This document shows positions 1 to 64,000 of a DNA stretch of 64,000 nt, piece by piece (position 1 is the first letter of the stretch; each line of letters opens with the position of its first letter). Source of the DNA: Neorickettsia risticii str. Illinois (GTDB lineage Bacteria > Pseudomonadota > Alphaproteobacteria > Rickettsiales > Anaplasmataceae); contig NC_013009.1 of assembly GCF_000022525.1 (NCBI RefSeq), positions 310,001 through 374,000 of the forward strand, written 5' to 3'. The translations under genes were made by a program, and so were the position numbers. The notes under the pieces are model-generated. The model was not told the DNA's origin. It saw only the letters and a list, made by a program, of their open reading frames with translations, and made no database searches.

Positions 1-1373
1 TTGACATATTCGAGAAGGGAGACCAGATAAAGCAGTTTCTTCGTGATAAATTGAGTGATTTAAAGCGTGGAGATGGGCCGTCTATATTTAACTTCTCCAC
101 GGAGAGCGGTGATAGTGCACGACTTTACCTTTCAAATTATGGTATCCTTAATGCAGGTTTTCTTGTTGATCTAAGCGAGTTAAGTGACTTGCAGAAAAAA
201 TTTCAGCATTCTCAGAAGATAGTTTCTTTAGGTGAGTTAAGTGGTGGCATAGCTCACGACTTTAATAACATTCTTACCGCGATAATGGGCTTTGCAGAGA
301 TTCTACTTGAAGACGTTCGACTAGAAAGTAAGCACTACTATAACATTGCTCAGATAAGGTATAGCGCAAAAAAAGGTAGAGACTTGGTAAAGAAAATTTT
401 GGCTTTTTCTCGAAAACAAACTCTGCATCCCGAGGTTCTGAGTATGGCAGAAGTTGTGAAAAGTATGAGGCAGTTTGTAGAAAGGCTCGTTCCAGAAAAT
501 ATCAAGCTGACTTTTGTCATTAGGTCAGGTCTGAAAAATGTAAGAGTCGACAGGACAGAGATAGAGCAAAGTCTTATCAATTTAATAGTCAATGCACGTG
601 ATGCAATAGAAGCGTGTGGGGAAATCACTGTTGAAATTGCAGAAACTTTCGTAAACAAAAAATATGTTGTTCTTATTGGTACTCAAAATGAGGAGGTTGT
701 TTTAAAAGGAGAGTACATAAGCCTCACAGTTCGTGATAACGGTTGTGGAATGAACAAAGAGATACTATCCAAAATTTTTGATCCTTTCTTTTCAACAAAA
801 AGTGTAGACAAGGGAACAGGTTTAGGTCTCTCTACTGTTTATGGCATAATGAAACAGATGAAGGGTTACATAAATGTCGAGAGCACCGAAGGCCAGGGTT
901 CCGTTTTTACACTTTTGATACCAGTTTCCTATGAAGATATCAGTAACGATGCAAAAAAGGTTGATGAAGATTTAGTTCCTTCAGAGAAAAGCAAAGGTGC
1001 AAAGATACTGCTAGTTGAAGATGAAAAAATTGTCAGGAATTTTTTAGTGAAAGCTTTAACTCGACAGGGTTTTAGTGTCGTCGAGTACGAAAGTAGTAAG
1101 TCAGCTCTTGAAAAATTTGAAGAAGAAAAAGATACGGCTGTCCTACTAATTACAGATGTCGTAATGCCAGGTATGGATGGTCCGGAAATGGTCAAGGAGA
1201 TGAGAAAGCAGAAAGCGGATCTCAAAGTTCTTTTCATGTCTGGTTACACACGTGACAAGTTACATCTAGACAGTAAGAATCGTGATGAAATTTTTATAGC
1301 AAAGCCTTTTGGGATTAATGAGTTAATTTCTAAGGTCATAAGCCTAACTGAAGATAGGGGTCAGAGTGCATGA
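1..1373 (+). CDS. cckA: CckA-type hybrid histidine kinase, 3' part (5' end outside window)
   Basis: This is a membrane-type hybrid sensor kinase of the CckA family, which in alphaproteobacteria feeds phosphate through ChpT to CtrA. The reading frame is open from base 3 without a stop, so the gene enters from the left; a TTG at 51 is only an internal codon. Visible are the HisKA phosphoacceptor in GGIAHDFNN (His codon at 255), the HATPase N box NLIVNARDA, the G boxes DNGCGM and GTGLGLSTVYG, and a C-terminal receiver domain with LLVEDE, the phosphorylatable Asp in ITDVVMPGMDG (codon 1155), and the KPF lysine. The N-terminal membrane and PAS part is missing. It ends in an ATGA overlap with proS. 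The kinase assignment is near certain; CckA rather than another hybrid kinase is inferred from the QKIVSLGELSGGIAHDFNN pattern. Confidence 0.88.
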   Translation, partial: DIFEKGDQIKQFLRDKLSDLKRGDGPSIFNFSTESGDSARLYLSNYGILNAGFLVDLSELSDLQKKFQHSQKIVSLGELSGGIAHDFNNILTAIMGFAEILLEDVRLESKHYYNIAQIRYSAKKGRDLVKKILAFSRKQTLHPEVLSMAEVVKSMRQFVERLVPENIKLTFVIRSGLKNVRVDRTEIEQSLINLIVNARDAIEACGEITVEIAETFVNKKYVVLIGTQNEEVVLKGEYISLTVRDNGCGMNKEILSKIFDPFFSTKSVDKGTGLGLSTVYGIMKQMKGYINVESTEGQGSVFTLLIPVSYEDISNDAKKVDEDLVPSEKSKGAKILLVEDEKIVRNFLVKALTRQGFSVVEYESSKSALEKFEEEKDTAVLLITDVVMPGMDGPEMVKEMRKQKADLKVLFMSGYTRDKLHLDSKNRDEIFIAKPFGINELISKVISLTEDRGQSA

Positions 1374-2680
1374 AAAATAAAGCAAGAGTATCCGAGTACT
1401 ATTTACCCCTTATGAAAAATGTGTCGGGTGAGGTTAAGTTGCGCTCGCACAAATATTCATTGCGTGCTGGGCTTGTAAAGCAGTGTGGGGCTGGTCTATA
1501 TAGTTGGCTGCCTTTGGGTCTCAAGGTGCTAAAAAATATCGAAAGTATAATCAGGCAAGAGCTTGATTCTATGGGAATGCATGAGATGCTAATGCCCTGC
1601 ATTCAATTGGCTAAGCTCTGGGAGGAATCAGGAAGGTATTCGGACTATGGTAGAGAGCTGTTGAAGTTTAAGGATAGACATGACAACGAGCTTCTGTTTG
1701 GTCCGACAAACGAAGAAGTCATTACAGCAATAGTTAGAGATGATCTTGCGAGCTATAAGCAGTTGCCTAAGATTCTTTACCACATTCAGTGGAAGTTTAG
1801 GGATGAAATTAGGCCAAGATTTGGCCTCATGCGTGCTCGTGAGTTTCTCATGAAGGATGCCTACAGTTTTGATGTAGATCAGCAATCTGCTAGAATTTCT
1901 TATAACAAAGTCTATCAGTCCTATTTGCGTATTTTTAAGCGACTTGGGCTCAATCCAATCCCTTGTAGAGCAAATGCTGGAGTTATAGGCGGCAGTCTGA
2001 ATCACGAATTCCATATTACTACGACTGAAGGAGGAGAGGGTAAGATTTTTTATCCGGAGGAGATAGGAGAGCTTGTAGATGAATTTTGCAAAATTGATCC
2101 TTCCGATGAACATGCAGTATCTGTCATGACAGCGAAATTACAGGAGCTGTCTTGTTTCACCGAGGAATGTAACAGCTCTAGTATAGAAGATGACAACAGA
2201 ATCTGCGCAGCGCAAGGAATAGAGGTTGGGCATATTTTCCTATTTGGGGAGAAGTATTCTGCTCCTATGCAGGCGCGCTTCTCGGATAGAGATGGAATGA
2301 AGAAGAATTTTTACATGGGATCCTACGGTATTGGAATTTCGAGACTACTTGCTGCGATAATTGAAGTGTATTCGGATGATAAAGGTATTATTTGGCCGGA
2401 GTCCATCGCGCCATTTAAGGTTGGGCTTATTAATTTGCATGAGGAATCTTGTGGTCTTGCTGAGGAGATTTTTTCCAAATTGGACAGCGTCATCTATGAT
2501 GATACGACTGATAGTCAGGGTGTGAAGTTTGCCAGGATGGACTTAATTGGAGTGCCTTTCCAAATAATTGTCGGTAAGAATGCTATCATCGATGGGACAG
2601 TTGAGCTAAAATGCCGCCTTGACTCGAAAAGAGAAAGCTGCAATTTTAACGAGCTTATTTCGGGTTTTAGGTATACATGA
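1370..2680 (+). CDS. proS: Prolyl-tRNA synthetase, short alphaproteobacterial type
   Basis: Class II aminoacyl-tRNA synthetase that charges tRNA-Pro in the cytoplasm. The 436-residue protein has motif 2 (FRDEIRPRFGLMRAREF), motif 3 (GSYGIGISRLLAAI) and a C-terminal anticodon-binding domain from about residue 345. It lacks the roughly 180-residue INS editing domain found between motifs 2 and 3 in E. coli-type ProRS and has only a short linker there, as is usual for alphaproteobacteria. Any editing of Ala-tRNA-Pro would therefore need a separate protein, which I do not see in this window. The ATG at 1370 overlaps the cckA stop codon, suggesting translational coupling. Confidence 0.96.
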   Translation: MKNKARVSEYYLPLMKNVSGEVKLRSHKYSLRAGLVKQCGAGLYSWLPLGLKVLKNIESIIRQELDSMGMHEMLMPCIQLAKLWEESGRYSDYGRELLKFKDRHDNELLFGPTNEEVITAIVRDDLASYKQLPKILYHIQWKFRDEIRPRFGLMRAREFLMKDAYSFDVDQQSARISYNKVYQSYLRIFKRLGLNPIPCRANAGVIGGSLNHEFHITTTEGGEGKIFYPEEIGELVDEFCKIDPSDEHAVSVMTAKLQELSCFTEECNSSSIEDDNRICAAQGIEVGHIFLFGEKYSAPMQARFSDRDGMKKNFYMGSYGIGISRLLAAIIEVYSDDKGIIWPESIAPFKVGLINLHEESCGLAEEIFSKLDSVIYDDTTDSQGVKFARMDLIGVPFQIIVGKNAIIDGTVELKCRLDSKRESCNFNELISGFRYT

Positions 2681-2707
2681 TCGTGCATATTTGTGGGAGA
2701 CAATCTT

Positions 2708-3415
2708 GTGAGTACATCTGAAGGAGAACAATTACGGCTTTTGCAAGTACGTGTCCAGGTGCTGCAGGAGGAGAATGAGTACCTAAAGAGAAAGATCGCC
2801 GCAAAAGAAATCATATTACCGTTTCTTTTTTCTTTTTTGGCTGCTGCTATTGGTTTCTTTGTAAAAGTTGGTGTTCCAGTAATATCACGAGAGTGGTTCT
2901 CTGATCAAAATGAATTGGCAGCAAGGGTGGTGATGTATGTATTTGCTCTGTGTATAGTATTTCCGATTCTTGGTTGCGTAATTAGCAATAGTGTAAGGAA
3001 TGTAAGAGTCCTAAAGGCTGTGAATCTGTCAAGATATGAGGAAACAGAGCCACAGCAAGGAGAAGGGAACGCGGTGCAAAGGTGGTGGAGGAATTTTACA
3101 AGTCCTGACAATCTTGTTGTGAACCTGTGTTATTACTCTATTTCTCTTCTAACTGCAGGCTTTTTTTGTTTCGTTCAATATGTTGCAATCAGAGGAATAA
3201 GAGAACTTTTCTCTGATATTGAACAGCACAGAACAGAAATTGTCGTCGGTATTTCGATTGTTGTTGGTATAGCGACCGCAGCCTTGGGCATCATTTTTTC
3301 CATTGCGCTTCAGAACCTACTTTATCATAGACAGGCAGAATTTTTTCCATCTGCATGTTTTTATGTGGAGAAAGTTAAGAGTGTTGAAGCGCAAAATGAT
3401 TCTCTGGCTATGTAA
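2708..3415 (+). CDS. Orphan four-TM membrane protein with N-terminal coiled coil
   Basis: I do not recognise this family. The roughly 235-residue protein begins with a leucine/glutamate-rich segment that looks like a short coiled coil (LLQVRVQVLQEENEYLKRK). Four hydrophobic stretches follow at about residues 35-60, 75-100, 140-165 and 180-205, so it is probably an inner-membrane protein. I chose the GTG at 2708 because GGGAGA lies about 8 bases upstream; an in-frame GTG at 2693 would add five residues. It follows proS by 27 bases on the same strand and could be cotranscribed with cckA-proS. The loop between TM2 and TM3 is charged. No catalytic motif is visible. Confidence 0.75.
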   Translation: MSTSEGEQLRLLQVRVQVLQEENEYLKRKIAAKEIILPFLFSFLAAAIGFFVKVGVPVISREWFSDQNELAARVVMYVFALCIVFPILGCVISNSVRNVRVLKAVNLSRYEETEPQQGEGNAVQRWWRNFTSPDNLVVNLCYYSISLLTAGFFCFVQYVAIRGIRELFSDIEQHRTEIVVGISIVVGIATAALGIIFSIALQNLLYHRQAEFFPSACFYVEKVKSVEAQNDSLAM

Positions 3416-3543
3416 GAAGAGTATCGTGCGTGAAAATTTTCTATAGTCTGAATCTCGCTAGATGTTGCATATGTTGTCCCTTGTTTTTAATATATGGGGG
3501 TGACCTTTCCTGTTGTCTTTCTGAGTGATTCTAGGACTTCCCG

Positions 3544-6147
3544 ATGTCAGAGAAGCTTGTATATCATTTTTCCCCTTCTAATGCGGACGGGGATGCCTCG
3601 ATGCTGGATGTGCTTGGTGGTAAGGGTGCGAATCTTGCACAGATGTGCAACATGGGATTGCCAGTGCCGCCAGGATTTACAATTTCGTCAAGTGCCTGTG
3701 AGCTTTATCATCGTGATAGAGATCTCTTCCGCAAGATTTTAGAAAAGGAAGTACGAAGATCGTTGCGAGTCCTTGAGGCTGCCACCGGTAAGGTATTTGG
3801 ATCAAAAGTAAGACCGCTATTGGTTTCAGTGCGTTCAGGTAGTAAGTTTTCTATGCCGGGGATGCTCGATACTGTTCTTAATGTAGGGCTAAACAATGAG
3901 ATCGTCGGTTCTTGTAGTAGCAGGTTTATTCTCGATAGCTATAGAAGGCTCATTCAAATGTATGGGGACGTGGTTTTAAAAGTAGAGTCCTATCATTTTG
4001 AAGAGGTGCTGTACAATTACAAGAACTCCAAGGGTGTCCTGAGTGATCATGATCTCAGCATCAGCGACTTGCACGAGCTCATCGAGGCTTTTCGCGAAGT
4101 TGTAAAACGGAATTCTCGTGCTTCTTTACCAGAGGATGTTTATGTACAGGTCATGGCTTGTATAGAGGCTGTTTTCCAGTCCTGGGGAAATGAGCGCGCA
4201 AAGACGTACAGAAAAATTCATGGTATTCCAGAGAGTGTAGGTACCGCGGTTAATATACAGAGTATGGTCTTTGGAAATTTCAATGAGCATTCTGGTTCTG
4301 GTGTTCTATTTACAAGGAATCCTTCCAATGGTCACAAAACGATATTCGGTGAGTACATGAAATGTGTACAAGGAGAAGATATTGTTTCCGGTGTGAGGAC
4401 ACCTAAACCTATTAACGAACTGAAGTCTGAGAATCCAAGATTGTACGAGCAGCTTGAATCGGTTTGTCAAAGTTTGGAAAAGCACTATAGGGATGTGCAA
4501 GATATCGAATTTACTATTGAGGATGACGCCTTGTATATACTCCAGACAAGGAGTGCAAAGCGTTCAGTAGAAGCGGCGATAAAGGTTGCTGTCGATATGG
4601 TAAAGGAGGGATTGATAACAAAAGAAGAAGCTGTTCTCAGAATCAGCCCAAAGTCGCTAGAAAGCTTGCTTCACCCTAGAATTGATGATGAAGCGAATCA
4701 TCAAATAATAGGTAGTGGTTTGCCCGCATCACCAGGCGCTGCTTCTGGAAAAATAATTTTCTCCACTGAGGAGGCAGTGAAGCGAGCTCAAGGTGGCGAG
4801 AAGGTGATTCTTGTCAAAAGTGAGACCAGTCCAGAGGATATCGCGGGTATGCATGCTGCAGTGGCAATTCTTACGACGAGAGGTGGTATGACTTCGCATG
4901 CAGCTGTTGTTGCAAGAGGAATGGGCAAGCCTTGTATTTGCGCCCTTTCTGGTGGAAGCATTGACCAATATTCTCAGGTTCTGCGTATTATCCCAGATGT
5001 AACTTTGAACAGAGGAGATGAAATTACAATTGACGGTGCGAGTGGTAATGTTATTTTAGGGAACGCAAGTACTTCTGAGTTCAGTTTTTCCGATGAATTT
5101 AGCGTTTTCATGGGTTGGGTCGATGAGTTTAGGCGAATATCTGTGAGGGCAAATGCTGAAACGAAAGAAGATGTCGAAGTGGCATTGAAATTTGGGGCGG
5201 ATGGGATAGGTCTCTGTAGAACTGAGCATATGTTTTTTTCAGAGGATAGGATTCATATAGTCCGGGATATGATAGTTGCAGAAGATCTACGGCAGAGAAG
5301 TACAGCCCTAAAAAAGTTGCTTCCTATTCAGCAAGGCTGTTTTGCGGCGATTTTTCGTGAAATGCAGGGTAAGTGCGTCACAGTAAGGCTACTTGATCCT
5401 CCATTACATGAATTTTTACCAGCTGATGAAGCGAGCTTGGAGAGTTTTAGGAGGCACTCTACACTTGAAGAGTCCTTCATACAAAGAAGGATAAAGGCGC
5501 TCAAAGAAGAGAATCCGATGCTTGGACATCGTGGTTGTAGGATAGCAATATCGCATCCTGAGATATATGAGATGCAGCTTCATGCGATTTTTGGAGCGGC
5601 ACAAGAAGTTGGTGGCGTAAAACTAGAGGTTATGATTCCGTTTATCATGAACGCAGATGAGCTGTATGCTATAAAACAGCTTGTCACGTCGGTTGCGCAA
5701 GGGTACTCGGCTGATTATTTATTGGGTAACATGATCGAATTGCCTTCTGCTGCAATTCTTGCTGACAGGATAGCTGAAAATTCAGATTTTTTTAGTTTTG
5801 GGACTAATGATCTCACTCAAACTACTTTGGGTATTTCGAGAGATGATTGCGGAATGTTTATGAATATTTACAAGGAAAGAGGTTTGTTCAAGGAGGATCC
5901 GTTTATCTCTATTCAGGTTGAAAGTGTTGGTTTCTTGATCAGGGAAGCTATCAAAAAAGGCAGAAGTGCAAACAAAACACTGAAGATAGGGATCTGTGGT
6001 GAACATGGTGGTGACCCATACTCTGTAGAGTTTTTTGCGTCTTCGGGTGTGGACTACGTTTCTTGTTCACCGTATAGGGTGCCGATTGCGAAAGTCGCAG
6101 CTGCACAGCATTTCATCAAGACGAAGCAAAACAATGAGACTCTTTAG
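3544..6147 (+). CDS. ppdK: Pyruvate, phosphate dikinase
   Basis: PPDK interconverts pyruvate + ATP + phosphate and PEP + AMP + pyrophosphate. In bacteria without pyruvate kinase it serves the lower glycolysis/gluconeogenesis step. The 867-residue length is normal. The N-terminal ATP-grasp part starts with GGKGANLAQM. The phosphohistidine domain carries TRGGMTSHAAVVARGMGKPC, with the swivelling His at residue 452. The C-terminal PEP/pyruvate barrel ends with the catalytic Cys818 in ICGEHGGDP. An AGGA lies upstream of the ATG. It stands alone between an orphan membrane gene and convergent pdxH. Together with gap, pgk and maeB in this window it outlines a triose/PEP/malate route. Confidence 0.97.
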   Translation: MSEKLVYHFSPSNADGDASMLDVLGGKGANLAQMCNMGLPVPPGFTISSSACELYHRDRDLFRKILEKEVRRSLRVLEAATGKVFGSKVRPLLVSVRSGSKFSMPGMLDTVLNVGLNNEIVGSCSSRFILDSYRRLIQMYGDVVLKVESYHFEEVLYNYKNSKGVLSDHDLSISDLHELIEAFREVVKRNSRASLPEDVYVQVMACIEAVFQSWGNERAKTYRKIHGIPESVGTAVNIQSMVFGNFNEHSGSGVLFTRNPSNGHKTIFGEYMKCVQGEDIVSGVRTPKPINELKSENPRLYEQLESVCQSLEKHYRDVQDIEFTIEDDALYILQTRSAKRSVEAAIKVAVDMVKEGLITKEEAVLRISPKSLESLLHPRIDDEANHQIIGSGLPASPGAASGKIIFSTEEAVKRAQGGEKVILVKSETSPEDIAGMHAAVAILTTRGGMTSHAAVVARGMGKPCICALSGGSIDQYSQVLRIIPDVTLNRGDEITIDGASGNVILGNASTSEFSFSDEFSVFMGWVDEFRRISVRANAETKEDVEVALKFGADGIGLCRTEHMFFSEDRIHIVRDMIVAEDLRQRSTALKKLLPIQQGCFAAIFREMQGKCVTVRLLDPPLHEFLPADEASLESFRRHSTLEESFIQRRIKALKEENPMLGHRGCRIAISHPEIYEMQLHAIFGAAQEVGGVKLEVMIPFIMNADELYAIKQLVTSVAQGYSADYLLGNMIELPSAAILADRIAENSDFFSFGTNDLTQTTLGISRDDCGMFMNIYKERGLFKEDPFISIQVESVGFLIREAIKKGRSANKTLKIGICGEHGGDPYSVEFFASSGVDYVSCSPYRVPIAKVAAAQHFIKTKQNNETL

Positions 6148-6340
6148 TTGACTTTTATTGAGATTAGAGCTTTTTTCAATACTGCCAATTATCACGATTA
6201 GTACATGAGAGGAGGAAATCTGACCCGGATTGCCTATTTCCTGATCTGTGCACTCATTTCTCGCCAAGTGATTCCGCTGTGTGCATCATTGCCTGCTTAG
6301 CGTTGATTTTTTAGTATACGTCTTTTTAGATCTGAAACAC

Positions 6341-6901
6341 CTATGGATACAGTCTAGAAATTTTCCACTTTCCATCTGATTGGAGAAGATATAGGTATCT
6401 TTTGTTCAATCTGTGTTCGCCAGCAAGGAAAAACTCCATGGCGTATGGCTTCAACTGAAACCCCACCCAGTGCTTTGGTCGTCTTATCGGGTCGCTGGAA
6501 TTTTCTAGCTTCTCCACCGCACTAAGGAAAAGTGTTTCATTTGTTAATTCTTGAGATTGCTTGGAAATTGTAGTGACAGCTCTGCTCCTTCGTGGACGAT
6601 AGGCAAAGTTTGTGTCTGCTTCCTTTTCACCTATAAGGAAAACATCGCCACGTCCGATAACCTGTCTTTCGTTCCAGTAAAATACGATCGCTGCTTTTGG
6701 ATTATCAAACAGGTTTTTACCTTTGGTGCTATTCATATTGGTATAGAATGTAAATCCATCCGTGGTAACATCCTTCACTAAAATCGTCCTCGCATAGGGA
6801 ATATTATCCCTTGTACATGTTGCAAGCACGGCAGCAGTTCTGTCGTAAGCATTAGCATCCTTTTGCCATAGCAAAAACTGTGCAATTGGATCCGCATCCA
6901 T
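6341..6901 (-). CDS. pdxH: Pyridoxamine 5'-phosphate oxidase
   Basis: FMN enzyme that oxidises pyridoxine or pyridoxamine 5'-phosphate to pyridoxal 5'-phosphate, the last step of vitamin B6 cofactor synthesis or salvage. The 186-residue protein is shorter than E. coli PdxH (218) because the N-terminal extension is missing. It contains the FMN-binding segment ARTILVKDV...FYTNMNSTKG, the AIVFYWNERQV strand, and the typical C-terminus with HRLNKRYLY and the terminal RLYP. It converges with ppdK and diverges from the orphan gene at 7247. Confidence 0.93.
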   Translation of the reverse strand: MDADPIAQFLLWQKDANAYDRTAAVLATCTRDNIPYARTILVKDVTTDGFTFYTNMNSTKGKNLFDNPKAAIVFYWNERQVIGRGDVFLIGEKEADTNFAYRPRRSRAVTTISKQSQELTNETLFLSAVEKLENSSDPIRRPKHWVGFQLKPYAMEFFLAGEHRLNKRYLYLLQSDGKWKISRLYP

Positions 6902-7246
6902 TCAAAAGCCTACCAGGTTCACTATACATTAATCATGATGCAGGAATCATACATTACTTTTTCACGCAAGGAAATTTTCATAAAAAAGGACGTTGCAAAG
7001 GCTATTAAGTCACTTATGTATGTCGTGTTTATACTAAAAAGATGATTTTTCTTGGAAGATTTACGGATTAAGTTGAGTGCCGTACGATACTGTACCCTTT
7101 TGTTCAAACCGCAAAGACATGTAAGAGTAATGTATAGCTAGATAAGCCAAATCGTTCTATTGACAAGTATATATAGTCTATTCCAGATTTAGCCTTTTTT
7201 AAGTTCTTTATCTTAGCCTTGATCTTGCAGTTGAAATTGTCGGTTT
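6902..7246. other. Intergenic region between divergent genes
   Basis: This 345-base AT-rich spacer separates divergently transcribed pdxH and the 246-aa orphan gene, so promoters for both should lie here. A perfect TTGACA is present at 7160-7165 on the plus strand, but no convincing -10 box follows at 16-18 bases. I see no RNA gene or repeat. Confidence 0.5.
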
Positions 7247-7987
7247 ATGCCGCGCGTCTTTAGTGAAAGGGAGAAGGACAAAATTGTTCAATTTCTGAGC
7301 CATCCAAACTTATTACAACTTTTCAGTGACTATGTTTTCATTAAAGATGATGTGGTTGAGAGGTTAGCGATTGAAGAGAATGATGAGAATGTAAACGCGA
7401 TTTTTCTTCTTCTTTTTGCAGGTATTTTTGTAAAGCGGAGAGATGATGTTAGTGATGTTTTCTCTGGGGCGGTGCTGAATTATTCAGGGCCTGAGAATGC
7501 GGGATTCTTTGTGGGGAAAGAAAAATATCTTTTGAAGGGGCTCCTTAAGCTTGTTGCCGAAGAATTTTTTTTTCCTTGTATGGGTACGGTTCCGCATAAA
7601 AAAGTTCGTAGTTTTGCTGAGTTGTTTAGCGTCGTCTTAGGAGATGATTCGACAAGCACTGATGTACCTGACTATAAGGAAGCTACTGTACAGATCTGTT
7701 TTAAGGTATTAATGCAACTATCAAGATATCAAGATGTTATCGATACAGATGAAGGATTCGATCCTACTGGTACGTTACACAACTTGGCTAACTTGTATGA
7801 TGCTATTAGCGAAGGATCTATATCTTTACAGGAGTTCTATATCTGTTATGAAAACGGCATGTTAAGCGCCTTGCATAGTTCTACATTGCTCAGCAGAATA
7901 ACAAACTTTTTACACAGAATCCCTGGCTTCAGTCTGTTTGTACACGGTATCAGATATTTTACTAACTGGATTAAGAATATTTGGTAA
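7247..7987 (+). CDS. Hypothetical protein, possibly lineage-specific
   Basis: A 246-residue protein I cannot assign to a family. It is acidic and mostly helical in character, with no signal peptide. The C-terminal 40 residues are aromatic and hydrophobic (FLHRIPGFSLFVHGIRYFTNWIKNIW region), which may form an amphipathic or membrane-associated helix. A T9 run codes for three consecutive Phe near residue 109 and is read in frame. Base composition resembles the neighbours, so I see no sign of recent transfer. It is isolated, with pdxH divergent upstream and dusB convergent downstream. A secreted or host-directed role would be speculation. Confidence 0.7.
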   Translation: MPRVFSEREKDKIVQFLSHPNLLQLFSDYVFIKDDVVERLAIEENDENVNAIFLLLFAGIFVKRRDDVSDVFSGAVLNYSGPENAGFFVGKEKYLLKGLLKLVAEEFFFPCMGTVPHKKVRSFAELFSVVLGDDSTSTDVPDYKEATVQICFKVLMQLSRYQDVIDTDEGFDPTGTLHNLANLYDAISEGSISLQEFYICYENGMLSALHSSTLLSRITNFLHRIPGFSLFVHGIRYFTNWIKNIW

Positions 7988-8111
7988 TTCTCTTTGCTCT
8001 TCATCTAGTGATGAACAAAAGTGATGATGCATGCCGCGTGCTCGCCCACGACCCTACTGAGTGCAGTTATCCTTCTTTACTAAGGTCACAGATATTTTTG
8101 AGGAATACAAG

Positions 8112-9107
8112 TTATTGTTGTGGTAGTTTGGTGGTGCAACAAGCTGAATGAAAGAACTCTTCCACTCTTTCGAGAAGTTTCTTTATACAGGTTTCTTGGC
8201 ATATTTGTTGCCGGAATTCGGCGGAGTTTTTATAGTTCGCGCTGTACCAGAGAATGTGCTTTCTTGCGATTCCTATACCCGTTTCGGTGCCATAGTGAGA
8301 GAATATTGAGCTAATGTGTTGCAGTATTATCGGAAGTTTTTCCTGTGGTGTAGGTTCTTGTAATTTTTCGCCTGTCCTGAGAAAGTGCAACATATTTCTT
8401 ATAGACCAAGGTTTTCCATAGGCTCCGCGACCGACCATAATGCCGTCAGCGCCAGACTCTGCCAAGGCTCTTTCAGCATCCTCGTATGTTTTTATATCAC
8501 CGTTTGCTATCACTGGGATCTTAACAGTGTTTTTCACCATCCGGATGAATTGCCAATCTGACTTTCCTTTATACATTTGTGCTCGCGTTCGTCCATGTAT
8601 AGTGATCATCTTTATTCCAAGGTCCTCCGCAATTTTTGCTAATTTTGGAGCGTTCCTGTGATTTTCATCCCAACCAGTGCGCATTTTTAGTGTTACTGGT
8701 ATTTTAACCGCTTTTACTGTTGTTTCGAGGATTTTTGCTGCGTGACATTCGTCTTTCATCAGGTAGGAACCAGCATATCCGTTGACTACTTTTTTAACAG
8801 GGCACCCGAAATTAATATCAATGATTTTAGCGCCCATATCTTCATTTATTTTTGCTGCTTCTGCCATTACGTCTGGCTCGAATCCAGCTAATTGTATAGC
8901 AGTGATATCCTCTCGAGGAGACAAAGAAACTTTTTTCATTGTATCTTTTGTTTTCAGAATCATAGCTCTGCTTGCGATCATCTCGGAAACCACAAGTCCT
9001 GCGCCAAAGCTTTTTACAAGATCCCTGTAAGGCATATCAGTTACCCCAGACATAGGTGCCAGAATTACGTTGTCAATACTTACGTTATTAGCCAGGTTGA
9101 GTTTCAT
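8112..9107 (-). CDS. dusB: tRNA-dihydrouridine synthase, DusB/NifR3 type
   Basis: FMN-dependent enzyme that reduces uridine to dihydrouridine in the tRNA D-loop. The 331-residue TIM-barrel protein begins with the FMN-site motif [13 protein letters not shown], has the catalytic Cys in [10 protein letters not shown], the substrate/phosphate motifs KMRTGW and TIHGRTR, and the C-terminal FMN-phosphate motif ANGDI plus [13 protein letters not shown]. The last two motifs place it in the DusB/NifR3 branch. It is transcribed alone; no fis gene follows, unlike in enterobacteria. Confidence 0.95.
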
Positions 9108-9233
9108 TGTTCTTTAGAATGATAAGATTAACAAAGTCACTAGTTAACTGTGTATAGCTGTCCAAGCTGTTCTCTTTTGGGATTTCGACTCGCTCTTTGG
9201 TACTAAAGACGTCATTCCGGCGTCAATACTCGA

Positions 9234-9303
9234 AAATACAATAAAGGCTTCAAATACTCTTTTACCTTTACATTAAATACTCTGAATGTTCTTTATTGTA
9301 TTT
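9234..9303. repeat. 13-bp perfect inverted repeat downstream of surE
   Basis: AAATACAATAAAG at 9234-9246 is the exact reverse complement of CTTTATTGTATTT at 9291-9303, with a 44-base spacer. The spacer contains two copies of AAATACTCT. The right arm lies 15 bases past the surE stop codon, so on the minus strand this could fold into a long-looped hairpin at the transcript end. A second small hairpin (GACGTC/GGCGTC, loop ATTCC) lies next to it at 9209-9225. Confidence 0.6.
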
Positions 9304-9318
9304 GTCTACATGAAAATG

Positions 9319-10101
9319 CTATACGAGGCTAGATGATTTATCGAGGAATTTCAGTGCCGCGTAGTGTGTGAGGTCACAACCAACCGGGGTTACTGTTACA
9401 TAGCCACTTCTGAGAAATTCGCAAAACTGCGGAGAAGATGTTGCTTCAATCGTAACATATTTTTCGTTTTCTTCTTCATGCGGCCTGGCTCTGATAGCGG
9501 ATTCCTTCTTGTTTCGGACGTCGATATTACTATACTGCGGCACGTGTTTCACTCCTATAACTTGGCATTCAGGGATGTTTATGTTCAGCACGCAATTTTT
9601 CAGGATGTCAACTTTTTCAAGCATTGAAAGTATATATTTTTTTATGTGAGGGTTATCTATGTTCCAGCTCATAGTATTGGGACTCGAAGAATAAAACTGG
9701 CTAAAAGCAAATGAAGCTGTTCCAGATAGCATGCCTTGCATGGCCGCAGCTATCGTTCCTGAGTATATCGTGTCTATTCCCAAGTTTGCACCAATATTCA
9801 CACCAGAGAATACTACATCCGGTACACCATTTTTCGTAAGTCTAGGATCATGGAAAGCTGTTATAACACAGTCTGCCGGGGTTCCATCAACTGAGAATAC
9901 GTTTTCAGCAATTTCTTCGATTTTCAGTTTTTTATCCAGGCTTACAGCATGACTAGATGCAGTCCTATTTGTTTTGGGTGCCACCGTGATAGTTTCCAGG
10001 AAGCCAATGCTTAGGACAAATTCTCTGAGCAGTTTCAGTCCCGGTGAATCAAATCCATCGTCGTTCGTTATAAGTGCGCGCATTCTACAAATTCTAGTCA
10101 C
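9319..10101 (-). CDS. surE: 5'/3'-nucleotidase SurE
   Basis: Divalent-metal-dependent survival protein that dephosphorylates nucleoside monophosphates. The 260-residue protein has the N-terminal metal motif ITNDDGFDSPG, the conserved SGVNIGANLG and YSGTIAAAMQG segments, and the family VSVDGTPADCV-like stretch (FSVDGTPADCVITAF). I keep the GTG at 10101 because AGGAG lies about 9 bases upstream. The alternative ATG at 10083 begins MRALITNDDG, matches the usual family N-terminus and has only a weak ribosome site. It stands alone, divergent from sdhA. Confidence 0.94.
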   Translation of the reverse strand: MTRICRMRALITNDDGFDSPGLKLLREFVLSIGFLETITVAPKTNRTASSHAVSLDKKLKIEEIAENVFSVDGTPADCVITAFHDPRLTKNGVPDVVFSGVNIGANLGIDTIYSGTIAAAMQGMLSGTASFAFSQFYSSSPNTMSWNIDNPHIKKYILSMLEKVDILKNCVLNINIPECQVIGVKHVPQYSNIDVRNKKESAIRARPHEEENEKYVTIEATSSPQFCEFLRSGYVTVTPVGCDLTHYAALKFLDKSSSLV

Positions 10102-10352
10102 TCCATGTGACTCCTAAGTGTATACAATTGTGTTAGTTCAGCAAATAGGTCTTCCGTCTTCACAATGAAATTTAGCTGATCTTTCAACAGAAGTAGCTTT
10201 GTGAGTGAGATTTTAGCTGTATAACCCAGCCTTTAACTAATACGTGTAGACAGTTAATACTTACGAACAGCATTTGTAAACGAGGTAATGGATTTCCTCA
10301 GTTGCCTGGACTACAATTTGGGCTTGGTCGTTGTGTCTTTTGCACGTGGTTT

Positions 10353-12147
10353 ATGGTTCTCAATAGTTATCCAATTGTTGAACATGAATATGATGTTGTT
10401 GTCGTAGGAGCTGGTGGTTCTGGACTTAGAGCCACTTTGGGTATGGCGAGTCAGGGTTTGAGGGTTGCGTGTCTTTCCAAGGTTTTTCCAACTAGGAGTC
10501 ACACTGTAGCAGCTCAAGGAGGAATTAGTGCTGCATTAGGGAATATCAGTGAAGATGATTGGAGATGGCATGCCTATGATACTGTCAAGGGTTCCGATTG
10601 GCTTGGTGACCAGGATGCAATTGAATACATGTGTAAAAATGCTTCCAGTGCAGTAATAGAATTAGAGAATTTCGGTGTGCCATTTTCACGGACGTCTGAA
10701 GGTAAAATATATCAACGTCCATTTGGTGGTATGACGACCCATTATGGGAAGGGTCGTGCTATTCGAACATGTGCTGCTGAGGATAAAACAGGCCACGCAA
10801 TATTACACGCTCTTTATCAACAGTCTATAAAGCTGGATACGGAATTTTTTGTGGAATATATAGTCCTTGATTTACTCATGGATGATGAGGGTTGTAAGGG
10901 AGTCATTGCTTGGGACCTAAAAGATGGCTCATTACACAGGTTCAGAGCTCATATCGTTGTGATAGCAACTGGTGGCTACGGTCGTATTTACTTTTCAGCC
11001 ACAGGTGCGCATACCTGTACGGGTGATGGAAATGCGTTTGTTCTGAGGGCTGGTTTGCCGCTCCAGGACATGGAATTTGTGCAATTTCACCCAACTGGTA
11101 TTTATGGGGCTGGTTGTTTGATAAGTGAGGCGGTTCGTGGTGAAGGTGGCTATCTGATAAATTCAGAAGGGGAAAAGTTTATGTCTAAGTATGCTCCTTC
11201 TGCGAAAGATCTCGCGTCCAGAGATGTTGTGAGTCGTGCAATCACTATGGAAATCCGTGCTGGTAGGGGTGTGGGTCCAAAGAAAGATCATATCTATCTT
11301 CAAGTTTCACACTTAGGTTCCGAGGTTATAGAACAACGGCTTCCGGGTATAAGCGAAACTGCACGTATCTTTGCAAATGTGGATGTGACGAAAGAGCCTA
11401 TTCCGGTGCTTCCGACTGTCCACTATAACATGGGGGGGATTCCAACAAATTATCATGGAGAAGTCCTTACCATGGATGATGAGAATGTGGAGAAAGTTGT
11501 TCCAGGTTTAATGGCTATAGGCGAAGCTGCTTGTATTTCAGTACATGGCGCGAATAGACTTGGCTCAAATTCTTTATTGGACCTTGTAGTTTTTGGTAGA
11601 ACAGCTGCTATTAGGGCCAGAGAGGTGATAAAAGCCAATACGAAGCACTCTCCTATCGATAAGGAGTTGACAGAGCAGGCTCTGGCGCGCTTTGATAGGT
11701 TCCGTTATGCAGACGGTGGGCTTCCTACAGCTGTGCTAAGAAAAAAAAATGCAGTTGATAATGCAGGAGCACGCTGCCGTTTTTAGGACTCAGGAGGTCC
11801 TAGATGAAGGATGTAAAAAAATGCAGGAGCTCCTCCGTGAAATGGATGAGATCAATGTAACTGACCGTTCACTTATCTGGAATACTGATCTCGTCGAAAC
11901 GCTTGAGCTCGATAATATGGTGGGTCAGGCTATTGCAACAATAGAGTCAGCTGCGAATAGGAAAGAAAGTAGAGGCAGTCATGCTAGGGAGGATTATCCC
12001 GAAAGAGATGATGAAAACTGGCTCCGTCACACGCTGTTTTGGTTCCTACCGGACAGTAATGAGACAAAGTTTGGCTACAGGCCAGTACGTCTGCAGCCAA
12101 TGAGCAATGAAATAGAATCATTTCCTCCTCAAAAGAGGGTCTACTAG
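10353..12147 (+). CDS. sdhA: Succinate dehydrogenase flavoprotein subunit, +1 frameshift in an A9 run
   Basis: SdhA oxidises succinate to fumarate with covalent FAD in complex II. The ATG at 10353 gives the usual start before [13 protein letters not shown]; a TTG at 10302 in frame is less likely. Visible are the FAD-linking His50 in [15 protein letters not shown], the substrate motif HPTGIYGAG, and [10 protein letters not shown] with [18 protein letters not shown]. Frame 1 stops at 11786 after [16 protein letters not shown]. The next frame from about 11749 continues the family sequence exactly ([16 protein letters not shown] to the C-terminal [10 protein letters not shown]). The break is a run of nine A at 11741-11749; eight would give an intact 597-residue protein. 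Unrepaired, the product is about 477 residues and lacks the C-terminal domain. No sdhB, sdhC or sdhD follows. Confidence 0.92.
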
Positions 12148-12267
12148 TCTGTTTTCTGCTCACATCTGTTAGCTTTTCAGCTAGGATTTATGAGTAGTTT
12201 TTTTGAGAGGTCACCTGCGGGCGTGGCTGTGTATGTTTACTATTTTGGTGGTTTGGTAAGTAGAAAA

Positions 12268-13068
12268 CTAAATCTCCCTTGTAGTTAAAGCAATCCTCAA
12301 CAGGTGTTTTTTTTCTATGTAAAGCTCTTCGGGTGTCGAGAGTACCTCGCTAATTTGCAGCCACCTGTTATGCCAAAAAATGGCTGATTGCCCTAATTTT
12401 CCTAGTAGAATTCTTTCACCAAAGAAGCTTTCTTTTTCCAAAACTCCGTGGTGAAATTTAATGATCCGGTTGAATGTGAAGCATAGCAGATCCTTTAGTG
12501 ATGCCTCGGAAAATTTTTGGGTCATCTGGAATTGTGTTGTTAGATCCTGACCAAGTGTATCTAGGGTTGGAAGAGAATCCTTTGCTTCTTCCTCTACAGA
12601 TTTTTCTAGGAGATTTCTATACTGCACAATTAATTTGTCTATTTCAGTACTTTTTTTAAAGAGTGGGAAATAGAGGTGAAAGCAACGTGAACGGACTGTA
12701 TTTGTAATTTGCTGTGAGTATCTGGCTATCAGGATAAGTGTCGCTGTCTGTTTTCCTTCCTCTAGCACTTTTAAGAGTGCGTTCGCTGCACCAGATGTAA
12801 TTATCTCAAAATGACTCATGATGATAATCTTCTGGTTAGAGAAATTGCTGGTTAGATTCAAAAAATCGTGTATCCTTTGTACGTGAGCGACTTTGATAGA
12901 TCTTTCCTGGATGATCATTAAATCTCCTATCGCTTCATCAGATTTAAGGATCCACTTTGCGTATCTAATCGCAATCTCAAACATATCATCTAAGCTGGGG
13001 CCAGTAAGAAGCCACGCACGAGACTTCTGGTATCCAGATAGTAGAACCTTTTTTTGAGCCTTATACAT
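12268..13068 (-). CDS. holB: DNA polymerase III delta' subunit
   Basis: Clamp-loader subunit that helps place the beta clamp on DNA. The 266-residue protein has the clamp-loader pattern with a degenerate Walker A region (LLTGPSLDDMF; no GKT lysine), as is normal for delta', which does not hydrolyse ATP. It has ANALLKVLEEG in the position of the conserved ANaLLKtLEEP segment and the SRC motif in TVRSRCFHLYF. It is a little shorter than E. coli HolB (334). An A8 run near the C-terminus is read in frame. It converges with sdhA. Confidence 0.83.
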   Translation of the reverse strand: MYKAQKKVLLSGYQKSRAWLLTGPSLDDMFEIAIRYAKWILKSDEAIGDLMIIQERSIKVAHVQRIHDFLNLTSNFSNQKIIIMSHFEIITSGAANALLKVLEEGKQTATLILIARYSQQITNTVRSRCFHLYFPLFKKSTEIDKLIVQYRNLLEKSVEEEAKDSLPTLDTLGQDLTTQFQMTQKFSEASLKDLLCFTFNRIIKFHHGVLEKESFFGERILLGKLGQSAIFWHNRWLQISEVLSTPEELYIEKKHLLRIALTTREI

Positions 13069-13094
13069 GTACGAATAGTAGTGGGCTGGACATC

Positions 13095-13365
13095 CAGATT
13101 CTACAGTGTTTTTTTTCTTAGTCCATTCGCTGCATATTAGACTTTGGTATCCGCATGGCCCTTTCTTGAGCTTCGTGCATTCAGGAATAGCTTTTAATCG
13201 GACGTTCAGATTCTACAGTATTTTTTCTTAGTCTATTCGCCGTATATTAGACTTTGGCATCCCCATGGCATGGACTTTTTTTGAATCTTGTCCGTGCAGG
13301 AGTAGTACTTGAACAGACATTTAGATTCTACGCTGTTTTTGCATTGCTCCATTCATTGCCAAGGT
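13095..13365. repeat. Degenerate tandem repeat, about 112-115 bp period, about 2.4 copies
   Basis: Three imperfect direct copies begin with CAGATTCTAC at 13095, CAGATTCTAC at 13207 and TAGATTCTAC at 13322. Copies 1 and 2 share long stretches including TATTAGACTTTGG and a following ATCC.CATGG segment; copy 3 is truncated after about 45 bases. The repeat fills most of the 488-base gap between the start of holB and the oxidoreductase gene. No ORF runs through it. The rest of the gap (13366-13556) shows nothing I can name. Confidence 0.75.
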
Positions 13366-13556
13366 AGGTTGTCTCATTCAACCTGAGATGTTTTTAGTGT
13401 TTCGATGCAACTTGGGAAATTTGTATTGTTCAGAAGAGCATATGGCGGATAAGTTAGTCGCTAGAAGAGTTACTCGGTAGCGTGATGCATACTCATTTGC
13501 TAGTAGTTTATTAAAGTATGCTGATGTAGAATCTCCTCGAAAATTTAGATGATTCT

Positions 13557-14567
13557 ATGACAAAGGCGCTTCTTATAGAGAAGACAGGTGGTCCAGAAGT
13601 TTTTAAATCAGTGGATATTAATTTTAGGGCGCCCAGAAGTGATGAAGCTCTCATTAAGCACACGGCTATTGGAATAAACTACATAGATATTGAGCAAAGA
13701 AGTGGCTTTTACAATCTGCATGAGAATGCTAGTAGGCGGAAGTTGCCGGCGATTGTGGGATGTCAAGGAGTCGGTGTGGTCAAAGAGTTGGGTGAAGGTG
13801 CGGTTGTGGATGTTCAACCCGGAGATAGAGTCTGCTATGCAACGATACCCTATGGTGCCTATTCTGAAGAACGCGTAATAAAGCTGAAATATCTTCATAA
13901 AATTCCAGATTTTCTCTCTGATGTTGATGTGGCAGCATCATTATACAGTGGAATGGTATCCTTCTACCTTACGTGTAGGGCTTATCTCGTCATGAATGAT
14001 TTTACAGTGATGGTCCATGCTGTAGATACGGATATGGGGGATATGTTGTGCCAATGGATTAAGGCTCGAGCTCCTGGGTGCAAGATAATTGGTACTGTGG
14101 GTTCGATGAGAAAATTAGAATTACTTAAAGATATACGCTGCGAATTGTTACTTAACTATCTTGAGGATCCAGAAGTTCTCAGGGAGAGAATACATAAGTT
14201 CACCCGTGGGTATGGTGTAAATGCTGTTTATGATTGTATTGGTAGAGACACCTACATGCTTTCCTTGAACTCTCTTGCACGATTCGGCATATACGTACTC
14301 CATGAGCAAAGATCAGGGGAGATTCCTCCAATGTCTTGGAAGGCTTTTCGTGCGCGTTCTTTGTTTTTTACTCATCCTTCGCTCTTTCATTACGCACGTA
14401 ATCATGTGGAGTCAGTGCTTGCGGTTGCTGAGGTTTTCCATTACATGCGAATCAAAAAGATAGTACCTAATATTGCTCTTCGCTGCAGAGGTCTGGATGA
14501 CATACCTGAAGCGCATAGGCAGATTGAGGCGGGCAACGTGAGTGGAGCGTCTGTCGTTATTTTTTGA
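13557..14567 (+). CDS. Quinone oxidoreductase-like MDR protein with degenerate nucleotide-binding loop
   Basis: Medium-chain dehydrogenase/reductase of the zeta-crystallin/QOR type, without catalytic zinc. The 336-residue length is normal. The N-terminal GroES-like domain has the family pattern INYIDIEQRSGFY and the GYE-like segment VGCQGVGVVKELG, then PGDRVCYA.. and PYGAYSEERV. The Rossmann domain is unusual: where QORs have the NADPH-binding glycines AAAGGVG, this protein has AVDTDMG (residues 155-161). GTVGS at the end of the next strand and YDCIG are retained. Cofactor binding may therefore be altered or lost. It lies alone downstream of a degenerate tandem repeat. Family membership is secure; activity is not. 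Confidence 0.82.
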   Translation: MTKALLIEKTGGPEVFKSVDINFRAPRSDEALIKHTAIGINYIDIEQRSGFYNLHENASRRKLPAIVGCQGVGVVKELGEGAVVDVQPGDRVCYATIPYGAYSEERVIKLKYLHKIPDFLSDVDVAASLYSGMVSFYLTCRAYLVMNDFTVMVHAVDTDMGDMLCQWIKARAPGCKIIGTVGSMRKLELLKDIRCELLLNYLEDPEVLRERIHKFTRGYGVNAVYDCIGRDTYMLSLNSLARFGIYVLHEQRSGEIPPMSWKAFRARSLFFTHPSLFHYARNHVESVLAVAEVFHYMRIKKIVPNIALRCRGLDDIPEAHRQIEAGNVSGASVVIF

Positions 14568-14860
14568 ATATCGTGGTTTTTCAGTTTAGCCTATGTGAAT
14601 TCCTCTTATCTGGAAAGGGTTGTTATATATCTTTCTAGGTGCCAGTGTGTTGTAGGTGTACAAGTACCGGTCTATTCATATGCTATTCGCGAGGAGGGTG
14701 TATAGCGTGTGAGATTTGTTGATCTTATTGTGTGAGGGAAAGTTCATATAGGTGGTTGTCTGGTATTTTATTTCGTTGTTCCCATTTGAGCGCGTAGGTT
14801 GGAGTTCTATTTGCTTTTATAGTATAAGAATGGGTGTTGATTTTACTGTAGCTTGAAATT

Positions 14861-15151
14861 TTGTCTATTGAAAACAAGAAGGCCATAATATACAGACCAA
14901 GCAAGGCAGCTACTCAGTCTGGGTATGGTGGTCAAAAGTGGGTGCTCAAGTTTTGTTCTGATGAGCCAAAATATGTAGAGCCATTAATGGGTTGGGTAGG
15001 TAGTCGTGATACGATAACCCAGTTGGTGCTCAAATTTAACAGTAGAGAAGCAGCTGAGGCTTATGCCAAAAAAAATGGTATTGACTATACTGTTATCATG
15101 CCGCAACAGGCAAAGGTAAAGCCAAAGTCCTACGCGGATAACTTTCAATGA
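14861..15151 (+). CDS. NDUFS4/ETC complex I 18-kDa-type accessory subunit
   Basis: Homologue of mitochondrial NDUFS4, an accessory subunit of NADH:quinone oxidoreductase found also in many alphaproteobacteria. The 96-residue protein shows the family core: YRPSKAATQSG near the N-terminus, WVLKFCSDEPKYVEPLMGW, then FNSREAAEAYAKKNGIDY and the C-terminal KSYADNF. The start is a TTG at 14861; an in-frame stop at 14849 excludes anything longer. It has no strong ribosome site. It overlaps the ubiquinone hydroxylase gene by 4 bases, linking a complex I subunit to quinone synthesis. Confidence 0.88.
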   Translation: MSIENKKAIIYRPSKAATQSGYGGQKWVLKFCSDEPKYVEPLMGWVGSRDTITQLVLKFNSREAAEAYAKKNGIDYTVIMPQQAKVKPKSYADNFQ

Positions 15152-16281
15152 CTAAGTTTTACGATTTTATAATTTCTGGGGCGGGTCTATCCGGAGTTCT
15201 AGCAGCGCATTTATTGAAGAACCTTGGTTTATCTTATTACATCTTTGATAAAAGCGGCGAAGCCTCTGTTGACTTTAGAACCAGTGCGATTAGTTGTGAG
15301 TCCGTGCGTTTCTTCGAAAGACTCAATCTATGGGAGGTGATAGAGCCGTTTGCAGTGCCCATAAGCGATATATACACTTTTCAAGAAAAAAGTGGGTCCT
15401 TTCTTCACTTTGAGGGTGAACAGGCCAATCTGGATTTTTCAATGAGTTATGTGGTGCCAAATCTGGTGCTCCAGGATATTTTATACAAAGGAATTGATAT
15501 TAATTACGGTTGTACATACAAGAATGTATGTCATTCCCATGATAAGGTGCGTGTAGATTTCTCAGATAGAGTGATTGAAGGAAGATATATGCTTGTTGCA
15601 GAAGGTAGGTACTCTAATACTGCAGGACTACTGGGCTTCAAGATGATACGCTCAAGCTATAGACAGAGTTGTCTTATATGTAATTTGAGAAGCAGTGGAA
15701 GAGAACACTCTAATGTTGCGGTAGAGATGTTCTTAGAAGGTGGTCCATTTGCATTGTTACCATTACGTAAAGGCACTGAATTTTCTCTTATCTGGACAGT
15801 TAAGTTTCCCTTTGGTGATACCTTTGCAACAATTGATGAGAAGGAGTTTCTTTCAGAGGTACAAAAAATTTCAGGTATTGAGTTTGAGAAAATTCTTACG
15901 CCCCGAACAGTTTATCCTATTGTATTAAACTTTTGCATGAATCCACGTAAGGGGCCAGTGATGTTAATAGGCGATTCTGCACATGGGATACACCCAGTGG
16001 CCGGGCAAGGATTTAATTTGGCTGTATATGATCTAAAAGATCTCCATGACGTGTTGAATAAGTATGGATTAGACAATTTTGATGAGTTGGCTGACGCATA
16101 TTTGAAGAGAAGAAGACGAAGTGCTCTTTCTATGGTTGCTTTCACTCATTTCCTTGTTAAATCTTTTTCTTGTGCTTCGCCTTCGTTACGCGCTGCTAGA
16201 GGCTTTGTATTCGATGTAATAGAATCGAGTAGTCGGTTGAAGCGTTTTTTCATGGAGCGTGCCGCCGGAAAAGGTCTGTAG
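15148..16281 (+). CDS. UbiH/COQ6-family FAD-dependent ubiquinone hydroxylase
   Basis: Flavoprotein monooxygenase that adds a hydroxyl group to the ubiquinone ring precursor. The 377-residue protein has the N-terminal dinucleotide motif SGAGLSGVLAA, a central variable substrate domain, and the family signature GDSAHGIHPVAGQGFNLAVYD near residue 275. The regiospecificity (UbiH, UbiF, UbiI or the relaxed UbiL/UbiM types of alphaproteobacteria) cannot be read from sequence alone, so I give no symbol. Its ATG lies in the stop codon of the NDUFS4 gene, and hemC begins 13 bases after its own stop, so the three probably form one transcript. Confidence 0.88.
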   Translation: MTKFYDFIISGAGLSGVLAAHLLKNLGLSYYIFDKSGEASVDFRTSAISCESVRFFERLNLWEVIEPFAVPISDIYTFQEKSGSFLHFEGEQANLDFSMSYVVPNLVLQDILYKGIDINYGCTYKNVCHSHDKVRVDFSDRVIEGRYMLVAEGRYSNTAGLLGFKMIRSSYRQSCLICNLRSSGREHSNVAVEMFLEGGPFALLPLRKGTEFSLIWTVKFPFGDTFATIDEKEFLSEVQKISGIEFEKILTPRTVYPIVLNFCMNPRKGPVMLIGDSAHGIHPVAGQGFNLAVYDLKDLHDVLNKYGLDNFDELADAYLKRRRRSALSMVAFTHFLVKSFSCASPSLRAARGFVFDVIESSSRLKRFFMERAAGKGL

Positions 16282-16294
16282 TAATCGACGGGAT

Positions 16295-17155
16295 ATGTTG
16301 TCTCTAAAGGTTGGGGCGCGTTGTTCGACATTAGCACTGGCTCAGGCGCGTCTTGTAGAGAGAGCCCTTGCTCCCTATTGTGAAAGAATCGATTTAGTTG
16401 GAGTAAGAACCTCTGGTGATATACTCAGTGACATTCCTTTAACTGAGGTAGGTGGTAAAGCTCTTTTTCTTAAGGAGCTGGAAGAAAAACTTCTCACGGG
16501 TGAAATAGATATAGCAGTCCATTCAATGAAGGATGTACCCGCGTTTTATCACGATGATCTTGAAGTTGTTCCTGTACTCAAAAGGGCTATTCCTAACGAT
16601 GTTTTTGTTTCGTTTCGATACCCGAATATGTTGTCTCTGCCAAGTGGGGCAGTGATTGGAACTTGTGCTCCACGCAGGGTAGTACAACTAAATCAAAGAT
16701 TTCGGGTTATCCCTTTGAGGGGTAATATTGCCACTAGGGTAGAAAAAGCTAAAAACTTAGATGGGATAATCCTCGCCTTCTGTGGTTTGGAAAGACTTGG
16801 TCTATGTAAAATGATTTCAGAGGTTATACATGAAGATGTTATGCTTCCCGGTGTCGCTCAGGGTGCACTTTGTGTTGAGTTTAGGAAAAAGGATCATTTT
16901 CTTAGGGAATTGATTCTGAACATTTCTGATAGAGAGACTATCATTTGTACTACAGCTGAGCGTGCTTTCCTCGAAGAGATCAATGGTGATTGCAAAACTG
17001 CTTTAGGTGCGCTCGCTGTAGTGAAAAACAATACTTTATATTTCACAGGGATGCTGGGTAAAGATAACAGACCATGTTACTTTAGGACTTCGGGATCATG
17101 TTTGAATGCGAAACAAATTGGTAGAAGCGCTGCTCTAGCGCTTTTGCGCATGTAA
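16295..17155 (+). CDS. hemC: Porphobilinogen deaminase (hydroxymethylbilane synthase)
   Basis: Polymerises four porphobilinogens into hydroxymethylbilane for heme. The protein of about 286 residues starts LSLKVGARCSTLALAQ. It has the substrate-binding segments TSGD, FLKELEEKLLTGEIDIAVHSMKD split over residues 56-78, GTCAPRRVVQL and LRGNIATRV. The dipyrromethane cofactor is attached to Cys233 in EINGDCKTALGA. I prefer the ATG at 16295; a GTG at 16259 would overlap the upstream hydroxylase. It appears to be the last gene of a short NDUFS4-ubiH-hemC transcript. Confidence 0.95.
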   Translation: MLSLKVGARCSTLALAQARLVERALAPYCERIDLVGVRTSGDILSDIPLTEVGGKALFLKELEEKLLTGEIDIAVHSMKDVPAFYHDDLEVVPVLKRAIPNDVFVSFRYPNMLSLPSGAVIGTCAPRRVVQLNQRFRVIPLRGNIATRVEKAKNLDGIILAFCGLERLGLCKMISEVIHEDVMLPGVAQGALCVEFRKKDHFLRELILNISDRETIICTTAERAFLEEINGDCKTALGALAVVKNNTLYFTGMLGKDNRPCYFRTSGSCLNAKQIGRSAALALLRM

Positions 17156-17569
17156 AATGCTATCTCTGCATTTTTTTAGAACTCATTTTTGCAAGTATTG
17201 CTATTCTTATCGTTCTGAACGACGTCCAGGGAAAGCTTGCCTACTTTTGACATGTTATTCATTAGGTGCTACAAGTGGTAATTACTGGAACATCCTTCAT
17301 ACAATTCTACGTGTGAGTTTTACTAAGAAATCACCAAATCCTATAGTTTTTGTAGGCGTTACTGGCTGTCTTTCAAGCTTTTTTTGTTAGGATCCAGTAA
17401 ATAGTGGATGCTCGGCCTGCAATCCTCTAAATAGCTAAGCAATTTTTAGATTCAGCAAACGCCTTAGTATCATAAACCTTAGACTGTCAATTGAATGGGC
17501 ACCGATTGAACAAGCCACATGCATTTCACAATGAGAAGGCCACAAATATAACTCCAAAAAGAGAAGTAT
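17156..17569. other. Intergenic region between convergent genes
   Basis: This 414-base spacer lies between convergent hemC and the NDUFA9-like gene. A 77-codon open frame at 17157-17390 starts 2 bases after the hemC stop, but it has no ribosome site and resembles no family I know, so I do not call it. I see no clear hairpin followed by a T run. Confidence 0.5.
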
Positions 17570-18505
17570 TTAAATTGTTTTTATGTAGGACTGAAGTTTC
17601 ACCTCAAGAGCAGTTGTAGGGATAGTAAATTCCTGTAAAGCGTTTTCATCTGAGATACTGCCGTACTTCAGCATCTTAACTTGCTCGCGTGTTATAATTG
17701 GTGCAGTTTTACCTGAGAGAAACTTATTTATAGGTTTCAGCAAGAAACACTCAAGGAGTGCAGCTTCGCAAAGTGCCATCCAATAGGGAATTGGTAGGCA
17801 TATCACAGTTATGTCAAGAAGCCTGCTGATGAGCGAACAAATTTCACTCAGTGTGTATCTTTTTGATCCGACTACTGGATAGATCCCACCTTTCAATGTT
17901 TCATTCTGCAAAATTTTAGCGACTAGGAAAGCTATGTCGCCAACATAAACTGGTTGTATTGATGCAGTTTTGCAGGCAGGCAGAAGTAAAATACGCAATT
18001 TCCTGCCTAGTTTAACGAAGAGATTTATAAAGTTGTCTTCCTCTCCAAAAACGACTCCCGGTCTAATTATTATGCTTTCTGGGAAAGCTGATCTCACTGC
18101 TTTTTCTCCATTGATCTTGCTCCTACCGTACTTGGTTGCACCTTTACAACCTAGTAGTGCGGAAAAATGAATAAAACGTCGCACGCCATTCTCCGCAGCT
18201 ATTTGTGCAACCTGCGCGCATGCCAAATGATTAATTGCATCAAAAGAAGTGCTGGAAGTTTCCCTTAGAACACCAACCATGTTTATGACAATCTCAGAAT
18301 TTCCGATGCCTTTCACGATATCACCGGGGTCTCTTATGTCACCGTGTACCACCGAGATCTGGCCTAGATTTCCGGAGAGCTTAAGTTTTTTTGCACACGA
18401 AAGCGAATTGGAAACTACGGTAACCTGGTAACCGGACTTTACCAATTCCCTCACTACATAAGAACCGATAAACCCACCGCCGCCAAAAACAGTGATCTTT
18501 TTCAT
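17570..18505 (-). CDS. NDUFA9-like NAD(P)-binding protein (complex I 39-kDa type)
   Basis: Atypical short-chain dehydrogenase/reductase related to NDUFA9, an accessory complex I subunit of mitochondria and alphaproteobacteria. The ATG at 18505 gives 311 residues beginning KKITVFGGGGFIGSYVV, a textbook Rossmann GxxGxxG. HGDIRDP, INMVGVL, FIHFSALLGC and YGRSKINGE (the YxxxK pair) follow, then IIIRPGVVFG. The open frame extends upstream to 18592, but that part has no matching family sequence. A role in complex I assembly is inferred from homology. A general NAD-dependent epimerase is the alternative. Confidence 0.85.
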   Translation of the reverse strand: MKKITVFGGGGFIGSYVVRELVKSGYQVTVVSNSLSCAKKLKLSGNLGQISVVHGDIRDPGDIVKGIGNSEIVINMVGVLRETSSTSFDAINHLACAQVAQIAAENGVRRFIHFSALLGCKGATKYGRSKINGEKAVRSAFPESIIIRPGVVFGEEDNFINLFVKLGRKLRILLLPACKTASIQPVYVGDIAFLVAKILQNETLKGGIYPVVGSKRYTLSEICSLISRLLDITVICLPIPYWMALCEAALLECFLLKPINKFLSGKTAPIITREQVKMLKYGSISDENALQEFTIPTTALEVKLQSYIKTI

Positions 18506-18516
18506 AACCAAATCAA

Positions 18517-18729
18517 TTAAGACCCAAACCACCGTTTTTGATATCTCGAAACTTGAGACCCGTTTGTACAGGTGGAGGCGGCATCCATCCAAGCTACGCC
18601 GAGCATGGACGTTTTAGCCTCCTTCAAGTTCTTCTGTAGCTCAAAGTTTTGATACCTTTCACGCATGGCCCAGGCCAACGCTAGTCTTTCACAGGATAAG
18701 AGGAAAAGCAATACATACCATTCACTCAT
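18517..18729 (-). CDS. Possible small protein upstream of the NDUFA9-like gene
   Basis: A 70-codon ATG frame lies just upstream of the NDUFA9-like gene on the same strand. Its first 18 residues are hydrophobic (WYVLLFLLSCERLALAW) and could anchor in the membrane, followed by a charged helical part (RERYQNFELQKNLKEAK). There is no good ribosome site and I recognise no family. It may be a real small membrane protein or chance. Confidence 0.25.
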   Translation of the reverse strand: MSEWYVLLFLLSCERLALAWAMRERYQNFELQKNLKEAKTSMLGVAWMDAASTCTNGSQVSRYQKRWFGS

Positions 18730-18932
18730 AATTCAGCCGTTTTTTCTTTGTTAATTTAATTGATTCTATGCTTTATTCGGACGAAGAATACGTCCTTTAA
18801 TAGTAAAAAAACCAGTCCTGTACTTCTGAGATTTCACTTTAACAGTTATGCTTTTTATACAAAGACTTCCTCTGCCAAGTAACATGCGTTAAGAGTCTGC
18901 TTAGTGCCGTTTTACTAAGTGAGTTAAGCAAA

Positions 18933-20060
18933 CTAATCATAAAGCAGGGAAACTTCATTTGCTATTGTTCGTGTTACTTTTCCCTCTATTTCGAGTTCGA
19001 CTATTGCCAATAGGAGGGTCTTTTCTGAGATACCAAGCTCATGTGCTAACTGACTCATTGGTATAGATGTACTATCAATTTTTTTGAGGATCTGAGCCTT
19101 TATTAGGGTTATCTTATCGGTGTCACAGTTAAGCGTGGAGAAAGGTATAAACGCCTTGTCCTCAACATCCAAAAGGGTCTTGTAGCCAAAATCGTTACGT
19201 TTTTTTCTTTCTAGGTGTTGTATCACATCTAGGGCATTTTCTACCAATATGGCTCCCTGTTTTAGGAGCCTGTTACTTCCTGAGAATCTCTTGTCGTAGG
19301 GTGCTCCAGGTGATGCAAAAAGATACTTGCCCTGTGCCAGTGCGTACTGGGCAGTAAGTAGAGAGCCAGAGTTCTCTGATGCCTCAATAATGATAACGCA
19401 CTCCGAAAGACCAGAAATTATTCTGTTCCTGCGTGCAAAATGGACAGACTGTCCTCGCTTACCAAAAGGGACTTCCGTAACCACCAAGCCACCTCTTTCG
19501 ATTATTCTTTCTTGCAACTTTTGATTTTCGGTAGGATAACACTGATCTATACCAGTTCCTATTACTGCGATTGTTGGCAACATGCTATCAGTGATTTTTA
19601 ATGCCGCTGTGTCTACTCCTATAGCTAGGCCTGAAACGATTGTATATCCTTCTTCTGCTAGTTCGCGCGCAAGTGAATATGCAAAGTTGCAACTATTGAT
19701 TGTGGCATTTCTCGAGCCTACTACTGCTATAGAAGGAGTGTTAAGTAGTTCTATATTTCCTCTTGCTGTAATGACTGGAGGTGGATCTCTGATTACTCTC
19801 AGGTTTTTGCTGTATTTGTTTTCGCAGGCGGCCAGAATACTGGCATCAAATTTTTCAGTTAGCTCAAGTTCTTTTAGTGCATCGGTCTTGGAGAAAGGTC
19901 TTGTCTTTTTCGTACGTTGTTGAATAGTAGAAAGTTGTCCTAGAGCGTTTTCAGCTGTTCCATATAGGCTAATTAATGACTGAAAAGTCACCTCTCCAAC
20001 TGTTCTAGACAACTGTAGCCAGAACAGCAGTTCACTTTTAGATAAATTATTAATTATCAT
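18933..20060 (-). CDS. dprA: DNA processing protein DprA (Smf)
   Basis: Rossmann-fold single-strand DNA-binding protein that loads RecA on incoming or recombining DNA. The 375-residue protein has a helical N-terminal part, then the DprA core: IAVVGSRNATINS, IVSGLAIGVDTAAL, IAVIGTGIDQCYPTEN, and FARRNRIISGLSECVIIIEA with SGSLLTAQYALAQGK. A C-terminal winged-helix (about residues 310-370, MSQLAHELGISEKTL) is the usual extension. Natural competence is not established for this lineage, so a role in recombination is as likely as uptake. comF is elsewhere in the window. Confidence 0.95.
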   Translation of the reverse strand: MIINNLSKSELLFWLQLSRTVGEVTFQSLISLYGTAENALGQLSTIQQRTKKTRPFSKTDALKELELTEKFDASILAACENKYSKNLRVIRDPPPVITARGNIELLNTPSIAVVGSRNATINSCNFAYSLARELAEEGYTIVSGLAIGVDTAALKITDSMLPTIAVIGTGIDQCYPTENQKLQERIIERGGLVVTEVPFGKRGQSVHFARRNRIISGLSECVIIIEASENSGSLLTAQYALAQGKYLFASPGAPYDKRFSGSNRLLKQGAILVENALDVIQHLERKKRNDFGYKTLLDVEDKAFIPFSTLNCDTDKITLIKAQILKKIDSTSIPMSQLAHELGISEKTLLLAIVELEIEGKVTRTIANEVSLLYD

Positions 20061-20176
20061 GAGATATTTCTATTACATCGTACCTGTGATGTAAACCTTG
20101 GATGTAATTTTGGTAGTTAGGCTCTTTTTAACCGCTATAGGCTAAAACTGACATCTGTTGGGGGGTAATATTGAAT

Positions 20177-20623
20177 ATGGAGCAGAATTTTGTTGAAAGG
20201 CGTATAATGGGCCAATTATGTGAGTATTGGAAAGGTATCCAAGGCGAAAATAGGGTTCCTAGGAAAACTGATATAGATGTTGATGAGATAGCTCACATAA
20301 TGCCTTATTGTGTGATTGTCGATGCAAATCAGGACGGTGGAAGAATTAAGTACACCCTCAGTTATGTTGGATCTAAAGTGAAACAGTTTGAAGAGAGCGG
20401 CATCTTTCATGAAACATTTATCCAGTTTGTTTCTTCGAATACGGATACTTTCCAAGAGTACATAGATGAAGTCTTTCAGACTAAGGAACCTCTCACGGAT
20501 TCTGGTGAAGTTGTGAATGGTAATCAAGAAGAAGTAAAGTTTAGGCAGTGCGTCCTTCCTCTGAGTAAGGATGGCAACGAAGTGAGTTCTGTGATTTGTG
20601 CAATAAACTGCAAAATATACTAG
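20177..20623 (+). CDS. PAS-domain protein (alphaproteobacterial PAS_5-like)
   Basis: A roughly 148-residue stand-alone protein resembling the small single-PAS proteins of alphaproteobacteria: a leading helix (LCEYWKGIQGENRVPRKTDIDVDEI), then a beta-rich part starting MPYCVIVDANQDGGRIKYTLSYVGS. No kinase or output domain is attached, so ligand and partner are unknown. The ATG at 20177 is preferred; a TTG at 20171 is two codons earlier, and a run of six G at 20160-20165 may act as the ribosome site for either. It converges with tRNA-Glu. Confidence 0.7.
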   Translation: MEQNFVERRIMGQLCEYWKGIQGENRVPRKTDIDVDEIAHIMPYCVIVDANQDGGRIKYTLSYVGSKVKQFEESGIFHETFIQFVSSNTDTFQEYIDEVFQTKEPLTDSGEVVNGNQEEVKFRQCVLPLSKDGNEVSSVICAINCKIY

Positions 20624-20773
20624 GCAAGTGACATGGCATAACTATTTTGTCGAAGTACCGTTCAGTTGCCTGCCACTACCATCAAGGCCAACAGGATATG
20701 CACAGAGTAACCACTTGCGCCGCAATGTGCTTCACAGGCATACAAACACTCACTTCGACCAAAAACGTGAAAA

Positions 20774-20846
20774 TGACTCCTACGGGAATCGAACCCGTGT
20801 TTCCACCGTGAAAGGGTGATGTCCTAGACCGCTAGACGAAGGAGCC
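20774..20846 (-). tRNA. tRNA-Glu (anticodon TTC)
   Basis: The minus strand folds into a 73-base cloverleaf. The acceptor stem is GGCTCCT/AGGAGTC with discriminator A, the anticodon loop is CTTTCAC with TTC, and the T arm is CGGGTTCGATTCCCG. CCA is not encoded. Confidence 0.97.
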
Positions 20847-21298
20847 TGAAAATGAAAGATATATGCTAGAGCTTAAGCCAGCGGGTTTTTATTGTCAACG
20901 GCATTGGCAAAGGGGCTTGCTATCAGATGGCGTTTCTTCTCGTTAATTCGCGTTTGTCAATATGTGAAAGTCAGGAGACGATACTCAATACAATGCTATG
21001 TTTACTTGTTATACTTTTGACATCTGCAGCCTTAGAGGGGTATCTCAAACACACTGTTCGTTATGAGTTGGAATGAGGTTTAGTAACAGAGTTTTTTCTC
21101 GGCTGCTTTTGCGCACTACAAAAAGTCTTTTCAGAAACCGCATTGTTTGATTTTACGCTTATATCATTGTTTCACTTTTAAATCGCACTTCTTCTTTTTG
21201 GTGAATTTTTGATATCATTGAGTATACAGCAGGATAGCTTGCGAAAAGGCTTTTGCTCTGCTAGATCTAGGGCTTTTTATTTCTCATTCTTTTTGCCA
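20847..21298. other. Intergenic region between tRNA-Glu and def
   Basis: This 452-base spacer separates divergent tRNA-Glu and def. Apart from the candidate tRNA promoter at 20870-20898 I see no gene, repeat or structured RNA. The def frame stays open back to a TTG at 21209, but that leader does not match the family. Confidence 0.5.
20870..20898 (-). promoter_or_regulatory. Candidate promoter of tRNA-Glu
   Basis: On the minus strand a perfect TTGACA (20898-20893) is followed after 17 bases by TAAGCT (20875-20870). The tRNA starts 23 bases further. The -10 box is weak. Confidence 0.4.
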
Positions 21299-21856
21299 AT
21301 GGCATTACTTAAGTTGGTCATAGAACCTGACCCGATATTGCATAAAGTTTCAGGGAATGTAGTTGGCGTATCGGATGAAAAAAGAGAGTTTCTCGATGAT
21401 ATGCTAGAGACAATGTACCACTATACTGGTATAGGGTTAGCTGCAGTTCAAGTGGGTGTACTTGAGAGAATTATTGTTGTTGATGTTCCGCCGGACAAAG
21501 AGTGGCATTCAAGTCCTCTTAATCATGTAGGATACGAAAGCTCAGGAGGTCCGTACTATCTTGTTAACCCTGAAATCATAGAATTCTCACGGAATTTGGT
21601 TTCTGCTGACGAAGGATGTCTTTCGCTTCCAGAACAGAATTACGAGATAGTACGCCCGGATGCAGTGGTAGTTAAATATCTGAATTATAATGGAGAAGAG
21701 TGCTTACTCAAGGCAAATGGTTGGCTGGCGCGCTGTATACAACATGAGGTGGATCACCTGGATGGAAAACTGTACGTGTCACATCTGTCGAAGCTAAAGT
21801 ATGATCTTGCAACAAAAAAGGCAGCTAAAATAAAGAAACGGCACTCTGAAGTATAG
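21299..21856 (+). CDS. def: Peptide deformylase
   Basis: Metalloenzyme that removes the formyl group from the initiator methionine. The ATG at 21299 gives 185 residues starting [17 protein letters not shown], the usual family N-terminus. The three motifs are present: [19 protein letters not shown] with the metal Cys, and QHEVDHLDG with the metal histidines and catalytic Glu. The C-terminus is lysine-rich. It is followed by a hairpin and convergent tRNA-Val. Confidence 0.96.
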
Positions 21857-21872
21857 ATCAATATCACACTCA

Positions 21873-21892
21873 GGTCTCGCTGATGCGGGACC
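21873..21892. terminator. Possible bidirectional terminator hairpin
   Basis: GGTCTCGC and GCGGGACC form an 8-bp stem (one T-G pair) around the loop TGAT, between convergent def and tRNA-Val. No T run follows on either strand, so intrinsic termination is uncertain. Confidence 0.35.
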
Positions 21893-21922
21893 GAAAGGAC
21901 AATAAGGCAGGCAAGAGAACGG

Positions 21923-21995
21923 TGGGTAGTAACGGGCTCGAACCGCTGACCTCCTCGGTGTAAACGAGATGCTCTACCAACTGAGCTAACCACCC
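21923..21995 (-). tRNA. tRNA-Val (anticodon TAC)
   Basis: The minus strand gives a 73-base cloverleaf with acceptor stem GGGTGGT/ACTACCC and discriminator A, D arm GCTCAGTTGGTAGAGC, anticodon loop TTTACAC reading TAC, and T arm GCGGTTCGAGCCCGT. CCA is not encoded. Confidence 0.97.
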
Positions 21996-22005
21996 GACGG
22001 CCTAT

Positions 22006-22035
22006 ATTGTATATTTTTTCTTGAGTAGATGTAAA
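22006..22035 (-). promoter_or_regulatory. Promoter of tRNA-Val
   Basis: On the minus strand TTTACA (22035-22030) and TACAAT (22011-22006) are separated by 18 bases. The tRNA begins 10 bases downstream. Both boxes match the sigma-70 consensus at five of six positions. Confidence 0.6.
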
Positions 22036-22208
22036 GAAGCTGCAATCGCATCTTAAGAAATTGTATTCGACGTTCAGTAATAGTCACTTGTGTAATCAGT
22101 TAATCTACAAGGATAGTTCCTTTACTTGGTCGTACAATACTCGAACTAATTTGAGCCTCATTTCGTATGATGATAGTATTCCACGTGTAAATCAGAGGTA
22201 TTAAGGAG

Positions 22209-23174
22209 ATGCAATCCGGTTCTTTTGTTCGTCTTAGAAGGACGCGTAGAAATAAAATTATCCGAGACTTGATTGCCGAAACCACGCTCTCTGCTTCGCA
22301 GCTTGTATTACCATTGTTTGTCATAAATGGTTCAAATACTGAGTTGCAAGTGGGTGAGATGCCAGGTGTGTGTGCGCATTCTATCGATATACTGAAAAAG
22401 GTAGTAGAGAGTGCAATAACAGTTGGTGTGAGAAGTATCATGCTTTTTCCGCGGGATCCCGGGAAAAGAAGCTTTGAAGCGGAGGAAGCCTATAATCCGG
22501 AGAATTTAATCTGTCGTGCAGTGAGAGCTCTCAAAAGAGATTTCGGAGGTGACCTTGTTATTATTACTGATGTCGCAGCCGATCCTTATACAATTGATGG
22601 TCACGATGGATTTTATAGAGATGGAAAAATTCTTAATGATGAAACATTAGAACTCTTGATAAAGCAAGCCTTAGTGCAGGCCGCAGCTGGGAGCGATATG
22701 CTTGCTCCCTCAGATATGATGGATGGAAGAATTTTTGCAATCAGAAATGCTCTCAATCTTGCTGAATTTGATGAGGTCCCGATTGTATCGTATTCTGCTA
22801 AATATGCTTCCAATTTCTATGCACCTTTCCGAGACGCATTGGGTTCCACGAATATCACGCTGGACAAGCGATCCTATCAAATGGATTACAGGAATGCAAA
22901 CGAAGCCATGCGAGAGATCGAAGTTGATATTAATGAAGGTGCTGACATCGTAATGATCAAACCGGCTAGCCTCTACCTTGACATAATAAGGATGGCAACG
23001 GATCGGTTTCGTGTGCCTATTTTTGCGTATCAAGTTAGTGGCGAGTATAAAATGTTAGTTCAATACGGTGGTCCCGAAGTGTTATTGGAATCCCTAATTG
23101 CAATAAGAAGGGCAGGTGCAACAGGGATAGTAACGTATGCTGCTGTTGAGGTTGCAAAGTACTTAGCGTCTTAG
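22209..23174 (+). CDS. hemB: Delta-aminolevulinic acid dehydratase (porphobilinogen synthase)
   Basis: Condenses two 5-aminolevulinates to porphobilinogen, the first common step of heme synthesis. The 321-residue protein has the Schiff-base lysines in YSAKYAS and MIKPASLYLD. The metal site reads DVAADPYTIDGHDG, with Asp in the positions where zinc-dependent enzymes have Cys, so this is the Mg-type form common in alphaproteobacteria. The AAGGAG sequence abuts the ATG with no spacer, which is atypical; no alternative start in frame looks better. hemC and hemD are elsewhere in the window. Confidence 0.96.
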   Translation: MQSGSFVRLRRTRRNKIIRDLIAETTLSASQLVLPLFVINGSNTELQVGEMPGVCAHSIDILKKVVESAITVGVRSIMLFPRDPGKRSFEAEEAYNPENLICRAVRALKRDFGGDLVIITDVAADPYTIDGHDGFYRDGKILNDETLELLIKQALVQAAAGSDMLAPSDMMDGRIFAIRNALNLAEFDEVPIVSYSAKYASNFYAPFRDALGSTNITLDKRSYQMDYRNANEAMREIEVDINEGADIVMIKPASLYLDIIRMATDRFRVPIFAYQVSGEYKMLVQYGGPEVLLESLIAIRRAGATGIVTYAAVEVAKYLAS

Positions 23175-23372
23175 GTATTTTTTGGTTTATTTAATTGTCT
23201 TTTAAGCCAAAGTAAAAATCGAGCAGACATCATGATAGGTGGCAGCCTTCCTGCTGAGCTGTCTCTTCTTTTGGATTGACACGGCCTCTCTCAGTTAAAA
23301 TCGAAGTGTGAGCGAAAAAGTTATACTGATATGCATGAGGCAGGACTTCTCCAATTGAGATTAAACCCTTTT

Positions 23373-24212
23373 CTATTTCTCACTAATTCGTTTATTTAAA
23401 GCGTTGATCTCCGCTCCGTATATAAAACACAAGTTGAGTAAGTAAAAATACAACATAACCACAATTATTCCTGCGATGCTTCCATAGATTATGTTCATTT
23501 GTGCGAAGGAGTGTAGGTAGAAGGAAAACGCAATCGAAGTGAGAATCCACAGTGACACGACCATTATACTCCCAGGAATGACATCGCAAAACCCTTGTTT
23601 CTCTTTTGGAAAAAAAATATACAAAGCTGATACAAAAAAGAAGACACAGCACGTCGTGATGGTGCTATAGGGTAGCCAACTTGGTCTTTTCAGTGTGTGA
23701 AGGAAAGATACCTTCTTGGTTAAGAGCGGATATATTGTCGGAAAAAGAAGGAAAACAAGTATGATAACGGAAATCAAAAGGAATTGTATGACACTGATAA
23801 GGCGCCTTAGTATGTACTCTGAAACTAGGGCTTCAGTTCCAAAATTATATGCCTTGTTTACTGCTGCTTTTAGTCCCTCTACAATGGATGAGGCCGTCCA
23901 TATTGCGCCAAGAATGGTAAGCGTCAGAAGTCCATGTGTAGGACCCTCAAGGATCTCCTTGATATACGGCATTATGCCTTCGATGATGTTTTCTGGTACG
24001 TTCTCTATGAAGACCGACAGCAATTTTCTTGTTATTTCGTATGAGGAAGCCCCTATTATGTTTGCTATGTGACCTGCTACAGCAGTGAAGAAAAATAAAA
24101 ATGGAAAAATCGATAGAAGCAGCAAAAAAGATAGGTATCCAGCATACTCGGAGCCGCCATGATATAACATGTTGTACAATGAGATTTTTAGTACCGCAAA
24201 AATTCGCTTCAT
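23373..24212 (-). CDS. YihY/virulence factor BrkB family membrane protein
   Basis: Polytopic inner-membrane protein of the YihY/BrkB family, once misnamed ribonuclease BN. The 279-residue protein has about six hydrophobic segments and the family marks GGSEYAGYLSFLLLLSIFPFL near the N-terminus, WTASSIVEGLKAAVNKAYN in the middle, and a C-terminal YGSIAGIIVVMLYFYLLNLCFIYGAEIN. The family function is not settled. A T8 run (minus strand) at the IFFPK codons is in frame. It diverges from atpB. Confidence 0.9.
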   Translation of the reverse strand: MKRIFAVLKISLYNMLYHGGSEYAGYLSFLLLLSIFPFLFFFTAVAGHIANIIGASSYEITRKLLSVFIENVPENIIEGIMPYIKEILEGPTHGLLTLTILGAIWTASSIVEGLKAAVNKAYNFGTEALVSEYILRRLISVIQFLLISVIILVFLLFPTIYPLLTKKVSFLHTLKRPSWLPYSTITTCCVFFFVSALYIFFPKEKQGFCDVIPGSIMVVSLWILTSIAFSFYLHSFAQMNIIYGSIAGIIVVMLYFYLLNLCFIYGAEINALNKRISEK

Positions 24213-24267
24213 TTTTTACAAGCTTTGCAATTTCGCAAGCGATAAGTATCAATACTAGCCATATTAT

Positions 24268-24296
24268 TTGACATTTCTATAATTGTGAAAGAATAT
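24268..24296 (+). promoter_or_regulatory. Candidate promoter of the F0 ATP synthase cluster
   Basis: TTGACA at 24268-24273 is followed after 17 bases by GAATAT (24291-24296), 25 bases before atpB. A perfect TATAAT at 24279-24284 also lies here but is too close to this -35 to pair with it. Confidence 0.35.
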
Positions 24297-24321
24297 CCGG
24301 TTGTAAGAGCTGCCCTACTAT

Positions 24322-25053
24322 ATGAGTCCTTTAAAACAGTTTGAGGTTTTTCCTCTAATTCGTCTCCCAGAATTTTTCGGCTGGGATATCAGTTTTACTA
24401 ACTCCTCGTTGTATATGGTGCTTACAGTTGTATTCGCCTCCCTTTTCCTTTTTGCTGGTGTTTTCAGAGGTAAGGTGATACCAGGGCCAATGCAGTCTTT
24501 TGTTGAGGTAGTATGCGGTTTTGTATTGGAAATCATTAAGGGTAGTTGCGGAAAGGCCGGTGTAGACTATTTCCCTTTAATTCTATCAGTATTCTTATAC
24601 GTGCTGTTTGCAAACCTTGTTGGAATGTTACCACTTCCTATGAGCTTCACAGTGACAAGCCATATAGTTGTGACACTTGCACTTGCAATGGTCGTCTTCA
24701 TTTTTGTGACCCTCATTGGATTGAAAAAGCAAGGCATGGGTTTCTTTGCCATGTTTCTTCCTGATGGAACGCCTAATTGGATCGCTCCACTGATGGTATT
24801 TCTTGAGGTGTGTACCTATCTCTTTAGGCCAATTAGTCTTGCTATTCGGCTGACTGCGAATATGATCGCTGGTCACACAATACTTAAGGTCATTGCTGGG
24901 TTTGTATATCCAGTCTCTTTGTTGATAAGCCCTTTATCTTTTTTGTTTGTGGTGGTACTAATAGTGTTCGAGGTGTTCATAGCTATGTTGCAGGCATACA
25001 TTTTTGTCATGTTGACCTGCGTCTATTTGAATGATTCACTGGTGAAACACTAA
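24322..25053 (+). CDS. atpB: ATP synthase F0 subunit a
   Basis: Membrane subunit that forms the proton half-channels against the c ring. The 243-residue protein has five to six TM helices and the conserved arginine in PISLAIRLTANMIAGH. The N-terminal KQFEVFPLI is the usual alphaproteobacterial leader. It heads the F0 cluster atpB-atpE-atpF'-atpF; F1 genes are not in the window, as is typical of alphaproteobacteria. Confidence 0.97.
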   Translation: MSPLKQFEVFPLIRLPEFFGWDISFTNSSLYMVLTVVFASLFLFAGVFRGKVIPGPMQSFVEVVCGFVLEIIKGSCGKAGVDYFPLILSVFLYVLFANLVGMLPLPMSFTVTSHIVVTLALAMVVFIFVTLIGLKKQGMGFFAMFLPDGTPNWIAPLMVFLEVCTYLFRPISLAIRLTANMIAGHTILKVIAGFVYPVSLLISPLSFLFVVVLIVFEVFIAMLQAYIFVMLTCVYLNDSLVKH

Positions 25054-25075
25054 CGTGGTTATTTTATAAGGGTAT

Positions 25076-25303
25076 ATGGAGTTAGAAGGTCTAAAATTTT
25101 TGGGAATTGGTCTCTCTGTTGTTGGTATGTTGGGAGCTGCTATAGGAGTGAGTAACATATTCTCCATGATGCTTAATGGCATCGCTAGAAACCCTGAGTC
25201 CGAAGAAAAATTGAAGAAGTACGTCTATGCGGGTGCTGCTTTGACGGAAGCGATGGGGCTTTTCTCATTCGTTTTGGCGTTGCTACTGATTTTTGTTGCG
25301 TAG
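25076..25303 (+). CDS. atpE: ATP synthase F0 subunit c
   Basis: Proteolipid of the rotor ring. The 75-residue hairpin has two TM helices, the polar loop [15 protein letters not shown], and the proton-carrying Glu in [17 protein letters not shown]. It lies 22 bases after atpB, and its stop is immediately followed by the atpF' start. Confidence 0.97.
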
Positions 25304-25834
25304 ATGCCTCAGTTTGACATATCTACCTATTTTGGGCAGGTATTTTGGTTTTCTGTCTCCTTCTTCTTTCTATACTGCTTTGTTAGGTTCGTCTTTGTTC
25401 CTAGGCTAAATGCTTTGCTGGATGTACGAGCTTCTGTATTAAGGGAGAATCGCAAATTAATAGCTGGGATGAAGAAGGATCTCGAGCGTTTGGAGAGTGT
25501 GTGGAATGCTGCTCTCTCGGATGCTCGCTTTGCTGCTGAAAATATTCTTCGTGACGCAGTTATCTCTGTTGAAAAATTAAGAGGTGGTGTTGCTGAGCGC
25601 TTAGCTGTTTTAAATAGTGAGTTAAGAAAGGAGAATGAGGTCCTGCTTGACGCCTTTTTTGCCCAGAAGTCGCTTGAGCTTGAAGAGTTGTTTGTGAAGT
25701 TGGTGGAAGACTACTATGTAGTAATCTATACTCCATTTGTGGTTGGTTCTAGCGATGTTCGTATCTCCTCTGTGCGTAAGAAGGCACTAGAGGATTTTAG
25801 CTGTCTTTATGAGAGATTAAGGGGATGTCGGTAG
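25304..25834 (+). CDS. atpF': ATP synthase F0 subunit b'
   Basis: Peripheral-stalk subunit of the b' type, found in alphaproteobacteria and photosynthetic lineages. The 176-residue protein has one N-terminal TM helix (YFGQVFWFSVSFFFLYCFV), the FVPRLNALLDVR neck and a long helical stalk. Its start abuts the atpE stop and its end overlaps atpF by 10 bases. The C-terminal 50 residues are divergent. Confidence 0.88.
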   Translation: MPQFDISTYFGQVFWFSVSFFFLYCFVRFVFVPRLNALLDVRASVLRENRKLIAGMKKDLERLESVWNAALSDARFAAENILRDAVISVEKLRGGVAERLAVLNSELRKENEVLLDAFFAQKSLELEELFVKLVEDYYVVIYTPFVVGSSDVRISSVRKKALEDFSCLYERLRGCR

Positions 25835-26319
25835 AAAGTATAGTCATAGGTTTTGCATTTTTTACTGCGTTTGGCGTCCTTGCTAAGCCTGTTGTTGGTG
25901 CGGTTATGCGCTCCCTTGCAGGTCACTCGGGTAAAATAATGGATGAGATATCCTCGGTTGAGGAAGAGCTTTTGAAAACCAAAAGTTTGCTTGCAACCGC
26001 AATGAAGCGCAATGGGTGTCTTAATGATGAAGTGGAGCGAATTATCACTGCTGCGAAAGCCCGTGCCGCAAAAATGTACGAAGAAGGTAGACACAAAACA
26101 GAAGAAGATTTGTCAGTTGCGGTTGGTAGGGTACGTGCTCGCATTGAAAGAGATAATAAGGATCTTATGATGAAGGTAAGGCTTTCAGTCTTGGATGGAG
26201 TATTCAGATGTTTAGCGGGTTTTGGCGGAAAATCACTTGAGAAAGCAGAGCATGAAGCGCTCGTGTTGCACATGGCCGAGAAGCTTTCCATAGATCTTTC
26301 TCCGCGCAATGAACAGTGA
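25825..26319 (+). CDS. atpF: ATP synthase F0 subunit b
   Basis: Second stalk subunit. The 164-residue protein has a short N-terminal TM segment (SIVIGFAFFTAFGVLAK) and then a charged helical stalk (residues 30-140) with a KARAAKMYEEG stretch like the dimerisation region. It overlaps atpF' upstream and the frataxin gene downstream by about 10 bases each, so all five genes are probably cotranscribed. Confidence 0.88.
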   Translation: MSVESIVIGFAFFTAFGVLAKPVVGAVMRSLAGHSGKIMDEISSVEEELLKTKSLLATAMKRNGCLNDEVERIITAAKARAAKMYEEGRHKTEEDLSVAVGRVRARIERDNKDLMMKVRLSVLDGVFRCLAGFGGKSLEKAEHEALVLHMAEKLSIDLSPRNEQ

Positions 26320-26599
26320 GATTCCTTTTGCAAAACTTTCCACAGTTGTTTTTGATGAAATAGTAGCGCTTGCTGAACGGTCTCACCTTTGCGATGAATA
26401 TGATTGCAACGAGGGGATAGTTGAGTTATTTCTTCGCCAGGGTGTGTTCTTGATTGTTGGGAAAGAGGATCTTGGTGAGATATGGGTATCCAGCTTAGCT
26501 ATAGGGGCTGAGCGCTTTTATCTAGATGATGGAGAGCGCTTTGTCAACAAAAATGGGGAAGAGATAGTTAGCTGGGTTAAGAAAATTCTTCAACTTTAG
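26309..26599 (+). CDS. cyaY: Frataxin-like iron-binding protein CyaY
   Basis: Small iron-sulfur-cluster assembly protein that binds iron and modulates the IscS/IscU machine. The 96-residue protein fits the frataxin fold: an acidic N-terminal helix (FDEIVALAERSHLCDEYDC), the strand EGIVELFLRQGVFLIVGKED, the signature EIWVSSLAIGAERFYLDDG, and a C-terminal helix after NKNGEEIVSWV. The central IWVSS and FYLDDG patterns are the basis of the call. It overlaps atpF by 11 bases. Confidence 0.8.
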   Translation: MNSEIPFAKLSTVVFDEIVALAERSHLCDEYDCNEGIVELFLRQGVFLIVGKEDLGEIWVSSLAIGAERFYLDDGERFVNKNGEEIVSWVKKILQL

Positions 26600-26772
26600 C
26601 GATTCTGATATGTCTGTGCTGGATATAACGTCGCTGTGCACTGTAGGGGTACAAGAGCGGTAGTAGCTCTGCGATTGCTGTTTTGCTGCAATTTAGCACA
26701 TCTTAAATTTAGCAAGAGATCCTGGCAGACATAGAGAAAGAACAAATCAACTTTGGAAAAGGAAAGAAGTAC

Positions 26773-27222
26773 TTACAAATCTGTATCTTCGAAGAAATCT
26801 TCTTCTAACAGCGTTGGACTTCTTTCTTTTAGCTTGATCATTGCCATGCAGGCATTTACAGCTGCAATTCCATAAGAAACAGATCTCTCGTTTGCTTGCT
26901 CCATGTTATTTGCTGTTATAACGCCGAAACCTATGGCAAGGTTATTCTTGATGGCGACATCCATAATCCCGCGACAGGCCGCGGACGAAACATAATCGAA
27001 ATGTGGGGTACCGGATTTAACAATGCATCCTAAGAGGACGTAACCAGCAAAATCTTTAGAATGTAAAATGTTAAGTGCGGTAGGCAACTCAAATGCACCT
27101 GGTACATAAACTGACTTGTAAGCTCTTTCCTGTCGTTTAAGATGTTCGACTGCTGTTTTACATAACACCTTGCAGATGTCAGGGTTTACCTTACTGCAAA
27201 TTATTAGGATCTTTTTTTGCAT
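26773..27222 (-). CDS. ribH: 6,7-dimethyl-8-ribityllumazine synthase
   Basis: Condenses the ribityl-uracil amine with dihydroxybutanone phosphate in riboflavin synthesis. The 149-residue protein has the substrate motif VPGAFELPTAL, LLGCIVKSGTPHFDYV with the catalytic His, and IGFGVITANNMEQA. The last 15 residues are acidic and unusual. It stands alone between the ATP synthase cluster (convergent) and yidC. Confidence 0.95.
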   Translation of the reverse strand: MQKKILIICSKVNPDICKVLCKTAVEHLKRQERAYKSVYVPGAFELPTALNILHSKDFAGYVLLGCIVKSGTPHFDYVSSAACRGIMDVAIKNNLAIGFGVITANNMEQANERSVSYGIAAVNACMAMIKLKERSPTLLEEDFFEDTDL

Positions 27223-27368
27223 TGCAAAATTTAATACAGAAAGCCGTGTGATTCTAGCATCGGCCAGCTGTAAAGAAAAGTGAAGTAACTTACGATACCG
27301 ATAGGGGAAAGTGACCTTGTAACAGAACAGGTAAGGATAACATGTTGATCAGTAACGTTAAAACTGAA

Positions 27369-29069
27369 CTAAGGAAGGCTTTCTTGAGTTTCTGCCACAG
27401 CTTTAAACTTTTTAGTAAATAGGTATCTACCTATCATAAATTGTTGTACTAGCGAGAGAATGTTGTTGAACACCCAATAAAGAACCAAACCTGAAGGAAA
27501 GCTTGCGAACAATATCATGAAAACATACGGCATAGCTTTAATCATAAAAGCCTGTGTGCCGTCCTCATAGTGTGATGGGCTAAGCTTTTGTTGAATGACC
27601 ATAGTTAACCCGAGTATTATAGGTAGTATTCCTATTGAAAGAAAATCGGGACAGTTCCAGTTAATTAAGCCAAATAGAGTAAACAAATTCGTGGGATCTG
27701 GAAGCGAGAGATCGGAAATCCATAGAAAGAACGGCGCCTGCCGCATTTCTATAGTTATAAAGATTACCTTATAGAGCGCAAAAAACACTGGGACTTGCAA
27801 CAGAGTCGGTAAACAGCCGGACATCGGCGTGACTCTGTGCTTTCTAAACAACTCGACACTTGCTCTGTTTAGGGCATCCTTATCATTTTGATATATTGAT
27901 TTGATTTTAAGGATTTCAGGTTGCAATTCCTTGATTTTAAACATCGAGATACCAGATTTAATTGATAGTGGCAACATCAGTACCCTAATGAAGAAAGTTA
28001 ACAGTATGATTGCAACACCGAAATTCCCAACGAGGTGATAGAAAACCTGTAACAATTTTGAAATGGGTTTCGTTATAAAATACAAAACACCAAAATCTAC
28101 GGCTCTATCAAAGAGGTAAATTCTCATGTTTTGTGCGTACTCTTCTAAGAGAGATAGCTTCTTGGGCCCTGCGAAGAGCATAGTTTCCTTTGTAATAAAG
28201 CCGCCGCCACGAACTATTTTCTGTGCGTTAAAATTCGTAATGCGGAAGATATCATCGCTTTTATCATCGACGTGACTGATGTACAATTTCCCGTCCGATG
28301 AATTCTCGAAAATCTGTGAGACAAACCAATACTTGTCTGAAAAGCCAAACCATCCATGTTGATTCTGCGCGTCCTCGTCAAATGCTATACTTTTGTTCTT
28401 TTTTGCTATCTTAGAGTACTTGAGCTCTATCAGCTGATCTTTTATTACTCCTACGGGTCCCTCATGCATTATAAGCATGCTTTTATTTGTTTCAGGAAGC
28501 CTCTTGGTGATTGTAAAGTGTGAGCCGACACTTAGATCGTTTTGCGACTTGTTCTCAACAATCTGCTTGAAGGTAAACATGTAATTATCGTCGACACTCA
28601 CGACTACTTTAAAAAGCAGGCCAGACCTGTTGTCCCAAGAAAAAGTAACTGGGTTGCCAGGAGTCAAAAGTTCAGAATCAGCCTGCCATTTGGTTTTGGA
28701 AGAGGGAGTCCTAAGGCCAGCATCACCGGGTATTGTCCAGCCTGGATTAATGAAATATGCACCTTTTGTCTTGTTCGGATAAAGTAGGCGATACTGACCT
28801 TTTAGGTCATCAGATTTGTAATCTTTTAGGATCAGATCATCGAGAGCAAGGCCAGTTAACTGAATACTTCCTTCGAGCTTGCTGCTGCTAATTTTGATTC
28901 GTTCTGTACTCAGGGTGCTTTCCAAGGACTCATATACTTTGACACTTTCTCTTTTTGGGACTTCATGCAAACTCTCTCTTTGTGCGGGATTATAGAACAC
29001 GAGGTTCCATCCGATGATCACGAGAAACGACAACAGAGTTGCTATAAAAACGTTGTATGTCTGCTGCAT
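27369..29069 (-). CDS. yidC: Membrane protein insertase YidC
   Basis: Inner-membrane insertase that works alone or with SecYEG. The ATG at 29069 gives 566 residues with a start helix (NVFIATLLSFLVIIGWN) like that of other YidC proteins. A longer frame from 29126 is possible. A large periplasmic beta domain spans about residues 50-330. The conserved core helices begin near YHLVGNFGVAIILLTFFIR, with the cytoplasmic IKELQPEILKIKSIY and the helix pair around MSGCLPTLLQVPVFFALY and FPSGLVLYWVFNNILSLVQQ. It diverges from the CorC-type gene. Confidence 0.96.
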   Translation of the reverse strand: MQQTYNVFIATLLSFLVIIGWNLVFYNPAQRESLHEVPKRESVKVYESLESTLSTERIKISSSKLEGSIQLTGLALDDLILKDYKSDDLKGQYRLLYPNKTKGAYFINPGWTIPGDAGLRTPSSKTKWQADSELLTPGNPVTFSWDNRSGLLFKVVVSVDDNYMFTFKQIVENKSQNDLSVGSHFTITKRLPETNKSMLIMHEGPVGVIKDQLIELKYSKIAKKNKSIAFDEDAQNQHGWFGFSDKYWFVSQIFENSSDGKLYISHVDDKSDDIFRITNFNAQKIVRGGGFITKETMLFAGPKKLSLLEEYAQNMRIYLFDRAVDFGVLYFITKPISKLLQVFYHLVGNFGVAIILLTFFIRVLMLPLSIKSGISMFKIKELQPEILKIKSIYQNDKDALNRASVELFRKHRVTPMSGCLPTLLQVPVFFALYKVIFITIEMRQAPFFLWISDLSLPDPTNLFTLFGLINWNCPDFLSIGILPIILGLTMVIQQKLSPSHYEDGTQAFMIKAMPYVFMILFASFPSGLVLYWVFNNILSLVQQFMIGRYLFTKKFKAVAETQESLP

Positions 29070-29326
29070 TAAGGACTTTGACGAATGATGTTCAAGTAGT
29101 GATGATAACACAAAAACACTCGACATCTAGAAACTTTCTCGCTATATAGTAGACTATTCCCGAGAGTGGGCTAGGAAAATAAGCCTGCTTGTATCCACGG
29201 CCACTTCCGTGGGACTTCTGTTGGTGTACGTGTTCGCATTGAGGGTTTTGATTTGTGTAGGTATATCGATGATTTCCTTCTTTCCTCTTGATCTTTAAAC
29301 TGTTCTGTGCTCGGTGTTAGTCCTTA

Positions 29327-30619
29327 ATGTCTGGTTTATTACTTTTGTTGCTTGCTTTATTACTTTTCTTGGCTCTCCTTTTGTCCTGTGTATTCTCAGG
29401 GGGTGAGACTGCTATAACAGTGGTGAACCCAGCTAAATTGATTCAGCTTAAGGGTAAGAACGACAGAAGAGTTGCGCTACTACTCGATCTACATAATGAT
29501 AAGGAACGTGTCATCAGTACGATATTACTGTGTAACAATGTCGTAAACATATTAGCTTCGTCTATATCAGCTTTTCTTGTGATCAATTTTTTTGGAAGCA
29601 TTGGGATACTGGTTTCCACTTGTGTTATGAGCGTCATAATAGTGATTCTTGGCGAGATATTTCCAAAGACTTACGCAATCAACCATCCTGAAACACTCGG
29701 AATGTATCTTGCACCGTTCATGGTCATTCTAGTTAAACTCTTTGGGTCACTTGTCAAGTACGTGAACCTAGTAGTAGGTGTTTTAGTGAAGTGGTTTGCT
29801 CCGTCGAGCGACTCAACTAAGGTTTTCTCTCCGTATGATGCTATTCGAGGTCTGATAATGTTGCACAAAAAATCGTATGTGCAGCAGAATACGCAAAAGA
29901 ACTTAGAGGTCATAAATAACATGCTGGATCTCACTGAACTGCATGTGGATAAAATTATGACTCACCGTAAAGATGTCTACTCTTTAAACATAAACCTTCC
30001 AAAAGATGAGCTCATCCAGTTGGTGCTCGGAACGACGTACAGGTGGATACCTTTGTGGGAGGAAAGGGATGACAACTTTGTTAAGGTTCTTAATGCCGTC
30101 CAACTCAGAATTGCTTGTGCAAATGATCGGGACATTAACATGGAAGAGTACCTGACTGAACCTTCCTTCATTCCGGAAACAACCCTTGTGAGCGTTCAAT
30201 TGCATAATTTCAAGGTGAACAAAGCGGATTTTTCAATTGTCATTGATGAATATGGCAACGCAATAGGAATAGTGACCTTCTTTGATATCATTGAAGAGAT
30301 CATTGGGGAGGCAATTTATACCCACAATTACAAAGACATAAAAGACAGTGGAGATAACGGATACATAATAAACGGAAGGATTCCAATAAGGGATCTTAAT
30401 AAAAAGATGGGTTTCAATTTTCCAACAGACCACAATCGCACCTTTGCTGGAATGATAATTGATGAGATAGAACGGATTCCGAATGAGGGTGAGGTGTTTG
30501 AAATGTTTGGTTGCACGCTTGAAATTCTCAAAACTAGGAATAATAAGCTCGTCTCTGTAAAAGTTAAAAGGATAAAAGAGGATACGGGTGATGAGGGTTT
30601 CCAAACAAGTGCGAGGTGA
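29327..30619 (+). CDS. CNNM/CorC (HlyC) family membrane protein with CBS pair
   Basis: Polytopic protein of the CNNM family, whose members are linked to magnesium or cobalt efflux and were earlier called hemolysins. The 430-residue protein begins with a very hydrophobic leucine-rich helix, followed by the DUF21 signature SGGETAITVVNPAKL and GEIFPKTYAINHPE. A CBS pair (about 200-325, starting DKIMTHRKDVYSL and including IVIDEYGNAIGIVTFFDIIEEI) and a CorC_HlyC domain (about 335-420) complete it. Substrate is not known. Confidence 0.9.
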   Translation: MSGLLLLLLALLLFLALLLSCVFSGGETAITVVNPAKLIQLKGKNDRRVALLLDLHNDKERVISTILLCNNVVNILASSISAFLVINFFGSIGILVSTCVMSVIIVILGEIFPKTYAINHPETLGMYLAPFMVILVKLFGSLVKYVNLVVGVLVKWFAPSSDSTKVFSPYDAIRGLIMLHKKSYVQQNTQKNLEVINNMLDLTELHVDKIMTHRKDVYSLNINLPKDELIQLVLGTTYRWIPLWEERDDNFVKVLNAVQLRIACANDRDINMEEYLTEPSFIPETTLVSVQLHNFKVNKADFSIVIDEYGNAIGIVTFFDIIEEIIGEAIYTHNYKDIKDSGDNGYIINGRIPIRDLNKKMGFNFPTDHNRTFAGMIIDEIERIPNEGEVFEMFGCTLEILKTRNNKLVSVKVKRIKEDTGDEGFQTSAR

Positions 30620-30767
30620 AAGGTTTTTGGTGTCGATGTATCCGTTCCATTGCCTTGGTTATGTGTGAAAATAGGTTTTGTGCGTGCTATAACTTTAACG
30701 CTGTTAGTAAAAGGATCTAGCAGAGGGCGCTGTGACTTTGAAGGGCTGGTGAATCGTAAGGGGGTTT

Positions 30768-31871
30768 ATGGATAATCTTTGTGGAGTTCTGGAAGAGATT
30801 CTAAACAGGCATACGTATCTTGCGGATAGGTTGCGCTGTCCAGAAACTATACCTTCTCAGGAGTTTTCAAAGCTTTCTAAGGAGTATGCGGAGCTTAAGC
30901 CAAAAGTTGAATTAATTACTAGATATAAAAAATTGAAAGAAGAACAGGCTTACCTAGAACTGTTGGTAAAAAATCCACTAGAGGATCAGGAGATACGTGA
31001 AATAGGAAAGTCTGATCTGCAAGCAATCCAAGATGTTGTTCCAAAGCTCGAGTTTGAAATAAGGAGGATGTTGCTTCCAAAGGATAAAGACGATGCTTTA
31101 AACGTCATGCTGGAAGTAAGGGCTGGCACCGGCGGTGATGAAGCTGCACTTTTTGCAGCGAGTCTCTTCCATATGTATCAGAAATATGCAGAGCGTATGA
31201 AGTGGCGCTTTGAGATCATTAGTATTTCCCACAATGAGATAGGTGGATACAAAGAAGCCAATGCTAGTATAAGTGGATCTGAAGTTTTCGCAAAATTAAA
31301 ATTCGAGTCTGGTGTGCATAGGGTTCAGCGCGTTCCAGAAACCGAAAGTGCCGGACGTATACATACTTCAACAGCCACTGTCGCTGTGCTGCCAGAACCT
31401 GAAGATGTAGATGTCAAAATCAACGATAAGGATCTACGTATCGATGTGTATCGGTCTAGTGGTCCTGGAGGACAGTCTGTCAACACAACTGACAGTGCAG
31501 TTCGTGTTACGCATATTCCAACTGGTATAGTAGTGATACAACAAGATGAGAAGTCCCAACACAAGAACCGTGCTAAGGCAATGAAGGTGCTCAAAGTAAG
31601 ATTATATGAAATAGAGCGCAATAAAGTTCAACAAGAGATTTCATCAATGAGAAAGTCGCAGATTGGATCAGGTGAACGCTCTGAAAAAACTAGAACATAT
31701 AATTTCCCCCAGGGCAGGATAACTGATCACAGGATCAATTTAACTACTTATAGGATTAATGAAACGGTGAAGGAAGGAGAACTGGAGCCAATCATTGAAG
31801 CCCTTATTAGGGAAAATGAAGCTCGTATGTTAGCTGGTGTAGAAGCAGGCTTAAGCGGAGATAAGTCTTGA
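30768..31871 (+). CDS. prfA: Peptide chain release factor 1
   Basis: Recognises UAA and UAG stop codons and triggers peptide release. The 367-residue protein has the codon-recognition tripeptide as PET in [15 protein letters not shown] (PxT type, so RF1 and not RF2). The catalytic GGQ lies in [17 protein letters not shown]. An AAGGGGG ribosome site precedes the ATG. prmC, often next to prfA, is absent. Confidence 0.97.
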
Positions 31872-31988
31872 GTGTTCTCAAAATCTGTTTTGTAATGGGT
31901 GTTATTCCAGCGAATGTAGTTTTTTGAACAGCTTTCAGGTGGATCTTTGTGATAGTTCGTTATGTACTAGGAAAAATGAGGAAGAAGA

Positions 31989-32771
31989 ATGAGAAATAAG
32001 GGTTTCTTTCCTTCAGCAGCATACGTGACGATGAACTTTCTGTTTAATGTTTCTATTGTTATCTGGACTGCTTTGTATGGTTTGCTCGTGCTCCCGGCTC
32101 TTTTTTTGCCCCCAGAAGATGTAATAGAGGTGCGTAGGGTTTGGATCAGGGGGATTTTCGTTCTCCTGAGATTTTTTTTCAATATTGAGTTTGAGATAAG
32201 GGGCGGCGAAAATATACACCTACACAAACAGTTCATCGTTGCATCCAAACACCATTCTCCCTTAGATGTGATTTTGTTGGCTGACTTATTTAAAAAGCCG
32301 GTCTTTGTACTGAAAAGAAGTCTCATCTTCATTCCGATCTTTGGGCTGTATATGATTGCGACAAAAATGATTACGGTTTCCTATTCAGCAAAATCAAACG
32401 GTTTGGATGTGCTGAGAAAAATGGTTAGGCAAGCCAAAGTACTTTCTAAAAATAGGACGATAATTCTGTATCCGGAAGGAGGGAGAACTAAAATTGGGGA
32501 GGAAGTGGAATACAAAAGGGGTATACTGGCTCTTTATAAACACCTAAATCTTCCTGTGCTGCCAATTGCGTTAAATGTTGGTCAAATTTGGCCAGTTGGC
32601 TATTTTAGCAATAAACAAAATGGCAAGGCTGTGGTTCAAATATTGCCACCAATTATGCCAGGTTTAAAGGACGATGAGTTTCTGCAGGTTCTGCGAGATG
32701 CAATAGAAAGCAATACAAAACGCCTTTTAAACAGTGAGAATAAACATCTTCTAACACTACAAAAGAATTAA
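31989..32771 (+). CDS. plsC: 1-acyl-sn-glycerol-3-phosphate acyltransferase
   Basis: Inner-membrane enzyme that acylates lysophosphatidate to phosphatidate. The 260-residue protein has an N-terminal TM region (about 12-70), the catalytic HX4D as HHSPLD, the FVLKRSLIFIPIFG substrate segment and the YPEGGRTK motif (family PEGTR). The acyl donor is not readable from sequence. Confidence 0.93.
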   Translation: MRNKGFFPSAAYVTMNFLFNVSIVIWTALYGLLVLPALFLPPEDVIEVRRVWIRGIFVLLRFFFNIEFEIRGGENIHLHKQFIVASKHHSPLDVILLADLFKKPVFVLKRSLIFIPIFGLYMIATKMITVSYSAKSNGLDVLRKMVRQAKVLSKNRTIILYPEGGRTKIGEEVEYKRGILALYKHLNLPVLPIALNVGQIWPVGYFSNKQNGKAVVQILPPIMPGLKDDEFLQVLRDAIESNTKRLLNSENKHLLTLQKN

Positions 32772-32871
32772 GTGAACAGGTTTCAGACGCATATTTGGTT
32801 ATTTCTCTTTAGAGTCTTTTGTATTATCATCAATCTTTACCTTTCAGGAGCAAAGTAGTATACACTTAGCC

Positions 32872-34533
32872 ATGAACAAACAGCAGTTTTACATTACCAC
32901 CAATAAAGCGTCTGAGAGAAGGTTTTACTCAGAGGTTCCAGATTACAACGAGGAAGACTTCACTACAATTCTTGAGGAACGATTTTCGGACTCTCTGATA
33001 AAAGAGGGTGACATGGTTGAAGGTGTAGTTAAGTCTATAAGTCCGCACTTTGTTTTAGTAAATCTGGGTCTTAAGTCAGAGGGAAAAATTCCTGTTCAGC
33101 AGTTCCATGATTTAGGTACACTAGAGGTGGGTTCTAAGATTGTTGTGTATGTTGAAAAAACAGAGACTGGCAGTGGTAACCTTGTTTTAAGTTATACCAA
33201 AGCTCTGAAACAAAAAGTCTGGGACAGGCTTTATGAGATGTATCTCAGTGGGTCTGATGAAGATGTCATGGGAGTTATCCTATACACAATCAAAAGTGGT
33301 TGCATTGTTGAAGTTGAGGGGCTGAATGCGTTTTTACCAAATAGTCACCTAGACGTGAGACCAGTCTCTGATCCAGCAACTCTCGTGGGAGTGAAATTGA
33401 AGTTCAGGATTCTAAAAATGGATCCCAAAACAGGAAAGATTTTTGTTTCCAGGAAAAAAGCGCTTGGTGCAGTACATGAAGCTGCTCGTTCAGAGTACAT
33501 TTCAACGATTAAAGAAGGTGACATCATTGATGGTCGTGTCAAGAGTATCGCAAGTTATGGCGTTTTTGTGCAAATACACGAGTCTGACAAAGTCGGCGTT
33601 GTTGATGGCCTTCTTTACGTAAACGATATTTCTTGGGCACGTGTTACTCACCCGTCTTCGATCTATTCTGTTGGGCAAGAGGTTCGGGTTAAGGTGATCG
33701 CTGTGGATCCAGAAAAGGGGCGTATATCGCTTGGCGTGAAGCAGCTTACGGAGAATCCGTGGAAGGATATTTCTAAGAAATATACTCCAGGGAACGTGTA
33801 TCCTGGGGTTGTTACTTCTGTTGAGGATTATGGTATTTTCGTTAGGTTGGAAGAGGGTGTAGAAGGGTTGGTGCATAGCGGTGAAATATCTTGGACCAGG
33901 GAAAAGCCATTGTTCTTACCTAACAGCAAGGTGAACGTTATGCTTCTATCAGTTGATGAAGAGGGTCATAAAATTGCCCTTAGTGTGAAGCAATGTAGTG
34001 AGAACCCATGGAAGAAGTTCCTGGATGCGTATGGGCTCGGTGTTGTAGTGAAATGTAAGGTTGTCGAGATAACTGACTCTGGAATAGTGCTGACACTTCT
34101 TGATTCCGGATACTCTTATGTCAGAGGATATGTAAGGCTTGCGAACATTAGTTGGTCACAAAATCCTAGGAAGGAATTGAAGCGTTTTACTATCGGCGAC
34201 GAAGTTGACGCGAAGCTAGTACATGTCAATCCCGAGCGTGGTCGCGTGATGTTTAACATCAAGTATGTTGAATATGATCCTTTTGAGGAATTCATCTCTA
34301 AGGTGAATGAAGGGGATATAATTAACGCAAAAGTAATACGAGTGGAGGATGATGGTATTTATATCGAAGTTAGAGAAGGTTTGGAGTTCTTCACAGCACA
34401 GTCTGATGTAAGTCGTCTTACTGTGGGGCAGTATCTTTCCTTTGTTGTGTGTAGTAAAGATCGTTATTCGGTTAAGCTTGAGATTATCACAGACGAGAAA
34501 GCTGCTGGAGCTCCTGCTGGAAAAGAAAGCTGA
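32872..34533 (+). CDS. rpsA: 30S ribosomal protein S1
   Basis: mRNA-binding ribosomal protein. The 553-residue protein has six S1 OB-fold repeats, visible as recurring patterns such as GDMVEGVVKSISPHFVLVNLG, GDIIDGRVKSIASYGVFVQI and GNVYPGVVTSVEDYGIFVRL, several followed by EISWTR and VKQLTENPW linkers. It is followed 18 bases later by sppA. Confidence 0.97.
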   Translation: MNKQQFYITTNKASERRFYSEVPDYNEEDFTTILEERFSDSLIKEGDMVEGVVKSISPHFVLVNLGLKSEGKIPVQQFHDLGTLEVGSKIVVYVEKTETGSGNLVLSYTKALKQKVWDRLYEMYLSGSDEDVMGVILYTIKSGCIVEVEGLNAFLPNSHLDVRPVSDPATLVGVKLKFRILKMDPKTGKIFVSRKKALGAVHEAARSEYISTIKEGDIIDGRVKSIASYGVFVQIHESDKVGVVDGLLYVNDISWARVTHPSSIYSVGQEVRVKVIAVDPEKGRISLGVKQLTENPWKDISKKYTPGNVYPGVVTSVEDYGIFVRLEEGVEGLVHSGEISWTREKPLFLPNSKVNVMLLSVDEEGHKIALSVKQCSENPWKKFLDAYGLGVVVKCKVVEITDSGIVLTLLDSGYSYVRGYVRLANISWSQNPRKELKRFTIGDEVDAKLVHVNPERGRVMFNIKYVEYDPFEEFISKVNEGDIINAKVIRVEDDGIYIEVREGLEFFTAQSDVSRLTVGQYLSFVVCSKDRYSVKLEIITDEKAAGAPAGKES

Positions 34534-34550
34534 GGGGTGGTTGTTGGTGC

Positions 34551-35477
34551 ATGAATTTTTTGGGTGATGCGTTTATCGAAAATTCTAGCCTGAGGAAGAG
34601 GTTGACTTTTTGGAAAGTGGTTACATTTATTGTGATTGGTGTCCTCTTGGTTGTTTCGGGTTCTTCTTTTCGTGGTGGCTTGTTCGACAGTTTTTCCGCT
34701 CCGTACATAGGTAGGGTGGTTTTTTCCGGGATTATAGATCAGGATCTTGTAAGAAATAGCCAGTTCGCTTCTTTTGCGGACAATCCTAAAATAAAGGCAG
34801 TAATCCTTCATGTAGACAGCGGAGGTGGGGGAGCTGCTGCTTCTGAAGCACTTTACAACGCTGTTAGGAGTGTGTCACTAGTCAAGCCGGTTGTGGTTGT
34901 AGCCAATGGAATGATGGCTTCTGGTGCATACATGGTAGCAATGGCTGCTGAACACATAGTTGCATACAATTCCAGCATTGTCGGTTCGATCGGTATGATA
35001 CTACAAGCCCCGAATTTTCATGAGATCGGAAAGAAAGTTGGGATAAAAATGGACGTTGTTCGTTCTGGTAGGTTGAAAGCCTTCCCATCTATCTTAGAAG
35101 AATTTACCAAAGAGGCGCGTTCATCTATGGAGCATTCTATTAGTGTCGCTAACGAGCACTTTTTATCTATGGTACAGGAGCGCAGAAAGATTACAGATGC
35201 CCGTGTGATGTCCGAGATTGCGACAGGTAAGATTTTCACCGGCAAGGAAGCGCTTGAGTTTGCGCTCGTTGACGAGATAGGTGATGAGACGAATGCGGTA
35301 AGGTGGCTTAAGGAAATGGGAATTACGGGGAAAATACGTGATCTTGGGTTTGTTTCAGGTAGGGGTTTTCGTGTAGATAAGATTTCTCCATCTTCTTATC
35401 TTTCAGTTTTAAACGAGTTTTTCCGTTACTTATATTCTCCCGGGCTTCTTGCTGTTTTTCCAGGTACCTCCACTTAG
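34551..35477 (+). CDS. sppA: Signal peptide peptidase SppA, 36-kDa type
   Basis: Membrane-anchored serine protease that degrades cleaved signal peptides. The 308-residue protein has one N-terminal TM helix (about 23-43). The ClpP-like core has the nucleophile Ser in NGMMASGAYMVAMAAE and the general-base Lys in VRSGRLKAFPS, the Ser-Lys dyad of the short SppA form. It lies directly after rpsA, a frequent arrangement in alphaproteobacteria. Confidence 0.94.
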   Translation: MNFLGDAFIENSSLRKRLTFWKVVTFIVIGVLLVVSGSSFRGGLFDSFSAPYIGRVVFSGIIDQDLVRNSQFASFADNPKIKAVILHVDSGGGGAAASEALYNAVRSVSLVKPVVVVANGMMASGAYMVAMAAEHIVAYNSSIVGSIGMILQAPNFHEIGKKVGIKMDVVRSGRLKAFPSILEEFTKEARSSMEHSISVANEHFLSMVQERRKITDARVMSEIATGKIFTGKEALEFALVDEIGDETNAVRWLKEMGITGKIRDLGFVSGRGFRVDKISPSSYLSVLNEFFRYLYSPGLLAVFPGTST

Positions 35478-35556
35478 ATTGGGTTTTCCTTGCTTTCTAC
35501 TTCCTGTTTTTCTGTTGAAATATTGTATTTTGTTGTTGCTACATTTCATTTGAGTC

Positions 35557-37230
35557 ATGCCTAGGGGTATTTTGTGGTTCCATTTAAAAAAATCGGGTTT
35601 TCTGCTTTTTTTATCTTTTTTCATGGTTTTTGTATCTGGGTGTGCCTCCCTTGCTTTAGGAAAGGTTATTGGGCATTCCGTCCAGCTTTTTGCAGGAGAA
35701 CAGGTACGTCATACTCTATCTCTTGGAGTTGTTCTGTTTGCAGTGTTTCTCTCTTTAACGGTTGCGCTTCGTAGTATTTTTTCCGGGTTGCTTGGAATGA
35801 AAGTGGTACAGGGTATGCTACTTGACTTATATGAAGCACTTTTAAGGGCCAAGATTGAAACCATTAAATGCAATTCTGCCCAGATTCCAATCATTCTCAG
35901 TTCTGATATGACATTTTTGCAGAATTTTTTTGGTTCTGCAGCGCCGGTTTTACTAAGGAATCTAATTACTTTTCTTGGGTCGCTTATTGCACTTTTTTAT
36001 ACAGAAAGGCAGCTTTTCATCTATCTCATTCTTGCCATTCCTGTTCTTCTAGTGCCGCTCTTATTGGTTGGTGCAAGAGCAAGGAAATTATCTTCTCTTT
36101 TCGCAGGCAAAACTGATAATTTTCATGCTGAGCTTAGAGAAAATATCGGTAATATTCAAATGATAAAGTCCTTTTTGAAAGAAACATTCTTTCTGGAAAG
36201 ATTGCAGGATTTATCTAAGGGGTGTTCAAGTAGCTTTGTTCAGTATGTGATCATACGTTCTGTACTTATAGGTATCGTTGTGGCAACTGCCTTTTTAGGA
36301 ACCGTATTTTTTATGGATTTTGGTTTAAGGTCTGTCTATGCAGGTGAAATAAACATTGCTACTCTCGCTGAGTTTGTTTTTTATGCATTATTTGGATCCA
36401 GTTCTATAGGGAGGGTCATGGAGCTTTATCCGGATCTGCGGCAGTTTTTGAATATACGCACCAGGGTTGAAAATTTATATAGCACGATTCTTGCCTCTAG
36501 TGAGGAAGAAGTTGGGAAGAAATTGAAGCGTTTTGAAAAGCTCGAATTTAAAGATGTCGGCTTTTCATACACTGTTGATGGCTCAGATGCTGTTTTTAAA
36601 GGACTTAATTTCACTGTAAATCGCGGGGAAAAAGTAGCCTTTGTAGGTGCTTCTGGAAAGGGAAAAAGCACAATTTTTTCTCTTATTTTGAGGTTTTATA
36701 CCACTTTTAGTGGCAGCATACGGATCAATGACATTCCGGTTTCTGAATTGTCTCTTGCTTCGATCCGATCACTTTTTGCATGGGTTCCACAAGAGTTAAG
36801 CATAGTTTCTGGTAGTCTTATGGAAAATATTTGTATGCAAGCTTCGATAGAGCAGAAAGAGGAATCTCGCTATAAAAGTGTATGTATGGCCGCGAATATC
36901 CACCAATTACCTAAAGATACGCATATTACGGATCTTTCTAGGGGGCAAAGGCAGCGTATTAATATTGCTAGAGCGCTGTTTGCTGATAGGCAGGTAATTT
37001 TACTTGACGAAGCAACATCTTCTTTAGATACACAAAATGAAAAGGCGATAGAAGCTGTTATTTCTAATACGTCGCGTGATAAGACGGTTGTTATTATCGC
37101 GCATAGATTCTCCAGTATTAAGTGTGCGGATAAGATAATCGTTATAGAAAACGGAAAAGCAACCGCGGTGGGAACACATGATGAGCTGCTTGCTAGCAGC
37201 CCATTTTATAAGCAGATGGCAGAAGAGTAG
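35557..37230 (+). CDS. MsbA-like ABC exporter (fused permease-ATPase)
   Basis: Half-size ABC exporter of 557 residues with an N-terminal six-TM domain (about 1-300) and a C-terminal ATPase (about 325-555). The ATPase has Walker A GASGKGKST, the Q loop WVPQELS, the signature LSRGQRQR (Arg in place of the usual second Gly of LSGGQ), Walker B VILLDEATSSLD and the H-loop IIAHRFSS. The nearest well-known type is MsbA. Anaplasmataceae are known to lack lipid A synthesis, so a lipid A flippase role is unlikely and the substrate is open. Confidence 0.88.
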   Translation: MPRGILWFHLKKSGFLLFLSFFMVFVSGCASLALGKVIGHSVQLFAGEQVRHTLSLGVVLFAVFLSLTVALRSIFSGLLGMKVVQGMLLDLYEALLRAKIETIKCNSAQIPIILSSDMTFLQNFFGSAAPVLLRNLITFLGSLIALFYTERQLFIYLILAIPVLLVPLLLVGARARKLSSLFAGKTDNFHAELRENIGNIQMIKSFLKETFFLERLQDLSKGCSSSFVQYVIIRSVLIGIVVATAFLGTVFFMDFGLRSVYAGEINIATLAEFVFYALFGSSSIGRVMELYPDLRQFLNIRTRVENLYSTILASSEEEVGKKLKRFEKLEFKDVGFSYTVDGSDAVFKGLNFTVNRGEKVAFVGASGKGKSTIFSLILRFYTTFSGSIRINDIPVSELSLASIRSLFAWVPQELSIVSGSLMENICMQASIEQKEESRYKSVCMAANIHQLPKDTHITDLSRGQRQRINIARALFADRQVILLDEATSSLDTQNEKAIEAVISNTSRDKTVVIIAHRFSSIKCADKIIVIENGKATAVGTHDELLASSPFYKQMAEE

Positions 37231-37235
37231 GCTCA

Positions 37236-37278
37236 CCTCAGGGTAAAAGGAAGGCCTTGCCTTGAGGGGTTCTTCTTA
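37236..37278. terminator. Probable hairpin terminator between convergent genes
   Basis: CCTCAGGG (37236-37243) pairs with CCTTGAGG (37260-37267) over 8 bp with one G-T pair. The loop contains an AAGGCCTT palindrome, and TTCTTCTTAT follows on the plus strand. It fills the 70-base gap between the ABC exporter and nrdA. Confidence 0.5.
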
Positions 37279-37300
37279 TAGATACGACCCACGGCGTGAG

Positions 37301-39160
37301 CTATTGGCACGCGATGCAATCATCCGGTTCACCAACAGGAGAAGGAGTATCACTTTTATGTTTGTATTCCTGTGATATTTTATATGTACGCTGTATGGAT
37401 TTTGACCGGCAATAGTACAGGCTTTTTAGGCCTTTTTTCCATCCGAGAAAGTGTAGATTACTCAGTTCTTTTTTGTGTATATTAGAGTGTAGAAAGAGAT
37501 TTACCGACTGGGATTGGCATATGTAGGGTGTACGATCGGCGGCGAGTTCGATAATCCACCGTTGATCCATTTCATATGCTGTTCGAAAAACCATCTTTTC
37601 ATTCTCATCGAGGAAGTCTAAGTGCTGTACAGAGCCCTCATTAGAAATAATGGAAGACCATACACAATCCGTATTCTTCCCCTTGCGTTCTAGAAGGGCA
37701 GCAAGATGCTTATTTTTGACAATAAAAGATCCACTTAAAGTTTTTTGTGTGAAAACATTTGCTGCGTATGGTTCAATACCTGGTGAAGTATTGCCCGCAA
37801 TGATCGAGATGGATGCGGTCGGCGCAATAGCCATCTTATGGACAAACCGCTCCATCATATCGCAATCCACTGCATCTTTACAGGGACCCCTCTCTAGCGC
37901 CATTTCTTTCGAAATCTTATCTGCTTCGTGTTTGATTTTTTTAAAAATTTTCAAGTTAACACTTTTTGCAATTGCCGATTCAAACGGAATACTCCTACTT
38001 TGTAGGAAGGAGTGAAATCCCATCACACCCAAGCCTATACTTCTTTCCCGCATGGCAGAATATCTTGCCCTGTGCATACAATCAGGCGCTTTTCTAATAA
38101 AGTCCTCCAGCACGTTGTCCAAGAAATGCATCACGTCCCGTATGAATTGCTCATCATGCTCCCATTCATCAAATTTTTCTAAATTTAGGGAAGAAAGACA
38201 ACAAATAGCAGTCCTATGATTATCGAGGTGATCTTTACCCGTTGTAAGTGTTATCTCGCTGCACAGATTTGACATTTTGACTTCGAGACCAAGGGTTTTA
38301 TATACATCAGGCCTTAATTTCTGGACCGTGTCAATAAACAAAATATATGGCTCGCCAGTTTCGAGACGGGCTGTTAGTATTCTTATCCATATGCCTCTTG
38401 CTCCGACTGTTGCTATCACGGAACCATCCTTTGGACTGATAAGATCCCACTCTTTATCCTCGAGGACAGCTTTCATAAAGTCGTCATTTATAACGACTGC
38501 GTGATGTAAATTAAGTGCTTTTCTATTCGGATCACCACCTGTTGGTTTTCTAAGGTCTATAAATTCAACGATTTCCGGATGGTTTACTGGTAAGTAAACG
38601 GCTGAACTTCCACGCCTAAGTGAGCCCTGCGATATTGCAAGAGTTAATGCATTTTGTACAACAATAAATGGAATAATTCCCGAAGTCTTACCACTACATT
38701 TTACTTTCTCTCCTATTGAGCGTAAGTTACCCCAATAACTTCCGACCCCACCACCATGTGACGCGAGCCATACATTTTCATTCCAGAGTCCGACAATTCC
38801 CTCCAATGAGTCTTCTGTTTCATTGAGGAAGCATGAAACCGGGAGTCCACGACTTGTACCACCATTGCTGAGAATAGGTGTAGCAGGCATGAACCATAAG
38901 TTGCTCATATAGTCGTACAGTCTACATGCATGTTCCGGGTCATCGGAGTAATATTGAGCTACTCTTGCAAAAAGGCCCTGATAATCTTCGCCATTCTGTA
39001 AATACCTATCTTTGAGAACTGCCTTTCCGAAATCTGTAAGAAAAGAGTCCCTTGCATGCAGTGTACGGATTTTTTTCTCATCGTGGTCATGATGCTTCCA
39101 ATGAGAAATGGCGGAAGGATCTAACATTTTAACTTCTTTGTTCATATGAGGTGATATCAT
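37301..39160 (-). CDS. nrdA: Ribonucleoside-diphosphate reductase alpha subunit, short class I type
   Basis: Large subunit that reduces ribonucleotides to deoxyribonucleotides with NrdB. The 619-residue protein is the short form without an N-terminal ATP cone, so overall activity control by ATP/dATP at that site is not expected. It shows PATPILSNGGT with the redox Cys in VSCFLNET, the active-site trio in MSNLCSEI (Cys300), PTASISIIAGNTSPG, the tyrosine pair in LKSLYYCRS and the C-terminal CIAC redox pair. The start is one of three close ATGs (39160, 39145, 39127). nrdB is not in the window. Confidence 0.95.
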   Translation of the reverse strand: MISPHMNKEVKMLDPSAISHWKHHDHDEKKIRTLHARDSFLTDFGKAVLKDRYLQNGEDYQGLFARVAQYYSDDPEHACRLYDYMSNLWFMPATPILSNGGTSRGLPVSCFLNETEDSLEGIVGLWNENVWLASHGGGVGSYWGNLRSIGEKVKCSGKTSGIIPFIVVQNALTLAISQGSLRRGSSAVYLPVNHPEIVEFIDLRKPTGGDPNRKALNLHHAVVINDDFMKAVLEDKEWDLISPKDGSVIATVGARGIWIRILTARLETGEPYILFIDTVQKLRPDVYKTLGLEVKMSNLCSEITLTTGKDHLDNHRTAICCLSSLNLEKFDEWEHDEQFIRDVMHFLDNVLEDFIRKAPDCMHRARYSAMRERSIGLGVMGFHSFLQSRSIPFESAIAKSVNLKIFKKIKHEADKISKEMALERGPCKDAVDCDMMERFVHKMAIAPTASISIIAGNTSPGIEPYAANVFTQKTLSGSFIVKNKHLAALLERKGKNTDCVWSSIISNEGSVQHLDFLDENEKMVFRTAYEMDQRWIIELAADRTPYICQSQSVNLFLHSNIHKKELSNLHFLGWKKGLKSLYYCRSKSIQRTYKISQEYKHKSDTPSPVGEPDDCIACQ

Positions 39161-39446
39161 TTCCCTAGACCAGTGCCGTGACGACGTACATGGCCATAAA
39201 GCCTATATATAGTGGAAAGATCAACAGATGCTACCATATTTATAATGGAAATCAATATCGGGTAAGCGTAAAAAATTAGTAGCGCGAGGATGTTTTTGTT
39301 ATGTGAAGCGGTATAAATAATAAAATTGTTTATTTTATTTTTCGACAAAGATTAGCAACTTGAGCTTAAATAAGCAGTCTTTTGACGGGGAAATTGATTA
39401 ATATGCTACGATAAAAGTTATCATTGAAGAAGAATAGTTATTACTG

Positions 39447-39476
39447 TTGACAACCTAATTGCTTATGACAGATAAT
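39447..39476 (+). promoter_or_regulatory. Promoter of tRNA-fMet
   Basis: TTGACA (39447-39452) and GATAAT (39471-39476) are 18 bases apart, and the tRNA begins 18 bases after the -10 box. This is the best sigma-70 match in the window. Confidence 0.65.
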
Positions 39477-39494
39477 GAAAGCCGTGCATTCTGT

Positions 39495-39568
<74 letters not shown>

Positions 39569-39653
39569 CTTGTTTTTCTAGTAATTTTTTATTAGCTGTT
39601 TCTCTCTCCACCTTTTTTGGTGGCGGGATTGTTTCTGTTTTTGGCGTGGGTCT

Positions 39654-40001
39654 ATGTATGATCAGCAAAATGTTTTCGCAAAGATATTGCGCCGTGAATT
39701 ACCCTCTAGAGTCGTTTACGAAGATGATGAGGTTCTAGCCTTTTACGATGCGTTTCCTAGGGCTCCCGTGCATGTCCTTGTAATACCGAAAGGGCAGTTT
39801 GTTTCTTTTAGTGATTTTATAAGCACAGCGCCGGTTGAAGTTGCTTCTTTTTTTTCGAGGGTTGCTCATGTTATTGACCTTTTGGGTGTGAAAGAAGCCG
39901 GGTACAGACTTGTTACAAATCATGGCGAAGATGGCGGTCAAATAGTAAAACACTTTCATGTACATATTTTGGCTGGTAAGAAAATGTCTGATGTAGCTTA
40001 G
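39654..40001 (+). CDS. HIT-family nucleotide-binding hydrolase
   Basis: A 115-residue histidine-triad protein of the HINT branch, which hydrolyses nucleoside phosphoramidates. It has the N-terminal VFAKILRRELPSRVVYEDDE, the VHVLVIPKG strand and the triad HFHVHILAG. The physiological substrate is not known. Confidence 0.94.
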   Translation: MYDQQNVFAKILRRELPSRVVYEDDEVLAFYDAFPRAPVHVLVIPKGQFVSFSDFISTAPVEVASFFSRVAHVIDLLGVKEAGYRLVTNHGEDGGQIVKHFHVHILAGKKMSDVA

Positions 40002-40273
40002 CTACTCATGGTGTAGTCGCTCGAATTTTCTCGGTCTACATCTTTCATCTGGGTATTGCGTTAGGCGAATTTGTTAAGGAGATAAAGAGTCGGGTTTTGT
40101 TGGTGTTGTCCCAGTTTATTCCCAACAGTGTAATTTGTAATAGTTGGAATGATTTGAAAGCTCCAAGATCTGGTTTGCCGGGTGGTAAGCAAGTCTGGTT
40201 GCCGTATTTGCAAGGCTCATGTACAATCTCTTGACTTTCTTTTATTCTTATTACGCCTTTGAATATTCATAGG

Positions 40274-41056
40274 ATGCTCAAAGTTGCTACCTGGAATGTC
40301 AATTCCATAAGGCAACGTGCCGAAGCTGTCTCAGCCCTTCTTGTTTCAGAGGATCTCGACGTGCTTCTTTTACAGGAGCTTAAGTGTCAGGAAAGTGATT
40401 TTCCGTTACACGTTTTTCACGATCTTTCCTATAACGTTATTTTAAAGTGTCAAAAGGGATATAACGGGGTTGCGATAGCGTCTAGATTGCCAATTACAAA
40501 GATCTCTGATGAGATTTATATGGATGGTGAAGCGCGATATGTAGAAGGAGTAATAAGTTTTTTTGATAAGTGTATAAGGTTAATAAGTGTATATGTACCG
40601 AATGCACAAGCAGCAGGCTCACCGCGCTTCGAATATAAAATGCAATTCCATGATGCACTTGCTAGAAGGATCCATTGTTACCTTCTAAATAATAATGACA
40701 TTATTCTTTTAGGTGGTGACATGAATGCTGCACCAGAAGATATAGATGTGTATGATCATGTGAAGCTCGATGGATGTACTGGCTTCCATATTGAGGAGCG
40801 TAGTAAACTTAGGGAATTACTCAACCTTGGACTGTTTGATACATTTAGAATGAAATACCCAACTAAGCAGGAGTTTAGTTGGTGGGACTACAGAGGTGGT
40901 GGACTGCAGAGAAATGAAGGGATGAGGATAGACCACATTCTTGCTTCTGCTGAAGGTATGGATCATCTTTTAGATTGCTATATATTGAAAGAACTGCGTC
41001 ACATAGCAAGGCCTTCTGATCATGTGCCAGTAGTGTGCGTTCTTAATGGATTCTGA
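40274..41056 (+). CDS. xthA: Exodeoxyribonuclease III
   Basis: AP endonuclease and 3' exonuclease of base-excision repair. The ATG at 40274 gives 260 residues beginning LKVATWNVNSIRQR, the family start. A TTG at 40259 would add five residues. Active-site motifs are LQELKCQ (metal Glu), VYVPNA (Tyr), GGDMNAAPEDIDV (Asp, Asn), FSWWDYRGG and IDHILAS with the final PSDHVPV (Asp-His). Confidence 0.96.
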   Translation: MLKVATWNVNSIRQRAEAVSALLVSEDLDVLLLQELKCQESDFPLHVFHDLSYNVILKCQKGYNGVAIASRLPITKISDEIYMDGEARYVEGVISFFDKCIRLISVYVPNAQAAGSPRFEYKMQFHDALARRIHCYLLNNNDIILLGGDMNAAPEDIDVYDHVKLDGCTGFHIEERSKLRELLNLGLFDTFRMKYPTKQEFSWWDYRGGGLQRNEGMRIDHILASAEGMDHLLDCYILKELRHIARPSDHVPVVCVLNGF

Positions 41057-41259
41057 GAAACGTGGCCAGAGTTACTTTTAGCATTGTCTGAGTGGATAAT
41101 TGCTTGTTTTTCTCGCAGATTGAATAAATTAGGTTTCTCCACACTTTTTTATGGAGTTCTTAGGTTTGTTCTTATACGGAGCAAGCAGGCTGAACTTTTC
41201 TGTTATCAATGAGTGATTTTTGCTGTGTGAGTGGAAGCTCTCCATCTTTTAGGCATTTG

Positions 41260-42069
41260 CTAATACAGGATCGACCTCGCTACAGCAATGACCACTATTT
41301 TCTTGGGATTGTATTTTAAAAGTGCATCTGCACAACGTGAAACTGTAGTACCCGTAGTTATAACGTCATCAAGTAAGATGATAGATGCGTCCTTGATTCC
41401 AGCTTGGTTTCGTACTGTGAACGCATCCTGTAGACTTGTTTTTCGTTGATGTGTAGAAAGATTAAGTTGTGGTGGTGTGTTTTTTATTTTGTGGAGGACA
41501 TCCAATCGTACTTTTACGTGTATCAACTTTGTCAGTTGCATAGCGATCAATGCTGATTGATTGTACTGTCTTTGAAACAATCTAATACGGTGTATCGGTA
41601 CCGGTATGATAAAATCACACTTTTCGAGATCTTCTTTAAAATGCCGTAGGATCATTTTTGCCAAAGATTTTGTTATGAATGTTCCATCATGAAATTTGAT
41701 TTTTTGCATGAACGCTGAAACATAAGCATTATAGACAAATACAGCTTTTGCTTCGTCAAACTTAGGTTTCGATGCAGCACATGTGATGCATAAATTGGAG
41801 GTCTTCATCTTCTTACCACAACAGTAACAGTGTAAGTGATCCTTCAAGAGATGAACTTCATTTCTACAAGGCTTGCACATACCATATTCTACTAGTTCTT
41901 CTTTACTGGAGCAGATTATGCAGCAATCCGGGAAGAGGAACGTAAGAAAGCTTTTAAAAGTGCATTTGATTAGTCTCACGGTTTTGCTAAAGCTATTTCG
42001 CTTGAAGATAAATCGTTGATTTTTGTATAGGTCGCTCAAGAGAACTAAAAACCGTTTTTCATAGTTCAT
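41260..42069 (-). CDS. comF: ComF family phosphoribosyltransferase-like protein
   Basis: A 269-residue ComF-type protein. The N-terminal part has two zinc-finger-like Cys pairs (DCCIICSS, MCKPCRN, HCYCCGKK and LCITCAA). The PRTase domain follows, with IPVPIHRIRLFQRQYNQS and the PRPP-binding motif IILLDDVITTGTT. ComF is needed for DNA uptake in competent bacteria; its role here is unproven. It converges with xthA. Confidence 0.92.
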   Translation of the reverse strand: MNYEKRFLVLLSDLYKNQRFIFKRNSFSKTVRLIKCTFKSFLTFLFPDCCIICSSKEELVEYGMCKPCRNEVHLLKDHLHCYCCGKKMKTSNLCITCAASKPKFDEAKAVFVYNAYVSAFMQKIKFHDGTFITKSLAKMILRHFKEDLEKCDFIIPVPIHRIRLFQRQYNQSALIAMQLTKLIHVKVRLDVLHKIKNTPPQLNLSTHQRKTSLQDAFTVRNQAGIKDASIILLDDVITTGTTVSRCADALLKYNPKKIVVIAVARSILY

Positions 42070-42260
42070 GACAGTGATGCAAGCCTTTTAAAGTCCTCCT
42101 TTAGTATTCGAGGAATTAGTGTAAAGGAAGAGCTTATTTCGGCTGATTGCATTGAAAATGGTTTTACACATAAGTCACTTAGCTTGTATCTTTATTCGTG
42201 AAATACTGACGCTTCCAACTCTAATGCGGAGAGATGCATAAAATTCATCATATGTAGAAA

Positions 42261-43157
42261 TCACGAATTCTCATGAGTCACTTCATGTACATTCTTTCCT
42301 AGGAGTGCAAGCGGTGCCGCGATAAAAATCGAGGAGTAAGTACCTATAGCTATACCTGCTAGTATTATCAAGGAAAAAACTCGTATATCTCCGCTTGAGA
42401 GAAATGCCACTGGTGCTATTGCAAGCATTGTCGTTACAGAGGTAAGAACTGTCCTGGATAGAGTCGTGTTGACGCTTACATTAATGCGCTTGGCTATGTT
42501 TTTTATGCCAATGTTCTCACGCAACTTATCGAAAATAACTACAGAGTCATTTATAGAATACCCAACTATTGCAAGCACTGCAGCCACCGAAGAAGTGTTG
42601 AACTCCAATTCATAAGCAGAATAGAGGCACACAAGCAAAATAATATCGTGCAATGTCGTCAGGACACCTGATAGCGCAAAGGCAGGAGTAAACCTAAAAA
42701 ATAAATACACAAACATTGCAAGCACTGAAAATATAATTGCTAGACCACTCCTGTATATAAGAGACTTGCTTATTTGTGGGCCCACGCAATCTATTTTGTC
42801 GTAGCGAAAATTATACGGTTTGAGGAAGGATTTCATTTTTGTCAGGCCATCCTGAAAATCTTGTGATCGCACCTTTATCATGATGTGCTTTTGATCTTCC
42901 AAGTAATGTATAGATGCAGTCGGTAAACTCTGATTTTTCGAGAAATCGTCTCTGAGTTGTGTTATATCGATGCTTTTCTCGGAGTATACCTCGAGTACCA
43001 TTCCACCTGTGAAATCAATACCAAAACTCAAACCCTTTGTTTCAAGAAATACAAACGCCACCACCAGCAGAGTCGAACTTATGAGGAAGGCAGCTTTCTT
43101 ATACTTGGCAAAGTCAAAACTGCATCCATCTAAGAGGCTGCTTATGATGAATCTCAC
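42261..43157 (-). CDS. secF: Protein translocase subunit SecF
   Basis: Membrane component that assists Sec export with the proton gradient. The 298-residue protein has six TM helices and the family marks GIDFTGGMVLEV, VGPQISKSL, and VVIFDKLRENI with the nearby VNTTLSRTVLTS. secD is not adjacent in this window, although the two are often paired. Confidence 0.96.
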   Translation of the reverse strand: MRFIISSLLDGCSFDFAKYKKAAFLISSTLLVVAFVFLETKGLSFGIDFTGGMVLEVYSEKSIDITQLRDDFSKNQSLPTASIHYLEDQKHIMIKVRSQDFQDGLTKMKSFLKPYNFRYDKIDCVGPQISKSLIYRSGLAIIFSVLAMFVYLFFRFTPAFALSGVLTTLHDIILLVCLYSAYELEFNTSSVAAVLAIVGYSINDSVVIFDKLRENIGIKNIAKRINVSVNTTLSRTVLTSVTTMLAIAPVAFLSSGDIRVFSLIILAGIAIGTYSSIFIAAPLALLGKNVHEVTHENS

Positions 43158-43689
43158 CTACGGTACCCGAAAACAGAAATACTATTACCGATGTGTGCAA
43201 ATTGCAAATTCACGCTCCGTTAGGTGCGCATAATCGTAATCTTGCATTATCTAATCACCTTAGTGCTTTACTTATTTGGGCCAACTCTAACAATGTAATA
43301 AAACCTCCGGCTTAATAGTGCGGTTCTTTTTCACATTTTGATTGAAAGGGTGCATCTTTTATACAAGTCTCATCTTCTTTCGAGTACATTTTCACGTTTG
43401 TACGGAAGTACATATCTGGATTTGGTGTGCAAAAACGGATACACAGCTCTTAGCACGTTTTTAACACAACATACTGTATGTGCATATCTTAGCTTTTGGA
43501 TTGGTCAGACATGTTTGTTTTGTCTGTGAAGCGAAGTTGTTTAGCTTTTGGTAGAATGGGGTTTTTTCTAGAACGTAGCGGAATTCTTGTAGTGGAAGAT
43601 ACATTCTACTTCGGTATACAGAACGCTTTCTTTATTCCAAGGAAATGTCTTGTGTGCTATAAGTTTGTGTGATCTATGTGCATCGTGTT
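43158..43689. other. Intergenic region between divergent secF and maeB
   Basis: This spacer of about 530 bases is the longest gene-free stretch in the window. A 63-codon frame at 43338-43529 lacks a ribosome site and family resemblance. I see no structured RNA, repeat or strong promoter. Confidence 0.5.
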
Positions 43690-45946
43690 ATGGAAGAGGA
43701 AAGGGACGATCTTGGTATACAAGCGTTGCGGTATCACTCTAAGGGTAGACCTGGTAAATTGGGGGTTCATGCCACAAAGCCTCTTCTTACGCAGGAAGAT
43801 TTATCACTTGCCTACTCGCCTGGTGTAGCACATCCATGTTTGGAGATAAAGAAAAACCCTCTAGATGCATATAAGTATACCTCTAAGGGTAATTTAGTTG
43901 CAGTTATTTCAAATGGGACTGCTGTTCTCGGTTTAGGAAACCTTGGAGCAATGGCTTCTAAACCTGTGATGGAAGGAAAGGCTGTGCTATTCAAAAAGTT
44001 TGCTGATATAGACTCAATTGACATTGAGGTCGACACTCAGAGTATAGAGGAATTTATCCTCACAGTGAAGAACATAGCTTCTACTTTTGGTGGTATCAAT
44101 CTTGAAGATATTAAGTCACCAGAGTGTTTTGAAATAGAGGAACGTCTAGCAGCAATGCTGGATATTCCAGTCTTTCACGATGATCAGCACGGCACCGCAA
44201 TTATCGTATGTGCGGGTCTTATAAATGCTGCTGACGTTACTAAGAGAGAGGTAGAGGAACTTAAGGTAATCGTGAACGGTTGTGGTGCAGCAGGCATAGC
44301 ATGCATCGAGTTAATGAAGGAGATCGGAATCAGTGATATAGTGGTCTGTGATCAAAGTGGTGTTATTAAAAAAGATAGAGATTTTCATGACGGTGACCGA
44401 AAAGCTCTTTATGCCGTTGATGTAAGTGCAAACACGCTTGAGGAGGCACTGGTCGGCGCTGATGTCTTCATTGGTTTATCTGCTGCAGACGTCCTAAAGC
44501 CGGAGTGGTTAACTGGAATGAATAAGGATCCGATAATTTTTGCTTTGGCTAATCCGGATCCTGAGATAAAGCCAGAGTTAGCAAAGAAGGCACGTCCGGA
44601 TGCAATAATAGCAACTGGCAGATCGGATTATGATAATCAAATTAATAACGTTATGTGCTTTCCATACCTGTTTAGGGGAGCACTTGATGTTGGTGCGAGT
44701 AAATTCAATAGTGAAATGAAGCTTGCTGCTGTGCATGCAATTGCTGCAATAGCAAAAAAGCCAATCTCGATGGAAGTAATGGATGCCTATGGGGATTCTC
44801 ATATGCAATATAGTAAGGAGTATATACTCCCAAAGCCTTTTGACAAGCGTCTTATTGCCGAAATCGCTCCAGCAGTTGCGCGTGCAGCAGTTGAGACAGG
44901 TGTTGCAAAGAAGCCAATTTATGATTTTGATGCGTACAAGGATGATTTAGTCAGACGGTTGGCTTCGGGTTCAACGACCCTATTCGGGATGGTGAGCAGT
45001 GTGCTCAGGGATAATGGGAAACGCATCATTTTTGCAGAAGGTGAGGAGCTTAAGAGTATTCGAGCTGCGCTTCAGTGGCGTGACATGGGGTACGGTACTC
45101 CCATTCTTGTTGGGAGAAACAGTGTTATAGAGGCAAAAATGGATGAAATGAATCTTCGTAATCGTGAAGGTTTTGAAGTAACAAATACGGCTGTTTCACA
45201 GAGAAGTGGCGAGTACATAGAGTACATGTACGGTACCTTGAAAAGAAAAGGATTTCCTTATGAAAGATGTGTCAGGGATGTTGAAACGAATAATGACGTG
45301 TTTGCAGCTTGCATGCTTGCACTGAACGATGGAGATGCGGTGATCACTGGCCTAACATGGAGTAACGCAGAGGATCGTCTTAAGAGTATTGTGCCAATCG
45401 TCGGTACTGCAGGTGTTGTTTTTGAAATGTCGATTATTGTTGCTGATACAGGCACTTTTTTTTATTTGCAATACTGGCATTAACGATACGCTAGATGCAG
45501 GCGATATTGCTGAAGTAGCAATAAAAGCTGCTGAAGTAGTCAAAAGTATGGGATGCGTTCCAAGAGTTGCTGTGATAGCAAATTCGAATTTTGGGAGTGT
45601 AAATAGTCCTAGTGCACTGATGGCACGTGAAGCAATTGAGATATTAGATGATTTTGGTGTTTCGTTTGAATACGAGGGCGAGATGGATCTTGATATTGCT
45701 TTAAACGAAAAATCTAAAAGGCTTTATCCTTTTTCTAGGCTTACGGATCGTGCGAATGTGCTTATTATTCAAAACGTAGAAATTGTCGATGCAGTGCGTA
45801 AGTTCTCCAGTGAGGTTATGGGAACAACTGTTATTGGACCTCTGTTGTTTGGATTAAAGAGATCCGTGCAGATAGTGCGGCCGTCGTACGGTGCTACGGA
45901 TATCCTAAATCTTGCTCTAATTGCTGCAAAGACAGGCTCTCTATAA
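43690..45946 (+). CDS. maeB: NADP-malic enzyme with phosphotransacetylase-like domain, +1 frameshift in a T8 run
   Basis: Converts malate to pyruvate with reduction of NAD(P). The N-terminal malic domain has [12 protein letters not shown], the metal site FHDDQHGTA, and the Rossmann motif NGCGAAGIA. The C-terminal half is the phosphotransacetylase-like domain of MaeB proteins, usually regulatory. Frame 1 stops at 45483 after [13 protein letters not shown]. The next frame continues the family sequence ([19 protein letters not shown] through [12 protein letters not shown]) to 45946. The cause is eight T at 45456-45463; seven would restore about 751 residues. Without correction the product is about 597 residues and loses half of the second domain, but the catalytic domain stays whole. 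The start could also be GTG at 43669 or 43678. Confidence 0.92.
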
Positions 45947-46096
45947 GTCAATTTTCATTCGCGGGCTTATATGGACTGACTTCGTGTGTTACGTCCTCAT
46001 CGCTTTTTGTTATTTTTCAGGCTTTTTCTGCCATGAATTCGATCTCACTCTTCGCAACACAATTCTTATCTGCGTCCTTCTTTGGATAATACTCAT

Positions 46097-46477
46097 CTAG
46101 ATAAAGTGTCCCACTTCTCTGAAAAGCCTTAACTGAGCTGCTGTCATGTTCTCTGCCATGAGTATTGCATACAATCTATAGCCACTTCTTATTAGATGCT
46201 TCTCCCTGATTTGGTGAGCAAAAGCCCCTAAAAAGAAAGAGGGAATTCCTGACAGAACAGAAGATGCTGCTGGCGCAAGTACTATTGAAATCTTGTACAC
46301 CAATACCTGGAGTAACACAAAGATTATTAGGAAACGCCACATCCCATGAAAAGCAAGCCAAAGATGTGAGAAGAAAAATGCCCAAAACGAAAACGATGAG
46401 CTCAGGCAAACAAACCTTACCTTTTCATGAAGTAAGCCTTCGGAATCTATGTTATGGTAAACGTAAAATGCCTTCAT
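46097..46477 (-). CDS. DUF2628 family small membrane protein
   Basis: A 126-residue membrane protein of the DUF2628 type: an N-terminal charged strand, then [21 protein letters not shown], which matches the family FsWpAFlFgPlWll pattern, and two further hydrophobic helices before an amphipathic tail. Its ATG overlaps the ftsH stop by 4 bases, so it should be translated with ftsH. Function is unknown. Confidence 0.75.
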
Positions 46478-48384
46478 TCCTTGTCTCCAGTATCAAGATC
46501 GGATTCCAATTTTTCCAATGTTTCCTTGTCTACTGTATCATCCTCAACATCTAATGAAGATTTAGAAACAACCTTTTTATCATCAGCAGTCTTTTTGAGG
46601 AATGGCTTCCCTTCAAGTAGATCAGACAATTCCTGTCCTGTAAGGGTCTCATACTCAAGCAATGCCTTTGCTATCCGATGGAGTGATTCTATATTCTCAT
46701 TGAGGATTTTAGTGGCTTCTTTAAGGGCATCCGTAATAAGTTGCTTCACCTCACTATCAATGAGATTAGACATCTCAATTGAAAGGATATGGTTATTTGG
46801 ATCATTTTGTTCACCGTAAAGGAGTGGACCGACTTTTTCACTCATTCCCCACTTTGTAACCATTGATCTTGCGAGATGAGTTGCTTGTTTGATATCTGAG
46901 GCAGCACCACTGGTGGTTTTATCATCTCCAAAAATTACCTGTTCGGCAGCTCTTCCACCCATTGCAACAATTAAATCGGCGTGCATCTTCGCTCTGGTGA
47001 AGGAAACACGGTCATGTTCGGGAAGTCGCATCACGAGTCCCAGAGCTCGTCCACGTGGGATAATAGTTGCTTTATGTATTGGATCAGATGCTTCAAGTTT
47101 TAAGCTAGTAACAGCATGTCCTGCTTCGTGATATGCAGTCAGTAACTTTTCTTCTTCTCTCATGACAAGAGATTTTCTTTCCATTCCCATGAGTATTTTA
47201 TCTCTTGCGTATTCAAAATCCTCATTAGTTACTACTTTCTTGTTCCTGCGAGCCGCGATAAGCGCTGATTCATTGACTAGGTTTGCAAGATCTGCGCCAG
47301 AGAAGCCAGGTGTACCTCGCGCTATAATTGAAACCTCTACGTTTGGTGCAGTAGGAATCTTTTTTAAGTGAACTTCTAATATTTTTTGTCTTCCTGCTAT
47401 ATCAGGAATAGAGATTGTTATTTGTCTATCGAATCTACCTGGGCGCAATAGAGCAGGGTCAAGCACATCTGGTCTGTTTGTAGCAGCGATAATGATGACA
47501 CCCTCATTTGCTTCAAAACCATCCATCTCGACTAAGAGTTGATTCAGGGTTTGCTCACGTTCATCATTACCGCCACCGAACCCAACTCCACGGTGGCGTC
47601 CAACTGCATCAATCTCGTCTATGAATATTAAGCATGGGGCATTCTTTTTGCCCTGTTCAAACATATCTCTGACCCTACTTGCGCCAACACCGACAAACAT
47701 CTCAACGAAATCTGAACCAGAGATGCTGAAGAATGGAACCTTTGCTTCTCCAGCAATTGCCTTAGCCAGCAATGTTTTGCCGGTACCTGGCGGCCCTATC
47801 AGTAAACATCCCTTAGGGATTTTTCCGCCTAATTTTTGAAACTTCTTTGGTTCCCTTAAAAACTCAACAATCTCGGCGAGTTCTTCTTTTGCTTCGTCTA
47901 TCCCTGCAACATCATGGAAAGTTACTTTATTGCTTCTGTCACTCAGAAGTCTTGCCTTTGATTTTCCAAAGGTCATGGTCTTGTTGCCCCCGGCTTGCAT
48001 CTGCTTCATAAAAAAGATCCACACACCGATTAAAAGGAGCATTGGAAACCAAGATATAAGAATGTTGAAGAGTAAACCCAGGAAGCTGTCTCCAGAAGCT
48101 ACCTGAAAGTCAACATTATTTTTTCTTAGGAGGGGAATCAGTTCCGTGTACTGAGTAGCTTTCGTGTAAAAACGCGTTCCGCTTTTTAATACGCCCGATA
48201 TGTCATATCCTTCTATGACTATTTTCTGGACTTCCCCCTTCTCTACGAGGTCCAAAAATTCTGAAAACTGAATTTTCTCGTTTCTGATTCCAAAACCAAA
48301 GTTCAATGCAACCTGTCCAAACAGAAGAGTTACAAGGATTATTATCCCCATCCAGAGAGAAAGGTTTTCTAAAAGTTTCTTCAT
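46474..48384 (-). CDS. ftsH: ATP-dependent zinc metalloprotease FtsH
   Basis: Membrane AAA+ protease that removes misassembled membrane proteins and short-lived regulators. The 636-residue protein has two N-terminal TM helices (about 9-27 and 103-125) around a periplasmic domain. The AAA module has Walker A GPPGTGKT, Walker [10 protein letters not shown] and the second region of homology [19 protein letters not shown]. The zinc site is HEAGH. The C-terminus is acidic. It heads a two-gene unit with the DUF2628 gene. Confidence 0.97.
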
Positions 48385-48672
48385 TGAGCTTTCGGCTTAA
48401 AAAGGAAGATGTAACCCTGATTATAAAATTTTTCTTTTATTTATCAATTGTGGCGACGTCTGACTTTTCCTTGCAATCTCTGCAGTTGTGCACACAAAAT
48501 AACTTTATTAATTTGTCTAGGAGTGGATTTTGGTGTTATGGCAATTTTTCCATGCAAGGAAGGACGCTTTTAAGATCAGCGTACCTAATGCAGTGATATT
48601 TGACATAAAAGAGCTTTCATAAATGAGGCAATATCATGCTATCTTTAATAGCTCTATAGTCTTTTCCTTTGT

Positions 48673-51303
48673 ATGAAATTCACTTTTGGGTGGTTATTAG
48701 AACATCTAGATACGACGCTTTCTTTAGAGCAAATTGTGGAAGCACTGATATCTTTGGGTTTTGAGGTGGAAAATTGTCATTCGATAGGGAGAGGTTTTGT
48801 CGTAGCACAGGTTACTGAGTGTCGTAAGCATCCAGGAGCAGATAGATTGACTCTCTGCAAGGTTTTTGATGGTACGCAAGAACTACAGATTGTCTGCGGT
48901 GCACCAAATGTGAGGGGTGGTCTGAAAGTTGTACTTGCGCAGGTCGGTGCGGTTCTACCGTCCAATATGATGAAAATTAAGAAGAGTAAAATCAGAGGAT
49001 GCGAGAGTCTAGGAATGCTCTGCTCTATAGAGGAGTTAGGACTTCCTGGAGGGGATAATGGAGGTATTATTGAGCTCTCTGATGATTATAGAGTTGGGGA
49101 TACTTTCACAGTTGACCCACTTATTGAAATTGCTGTTACACCTAACAGGGGCGATGTGTTAAGTGTGCATGGCGTAGCAAGGGAATTAGCTGCAGGAGGA
49201 TACGGTGTTCTCATTGACACATGTAAAGCATCCTTTGATGGTTTGTACGCAGAGTGTAACTATAAAAACAGGTGTCGTGATTCTGGTGAAGCAATCAACA
49301 TTACAGCCAATCATGATGGTAATGTTTTTCATTCTCATATTACTGGTTCTCAAGGCAGTGCAGTGATTGATGAATTAGCTGGTAATCTCCTTAAGAAGGA
49401 TACGAGTGTAGAAGGTGATGCCAATATTCTATTCAATATTTGTGACACCACTGCTTGCCGAAAATTTTCTGGATTAGTGATCAGAAACGTGAAAAATTGC
49501 ATCTCTCCAGACTGGCTTAGGAGTAAGTTGGAAAGAGTAGGTGTAAAATCAATTTCTGCTCTCGTGGATATAGCAAATTATGTGATGTTCTCGTATGGGT
49601 CACCATTGCACATTTATGACCTAGATAAAATTGCTGGTGAGACTCTACAAGTATCCGTATCAAATGAGGAATCCTACTTGGCTGCCTTGAATGATAAGGA
49701 ATATCGAGTCCCACCTGGGTCCATAATAATTAGGGACCGAGATATGCAATTGCAGGCAGTTGCTGGAATCATAGGAAGTAAATTAAGCGCTTGTACATTG
49801 TCGACACGAAATATTTTTGTCGAAGCAGCTGTGTTTGATCCAGTGATGGTAGCTTCTACAAAAAGGGCTATGAAAATTAATACAGAATCTGCTTATCGGT
49901 TTGAACGTGGCGTGGATCCAGATTTTACAGAGAAAGCACTAGGGCTTGCCGCTCAGCTGATATCTGATGTTTGTGCTGGGAAAAAAGAGAAAATAGAAAG
50001 CTTTTTCACTAAAAATGAGAGAAAATTCATAGATTTTTCTTTATCGTTTTTTACCGAACTCACCGGTATAGAGATCGATTCGGGTAGGGCAATTCAGATT
50101 CTTAAAGGACTGGGATTTGAAGTCCATGAGATACGTACGCCTCATGACTGTACGTATAGCGGGTCATATTCTGATAACACTAATATCGGGAATAGAAAAA
50201 ATTTAGCTACCGAAGATTCCATAGGTGATACTCATGTTTCAACTGCTGAGTTTGGGGTTGGTTCAAAAAAGGATTTACAGATTTTCAGAGTTGTTCCTCC
50301 TAGTTGGCGCAATGATGTTACGACTCAGGCATGTATAGTTGAAGAGCTTCTTAGAGTATATGGTTATGCTCAACTTCGTAGTACTCCTCTGAAAAGTAAG
50401 ATACCAGTAATTTTCGAGACTTCCAAGGAAGACAGGATCAGAGAATTATTACTGAATAGGGGTTTTTCTGAGGTAGTAACATGGCCCTTCATGTCAGAGA
50501 AGAAGTGTTCTGCTAATCGAAATGTCTTGCATATAAAAAATCCATTAGGTGCTGAGTTTAATGTTATGCGACCTAGTATCGTTCCTAATTTGCTTGAAGT
50601 TGCGCAAAGGAATATCAAAAACGGGCTTCACATCATCAAGATTTTTGAAATAGGTAAAATTTATTCAACTATTTGTGAGGAAAAGATGCTTGCAGGGCTA
50701 ATGTGTGGTGACTCATTTCCTAGAAATATGCATGAAAAAGCTCATAAGATGGATTTTTTTGACGCAAAAGCTGATGTAGAAGCACTTCTAACCTCTTTAG
50801 ATTTAGGGGGGAGATACTCTTTCGAAAAATGCGATGGGCCGTCCATATATCACCCTGGGAAAGTGGCCAATGTAAAAGTTGAAGGTAGGGAAGTTGGTTT
50901 CATAGGGGAATTGCATCCAAGGATTGCCTCAAATAGGCAAATTATCGTATTTGAGTTATTTCTAGCCAAACTTGCCTGCAGCCTTAAATTGAAGGAAAAC
51001 ACTTTTGGCAAATTTCCTATTGTCGAAAGGGATTTTTCCTTCGTATTTGATCTGGACAAAGTGCCACTTTGGGGTGATATTGAGAGGGGTTTGTACTTGA
51101 TCAGTGATTTCATCAAAAATGTGACTCTCTTTGATAAGTATGAAGGTGATTTTAAGGGAAAACGAATGCTGTCATTAGCCTTTCTCGTGAGTATGGAAAA
51201 CCAAATACAGGGTTTGTCGCAGGAAGAGATAAAAAGTCTCAGTGATCAAATTATATGTTTTATAGAGGAAAAGTTTTCGGGAACCTTGCGTTTGAGTTGT
51301 TGA
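48673..51303 (+). CDS. pheT: Phenylalanyl-tRNA synthetase beta subunit with internal insertions
   Basis: Partner of PheS in charging tRNA-Phe. The N-terminal part has the tRNA-binding EMAP-like domain (GFVVAQVTECRKHPGADRL), then the B1 region (AVTPNRGDVLSVHGVARELAA), B3/B4, B5, the catalytic-like core starting VVPPSWRNDV, and the C-terminal anticodon-binding FDX-ACB domain (VERDFSFVFD). At 876 residues it is about 80 longer than usual. The excess lies in two places: about residues 185-255 after the first B1 segment, and about 485-540 between LGFEV and VPPSWR. pheS is not adjacent. Confidence 0.96.
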   Translation: MKFTFGWLLEHLDTTLSLEQIVEALISLGFEVENCHSIGRGFVVAQVTECRKHPGADRLTLCKVFDGTQELQIVCGAPNVRGGLKVVLAQVGAVLPSNMMKIKKSKIRGCESLGMLCSIEELGLPGGDNGGIIELSDDYRVGDTFTVDPLIEIAVTPNRGDVLSVHGVARELAAGGYGVLIDTCKASFDGLYAECNYKNRCRDSGEAINITANHDGNVFHSHITGSQGSAVIDELAGNLLKKDTSVEGDANILFNICDTTACRKFSGLVIRNVKNCISPDWLRSKLERVGVKSISALVDIANYVMFSYGSPLHIYDLDKIAGETLQVSVSNEESYLAALNDKEYRVPPGSIIIRDRDMQLQAVAGIIGSKLSACTLSTRNIFVEAAVFDPVMVASTKRAMKINTESAYRFERGVDPDFTEKALGLAAQLISDVCAGKKEKIESFFTKNERKFIDFSLSFFTELTGIEIDSGRAIQILKGLGFEVHEIRTPHDCTYSGSYSDNTNIGNRKNLATEDSIGDTHVSTAEFGVGSKKDLQIFRVVPPSWRNDVTTQACIVEELLRVYGYAQLRSTPLKSKIPVIFETSKEDRIRELLLNRGFSEVVTWPFMSEKKCSANRNVLHIKNPLGAEFNVMRPSIVPNLLEVAQRNIKNGLHIIKIFEIGKIYSTICEEKMLAGLMCGDSFPRNMHEKAHKMDFFDAKADVEALLTSLDLGGRYSFEKCDGPSIYHPGKVANVKVEGREVGFIGELHPRIASNRQIIVFELFLAKLACSLKLKENTFGKFPIVERDFSFVFDLDKVPLWGDIERGLYLISDFIKNVTLFDKYEGDFKGKRMLSLAFLVSMENQIQGLSQEEIKSLSDQIICFIEEKFSGTLRLSC

Positions 51304-51377
51304 GTATCTCAAATAGCCTAAGTGTAAAGTTAATCCGAATATGATAACGGGGATTCTGAGGTAAATTTTACTAGAAT

Positions 51378-52583
51378 ATGGAAATAAGATTGCAGTCATT
51401 GCACGACGGAGCGCGTTTTACCATTCTTGATTTAGGTAGTGATAGACTCAAATGTGCAACTTTTAAGTTCACAAATGCTGGGGAGCTCGATCTGATTGGT
51501 GCTGCTGAGGTACCTACGGTTGGTATAAGGGGAGGTGCCGTAGTCAACATAGAAAAGGCGAAGCGCTCCATAATGGACGTTTTGGAGGCAGCTGAGAGAG
51601 TTTCAGATGAAGCAATAGATGATGTGTATGTTATTACTTCTGATACTAGTATTACGGGGAGGCATTACGGAGAAAAAATCGAAGTCAAGGATAAGAAGAT
51701 TTCTGCTGCAGATGTAGAGCTTATTAGGAAAAAAATCGCTGATAGGGCGAGTACTCCAATAATACACATGTCTCAACAAGAGTGTTTTATAGATGGGGTG
51801 CAAAGCGTCTCTAATCCGATTGGAATGTATGGTAGGTGCTTAAGTGCGTCGTTTTATGTCGTGAGTGGCGTTAAGACTATGATGCTTAACTTAGAGAATC
51901 TTATATCTCAGTGCAGCTTGAGATTTTTAGGATGTTCATTCGCTCCATATTCAGGGGGTTATTCCGTATTATCCAATGATGAAAAGGAGGTTGGTGCCCT
52001 TGTCGTCGATATGGGTGCGGTTTCAACAACTGGTGCTGTCTTCAAAGATGGTCGTGTGTGTCATGTTGCTGGTGTTCCTATTGGTGGATCAAACGTTAGT
52101 AAGGACATAGCTTTTGGACTGAATATTGGTGTTTCAAGTGCGGACCTGCTAAAAAAAGACAGAGCAGCTCTTTTCTTGGATAAAAATAATGAGAGCAATC
52201 GCGTGGATCTTTCTCTTTTTTCTGATGTTTCACATCTTAAAGAAATTAGCATACGTGAAATTGCAGATATGGTTATTCCCCGTTTGGAAGAGACTTTCGA
52301 GTTGCTCAACGAGAAGCTTAAGGATGTTAATTTTTCTACGGTTGTGCTTACTGGAGGCGGTAGTAGGATAGGGAATATCAAGTATATAGCAGAAAAAGTT
52401 TTCTCAAAAAAGGTGCGTACTCATGGGAATACAAAAGCGCGCAATACCCATTATGGACCTGAATACAGTGCAATTTTTGGTCTTGCAACAATGATTCTTG
52501 ATTTGCGCAAGGAAGCATTGGAGAAGAAGTCGGTAGGTTACATAAGGAAGATTCTGAACGCTGTTTCCATGAGGGGTGAATAG
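51378..52583 (+). CDS. ftsA: Cell division protein FtsA
   Basis: Actin-like protein that ties FtsZ to the membrane. The 401-residue protein has the phosphate-1 region ILDLGSDRLKCATF, the 1C/SHS2-like part (about 85-165), phosphate-2 LVVDMGAVSTTGAVF, the adenosine motif VVLTGGGSRIGNI, and a C-terminal amphipathic helix (VGYIRKILNAVS) that fits the membrane-targeting sequence. ftsZ and ftsQ are not next to it. Confidence 0.93.
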   Translation: MEIRLQSLHDGARFTILDLGSDRLKCATFKFTNAGELDLIGAAEVPTVGIRGGAVVNIEKAKRSIMDVLEAAERVSDEAIDDVYVITSDTSITGRHYGEKIEVKDKKISAADVELIRKKIADRASTPIIHMSQQECFIDGVQSVSNPIGMYGRCLSASFYVVSGVKTMMLNLENLISQCSLRFLGCSFAPYSGGYSVLSNDEKEVGALVVDMGAVSTTGAVFKDGRVCHVAGVPIGGSNVSKDIAFGLNIGVSSADLLKKDRAALFLDKNNESNRVDLSLFSDVSHLKEISIREIADMVIPRLEETFELLNEKLKDVNFSTVVLTGGGSRIGNIKYIAEKVFSKKVRTHGNTKARNTHYGPEYSAIFGLATMILDLRKEALEKKSVGYIRKILNAVSMRGE

Positions 52584-52903
52584 TAATGGGCATTGAATTT
52601 TCACTATAGGGAATTTACATATCTCGATTGCGCTTAGTATTTTTTTAGATGCTGTGATTCTGTGTGATACGTCCTTTTGGGAGATTCATCGAGTAATTGA
52701 GCATTGCAAATTTAATTATGGACGGCATATGGTGTCATGATATGCTGCTGGCGAGAATTTTTCCTATGCACGTTTGTTTCAGGAGGTGTTTAGATAGTTT
52801 AGGGGTTTAAATCACTTTGCATACTTCACTTAATAACACCCACCTTGGGGCAGATTAATGAGCGAAACTTGTATTACCTAATTGCACAGAAAATAAAAAA
52901 GAT
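52584..52903. other. Intergenic region between convergent genes
   Basis: This 320-base gap separates ftsA and the DoxX-like gene. An isolated AGGAGGTG at about 52782 is followed within four codons by a stop, so it starts no gene. Nothing else is visible. Confidence 0.5.
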
Positions 52904-53359
52904 CTACGCCGACAAATAGTTGTGTTCCATTTTTTCTGCGTTCGAAAGAGTCGACTGGGAAAAGCTAAATCCAAAAAGAGCAAGAACACTCCCGGCTACC
53001 AACCAATGAAAATACCCCGAAAGACAGCTATGAGATAGATAAACAATAGTAGTTGCAACAAGCATTTGAAAAGATGCCACTCTGCTGAGGAGCCCAAGGC
53101 TAACTAAAAGCGCGGACACAACGTCGCTTGCTGTGCATAAAACCGCCAATAAAACACTTCCCAATAACGAAAATTTATATTCACACAAAGAAAGCAGAGA
53201 GCAAGACAACAAGGTCGACAATCTAGAGAGACCGCAATAGAGAAAAACCCCCACCATCCAGAGTCTTACAGTCAAAACCAGCAGTGGGACAAAATATTCC
53301 TCGAGAACTACTGGCACGCATCTGAGGACACTAAAGAAAAACCGCGTTTTGGAGTCCAA
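52904..53359 (-). CDS. DoxX-like small membrane protein
   Basis: A 151-residue protein with four hydrophobic helices. It shows the DoxX pattern: LTVRLWMVGVFLYCGLSRL (family Rl.lG.iFl..GlaKl), a central helix with ASDVVSALLVSLGLLSRVASF (family E...gllLllGL.tR.a), and a final TM helix. The start is a TTG at 53359 with AAGG directly before it, so the true start may differ. Function in this organism is unknown. It diverges from nuoA. Confidence 0.68.
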   Translation of the reverse strand: MDSKTRFFFSVLRCVPVVLEEYFVPLLVLTVRLWMVGVFLYCGLSRLSTLLSCSLLSLCEYKFSLLGSVLLAVLCTASDVVSALLVSLGLLSRVASFQMLVATTIVYLSHSCLSGYFHWLVAGSVLALFGFSFSQSTLSNAEKMEHNYLSA

Positions 53360-53523
53360 CCTTAAGAAGCGAGAAGCATAAAACAGATGATATTGATCGT
53401 ATACCTATTCCTCCATTAAAGCAAGAGGGCTAAATCTTAGCTACAGCGAGCGTAGAGCGAATGTACACTCACCACGGCCACACTGTAAAGTCGTTATCTA
53501 GCTCTATTTATGTGCTCACAAAG

Positions 53524-53916
53524 ATGTTAGAATCCCCGATTGTTGAAATAGGAAAGTGGGTAATGGAAGGCTATATCTTCATCGGCCTCTTTTTTGTTGT
53601 AGCGTGCTTCATTAGCTGCGTGATGCTTATCTTGCCGGTTTTTATTGCGCCTTCTTCACATGAGAGGCATAAGGGTGATAGCTACGAGTGCGGCTTTGAC
53701 AAATTAAGCTCTACTGGTGAAAGATTTAATGTTCGATTTTATTTGGTGGGAATACTGTTTATTGTCTTTGATCTGGAGATAATTTTTCTTTTCCCATGGG
53801 CCGTAAGTGCTAGAGAGCTTGGTCCTGCAGCTTTTGTTTCGGTATTAATCTTTCTCGTTATTTTGACTGTCGGATTTGTGTATGAATTTGTTTCTGGTGC
53901 ACTAGATTGGAGGTAG
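53524..53916 (+). CDS. nuoA: NADH-quinone oxidoreductase subunit A
   Basis: Membrane subunit of complex I with three TM helices. The ATG at 53524 gives about 130 residues; a longer frame from 53461 would add 21 residues not seen in the family. Marks are HERHKGDSYECGFD, RFNVRFYLVGILFIVFDLEIIFLFPW and the third TM segment. nuoB follows after a 180-base gap. Confidence 0.93.
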   Translation: MLESPIVEIGKWVMEGYIFIGLFFVVACFISCVMLILPVFIAPSSHERHKGDSYECGFDKLSSTGERFNVRFYLVGILFIVFDLEIIFLFPWAVSARELGPAAFVSVLIFLVILTVGFVYEFVSGALDWR

Positions 53917-54096
53917 ATGCTCTGGTTGAAAATTGGTTGTATCGGTAGAATCTTTTTTAGGCACAAAGATGTGTTGGTTTGTCTCATGCGACAACCCGCT
54001 ATCAGTGATTGTTTTATCTTCTTGCGTTGGGTTGTGTCAGTTTCGGTAGGTTGTAGGAGTGATCTAGACTATTTTTGTTCAATTACTTGATGCTTT

Positions 54097-54600
54097 ATGG
54101 GAAATGGTTTCAGTGATATAAATGCACTTTCTAACGTTGGCAGTGATGGTTATCTTGTTGCTAAACTTGACGACCTTATAAATTGGGCTAGGGCGGGTTC
54201 TTTATGGCCGATGACTTTTGGTTTGGCGTGTTGTGCGGTTGAGATGATGCATTTTACTGCTAGCCGATATGATATGGATAGATTTGGAATGATTTTCAGG
54301 CCGAGTCCAAGGCAGTCTGATGTTATGATCGTTGCTGGTACCCTGACCAACAAAATGGCACCAGCCCTCCGTAGGGTGTACGATCAAATGGCCGAGCCCA
54401 AGTATGTAATCTCAATGGGAAGTTGTGCTAATGGCGGGGGATACTATCATTATTCCTATTCTGTCGTAAGAGGTTGCGATAGGATTGTGCCCGTAGATGT
54501 ATATGTTCCTGGTTGTCCGCCTACTGCAGAAGCGCTTTTGTACGGTGTTTTATGCCTTCAGAAAAAGATAAACCGTCAGAGGAACTTTATCAGGAGATAA
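54097..54600 (+). CDS. nuoB: NADH-quinone oxidoreductase subunit B
   Basis: Carries the N2 iron-sulfur cluster that hands electrons to quinone. The 167-residue protein has the cluster ligands in [22 protein letters not shown] and [11 protein letters not shown], plus the quinone-site segment [16 protein letters not shown]. nuoC starts 15 bases after it. Confidence 0.97.
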
Positions 54601-54615
54601 ACCGATTTACCGAAT

Positions 54616-55176
54616 ATGACTATTGACACAAGTAAAGTTGATGCTCTAATTAATGCACCTGAGAAATGTACTGTTAATTCTTCGCTGGAGTCCTTAGTTG
54701 AGCTTATTTCTTATCTGTCTTCCTGTGGCTTTGAGCAGCTGATTGATATTTTTGGGATAGACTATCTAGAGCGAGAGAAAAGAATTGAAGTTGTGTACCT
54801 TTTGCTCAATTTAAAACGTAACAGAAGATGTTGCGTGAAGGTGTCTGTAGATCCGGCCTCTGAGAAAGTGCCTACGTGTTGTGGTGTTTTTTCGGTTGCG
54901 AATTGGTTCGAAAGGGAGGTGTATGACATGTATGGTGTGGTTTTTGAAGGCCATCCTGACCTTCGTAGGATACTTACCGATTACGGTTTTGAAGGTTTTC
55001 CGATGTTAAAGGACTTTCCTCTTACTGGTTATAAGGAGGTGAGGTACGATCTTGAGTCGAAAGAGGTTGTTTATGAGAAAGTTGATCTTTCTCAGGATTA
55101 TAGGTCCTTTGATTCTCTCACTCCGTGGAAAGGAATAGGTCACCCAAGTGGTGCCTTCGATGGAAAGAAGGAATAG
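54616..55176 (+). CDS. nuoC: NADH-quinone oxidoreductase subunit C
   Basis: Hydrophilic arm subunit (30-kDa type) of complex I. The 186-residue protein has the signature ANWFEREVYDMYGVVFEGHPDLRRILTDYGFEG divided over residues 95-127, and PLTGYKEVRYD. nuoD does not follow; a tRNA-Leu begins 6 bases after the stop, so the nuo genes are split in this genome. Confidence 0.95.
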   Translation: MTIDTSKVDALINAPEKCTVNSSLESLVELISYLSSCGFEQLIDIFGIDYLEREKRIEVVYLLLNLKRNRRCCVKVSVDPASEKVPTCCGVFSVANWFEREVYDMYGVVFEGHPDLRRILTDYGFEGFPMLKDFPLTGYKEVRYDLESKEVVYEKVDLSQDYRSFDSLTPWKGIGHPSGAFDGKKE

Positions 55177-55182
55177 TTATGT

Positions 55183-55265
55183 GCCCTTGTGGCGGAACGG
55201 TAGACGCGGCAGACTCAAAATCTGCTATCCTCACGGATGTGCTGGTTCAAATCCAGTCAAGGGTA
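55183..55265 (+). tRNA. tRNA-Leu (anticodon CAA)
   Basis: The class II tRNA of 83 bases has acceptor stem GCCCTTG/CAAGGGT (G1-T72), anticodon stem GCAGA/TCTGC with loop CTCAAAA reading CAA, a variable arm TATCCTCACGGATG, and T arm CTGGTTCAAATCCAG. It sits 6 bases after nuoC and 70 before gap and is probably cut from a shared transcript. Confidence 0.95.
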
Positions 55266-55335
55266 TTTAGAGTTTTTTTATGTTCCTCTAAGTTTTTTGT
55301 TTTATGATTTCTTCGCTGGTTCTTTGATTGAACAG

Positions 55336-56340
55336 ATGAGAATAGCAATTAATGGTTTTGGTCGTATAGGTAGGGCGCTTCTGAGGATATTAATAGGTTC
55401 TCCGCGTGACGAATTAGAAATAGTGGCTGTGAACACGCCTAGCACAGTTGAAAATTGTCTGCATCTTTTGAGATATGATTCTGTACACGGAAAATTCGAC
55501 TGTTCGATGTCTTTAGCTGAGGACAATGTGGCTATCCTAAATGGTGTACCAGTTCGATTTTCTAGCGAGAGGGATATATCGCTTCTTGATTGGCGTGCTA
55601 TAGGTGTTGACACCGTTTTAGAATGTAGTGGGGTTTTTAATTCTCACGCCAAAGCGTCAGGTCACATTAAAGTTGGTGCAAAAGCTGTTTTAGTTTCTGC
55701 ACCTGTTTCGGATGCTGATTCTATAATAATTTATGGGGTGAATCACCATGCTTTAACTCCTTCTGATAGAATAATTTCAGTTGGTTCGTGTACCACTAAT
55801 TGTCTCGCGCCGCTAATCGAAGTAGTGCATAAAAATTTCGGTGTTGAGGCCGCTTTCATGACTACCATACACTCGTATACGAATGACCAAAATATTGTTG
55901 ACAATAGTCATAGAGATTTGCGTCGTGGTAGGGCTTGTGGGACATCAATTATACCGACCACAACGGGGGTGACAAAGATTGTGGGGAAAATATTCCCGGA
56001 TTTAGATGGGAGAATTGATGGTGTTGCAGTCAGGGTCCCAACTCCCAATGTTTCAATGGTGGATTTGACAGTTACCACTTCTAGATCGGTTACTACTGAT
56101 GAAGTAAATAATTTATTTATCAAAGCAGAGTCTTCCTATTTAAATGGCGTTCTCTCGACTTGTGCTGAACCACTCGTCTCAGTGGATTTCAATAAAGATC
56201 CTCATAGTGCAATAGTTGATCTTACTGGCACTTATGTTGTTGGGGGTAGGTTGCTACGTTTGGGTGCTTGGTATGATAACGAGTGGGGTTTTTCTGCACG
56301 CATGTTGGATGTAGCTAGGTTTATCAGCACTAAATTATAA
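55336..56340 (+). CDS. gap: Glyceraldehyde-3-phosphate dehydrogenase
   Basis: Interconverts glyceraldehyde 3-phosphate and 1,3-bisphosphoglycerate. The ATG at 55336 gives 334 residues beginning MRIAINGFGRIGRALLR. Marks are the catalytic Cys in VGSCTTNCLAP, the general-base His and context (TTIHSYTNDQNI), and WYDNEWGFSARM. The frame continues upstream through the tRNA, but that is not coding. Cofactor preference is not certain. Confidence 0.96.
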   Translation: MRIAINGFGRIGRALLRILIGSPRDELEIVAVNTPSTVENCLHLLRYDSVHGKFDCSMSLAEDNVAILNGVPVRFSSERDISLLDWRAIGVDTVLECSGVFNSHAKASGHIKVGAKAVLVSAPVSDADSIIIYGVNHHALTPSDRIISVGSCTTNCLAPLIEVVHKNFGVEAAFMTTIHSYTNDQNIVDNSHRDLRRGRACGTSIIPTTTGVTKIVGKIFPDLDGRIDGVAVRVPTPNVSMVDLTVTTSRSVTTDEVNNLFIKAESSYLNGVLSTCAEPLVSVDFNKDPHSAIVDLTGTYVVGGRLLRLGAWYDNEWGFSARMLDVARFISTKL

Positions 56341-56655
56341 GGTCCTCTCATCTTGATTTGAGCTGTTTGCGAAATAGAGTAGTTTTTATTATACGCTGAT
56401 GTAGCAAAAGGGTCTTTTTGATGCTTTCAAGCAGTTTAGTGTCCATATTTTTTATATAGTCAGTTTGGATGGGAAGATTGCTTACTGTATTACAGTGTCA
56501 AAATTCGTTATGTTGATGGGATAATTTTTAGTGTAATTTCGTTGTGTTGCATGGGGCGCTTCTTCTTAAAGTGCACATTTAAGTTGTATTTAGCGCTGCA
56601 GAAGTGACATGGCTGTCTACGTAAGATGTAATGAATGTTCTAAAGTTATCGGTAA
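56341..56655. other. Intergenic region between gap and pgk
   Basis: This 315-base gap lies between gap and pgk on the same strand. I see no ORF with a ribosome site, no hairpin with a T run, and no clear promoter boxes. Confidence 0.5.
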
Positions 56656-57792
56656 ATGATTGAGATAGAAGATATAAAAGAATGCAGAGTGGTTCTTCGG
56701 GTCGATTTTAATGTTCCGGTTAACCAAGAGGGTTTAATAACTGACTTTTCCAGGATTGCTATAGTTTTGCCGACCATAAATCTACTTTTAAGAAATGGTT
56801 GCAGCATATTATTGGTCTCTCATTTTGGTAAACCAACTGCTGCTATTAAGGAGAAATTCTCATTTGAAAGAATCATCAGGCAGATTTGTCAGTTCACTGG
56901 CTTAGATATAAGGGTTGTATCAGATCTGAGTGATGAACTTCTGCTCGGACAAGGGGAGATTGTACTTTTAGAAAACGTGAGATTCTTTGCTGGTGAGGTG
57001 GAGAACGATTCTGAATTTGCAATGCTTATTGCAAGATACGGTGACGTGTATGTAAATGATGCTTTTTCTGTTTCGCACAGGGAGCATGCCTCCATAGTAG
57101 GACTACCACAATTTCTTCCATCTGCTATGGGTTTGGCATTTTTACGGGAATATCAAGAGCTAGATAGTGCAGCTACGAAGGGTACTGTTGCAGTAATCGG
57201 TGGCAGTAAAATTTCGACGAAGCTTCCATTAATACGAGGTCTTCTAAAAAAAGTAAAAATGGTCATATTGGGTGGTGCTCTGGTAAATGTGATATTGCGT
57301 TCTAGAGGGTATAATATAGGCAGATCCATGTGTGAGGATTGTCACTGTGATATTTCATTACCTGAACTTTTTATACCGTTTGATTTCGTTACCTCACGTG
57401 GGGTTGATGATCAAAATTTCCACTTTGCCGATGCCAGGATGATCCCTCAAGATGAAATGATTTTGGATATAGGGCCGGCATCACTCATTGCAATGAAGGG
57501 CATTCTTTCAAAAGCAGAAAAGATTTTATGGAATGGTCCAATTGGCGCCTTTGAATTTGAACCGTTTTGTACCGGTACACATGAGTTGGCTAGATTTGTT
57601 TCTTTTCTAACAAAGAATGCAAATATTAAGAGCATAATAGGAGGAGGCGATACCTTAGCCGCAATTAAGTCAGTCCAGGAGCCATGTTTTTCCTATATAT
57701 CTACATCTGGTGGTGCTTTTCTTAAATTTCAGGAGGAGGGTACACTTCCCGGGATAGAAGCCATCAAAAAATGCGAGGTACAATCTCGATAA
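56656..57792 (+). CDS. pgk: Phosphoglycerate kinase
   Basis: Transfers phosphate between 1,3-bisphosphoglycerate and ADP. The 378-residue protein has the substrate motif RVDFNVPV, SHFGKPT (family SHlGRP), ENVRFFAGE, VNDAFSVSHREHAS, AVIGGSKISTK, and the nucleotide motif GGGDTLAA near the C-terminus. It follows gap and precedes convergent ispH. Confidence 0.96.
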   Translation: MIEIEDIKECRVVLRVDFNVPVNQEGLITDFSRIAIVLPTINLLLRNGCSILLVSHFGKPTAAIKEKFSFERIIRQICQFTGLDIRVVSDLSDELLLGQGEIVLLENVRFFAGEVENDSEFAMLIARYGDVYVNDAFSVSHREHASIVGLPQFLPSAMGLAFLREYQELDSAATKGTVAVIGGSKISTKLPLIRGLLKKVKMVILGGALVNVILRSRGYNIGRSMCEDCHCDISLPELFIPFDFVTSRGVDDQNFHFADARMIPQDEMILDIGPASLIAMKGILSKAEKILWNGPIGAFEFEPFCTGTHELARFVSFLTKNANIKSIIGGGDTLAAIKSVQEPCFSYISTSGGAFLKFQEEGTLPGIEAIKKCEVQSR

Positions 57793-57809
57793 ATTGTGGG
57801 CAGCAAATG

Positions 57810-57902
57810 TATATAAGAGAAGTATAAAGTTGTATCCGACAGTGAAGGTGGAAGCACTATAAATCGCATAGGAATTGAGGTTCCATCTTACTTCTCTATA
57901 TA
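57810..57902. repeat. Imperfect inverted repeat in the pgk-ispH gap
   Basis: TATATAAGAGAAGTA (57810-57824) is nearly the reverse complement of TACTTCTCTATATA (57889-57902), with one extra A. The 64-base spacer itself contains GGAA/TTCC. The right arm overlaps the ispH stop. It could act as a two-way terminator with a long loop. Confidence 0.5.
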
Positions 57903-58807
57903 AGCGGGAGCTTGAATTGTACTTTCTCTTTCTTAAATTCGAAGTCCGAAACTTCTGCAGAAGGAAACCTTTTTTTCAAAAATGACACAAGATCTTGTAC
58001 AAGTATTTCCGGAGCAGAAGCACCCGAACTGATTCCTACTCTTTCTACTCCTTCAAACCAGTCGGGTTCGACCTCCTTGCAATTATCTATGAGAAATGCT
58101 TTTTGGCATATTTCTGATGAGACCTGCATTAGGTTCCTTGAATTGGAACTGTTGGTAGAGCCAACTATCAACATTAGATCCACTTCTTTGGCAAGTGCTT
58201 TAACAGCTTCTTGTCTGTTTTGAGTCGCATAACATACATCAGACTGTCCGACAACATTTGGGAACTTTTCTTTTATCTTGTTTATCATTGTTGATGTGTA
58301 CTCAAGCGCAAGTGTACTCTGTGTGACATATGCCAACTTTCCGTTTATTGAGGGGAGATTGTCTATATCTTCAGGCTCTTGGACGATGTAGGTTTGTGTT
58401 TTAGTTCTTCCAACCGTTCCAATTATTTCAGCATGATTTCTATTTCCTATGACTAGAATAATGAAACCTTCTTTTTCAAATCTCTGAACCTCACGATGGA
58501 TTTTTGAGACCAGAGGACAGGTTGCGTCTACAAGTACCAAATCTAGTGACTTTGCGTATTTTTCAATTTCTTCAGAAACACCGTGTGCGCTAAAAATCAG
58601 TACTGACTTTGGTTCTGCTTTAGTGATGTCTTCTATAAAGGCTACGCCTTGCGCTTTGAAATCCTGAATGACACGGGAATTATGAACTATCTCATGGTAG
58701 ACAAAAATTTTTTTTTCTGGATATCTTCTTATTGCTATCTCCACTGTTTCTATTGCACGTTCCACCCCTGCGCAGAAGCCCCTAGGGCAAGCAACGAATA
58801 TTTGCAT
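57896..58807 (-). CDS. ispH: 4-hydroxy-3-methylbut-2-enyl diphosphate reductase
   Basis: Last enzyme of the MEP isoprenoid pathway, a [4Fe-4S] protein that yields IPP and DMAPP. The ATG at 58807 gives 303 residues beginning QIFVACPRGFCAGVERA. Cluster cysteines are in RGFCAGV, VDATCPLV and QSDVCYATQ. Substrate histidines are in VYHEIVHN and FSAHGVS. A run of nine A codes for two Lys and part of Ile (EKKIF) and is in frame. dxr of the same pathway is 2.5 kb away. Confidence 0.96.
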   Translation of the reverse strand: MQIFVACPRGFCAGVERAIETVEIAIRRYPEKKIFVYHEIVHNSRVIQDFKAQGVAFIEDITKAEPKSVLIFSAHGVSEEIEKYAKSLDLVLVDATCPLVSKIHREVQRFEKEGFIILVIGNRNHAEIIGTVGRTKTQTYIVQEPEDIDNLPSINGKLAYVTQSTLALEYTSTMINKIKEKFPNVVGQSDVCYATQNRQEAVKALAKEVDLMLIVGSTNSSNSRNLMQVSSEICQKAFLIDNCKEVEPDWFEGVERVGISSGASAPEILVQDLVSFLKKRFPSAEVSDFEFKKEKVQFKLPLI

Positions 58808-59026
58808 CTTAATTTTTTCTTTACAGCAATAGCCTGTGTACCCGGTAGCACTCAGCAAGGAATTTGTCAATTCTCATAGGGTTTTTGCGCATTTTTGTGT
58901 TAGGATCATTATGGTCCAAGTGAAATTCTCTGACTAGCTTTGTGAATTTTCCAAACAGAGATATCCTTGACTTGGAGGTCTTTGTAAGTGCTGGTAGCGG
59001 TGAGTCTTTGAGAATTCTTCTGTCAA

Positions 59027-59323
59027 ATGAAAAAGTTTGGGACAGCGCTGTGTCAGTTTGATCGAGATTTAATTCTGCAATACGGTGGTGCTAGATTCCT
59101 TATCTATTACCATTGGGGTGAAATCATCGGTGAAGATAAGAGATTCGATGGTGTAACAGTAAGGCGAGTTTCGTATAGCGGTACTGGAAATATTATAGTT
59201 CACGTGTGTGCGAGAAATTCTGGAAATGCAGTAAAGCTTCGCCACTGTATCGATGAATTGGAGGAACGGATAAAATTGTGTGCTAGAATTGGATGTGGGA
59301 TCAAGGTAGTGTTGTCGCTATGA
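59027..59323 (+). CDS. DUF721/DciA-like protein
   Basis: A 98-residue protein that fits the DUF721 (DciA) pattern: helix, WGEIIGEDKRFDGVTVRRVSY, the strand NIIVHVCARNSG, a helix VKLRHCIDELEERI, and a final strand IGCGIKVVLS. DciA proteins interact with the replicative helicase DnaB. It is short, with only the core domain. An in-frame stop at 59009 fixes the ATG at 59027. It overlaps hemD by 4 bases. The family call is from pattern memory, so moderate. Confidence 0.6.
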   Translation: MKKFGTALCQFDRDLILQYGGARFLIYYHWGEIIGEDKRFDGVTVRRVSYSGTGNIIVHVCARNSGNAVKLRHCIDELEERIKLCARIGCGIKVVLSL

Positions 59324-60030
59324 TCTTGATAACAAGGCCAGTCGAGGATGCCATATATTTGCAGGAGCGGCTACAAGGTTTGAAAATAGAAAGTCTTGTG
59401 GAACCACTCTTTGTACTGCAACCGCTTTGCTTTGATGTTGCCACACTCGTTGCTGCAAAGGTGATTGTCAGTAGTAAAAATGCCATTAGAGCCTTAACTT
59501 GGTCCAAGGCCAGTAAAGATTTACAATTGTACGCAATGAGTGACAATATTGCTAAGTTTGCAATTTCTAGTGGATTTTCTAATGTTCTTTCGTGCGGTTG
59601 TAGTACAGCTAAGGAATTAGAAGCTTATGTGCTTTCTTACTTTGGCAAAGATGAGAGGGTTATTTATCTTTCTGGAGCGGAAATAACTAGAGATATTGTT
59701 TCCAGATGTTCAGAAAAGGGTTTTAGATGGGTAGAGCGACGAATCTGTTATATGATGTGCCCGCTGAAAGAGTTTTCCAATAATGTGTATGTTGCGTTAA
59801 GGAGAAAGAGAATTAGTGGTGTAACCTTGTTTTCAGTGCAAGCAGCGGTTTTGTGCAAATCATTGTTTCTTAACCATGGCATAACTCCGAATTTTTTCTC
59901 TTATTTTGTTATGAGCCATAGAATAGCATCGACTTTGGATTGTGATACAGTTTATGTGTCTAGTGTGCCTACTTTAGATGCCCTTGTTGATGTAATAGAA
60001 AGGCATTACTATGTTGGGCAGAGAGCTTAA
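59320..60030 (+). CDS. hemD: Uroporphyrinogen-III synthase
   Basis: Cyclises hydroxymethylbilane to uroporphyrinogen III. The ATG at 59320 gives 236 residues starting ILITRPVEDAIYLQERL, the family N-terminus. KVIVSSKNAIRAL, VIYLSGAEITRDIV and LFSVQAA (family FtSpsa) follow. HemD is poorly conserved in general, so the LITRP start and two-lobed pattern carry the call. With hemB and hemC this window holds three consecutive heme steps. Confidence 0.85.
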   Translation: MILITRPVEDAIYLQERLQGLKIESLVEPLFVLQPLCFDVATLVAAKVIVSSKNAIRALTWSKASKDLQLYAMSDNIAKFAISSGFSNVLSCGCSTAKELEAYVLSYFGKDERVIYLSGAEITRDIVSRCSEKGFRWVERRICYMMCPLKEFSNNVYVALRRKRISGVTLFSVQAAVLCKSLFLNHGITPNFFSYFVMSHRIASTLDCDTVYVSSVPTLDALVDVIERHYYVGQRA

Positions 60031-60123
60031 CTCACTAGAGTTGTACTTTACTGTGGGTTTTTTAGGTGGTACTTGGTCGCTCGTCTTCCTGTACAGGTGG
60101 GTTGTATTTGAAGGACTTTTGCA

Positions 60124-61296
60124 ATGTTTGAGGAGTGTAGCTACTTAGTAAAAAAGAGGATCTTACAGTCTAAATCGGGTGTTTTTCTTGTTGCAAAAAT
60201 ATCGAATCCTCTTGCTTATAAGGTTTTTTCTTATGATCAAAGGAAATGTGAGTGGTATTTAGTTGAGTTGGAAAAACAAATGCTGGCAGCTGGCCTGAAT
60301 GTCATAGCGTTCAAGCCACCGGTTATCCTGATTCTTGAGAGTAGTGGAAGCTCTGTGTGGAGCATATATGAAAAGATAACAGAGGTTGCTTCTTCCGTAT
60401 TTCAAGAGTATGTGAGTTTTGCAGTGGGTTACTATGTTTTTTCATGTGAGGCACCAAATGAAGTGATAAGTAAGGCTTTTGCGGCTGTGTCTTTTGGTGA
60501 AAAAGAAGGTAGTGGGATCGTTAATTATGCGAGCTGTGCTTCAAGATTAAAAGAATTCTCGAATGCAGTTGCGAAAGCTACAGTGTTACACAACGCTCTA
60601 AAGAACAACGAGTTATTGAATGTCTTTCAGCCAATTGTTGATACAGAGACCTCATGTGTAATTTTTCATGAATTCCTGCTGAGGGTTAGAGGCGAAGAAA
60701 GCATTAGGAGTTGTATAGTTGCGGCAGAAAAAACACATTTAATTTCTGTGGTGGATAAGTTTGTTTTCAAGCGCGTTGTCGAACTTCTTGAGCGTCATAC
60801 TGATCTAAGATTGTCATTTAACCTTTCTATGTTAAGTGCAAGTGATGCACTACAGACAGAGGGATTTTTACAATCTTTTGCTACACTGCAATTCGTTGCG
60901 AAGAGGCTTGTCGTGGAGATTACAGAGGGGATACTGTTGCATGATACAGATAGGATGTTTGACTTTATCTTTAAGTTGAAATCTCTTGGATGTGCTATAG
61001 CTTTAGATGATTTCGGAAAGAATTTCTATCTTCCTTTCTCGCAGCTTGAGAAGTTGCCAATAGATTATTTGAAGCTTGATAGGGAATTTGCTGGGGAAAT
61101 TAAAACTAGTAAGAATGCTTCTATTTTTATTAAGAATATTCTTGAGATTGCAAACAATCTAAATATTAAGGTAGTTGCAGAATTTGTCGAAGATAAAAGC
61201 GTGTTTGATTTATTCAAGGAATTGGGAATCAGATATATGCAGGGTAACTACCTACAAGAGGCCAGTTCAGAGTTGAAAGACACGGTTAATGCATGA
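60124..61296 (+). CDS. EAL-domain protein with degenerate GGDEF-like N-terminus
   Basis: A 390-residue cytoplasmic protein. Residues about 155-385 are an EAL cyclic-di-GMP phosphodiesterase-like domain. It has EFLLR at the EALLR site, the Asn in FNLSM, VEITEG, LDDFGK, LKLDREF and VVAEFVED, so most metal and catalytic positions are kept. Loop 6 is unusual (DFGKNFYLPF in place of DFGTGYSSL). Residues about 18-140 resemble a GGDEF fold in outline, with FAVGYYVFSCEAPNEVISKAF and EKEGSGIVNYA, but no GGDEF motif is present. The ATG of dxr lies in its stop codon, and an isoprenoid gene is thus coupled to it. Activity is uncertain. Confidence 0.82.
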   Translation: MFEECSYLVKKRILQSKSGVFLVAKISNPLAYKVFSYDQRKCEWYLVELEKQMLAAGLNVIAFKPPVILILESSGSSVWSIYEKITEVASSVFQEYVSFAVGYYVFSCEAPNEVISKAFAAVSFGEKEGSGIVNYASCASRLKEFSNAVAKATVLHNALKNNELLNVFQPIVDTETSCVIFHEFLLRVRGEESIRSCIVAAEKTHLISVVDKFVFKRVVELLERHTDLRLSFNLSMLSASDALQTEGFLQSFATLQFVAKRLVVEITEGILLHDTDRMFDFIFKLKSLGCAIALDDFGKNFYLPFSQLEKLPIDYLKLDREFAGEIKTSKNASIFIKNILEIANNLNIKVVAEFVEDKSVFDLFKELGIRYMQGNYLQEASSELKDTVNA

Positions 61297-62462
61297 AAAA
61301 AATTTCTATTTTAGGTTCGACTGGTTCGGTTGGCTGTCAGTCTGTTGATGTAATTTCCCGTTTCTATAGAGATACAATTAAGGTTGACGCACTGAGCTGT
61401 AACAGTAACCATGCATTGTTAATACAGCAGGCACGTTTATTGTCTCCACAAAAGGTTTTTGTTGCTGATGAGTCTTCTTATAAGGAGGTCAAAACTGCAT
61501 TAGGTTCGCAAAATATAGAAGTCATACTTGATCGAGGGGTCGAAATAGGTACTGCACTCTGCGATAACGATATGCTTATTGTAAGCATTTCTGGAATTGC
61601 CGCTTTAAACCCAATATATAGCGCTATAAGTCGGGGGATTAAAGTTGCGACCTCCAATAAGGAAAGCCTTGTGTGTGGAGGTAGTCTACTCTTACCTTTT
61701 GTTGATAAGATCATTCCTTTGGACTCCGAGCATCATGCTATAGCTAAGTTGCTGCGTTCCAAGACGCCTACGTCTGTTTCGGGGATTACTTTGACTGCCA
61801 GTGGGGGACCGTTTTTTCGAAAAGAGAAGAGAAATGTCACGGTTGCTTGTGCTCTTGCTCATCCAATCTGGAAGATGGGTAAGAAAAATTCAGTGGATTC
61901 TGCCACTATGATGAATAAAGTTTTAGAAGTCGTAGAGGCGCACTACCTTTTTCGAATACCTAAAGAGAAAATTTCTGTTCTGATACATCCAGAGGCTCTA
62001 ATACACGGGATGGTTGATTTTTTAGACGGTTCTCAGCATGCTTTTATATCCTTACCAGATATGAGAATTGGTATAAATAACGCGCTTGCAGGATTGGTTG
62101 ATGGTGGTTATGAGAACACCTATGCCTACGGTAGGGTTCCCTTAGTGATGAGAAAACTTACATTCTATGCCGCAAAGGAGGAAGAATTTCGAGCGCTAAA
62201 ATTTCTTGGAACCGATCAAGAAATTGTTCTGAGTGCGGTAAATGATCTTGCTGTGGAGGATTTTCTTGCTGGGAAACTGGATTTTCATAGCATACCGGAC
62301 TTCATTTCTTCCGGGTTGGATAGATTTCAATACAATAAAGCTGATGTAAAAAATATTGGTGATGTTTTTTCTATTTATGGTAAAGCTCAGCGTGTATGTA
62401 GGAGTGGCAATAGTCGATCATTTTTCACGAAGAGGTATCACCCATTGGTATCAGGTGCGTAA
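61293..62462 (+). CDS. dxr: 1-deoxy-D-xylulose 5-phosphate reductoisomerase
   Basis: Second step of the MEP pathway, making MEP with NADPH. The 389-residue protein has the NADPH motif ILGSTGSVGCQSVDVI, SNKESLVCGG, the metal residues in PLDSEHHAI, LTASGGPFF, HPIWKMGKKNSVDSATMMNK and the IHPEALIHGMVDF segment. It overlaps the EAL gene by 4 bases. Confidence 0.96.
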   Translation: MKKISILGSTGSVGCQSVDVISRFYRDTIKVDALSCNSNHALLIQQARLLSPQKVFVADESSYKEVKTALGSQNIEVILDRGVEIGTALCDNDMLIVSISGIAALNPIYSAISRGIKVATSNKESLVCGGSLLLPFVDKIIPLDSEHHAIAKLLRSKTPTSVSGITLTASGGPFFRKEKRNVTVACALAHPIWKMGKKNSVDSATMMNKVLEVVEAHYLFRIPKEKISVLIHPEALIHGMVDFLDGSQHAFISLPDMRIGINNALAGLVDGGYENTYAYGRVPLVMRKLTFYAAKEEEFRALKFLGTDQEIVLSAVNDLAVEDFLAGKLDFHSIPDFISSGLDRFQYNKADVKNIGDVFSIYGKAQRVCRSGNSRSFFTKRYHPLVSGA

Positions 62463-62657
62463 ACTTGTGCTGTAGATGTTTGTGCCTATTGCTTTTCTGA
62501 GGTGCCTTTCCGTACAGCAAAAACGGACTCTCTCTCATAAGAGCTACTGGGGGCAAGATCTACTAACTTTTGTTTGTGCAGTGCTACGCTTTTTATCGGA
62601 GCAGTCCATGTAAGACCTACAGTAAGTTTTTCCCTTTTATGCTAAAGAATGTGGAAA

Positions 62658-63713
<1,056 letters not shown>

Positions 63714-63931
63714 TTACTGCTCGTACTCTGAAAATTGTCTCCTGTGAGGTTCATTGTATAGTAATTTCTTGTTTTTACCTAAATACAGCTCCAAAAGGTA
63801 ATTAGCATTCTTTTTTGCTGTGTAGAGTGAGAATTGTTGTCTACTCAAACATATAAATTTTTATTTTCTTGTCCAGATACAAAGTAACTCCACCTATAAG
63901 TAAGGTTCATAGAATAAGACTATTCTGTGCA

Positions 63932-64000
63932 ATGAAGCAGCTTTTATTGAGCGAGGATAAATATCAAAGAATTTTAAATAAGATTATTAGAATGAAGTTG
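63932..64000 (+). CDS. Possible 5' end of a gene cut by the window edge
   Basis: An ATG at 63932 opens 23 codons without a stop to the end of the window (KQLLLSEDKYQRILNKIIRMKL). The composition looks like a helical protein start. There is no strong ribosome site, and the fragment is too short to name. Confidence 0.4.
   Translation, partial: MKQLLLSEDKYQRILNKIIRMKL

Follow-up and report, generated by a model that had tools for sequence, protein, structure and literature searches.

The deposited sdhA of Neorickettsia risticii is split at a run of nine A, one of a set of gene breaks at A/T runs that two sister genomes lack

Homopolymer-length errors are a known kind of fault in genome consensus sequences. 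Frames broken at poly-A or poly-T tracts have also been described as features of living genomes. In the passages cited here, Baranov et al. (2005) describe "pseudo pseudogenes" in which a run steps from eight to nine A (PMC1088944), eight genes of this kind are reported from Blochmannia vafer (PMC3017870), and PMC5009743 cites corrected transcripts at levels of 12-50% in symbionts of aphids and ants. According to a further excerpt, seven or more consecutive T, or a larger number of A, suffice for slippage in E. coli, and a mutant with a one-base-longer T8 run gave some full-length product (PMC6260861). Deletions in Buchnera also increase with run length in the cited part of another study (PMC5574713). 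How does the broken sdhA of Neorickettsia risticii compare with these systems? N. risticii is a horse-disease bacterium, and sdhA encodes a central energy enzyme.

We analyzed a window of 64,000 nucleotides (bases 310001-374000 of the single 879,977-base contig of N. risticii Illinois; coordinates of the window are used in Table 1 and for sdhA). An initial annotation, made from the letters of the window, had placed a split of sdhA at a run of nine A, and the run is indeed present in the deposited gene (10353-12147, plus strand), where the frame is lost. Past the run, the 5' frame, which as computed starts at TTG 10302 upstream of the ATG, reads out-of-frame residues until it meets the stop TAG at 11784-11786. 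Instead of a single continuous frame with the FAD-binding and C-terminal domains, we found two ORFs with one domain each: Pfam FAD_binding_2 in the 5' ORF (profile positions 1-414 of 414) and Succ_DH_flav_C in the 3' ORF (4-130 of 130). The 3' ORF aligns with solved SDH flavoproteins, several of them up to the last residue. The length of about 600 residues that had been expected for SdhA agrees with our figure (~597), whereas the break comes after residue ~463, not near residue 470. The remark that the downstream part shows no decay was also borne out: it is open, carries the C-terminal domain, and has acquired 1 nonsynonymous and 6 synonymous changes on the N. risticii branch, which are small numbers.

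Table 1. Features of the two broken genes of the window
Feature	Coordinates	Strand	Description
sdhA 5' ORF	10353..11786	+	477 aa from ATG 10353; FAD-binding domain
sdhA A9 run	11741..11749	+	Point of frame loss; shorter uninterrupted runs and open frames in three congeners
sdhA 3' ORF	11749..12147	+	132 aa from ATG 11749; Succ_DH_flav_C domain
Malic enzyme-phosphotransacetylase fusion gene, 5' ORF	43669..45483	+	Second broken gene of the window
T8 run of malic enzyme-phosphotransacetylase gene	45456..45463	+	Point of frame loss; stretch one base shorter in both sisters
Malic enzyme-phosphotransacetylase gene, 3' part	45458..45946	+	Rest of PTA_PTB domain, in a different frame

The intact N. 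sennetsu copy scores 944 bits with TIGR01816 (sdhA_forward), above the cut-off of 727, and matches to SdhB and two matches to Sdh_cyt (membrane subunits) lie in open frames in the N. risticii genome. A second full copy of sdhA was not found, the sole other match, at 604340, being weak and partial. The A9 run (11741-11760) and an A7 run ~70 bases downstream (11815-11830) are each followed by ATGCAG or TGCAG, a resemblance that is probably due to chance. Succinate dehydrogenase is mentioned for flukes in a cited passage of PMC5257007.

The sdhA locus was found in 4 of 4 Neorickettsia genomes. Stop-to-stop frames measure 620, 620, and 612 codons in the other three and 525 in N. risticii; because every genome holds the locus and these three frames are open, the break cannot be put down to chance. 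At the position of the run, N. sennetsu is interrupted by a G, Fin17 has A8, and N. helminthoeca has A7 after GG. All three congener copies are open. sdhA matches were obtained in 64 of 67 genomes of the family; full-length matches elsewhere span 595-632 codons, none falling below 595, and one draft genome has a second, partial match of 161 codons. N. helminthoeca was compared for sdhA only, and the other breaks were judged against N. sennetsu and Fin17 (hereafter, the sisters).

Is sdhA the only gene affected? Sister ORFs were compared with the 64-kb window, with 100 kb chosen blind to runs, and with ~134 kb picked for long A/T runs in N. risticii. Besides sdhA, the window contains a broken malic enzyme-phosphotransacetylase gene, whose protein measures 757 aa when the gene is taken whole. 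The run-picked stretches yielded breaks at A/T runs of at least nine in lipB, in a UvrD/PcrA-type helicase gene, in a predicted 3'-5' exonuclease gene (PF10108), in hscB, and, near the start of the gene, in the phosphatidylserine decarboxylase gene (psd) and in a gene for a VirB10-type secretion-channel component, all of them unbroken in both sisters. The breaks occur at A/T runs eight to ten bases in length, and each site has one base more than its counterparts in the two sisters, where some of the runs are also interrupted by substitutions. The initial annotation was therefore right in part. The break, the lack of decay, and the three options that it offered (a recent insertion, an artefact, or slippage) stand, but it had missed that other A/T runs of this genome carry such breaks too and that sdhA belongs to a genome-specific group.

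Not every difference was counted as a break. The polyprenyl synthetase gene has an altered end in N. risticii; at 215005 and 500600 only gene ends are altered, and these loci were left out of the interior breaks. The locus at 761988 is doubtful (not conserved in Fin17) yet was retained in the counts of interior coding runs. Two-frame rows near gene starts (299771-301265, 750774-752040, 24315-25131, and 132856-134305) and sister-target rows, unfollowed or at start-codon edges, were set aside. Four candidates were dropped: an antisense ORF (22100-22441), two joints of concatenated sequence (17570-18592 and 53461-53916), and a stretch near 752300-752500 that on reading resembles a tRNA and leader rather than a gene break. 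Two-frame genes also occur outside the set. At N. risticii 421155-426918, a 1921-aa N. sennetsu ORF lies in two frames in both N. risticii and Fin17, and at 668129-669182 a 352-aa Fin17 ORF lies in two frames in both N. risticii and N. sennetsu. At N. sennetsu 23355-23799, the run at 23652 exceeds those of both other genomes by one base, within a stretch that N. risticii reads as a single open frame of 149 aa; this is possibly the same kind of event as the N. risticii breaks.

As a control for stretches picked by N. risticii runs, we took a census of every A/T run of at least nine that has a locus in each genome; four Fin17 pattern matches without a locus fall outside it. The genomes have similar numbers of such runs (26 in N. 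risticii, 28 in N. sennetsu, and 28 examined in Fin17), of which 6, 12, and 7, respectively, were not comparable with both others. Of the 20 N. risticii runs aligning to both others, 8 exceed both counterparts by one base; the same holds for 0 of 16 N. sennetsu runs and 0 of 21 Fin17 runs (8/20 versus 0/37, Fisher P = 8e-5). Seven of the eight lengthened runs break a gene interior, and one changes a gene end. Fin17 also has one run three bases longer than in both others. Runs comparable with a single partner include one longer by 1 in N. risticii and four longer by 1, 2, 2, and 5 in N. sennetsu, all outside long ORFs, and one longer by 4 in Fin17, where a 443-codon frame begins. A census based on ORFs gave 7 of 20 in N. 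risticii and 0 of 20 in each sister after three hand corrections: lipB and the exonuclease gene had been miscalled in frame by alignments that ran past the run, and 215005 had been miscalled broken from an antisense ORF. It was because such an alignment fault could mask breaks in the sisters that the census was repeated by nucleotide length.

One-base changes rise steeply with run length. In interior coding A/T runs of N. risticii, a sample that includes the run-picked stretches, they number 0 of 312 where the sisters' length is six, 2 of 103 where it is seven (one doubtful), and 6 of 39 where it is eight to nine. Over all interior coding runs the totals are 8 of 455 in N. risticii (one doubtful), 2 of 445 in N. 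sennetsu (one doubtful), and 2 of 465 in Fin17, with one more in Fin17 arising from a run of five. Coding runs of at least six on whose length the sisters agree are one base longer at 11 places and one base shorter at 0 in N. risticii (sdhA included; the sample is partly run-picked). One further coding run is shorter by three, in frame. Noncoding runs changed by one base both ways (2 longer, 4 shorter), and G/C runs of 5 to 7, which are short, showed a one-base change in 0 of 82 in N. risticii.

We then asked about selection. On the N. risticii branch, the nine broken genes, among which the doubtful 761988 is counted, have a nonsynonymous-to-synonymous ratio of 57:149, and the 192 other genes one of 1158:3145 (Fisher P = 0.81). 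The nine contain no stop codons, compared to 12 stops in 10 of the 192 others. Changes per codon are not in excess, at 0.059 in the broken genes and 0.067 in the others. The ratio for sdhA is 3:18, with no stop, and the parts downstream of the breaks give 24:81 when the broken genes are combined. Two genes give no sign of constraint, namely hscB (8:2) and the 761988 ORF, which is the doubtful one (13:2); the other seven combined give 36:145. Taken together, the broken genes show no relaxed selection, although hscB alone does not show constraint. Because the set keeps purifying selection and is free of stops, old pseudogenes are ruled out; the breaks are therefore recent, rescued, or not real.

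One potential explanation, which we tentatively prefer, is that the extra A in sdhA and the extra bases in seven other conserved genes would be run-length errors in the deposited N. risticii consensus. This reading takes first place for three reasons: only one assembly shows the breaks, they hit functions that are unlikely to have been lost together, and they increase steeply with run length. The census contrast (8/20 versus 0/37) counts in its favor, as do the lack of a second full sdhA copy, the open frames of the SdhB and Sdh_cyt matches, the ratios of nonsynonymous to synonymous changes, and the open frames of the MutS and MutL matches. If so, sdhA would be whole in the cell, and SdhA would be an unremarkable flavoprotein of complex II with ~597 residues. 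A whole sdhA in the cell is in our judgment the most likely state. Against a consensus error, all 11 of the coding-run changes given above lengthen the run, though in a sample partly picked for long runs, and miscalling would be expected to err in both directions. The two-way changes in noncoding runs and the absence of change in G/C runs, which are short, stand on the same side. Published pseudogene counts, as given in the cited portions of PMC5481527 and PMC7042704, bear on both sides: 11 or 15 in N. risticii versus 2 in N. sennetsu count for an error, and the 17 in Fin17 and 14 or 16 in N. helminthoeca, which are as many, count against it.

The insertions may instead be real and fixed, with the RNA polymerase slipping at the lengthened runs and thereby yielding some in-frame mRNA and hence full-length SdhA and the other proteins, as in pseudo pseudogenes. 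We regard this, the strongest of the rival readings, as possible but rather unlikely. The selection data fit it, both in the nine broken genes together and downstream of the breaks, as do the uniform lengthening of coding runs, which favors slippage, and the precedents from Baranov et al., Blochmannia, the aphid and ant symbionts, E. coli, and Buchnera given at the outset. In sdhA itself, the frame is lost within an A/T run of at least nine, the restored frame is conserved, and purifying selection is kept downstream of the break, on the small numbers given above. The malic enzyme gene breaks at T8, which is no argument against rescue because slippage at seven or more T is reported for E. coli in the cited part of PMC6260861. 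The sisters, however, have as many long runs as N. risticii, yet no such event was seen among those compared with both others. The direction of slippage is a further difficulty. Slippage in runs is mainly +1 in the cited parts of PMC5574713 and PMC6260861; in E. coli transcripts overall, deletions outnumber insertions, though rarely in runs (PMC5574713). By direct reading, an sdhA transcript with one extra A enters the third frame and reads AAA TGC AGT TGA, a stop, and the full-length frame is restored only by a net change of -1 or +2. Two related mechanisms were rejected. Programmed (conserved) slippage would need a conserved run and frame offset, whereas 3 of 3 congeners are in frame, and a ribosomal -1 shift at A AAA AAA would by reading also lead into AAA TGC AGT TGA and stop.

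It is less likely that we see genuine insertions of very recent origin, or a mixture within the population of a cultured isolate, the genes then being in the course of loss or close to reverting. In E. coli, UvrD takes part in mismatch repair, and the broken UvrD-type helicase might raise run-length mutation. The genome-specific burst of lengthened runs, the presence of this gene among the broken ones, the dependence of the changes on run length, and the 8:2 ratio of hscB would all be consistent with recent loss. Survival after the joint loss of lipB, psd, hscB, and sdhA would be hard to explain, and the branch lacks any excess of changes. The MutS and MutL matches of N. risticii lie in open frames of 819 and 672 codons, which argues against this reading and led us to reject loss of either as the cause of the breaks. 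As a separate observation, MutS_V is split over frames of 260 and 78 codons in N. helminthoeca (C1:277045-277595), and PF01119 (MutL-type) has no match in that genome, unlike in its three congeners. Just as doubtful is the wider picture of an obligate intracellular pathogen of 41% GC that would live by slippage decoding. Real insertions would then be present simultaneously in at least eight of its core genes, among them genes for TCA cycle, lipoate, phospholipid, and Fe-S assembly functions and for a DNA helicase, with its two sisters showing none and the broken helicase perhaps having raised the mutation rate. That SdhA works as two chains is highly improbable: the split does coincide with the boundary between the Pfam domains, and an ATG opens the 3' ORF, but this ATG is an ordinary methionine codon in the intact congener copies, no GGAG-like site stands in the bases just upstream of it, the split is absent from all three congeners, and the other broken genes would be left unexplained.

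The breaks in N. risticii, with whole copies in the sisters, point to a sequence-reading error or slippery decoding and not to an old loss of the enzyme. If the preferred reading of a consensus error is correct, at least eight conserved genes appear broken in the N. risticii reference without being so, and both the metabolic reconstructions and the counts of pseudogenes based on it need correcting. If the insertions are real, the genome would be a clear test case for the number of core genes run through slippage outside very AT-rich insect symbionts.

These breaks resemble each of the known systems in part. Like consensus homopolymer errors, they are found in one assembly and only at long runs, are steep with length, and leave selection unaffected; unlike such errors, the one-base coding changes all go in one direction. 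With the pseudo pseudogenes in the cited passages of Baranov et al. (PMC1088944), sdhA shares the change from A8 to A9 by one base in an otherwise intact gene, after which the conserved frame follows, whereas slippage in N. risticii is putative, a set of core genes is affected in one genome, and the malic enzyme gene breaks at a run of eight. The poly-A/T frameshifts of Blochmannia and Buchnera, as presented in the cited parts of PMC3017870 and PMC5009743, are likewise single indels per gene, without decay, in core functions of an obligate intracellular bacterium. Those genomes, however, are extremely AT-biased, with over 100 genic tracts of at least nine in Blochmannia, and some of their frameshifts are common to several species, whereas the N. 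risticii breaks are not shared with the two sisters. The N. risticii genome has a GC content of ~41%, so the AT-rich endosymbiont setting in which the initial annotation had placed sdhA does not apply. Both an artefact and slippage are thus explanations of known kinds; what is new here is a set of breaks, scattered across the genome and absent from two sisters, of which the one in sdhA is a member.
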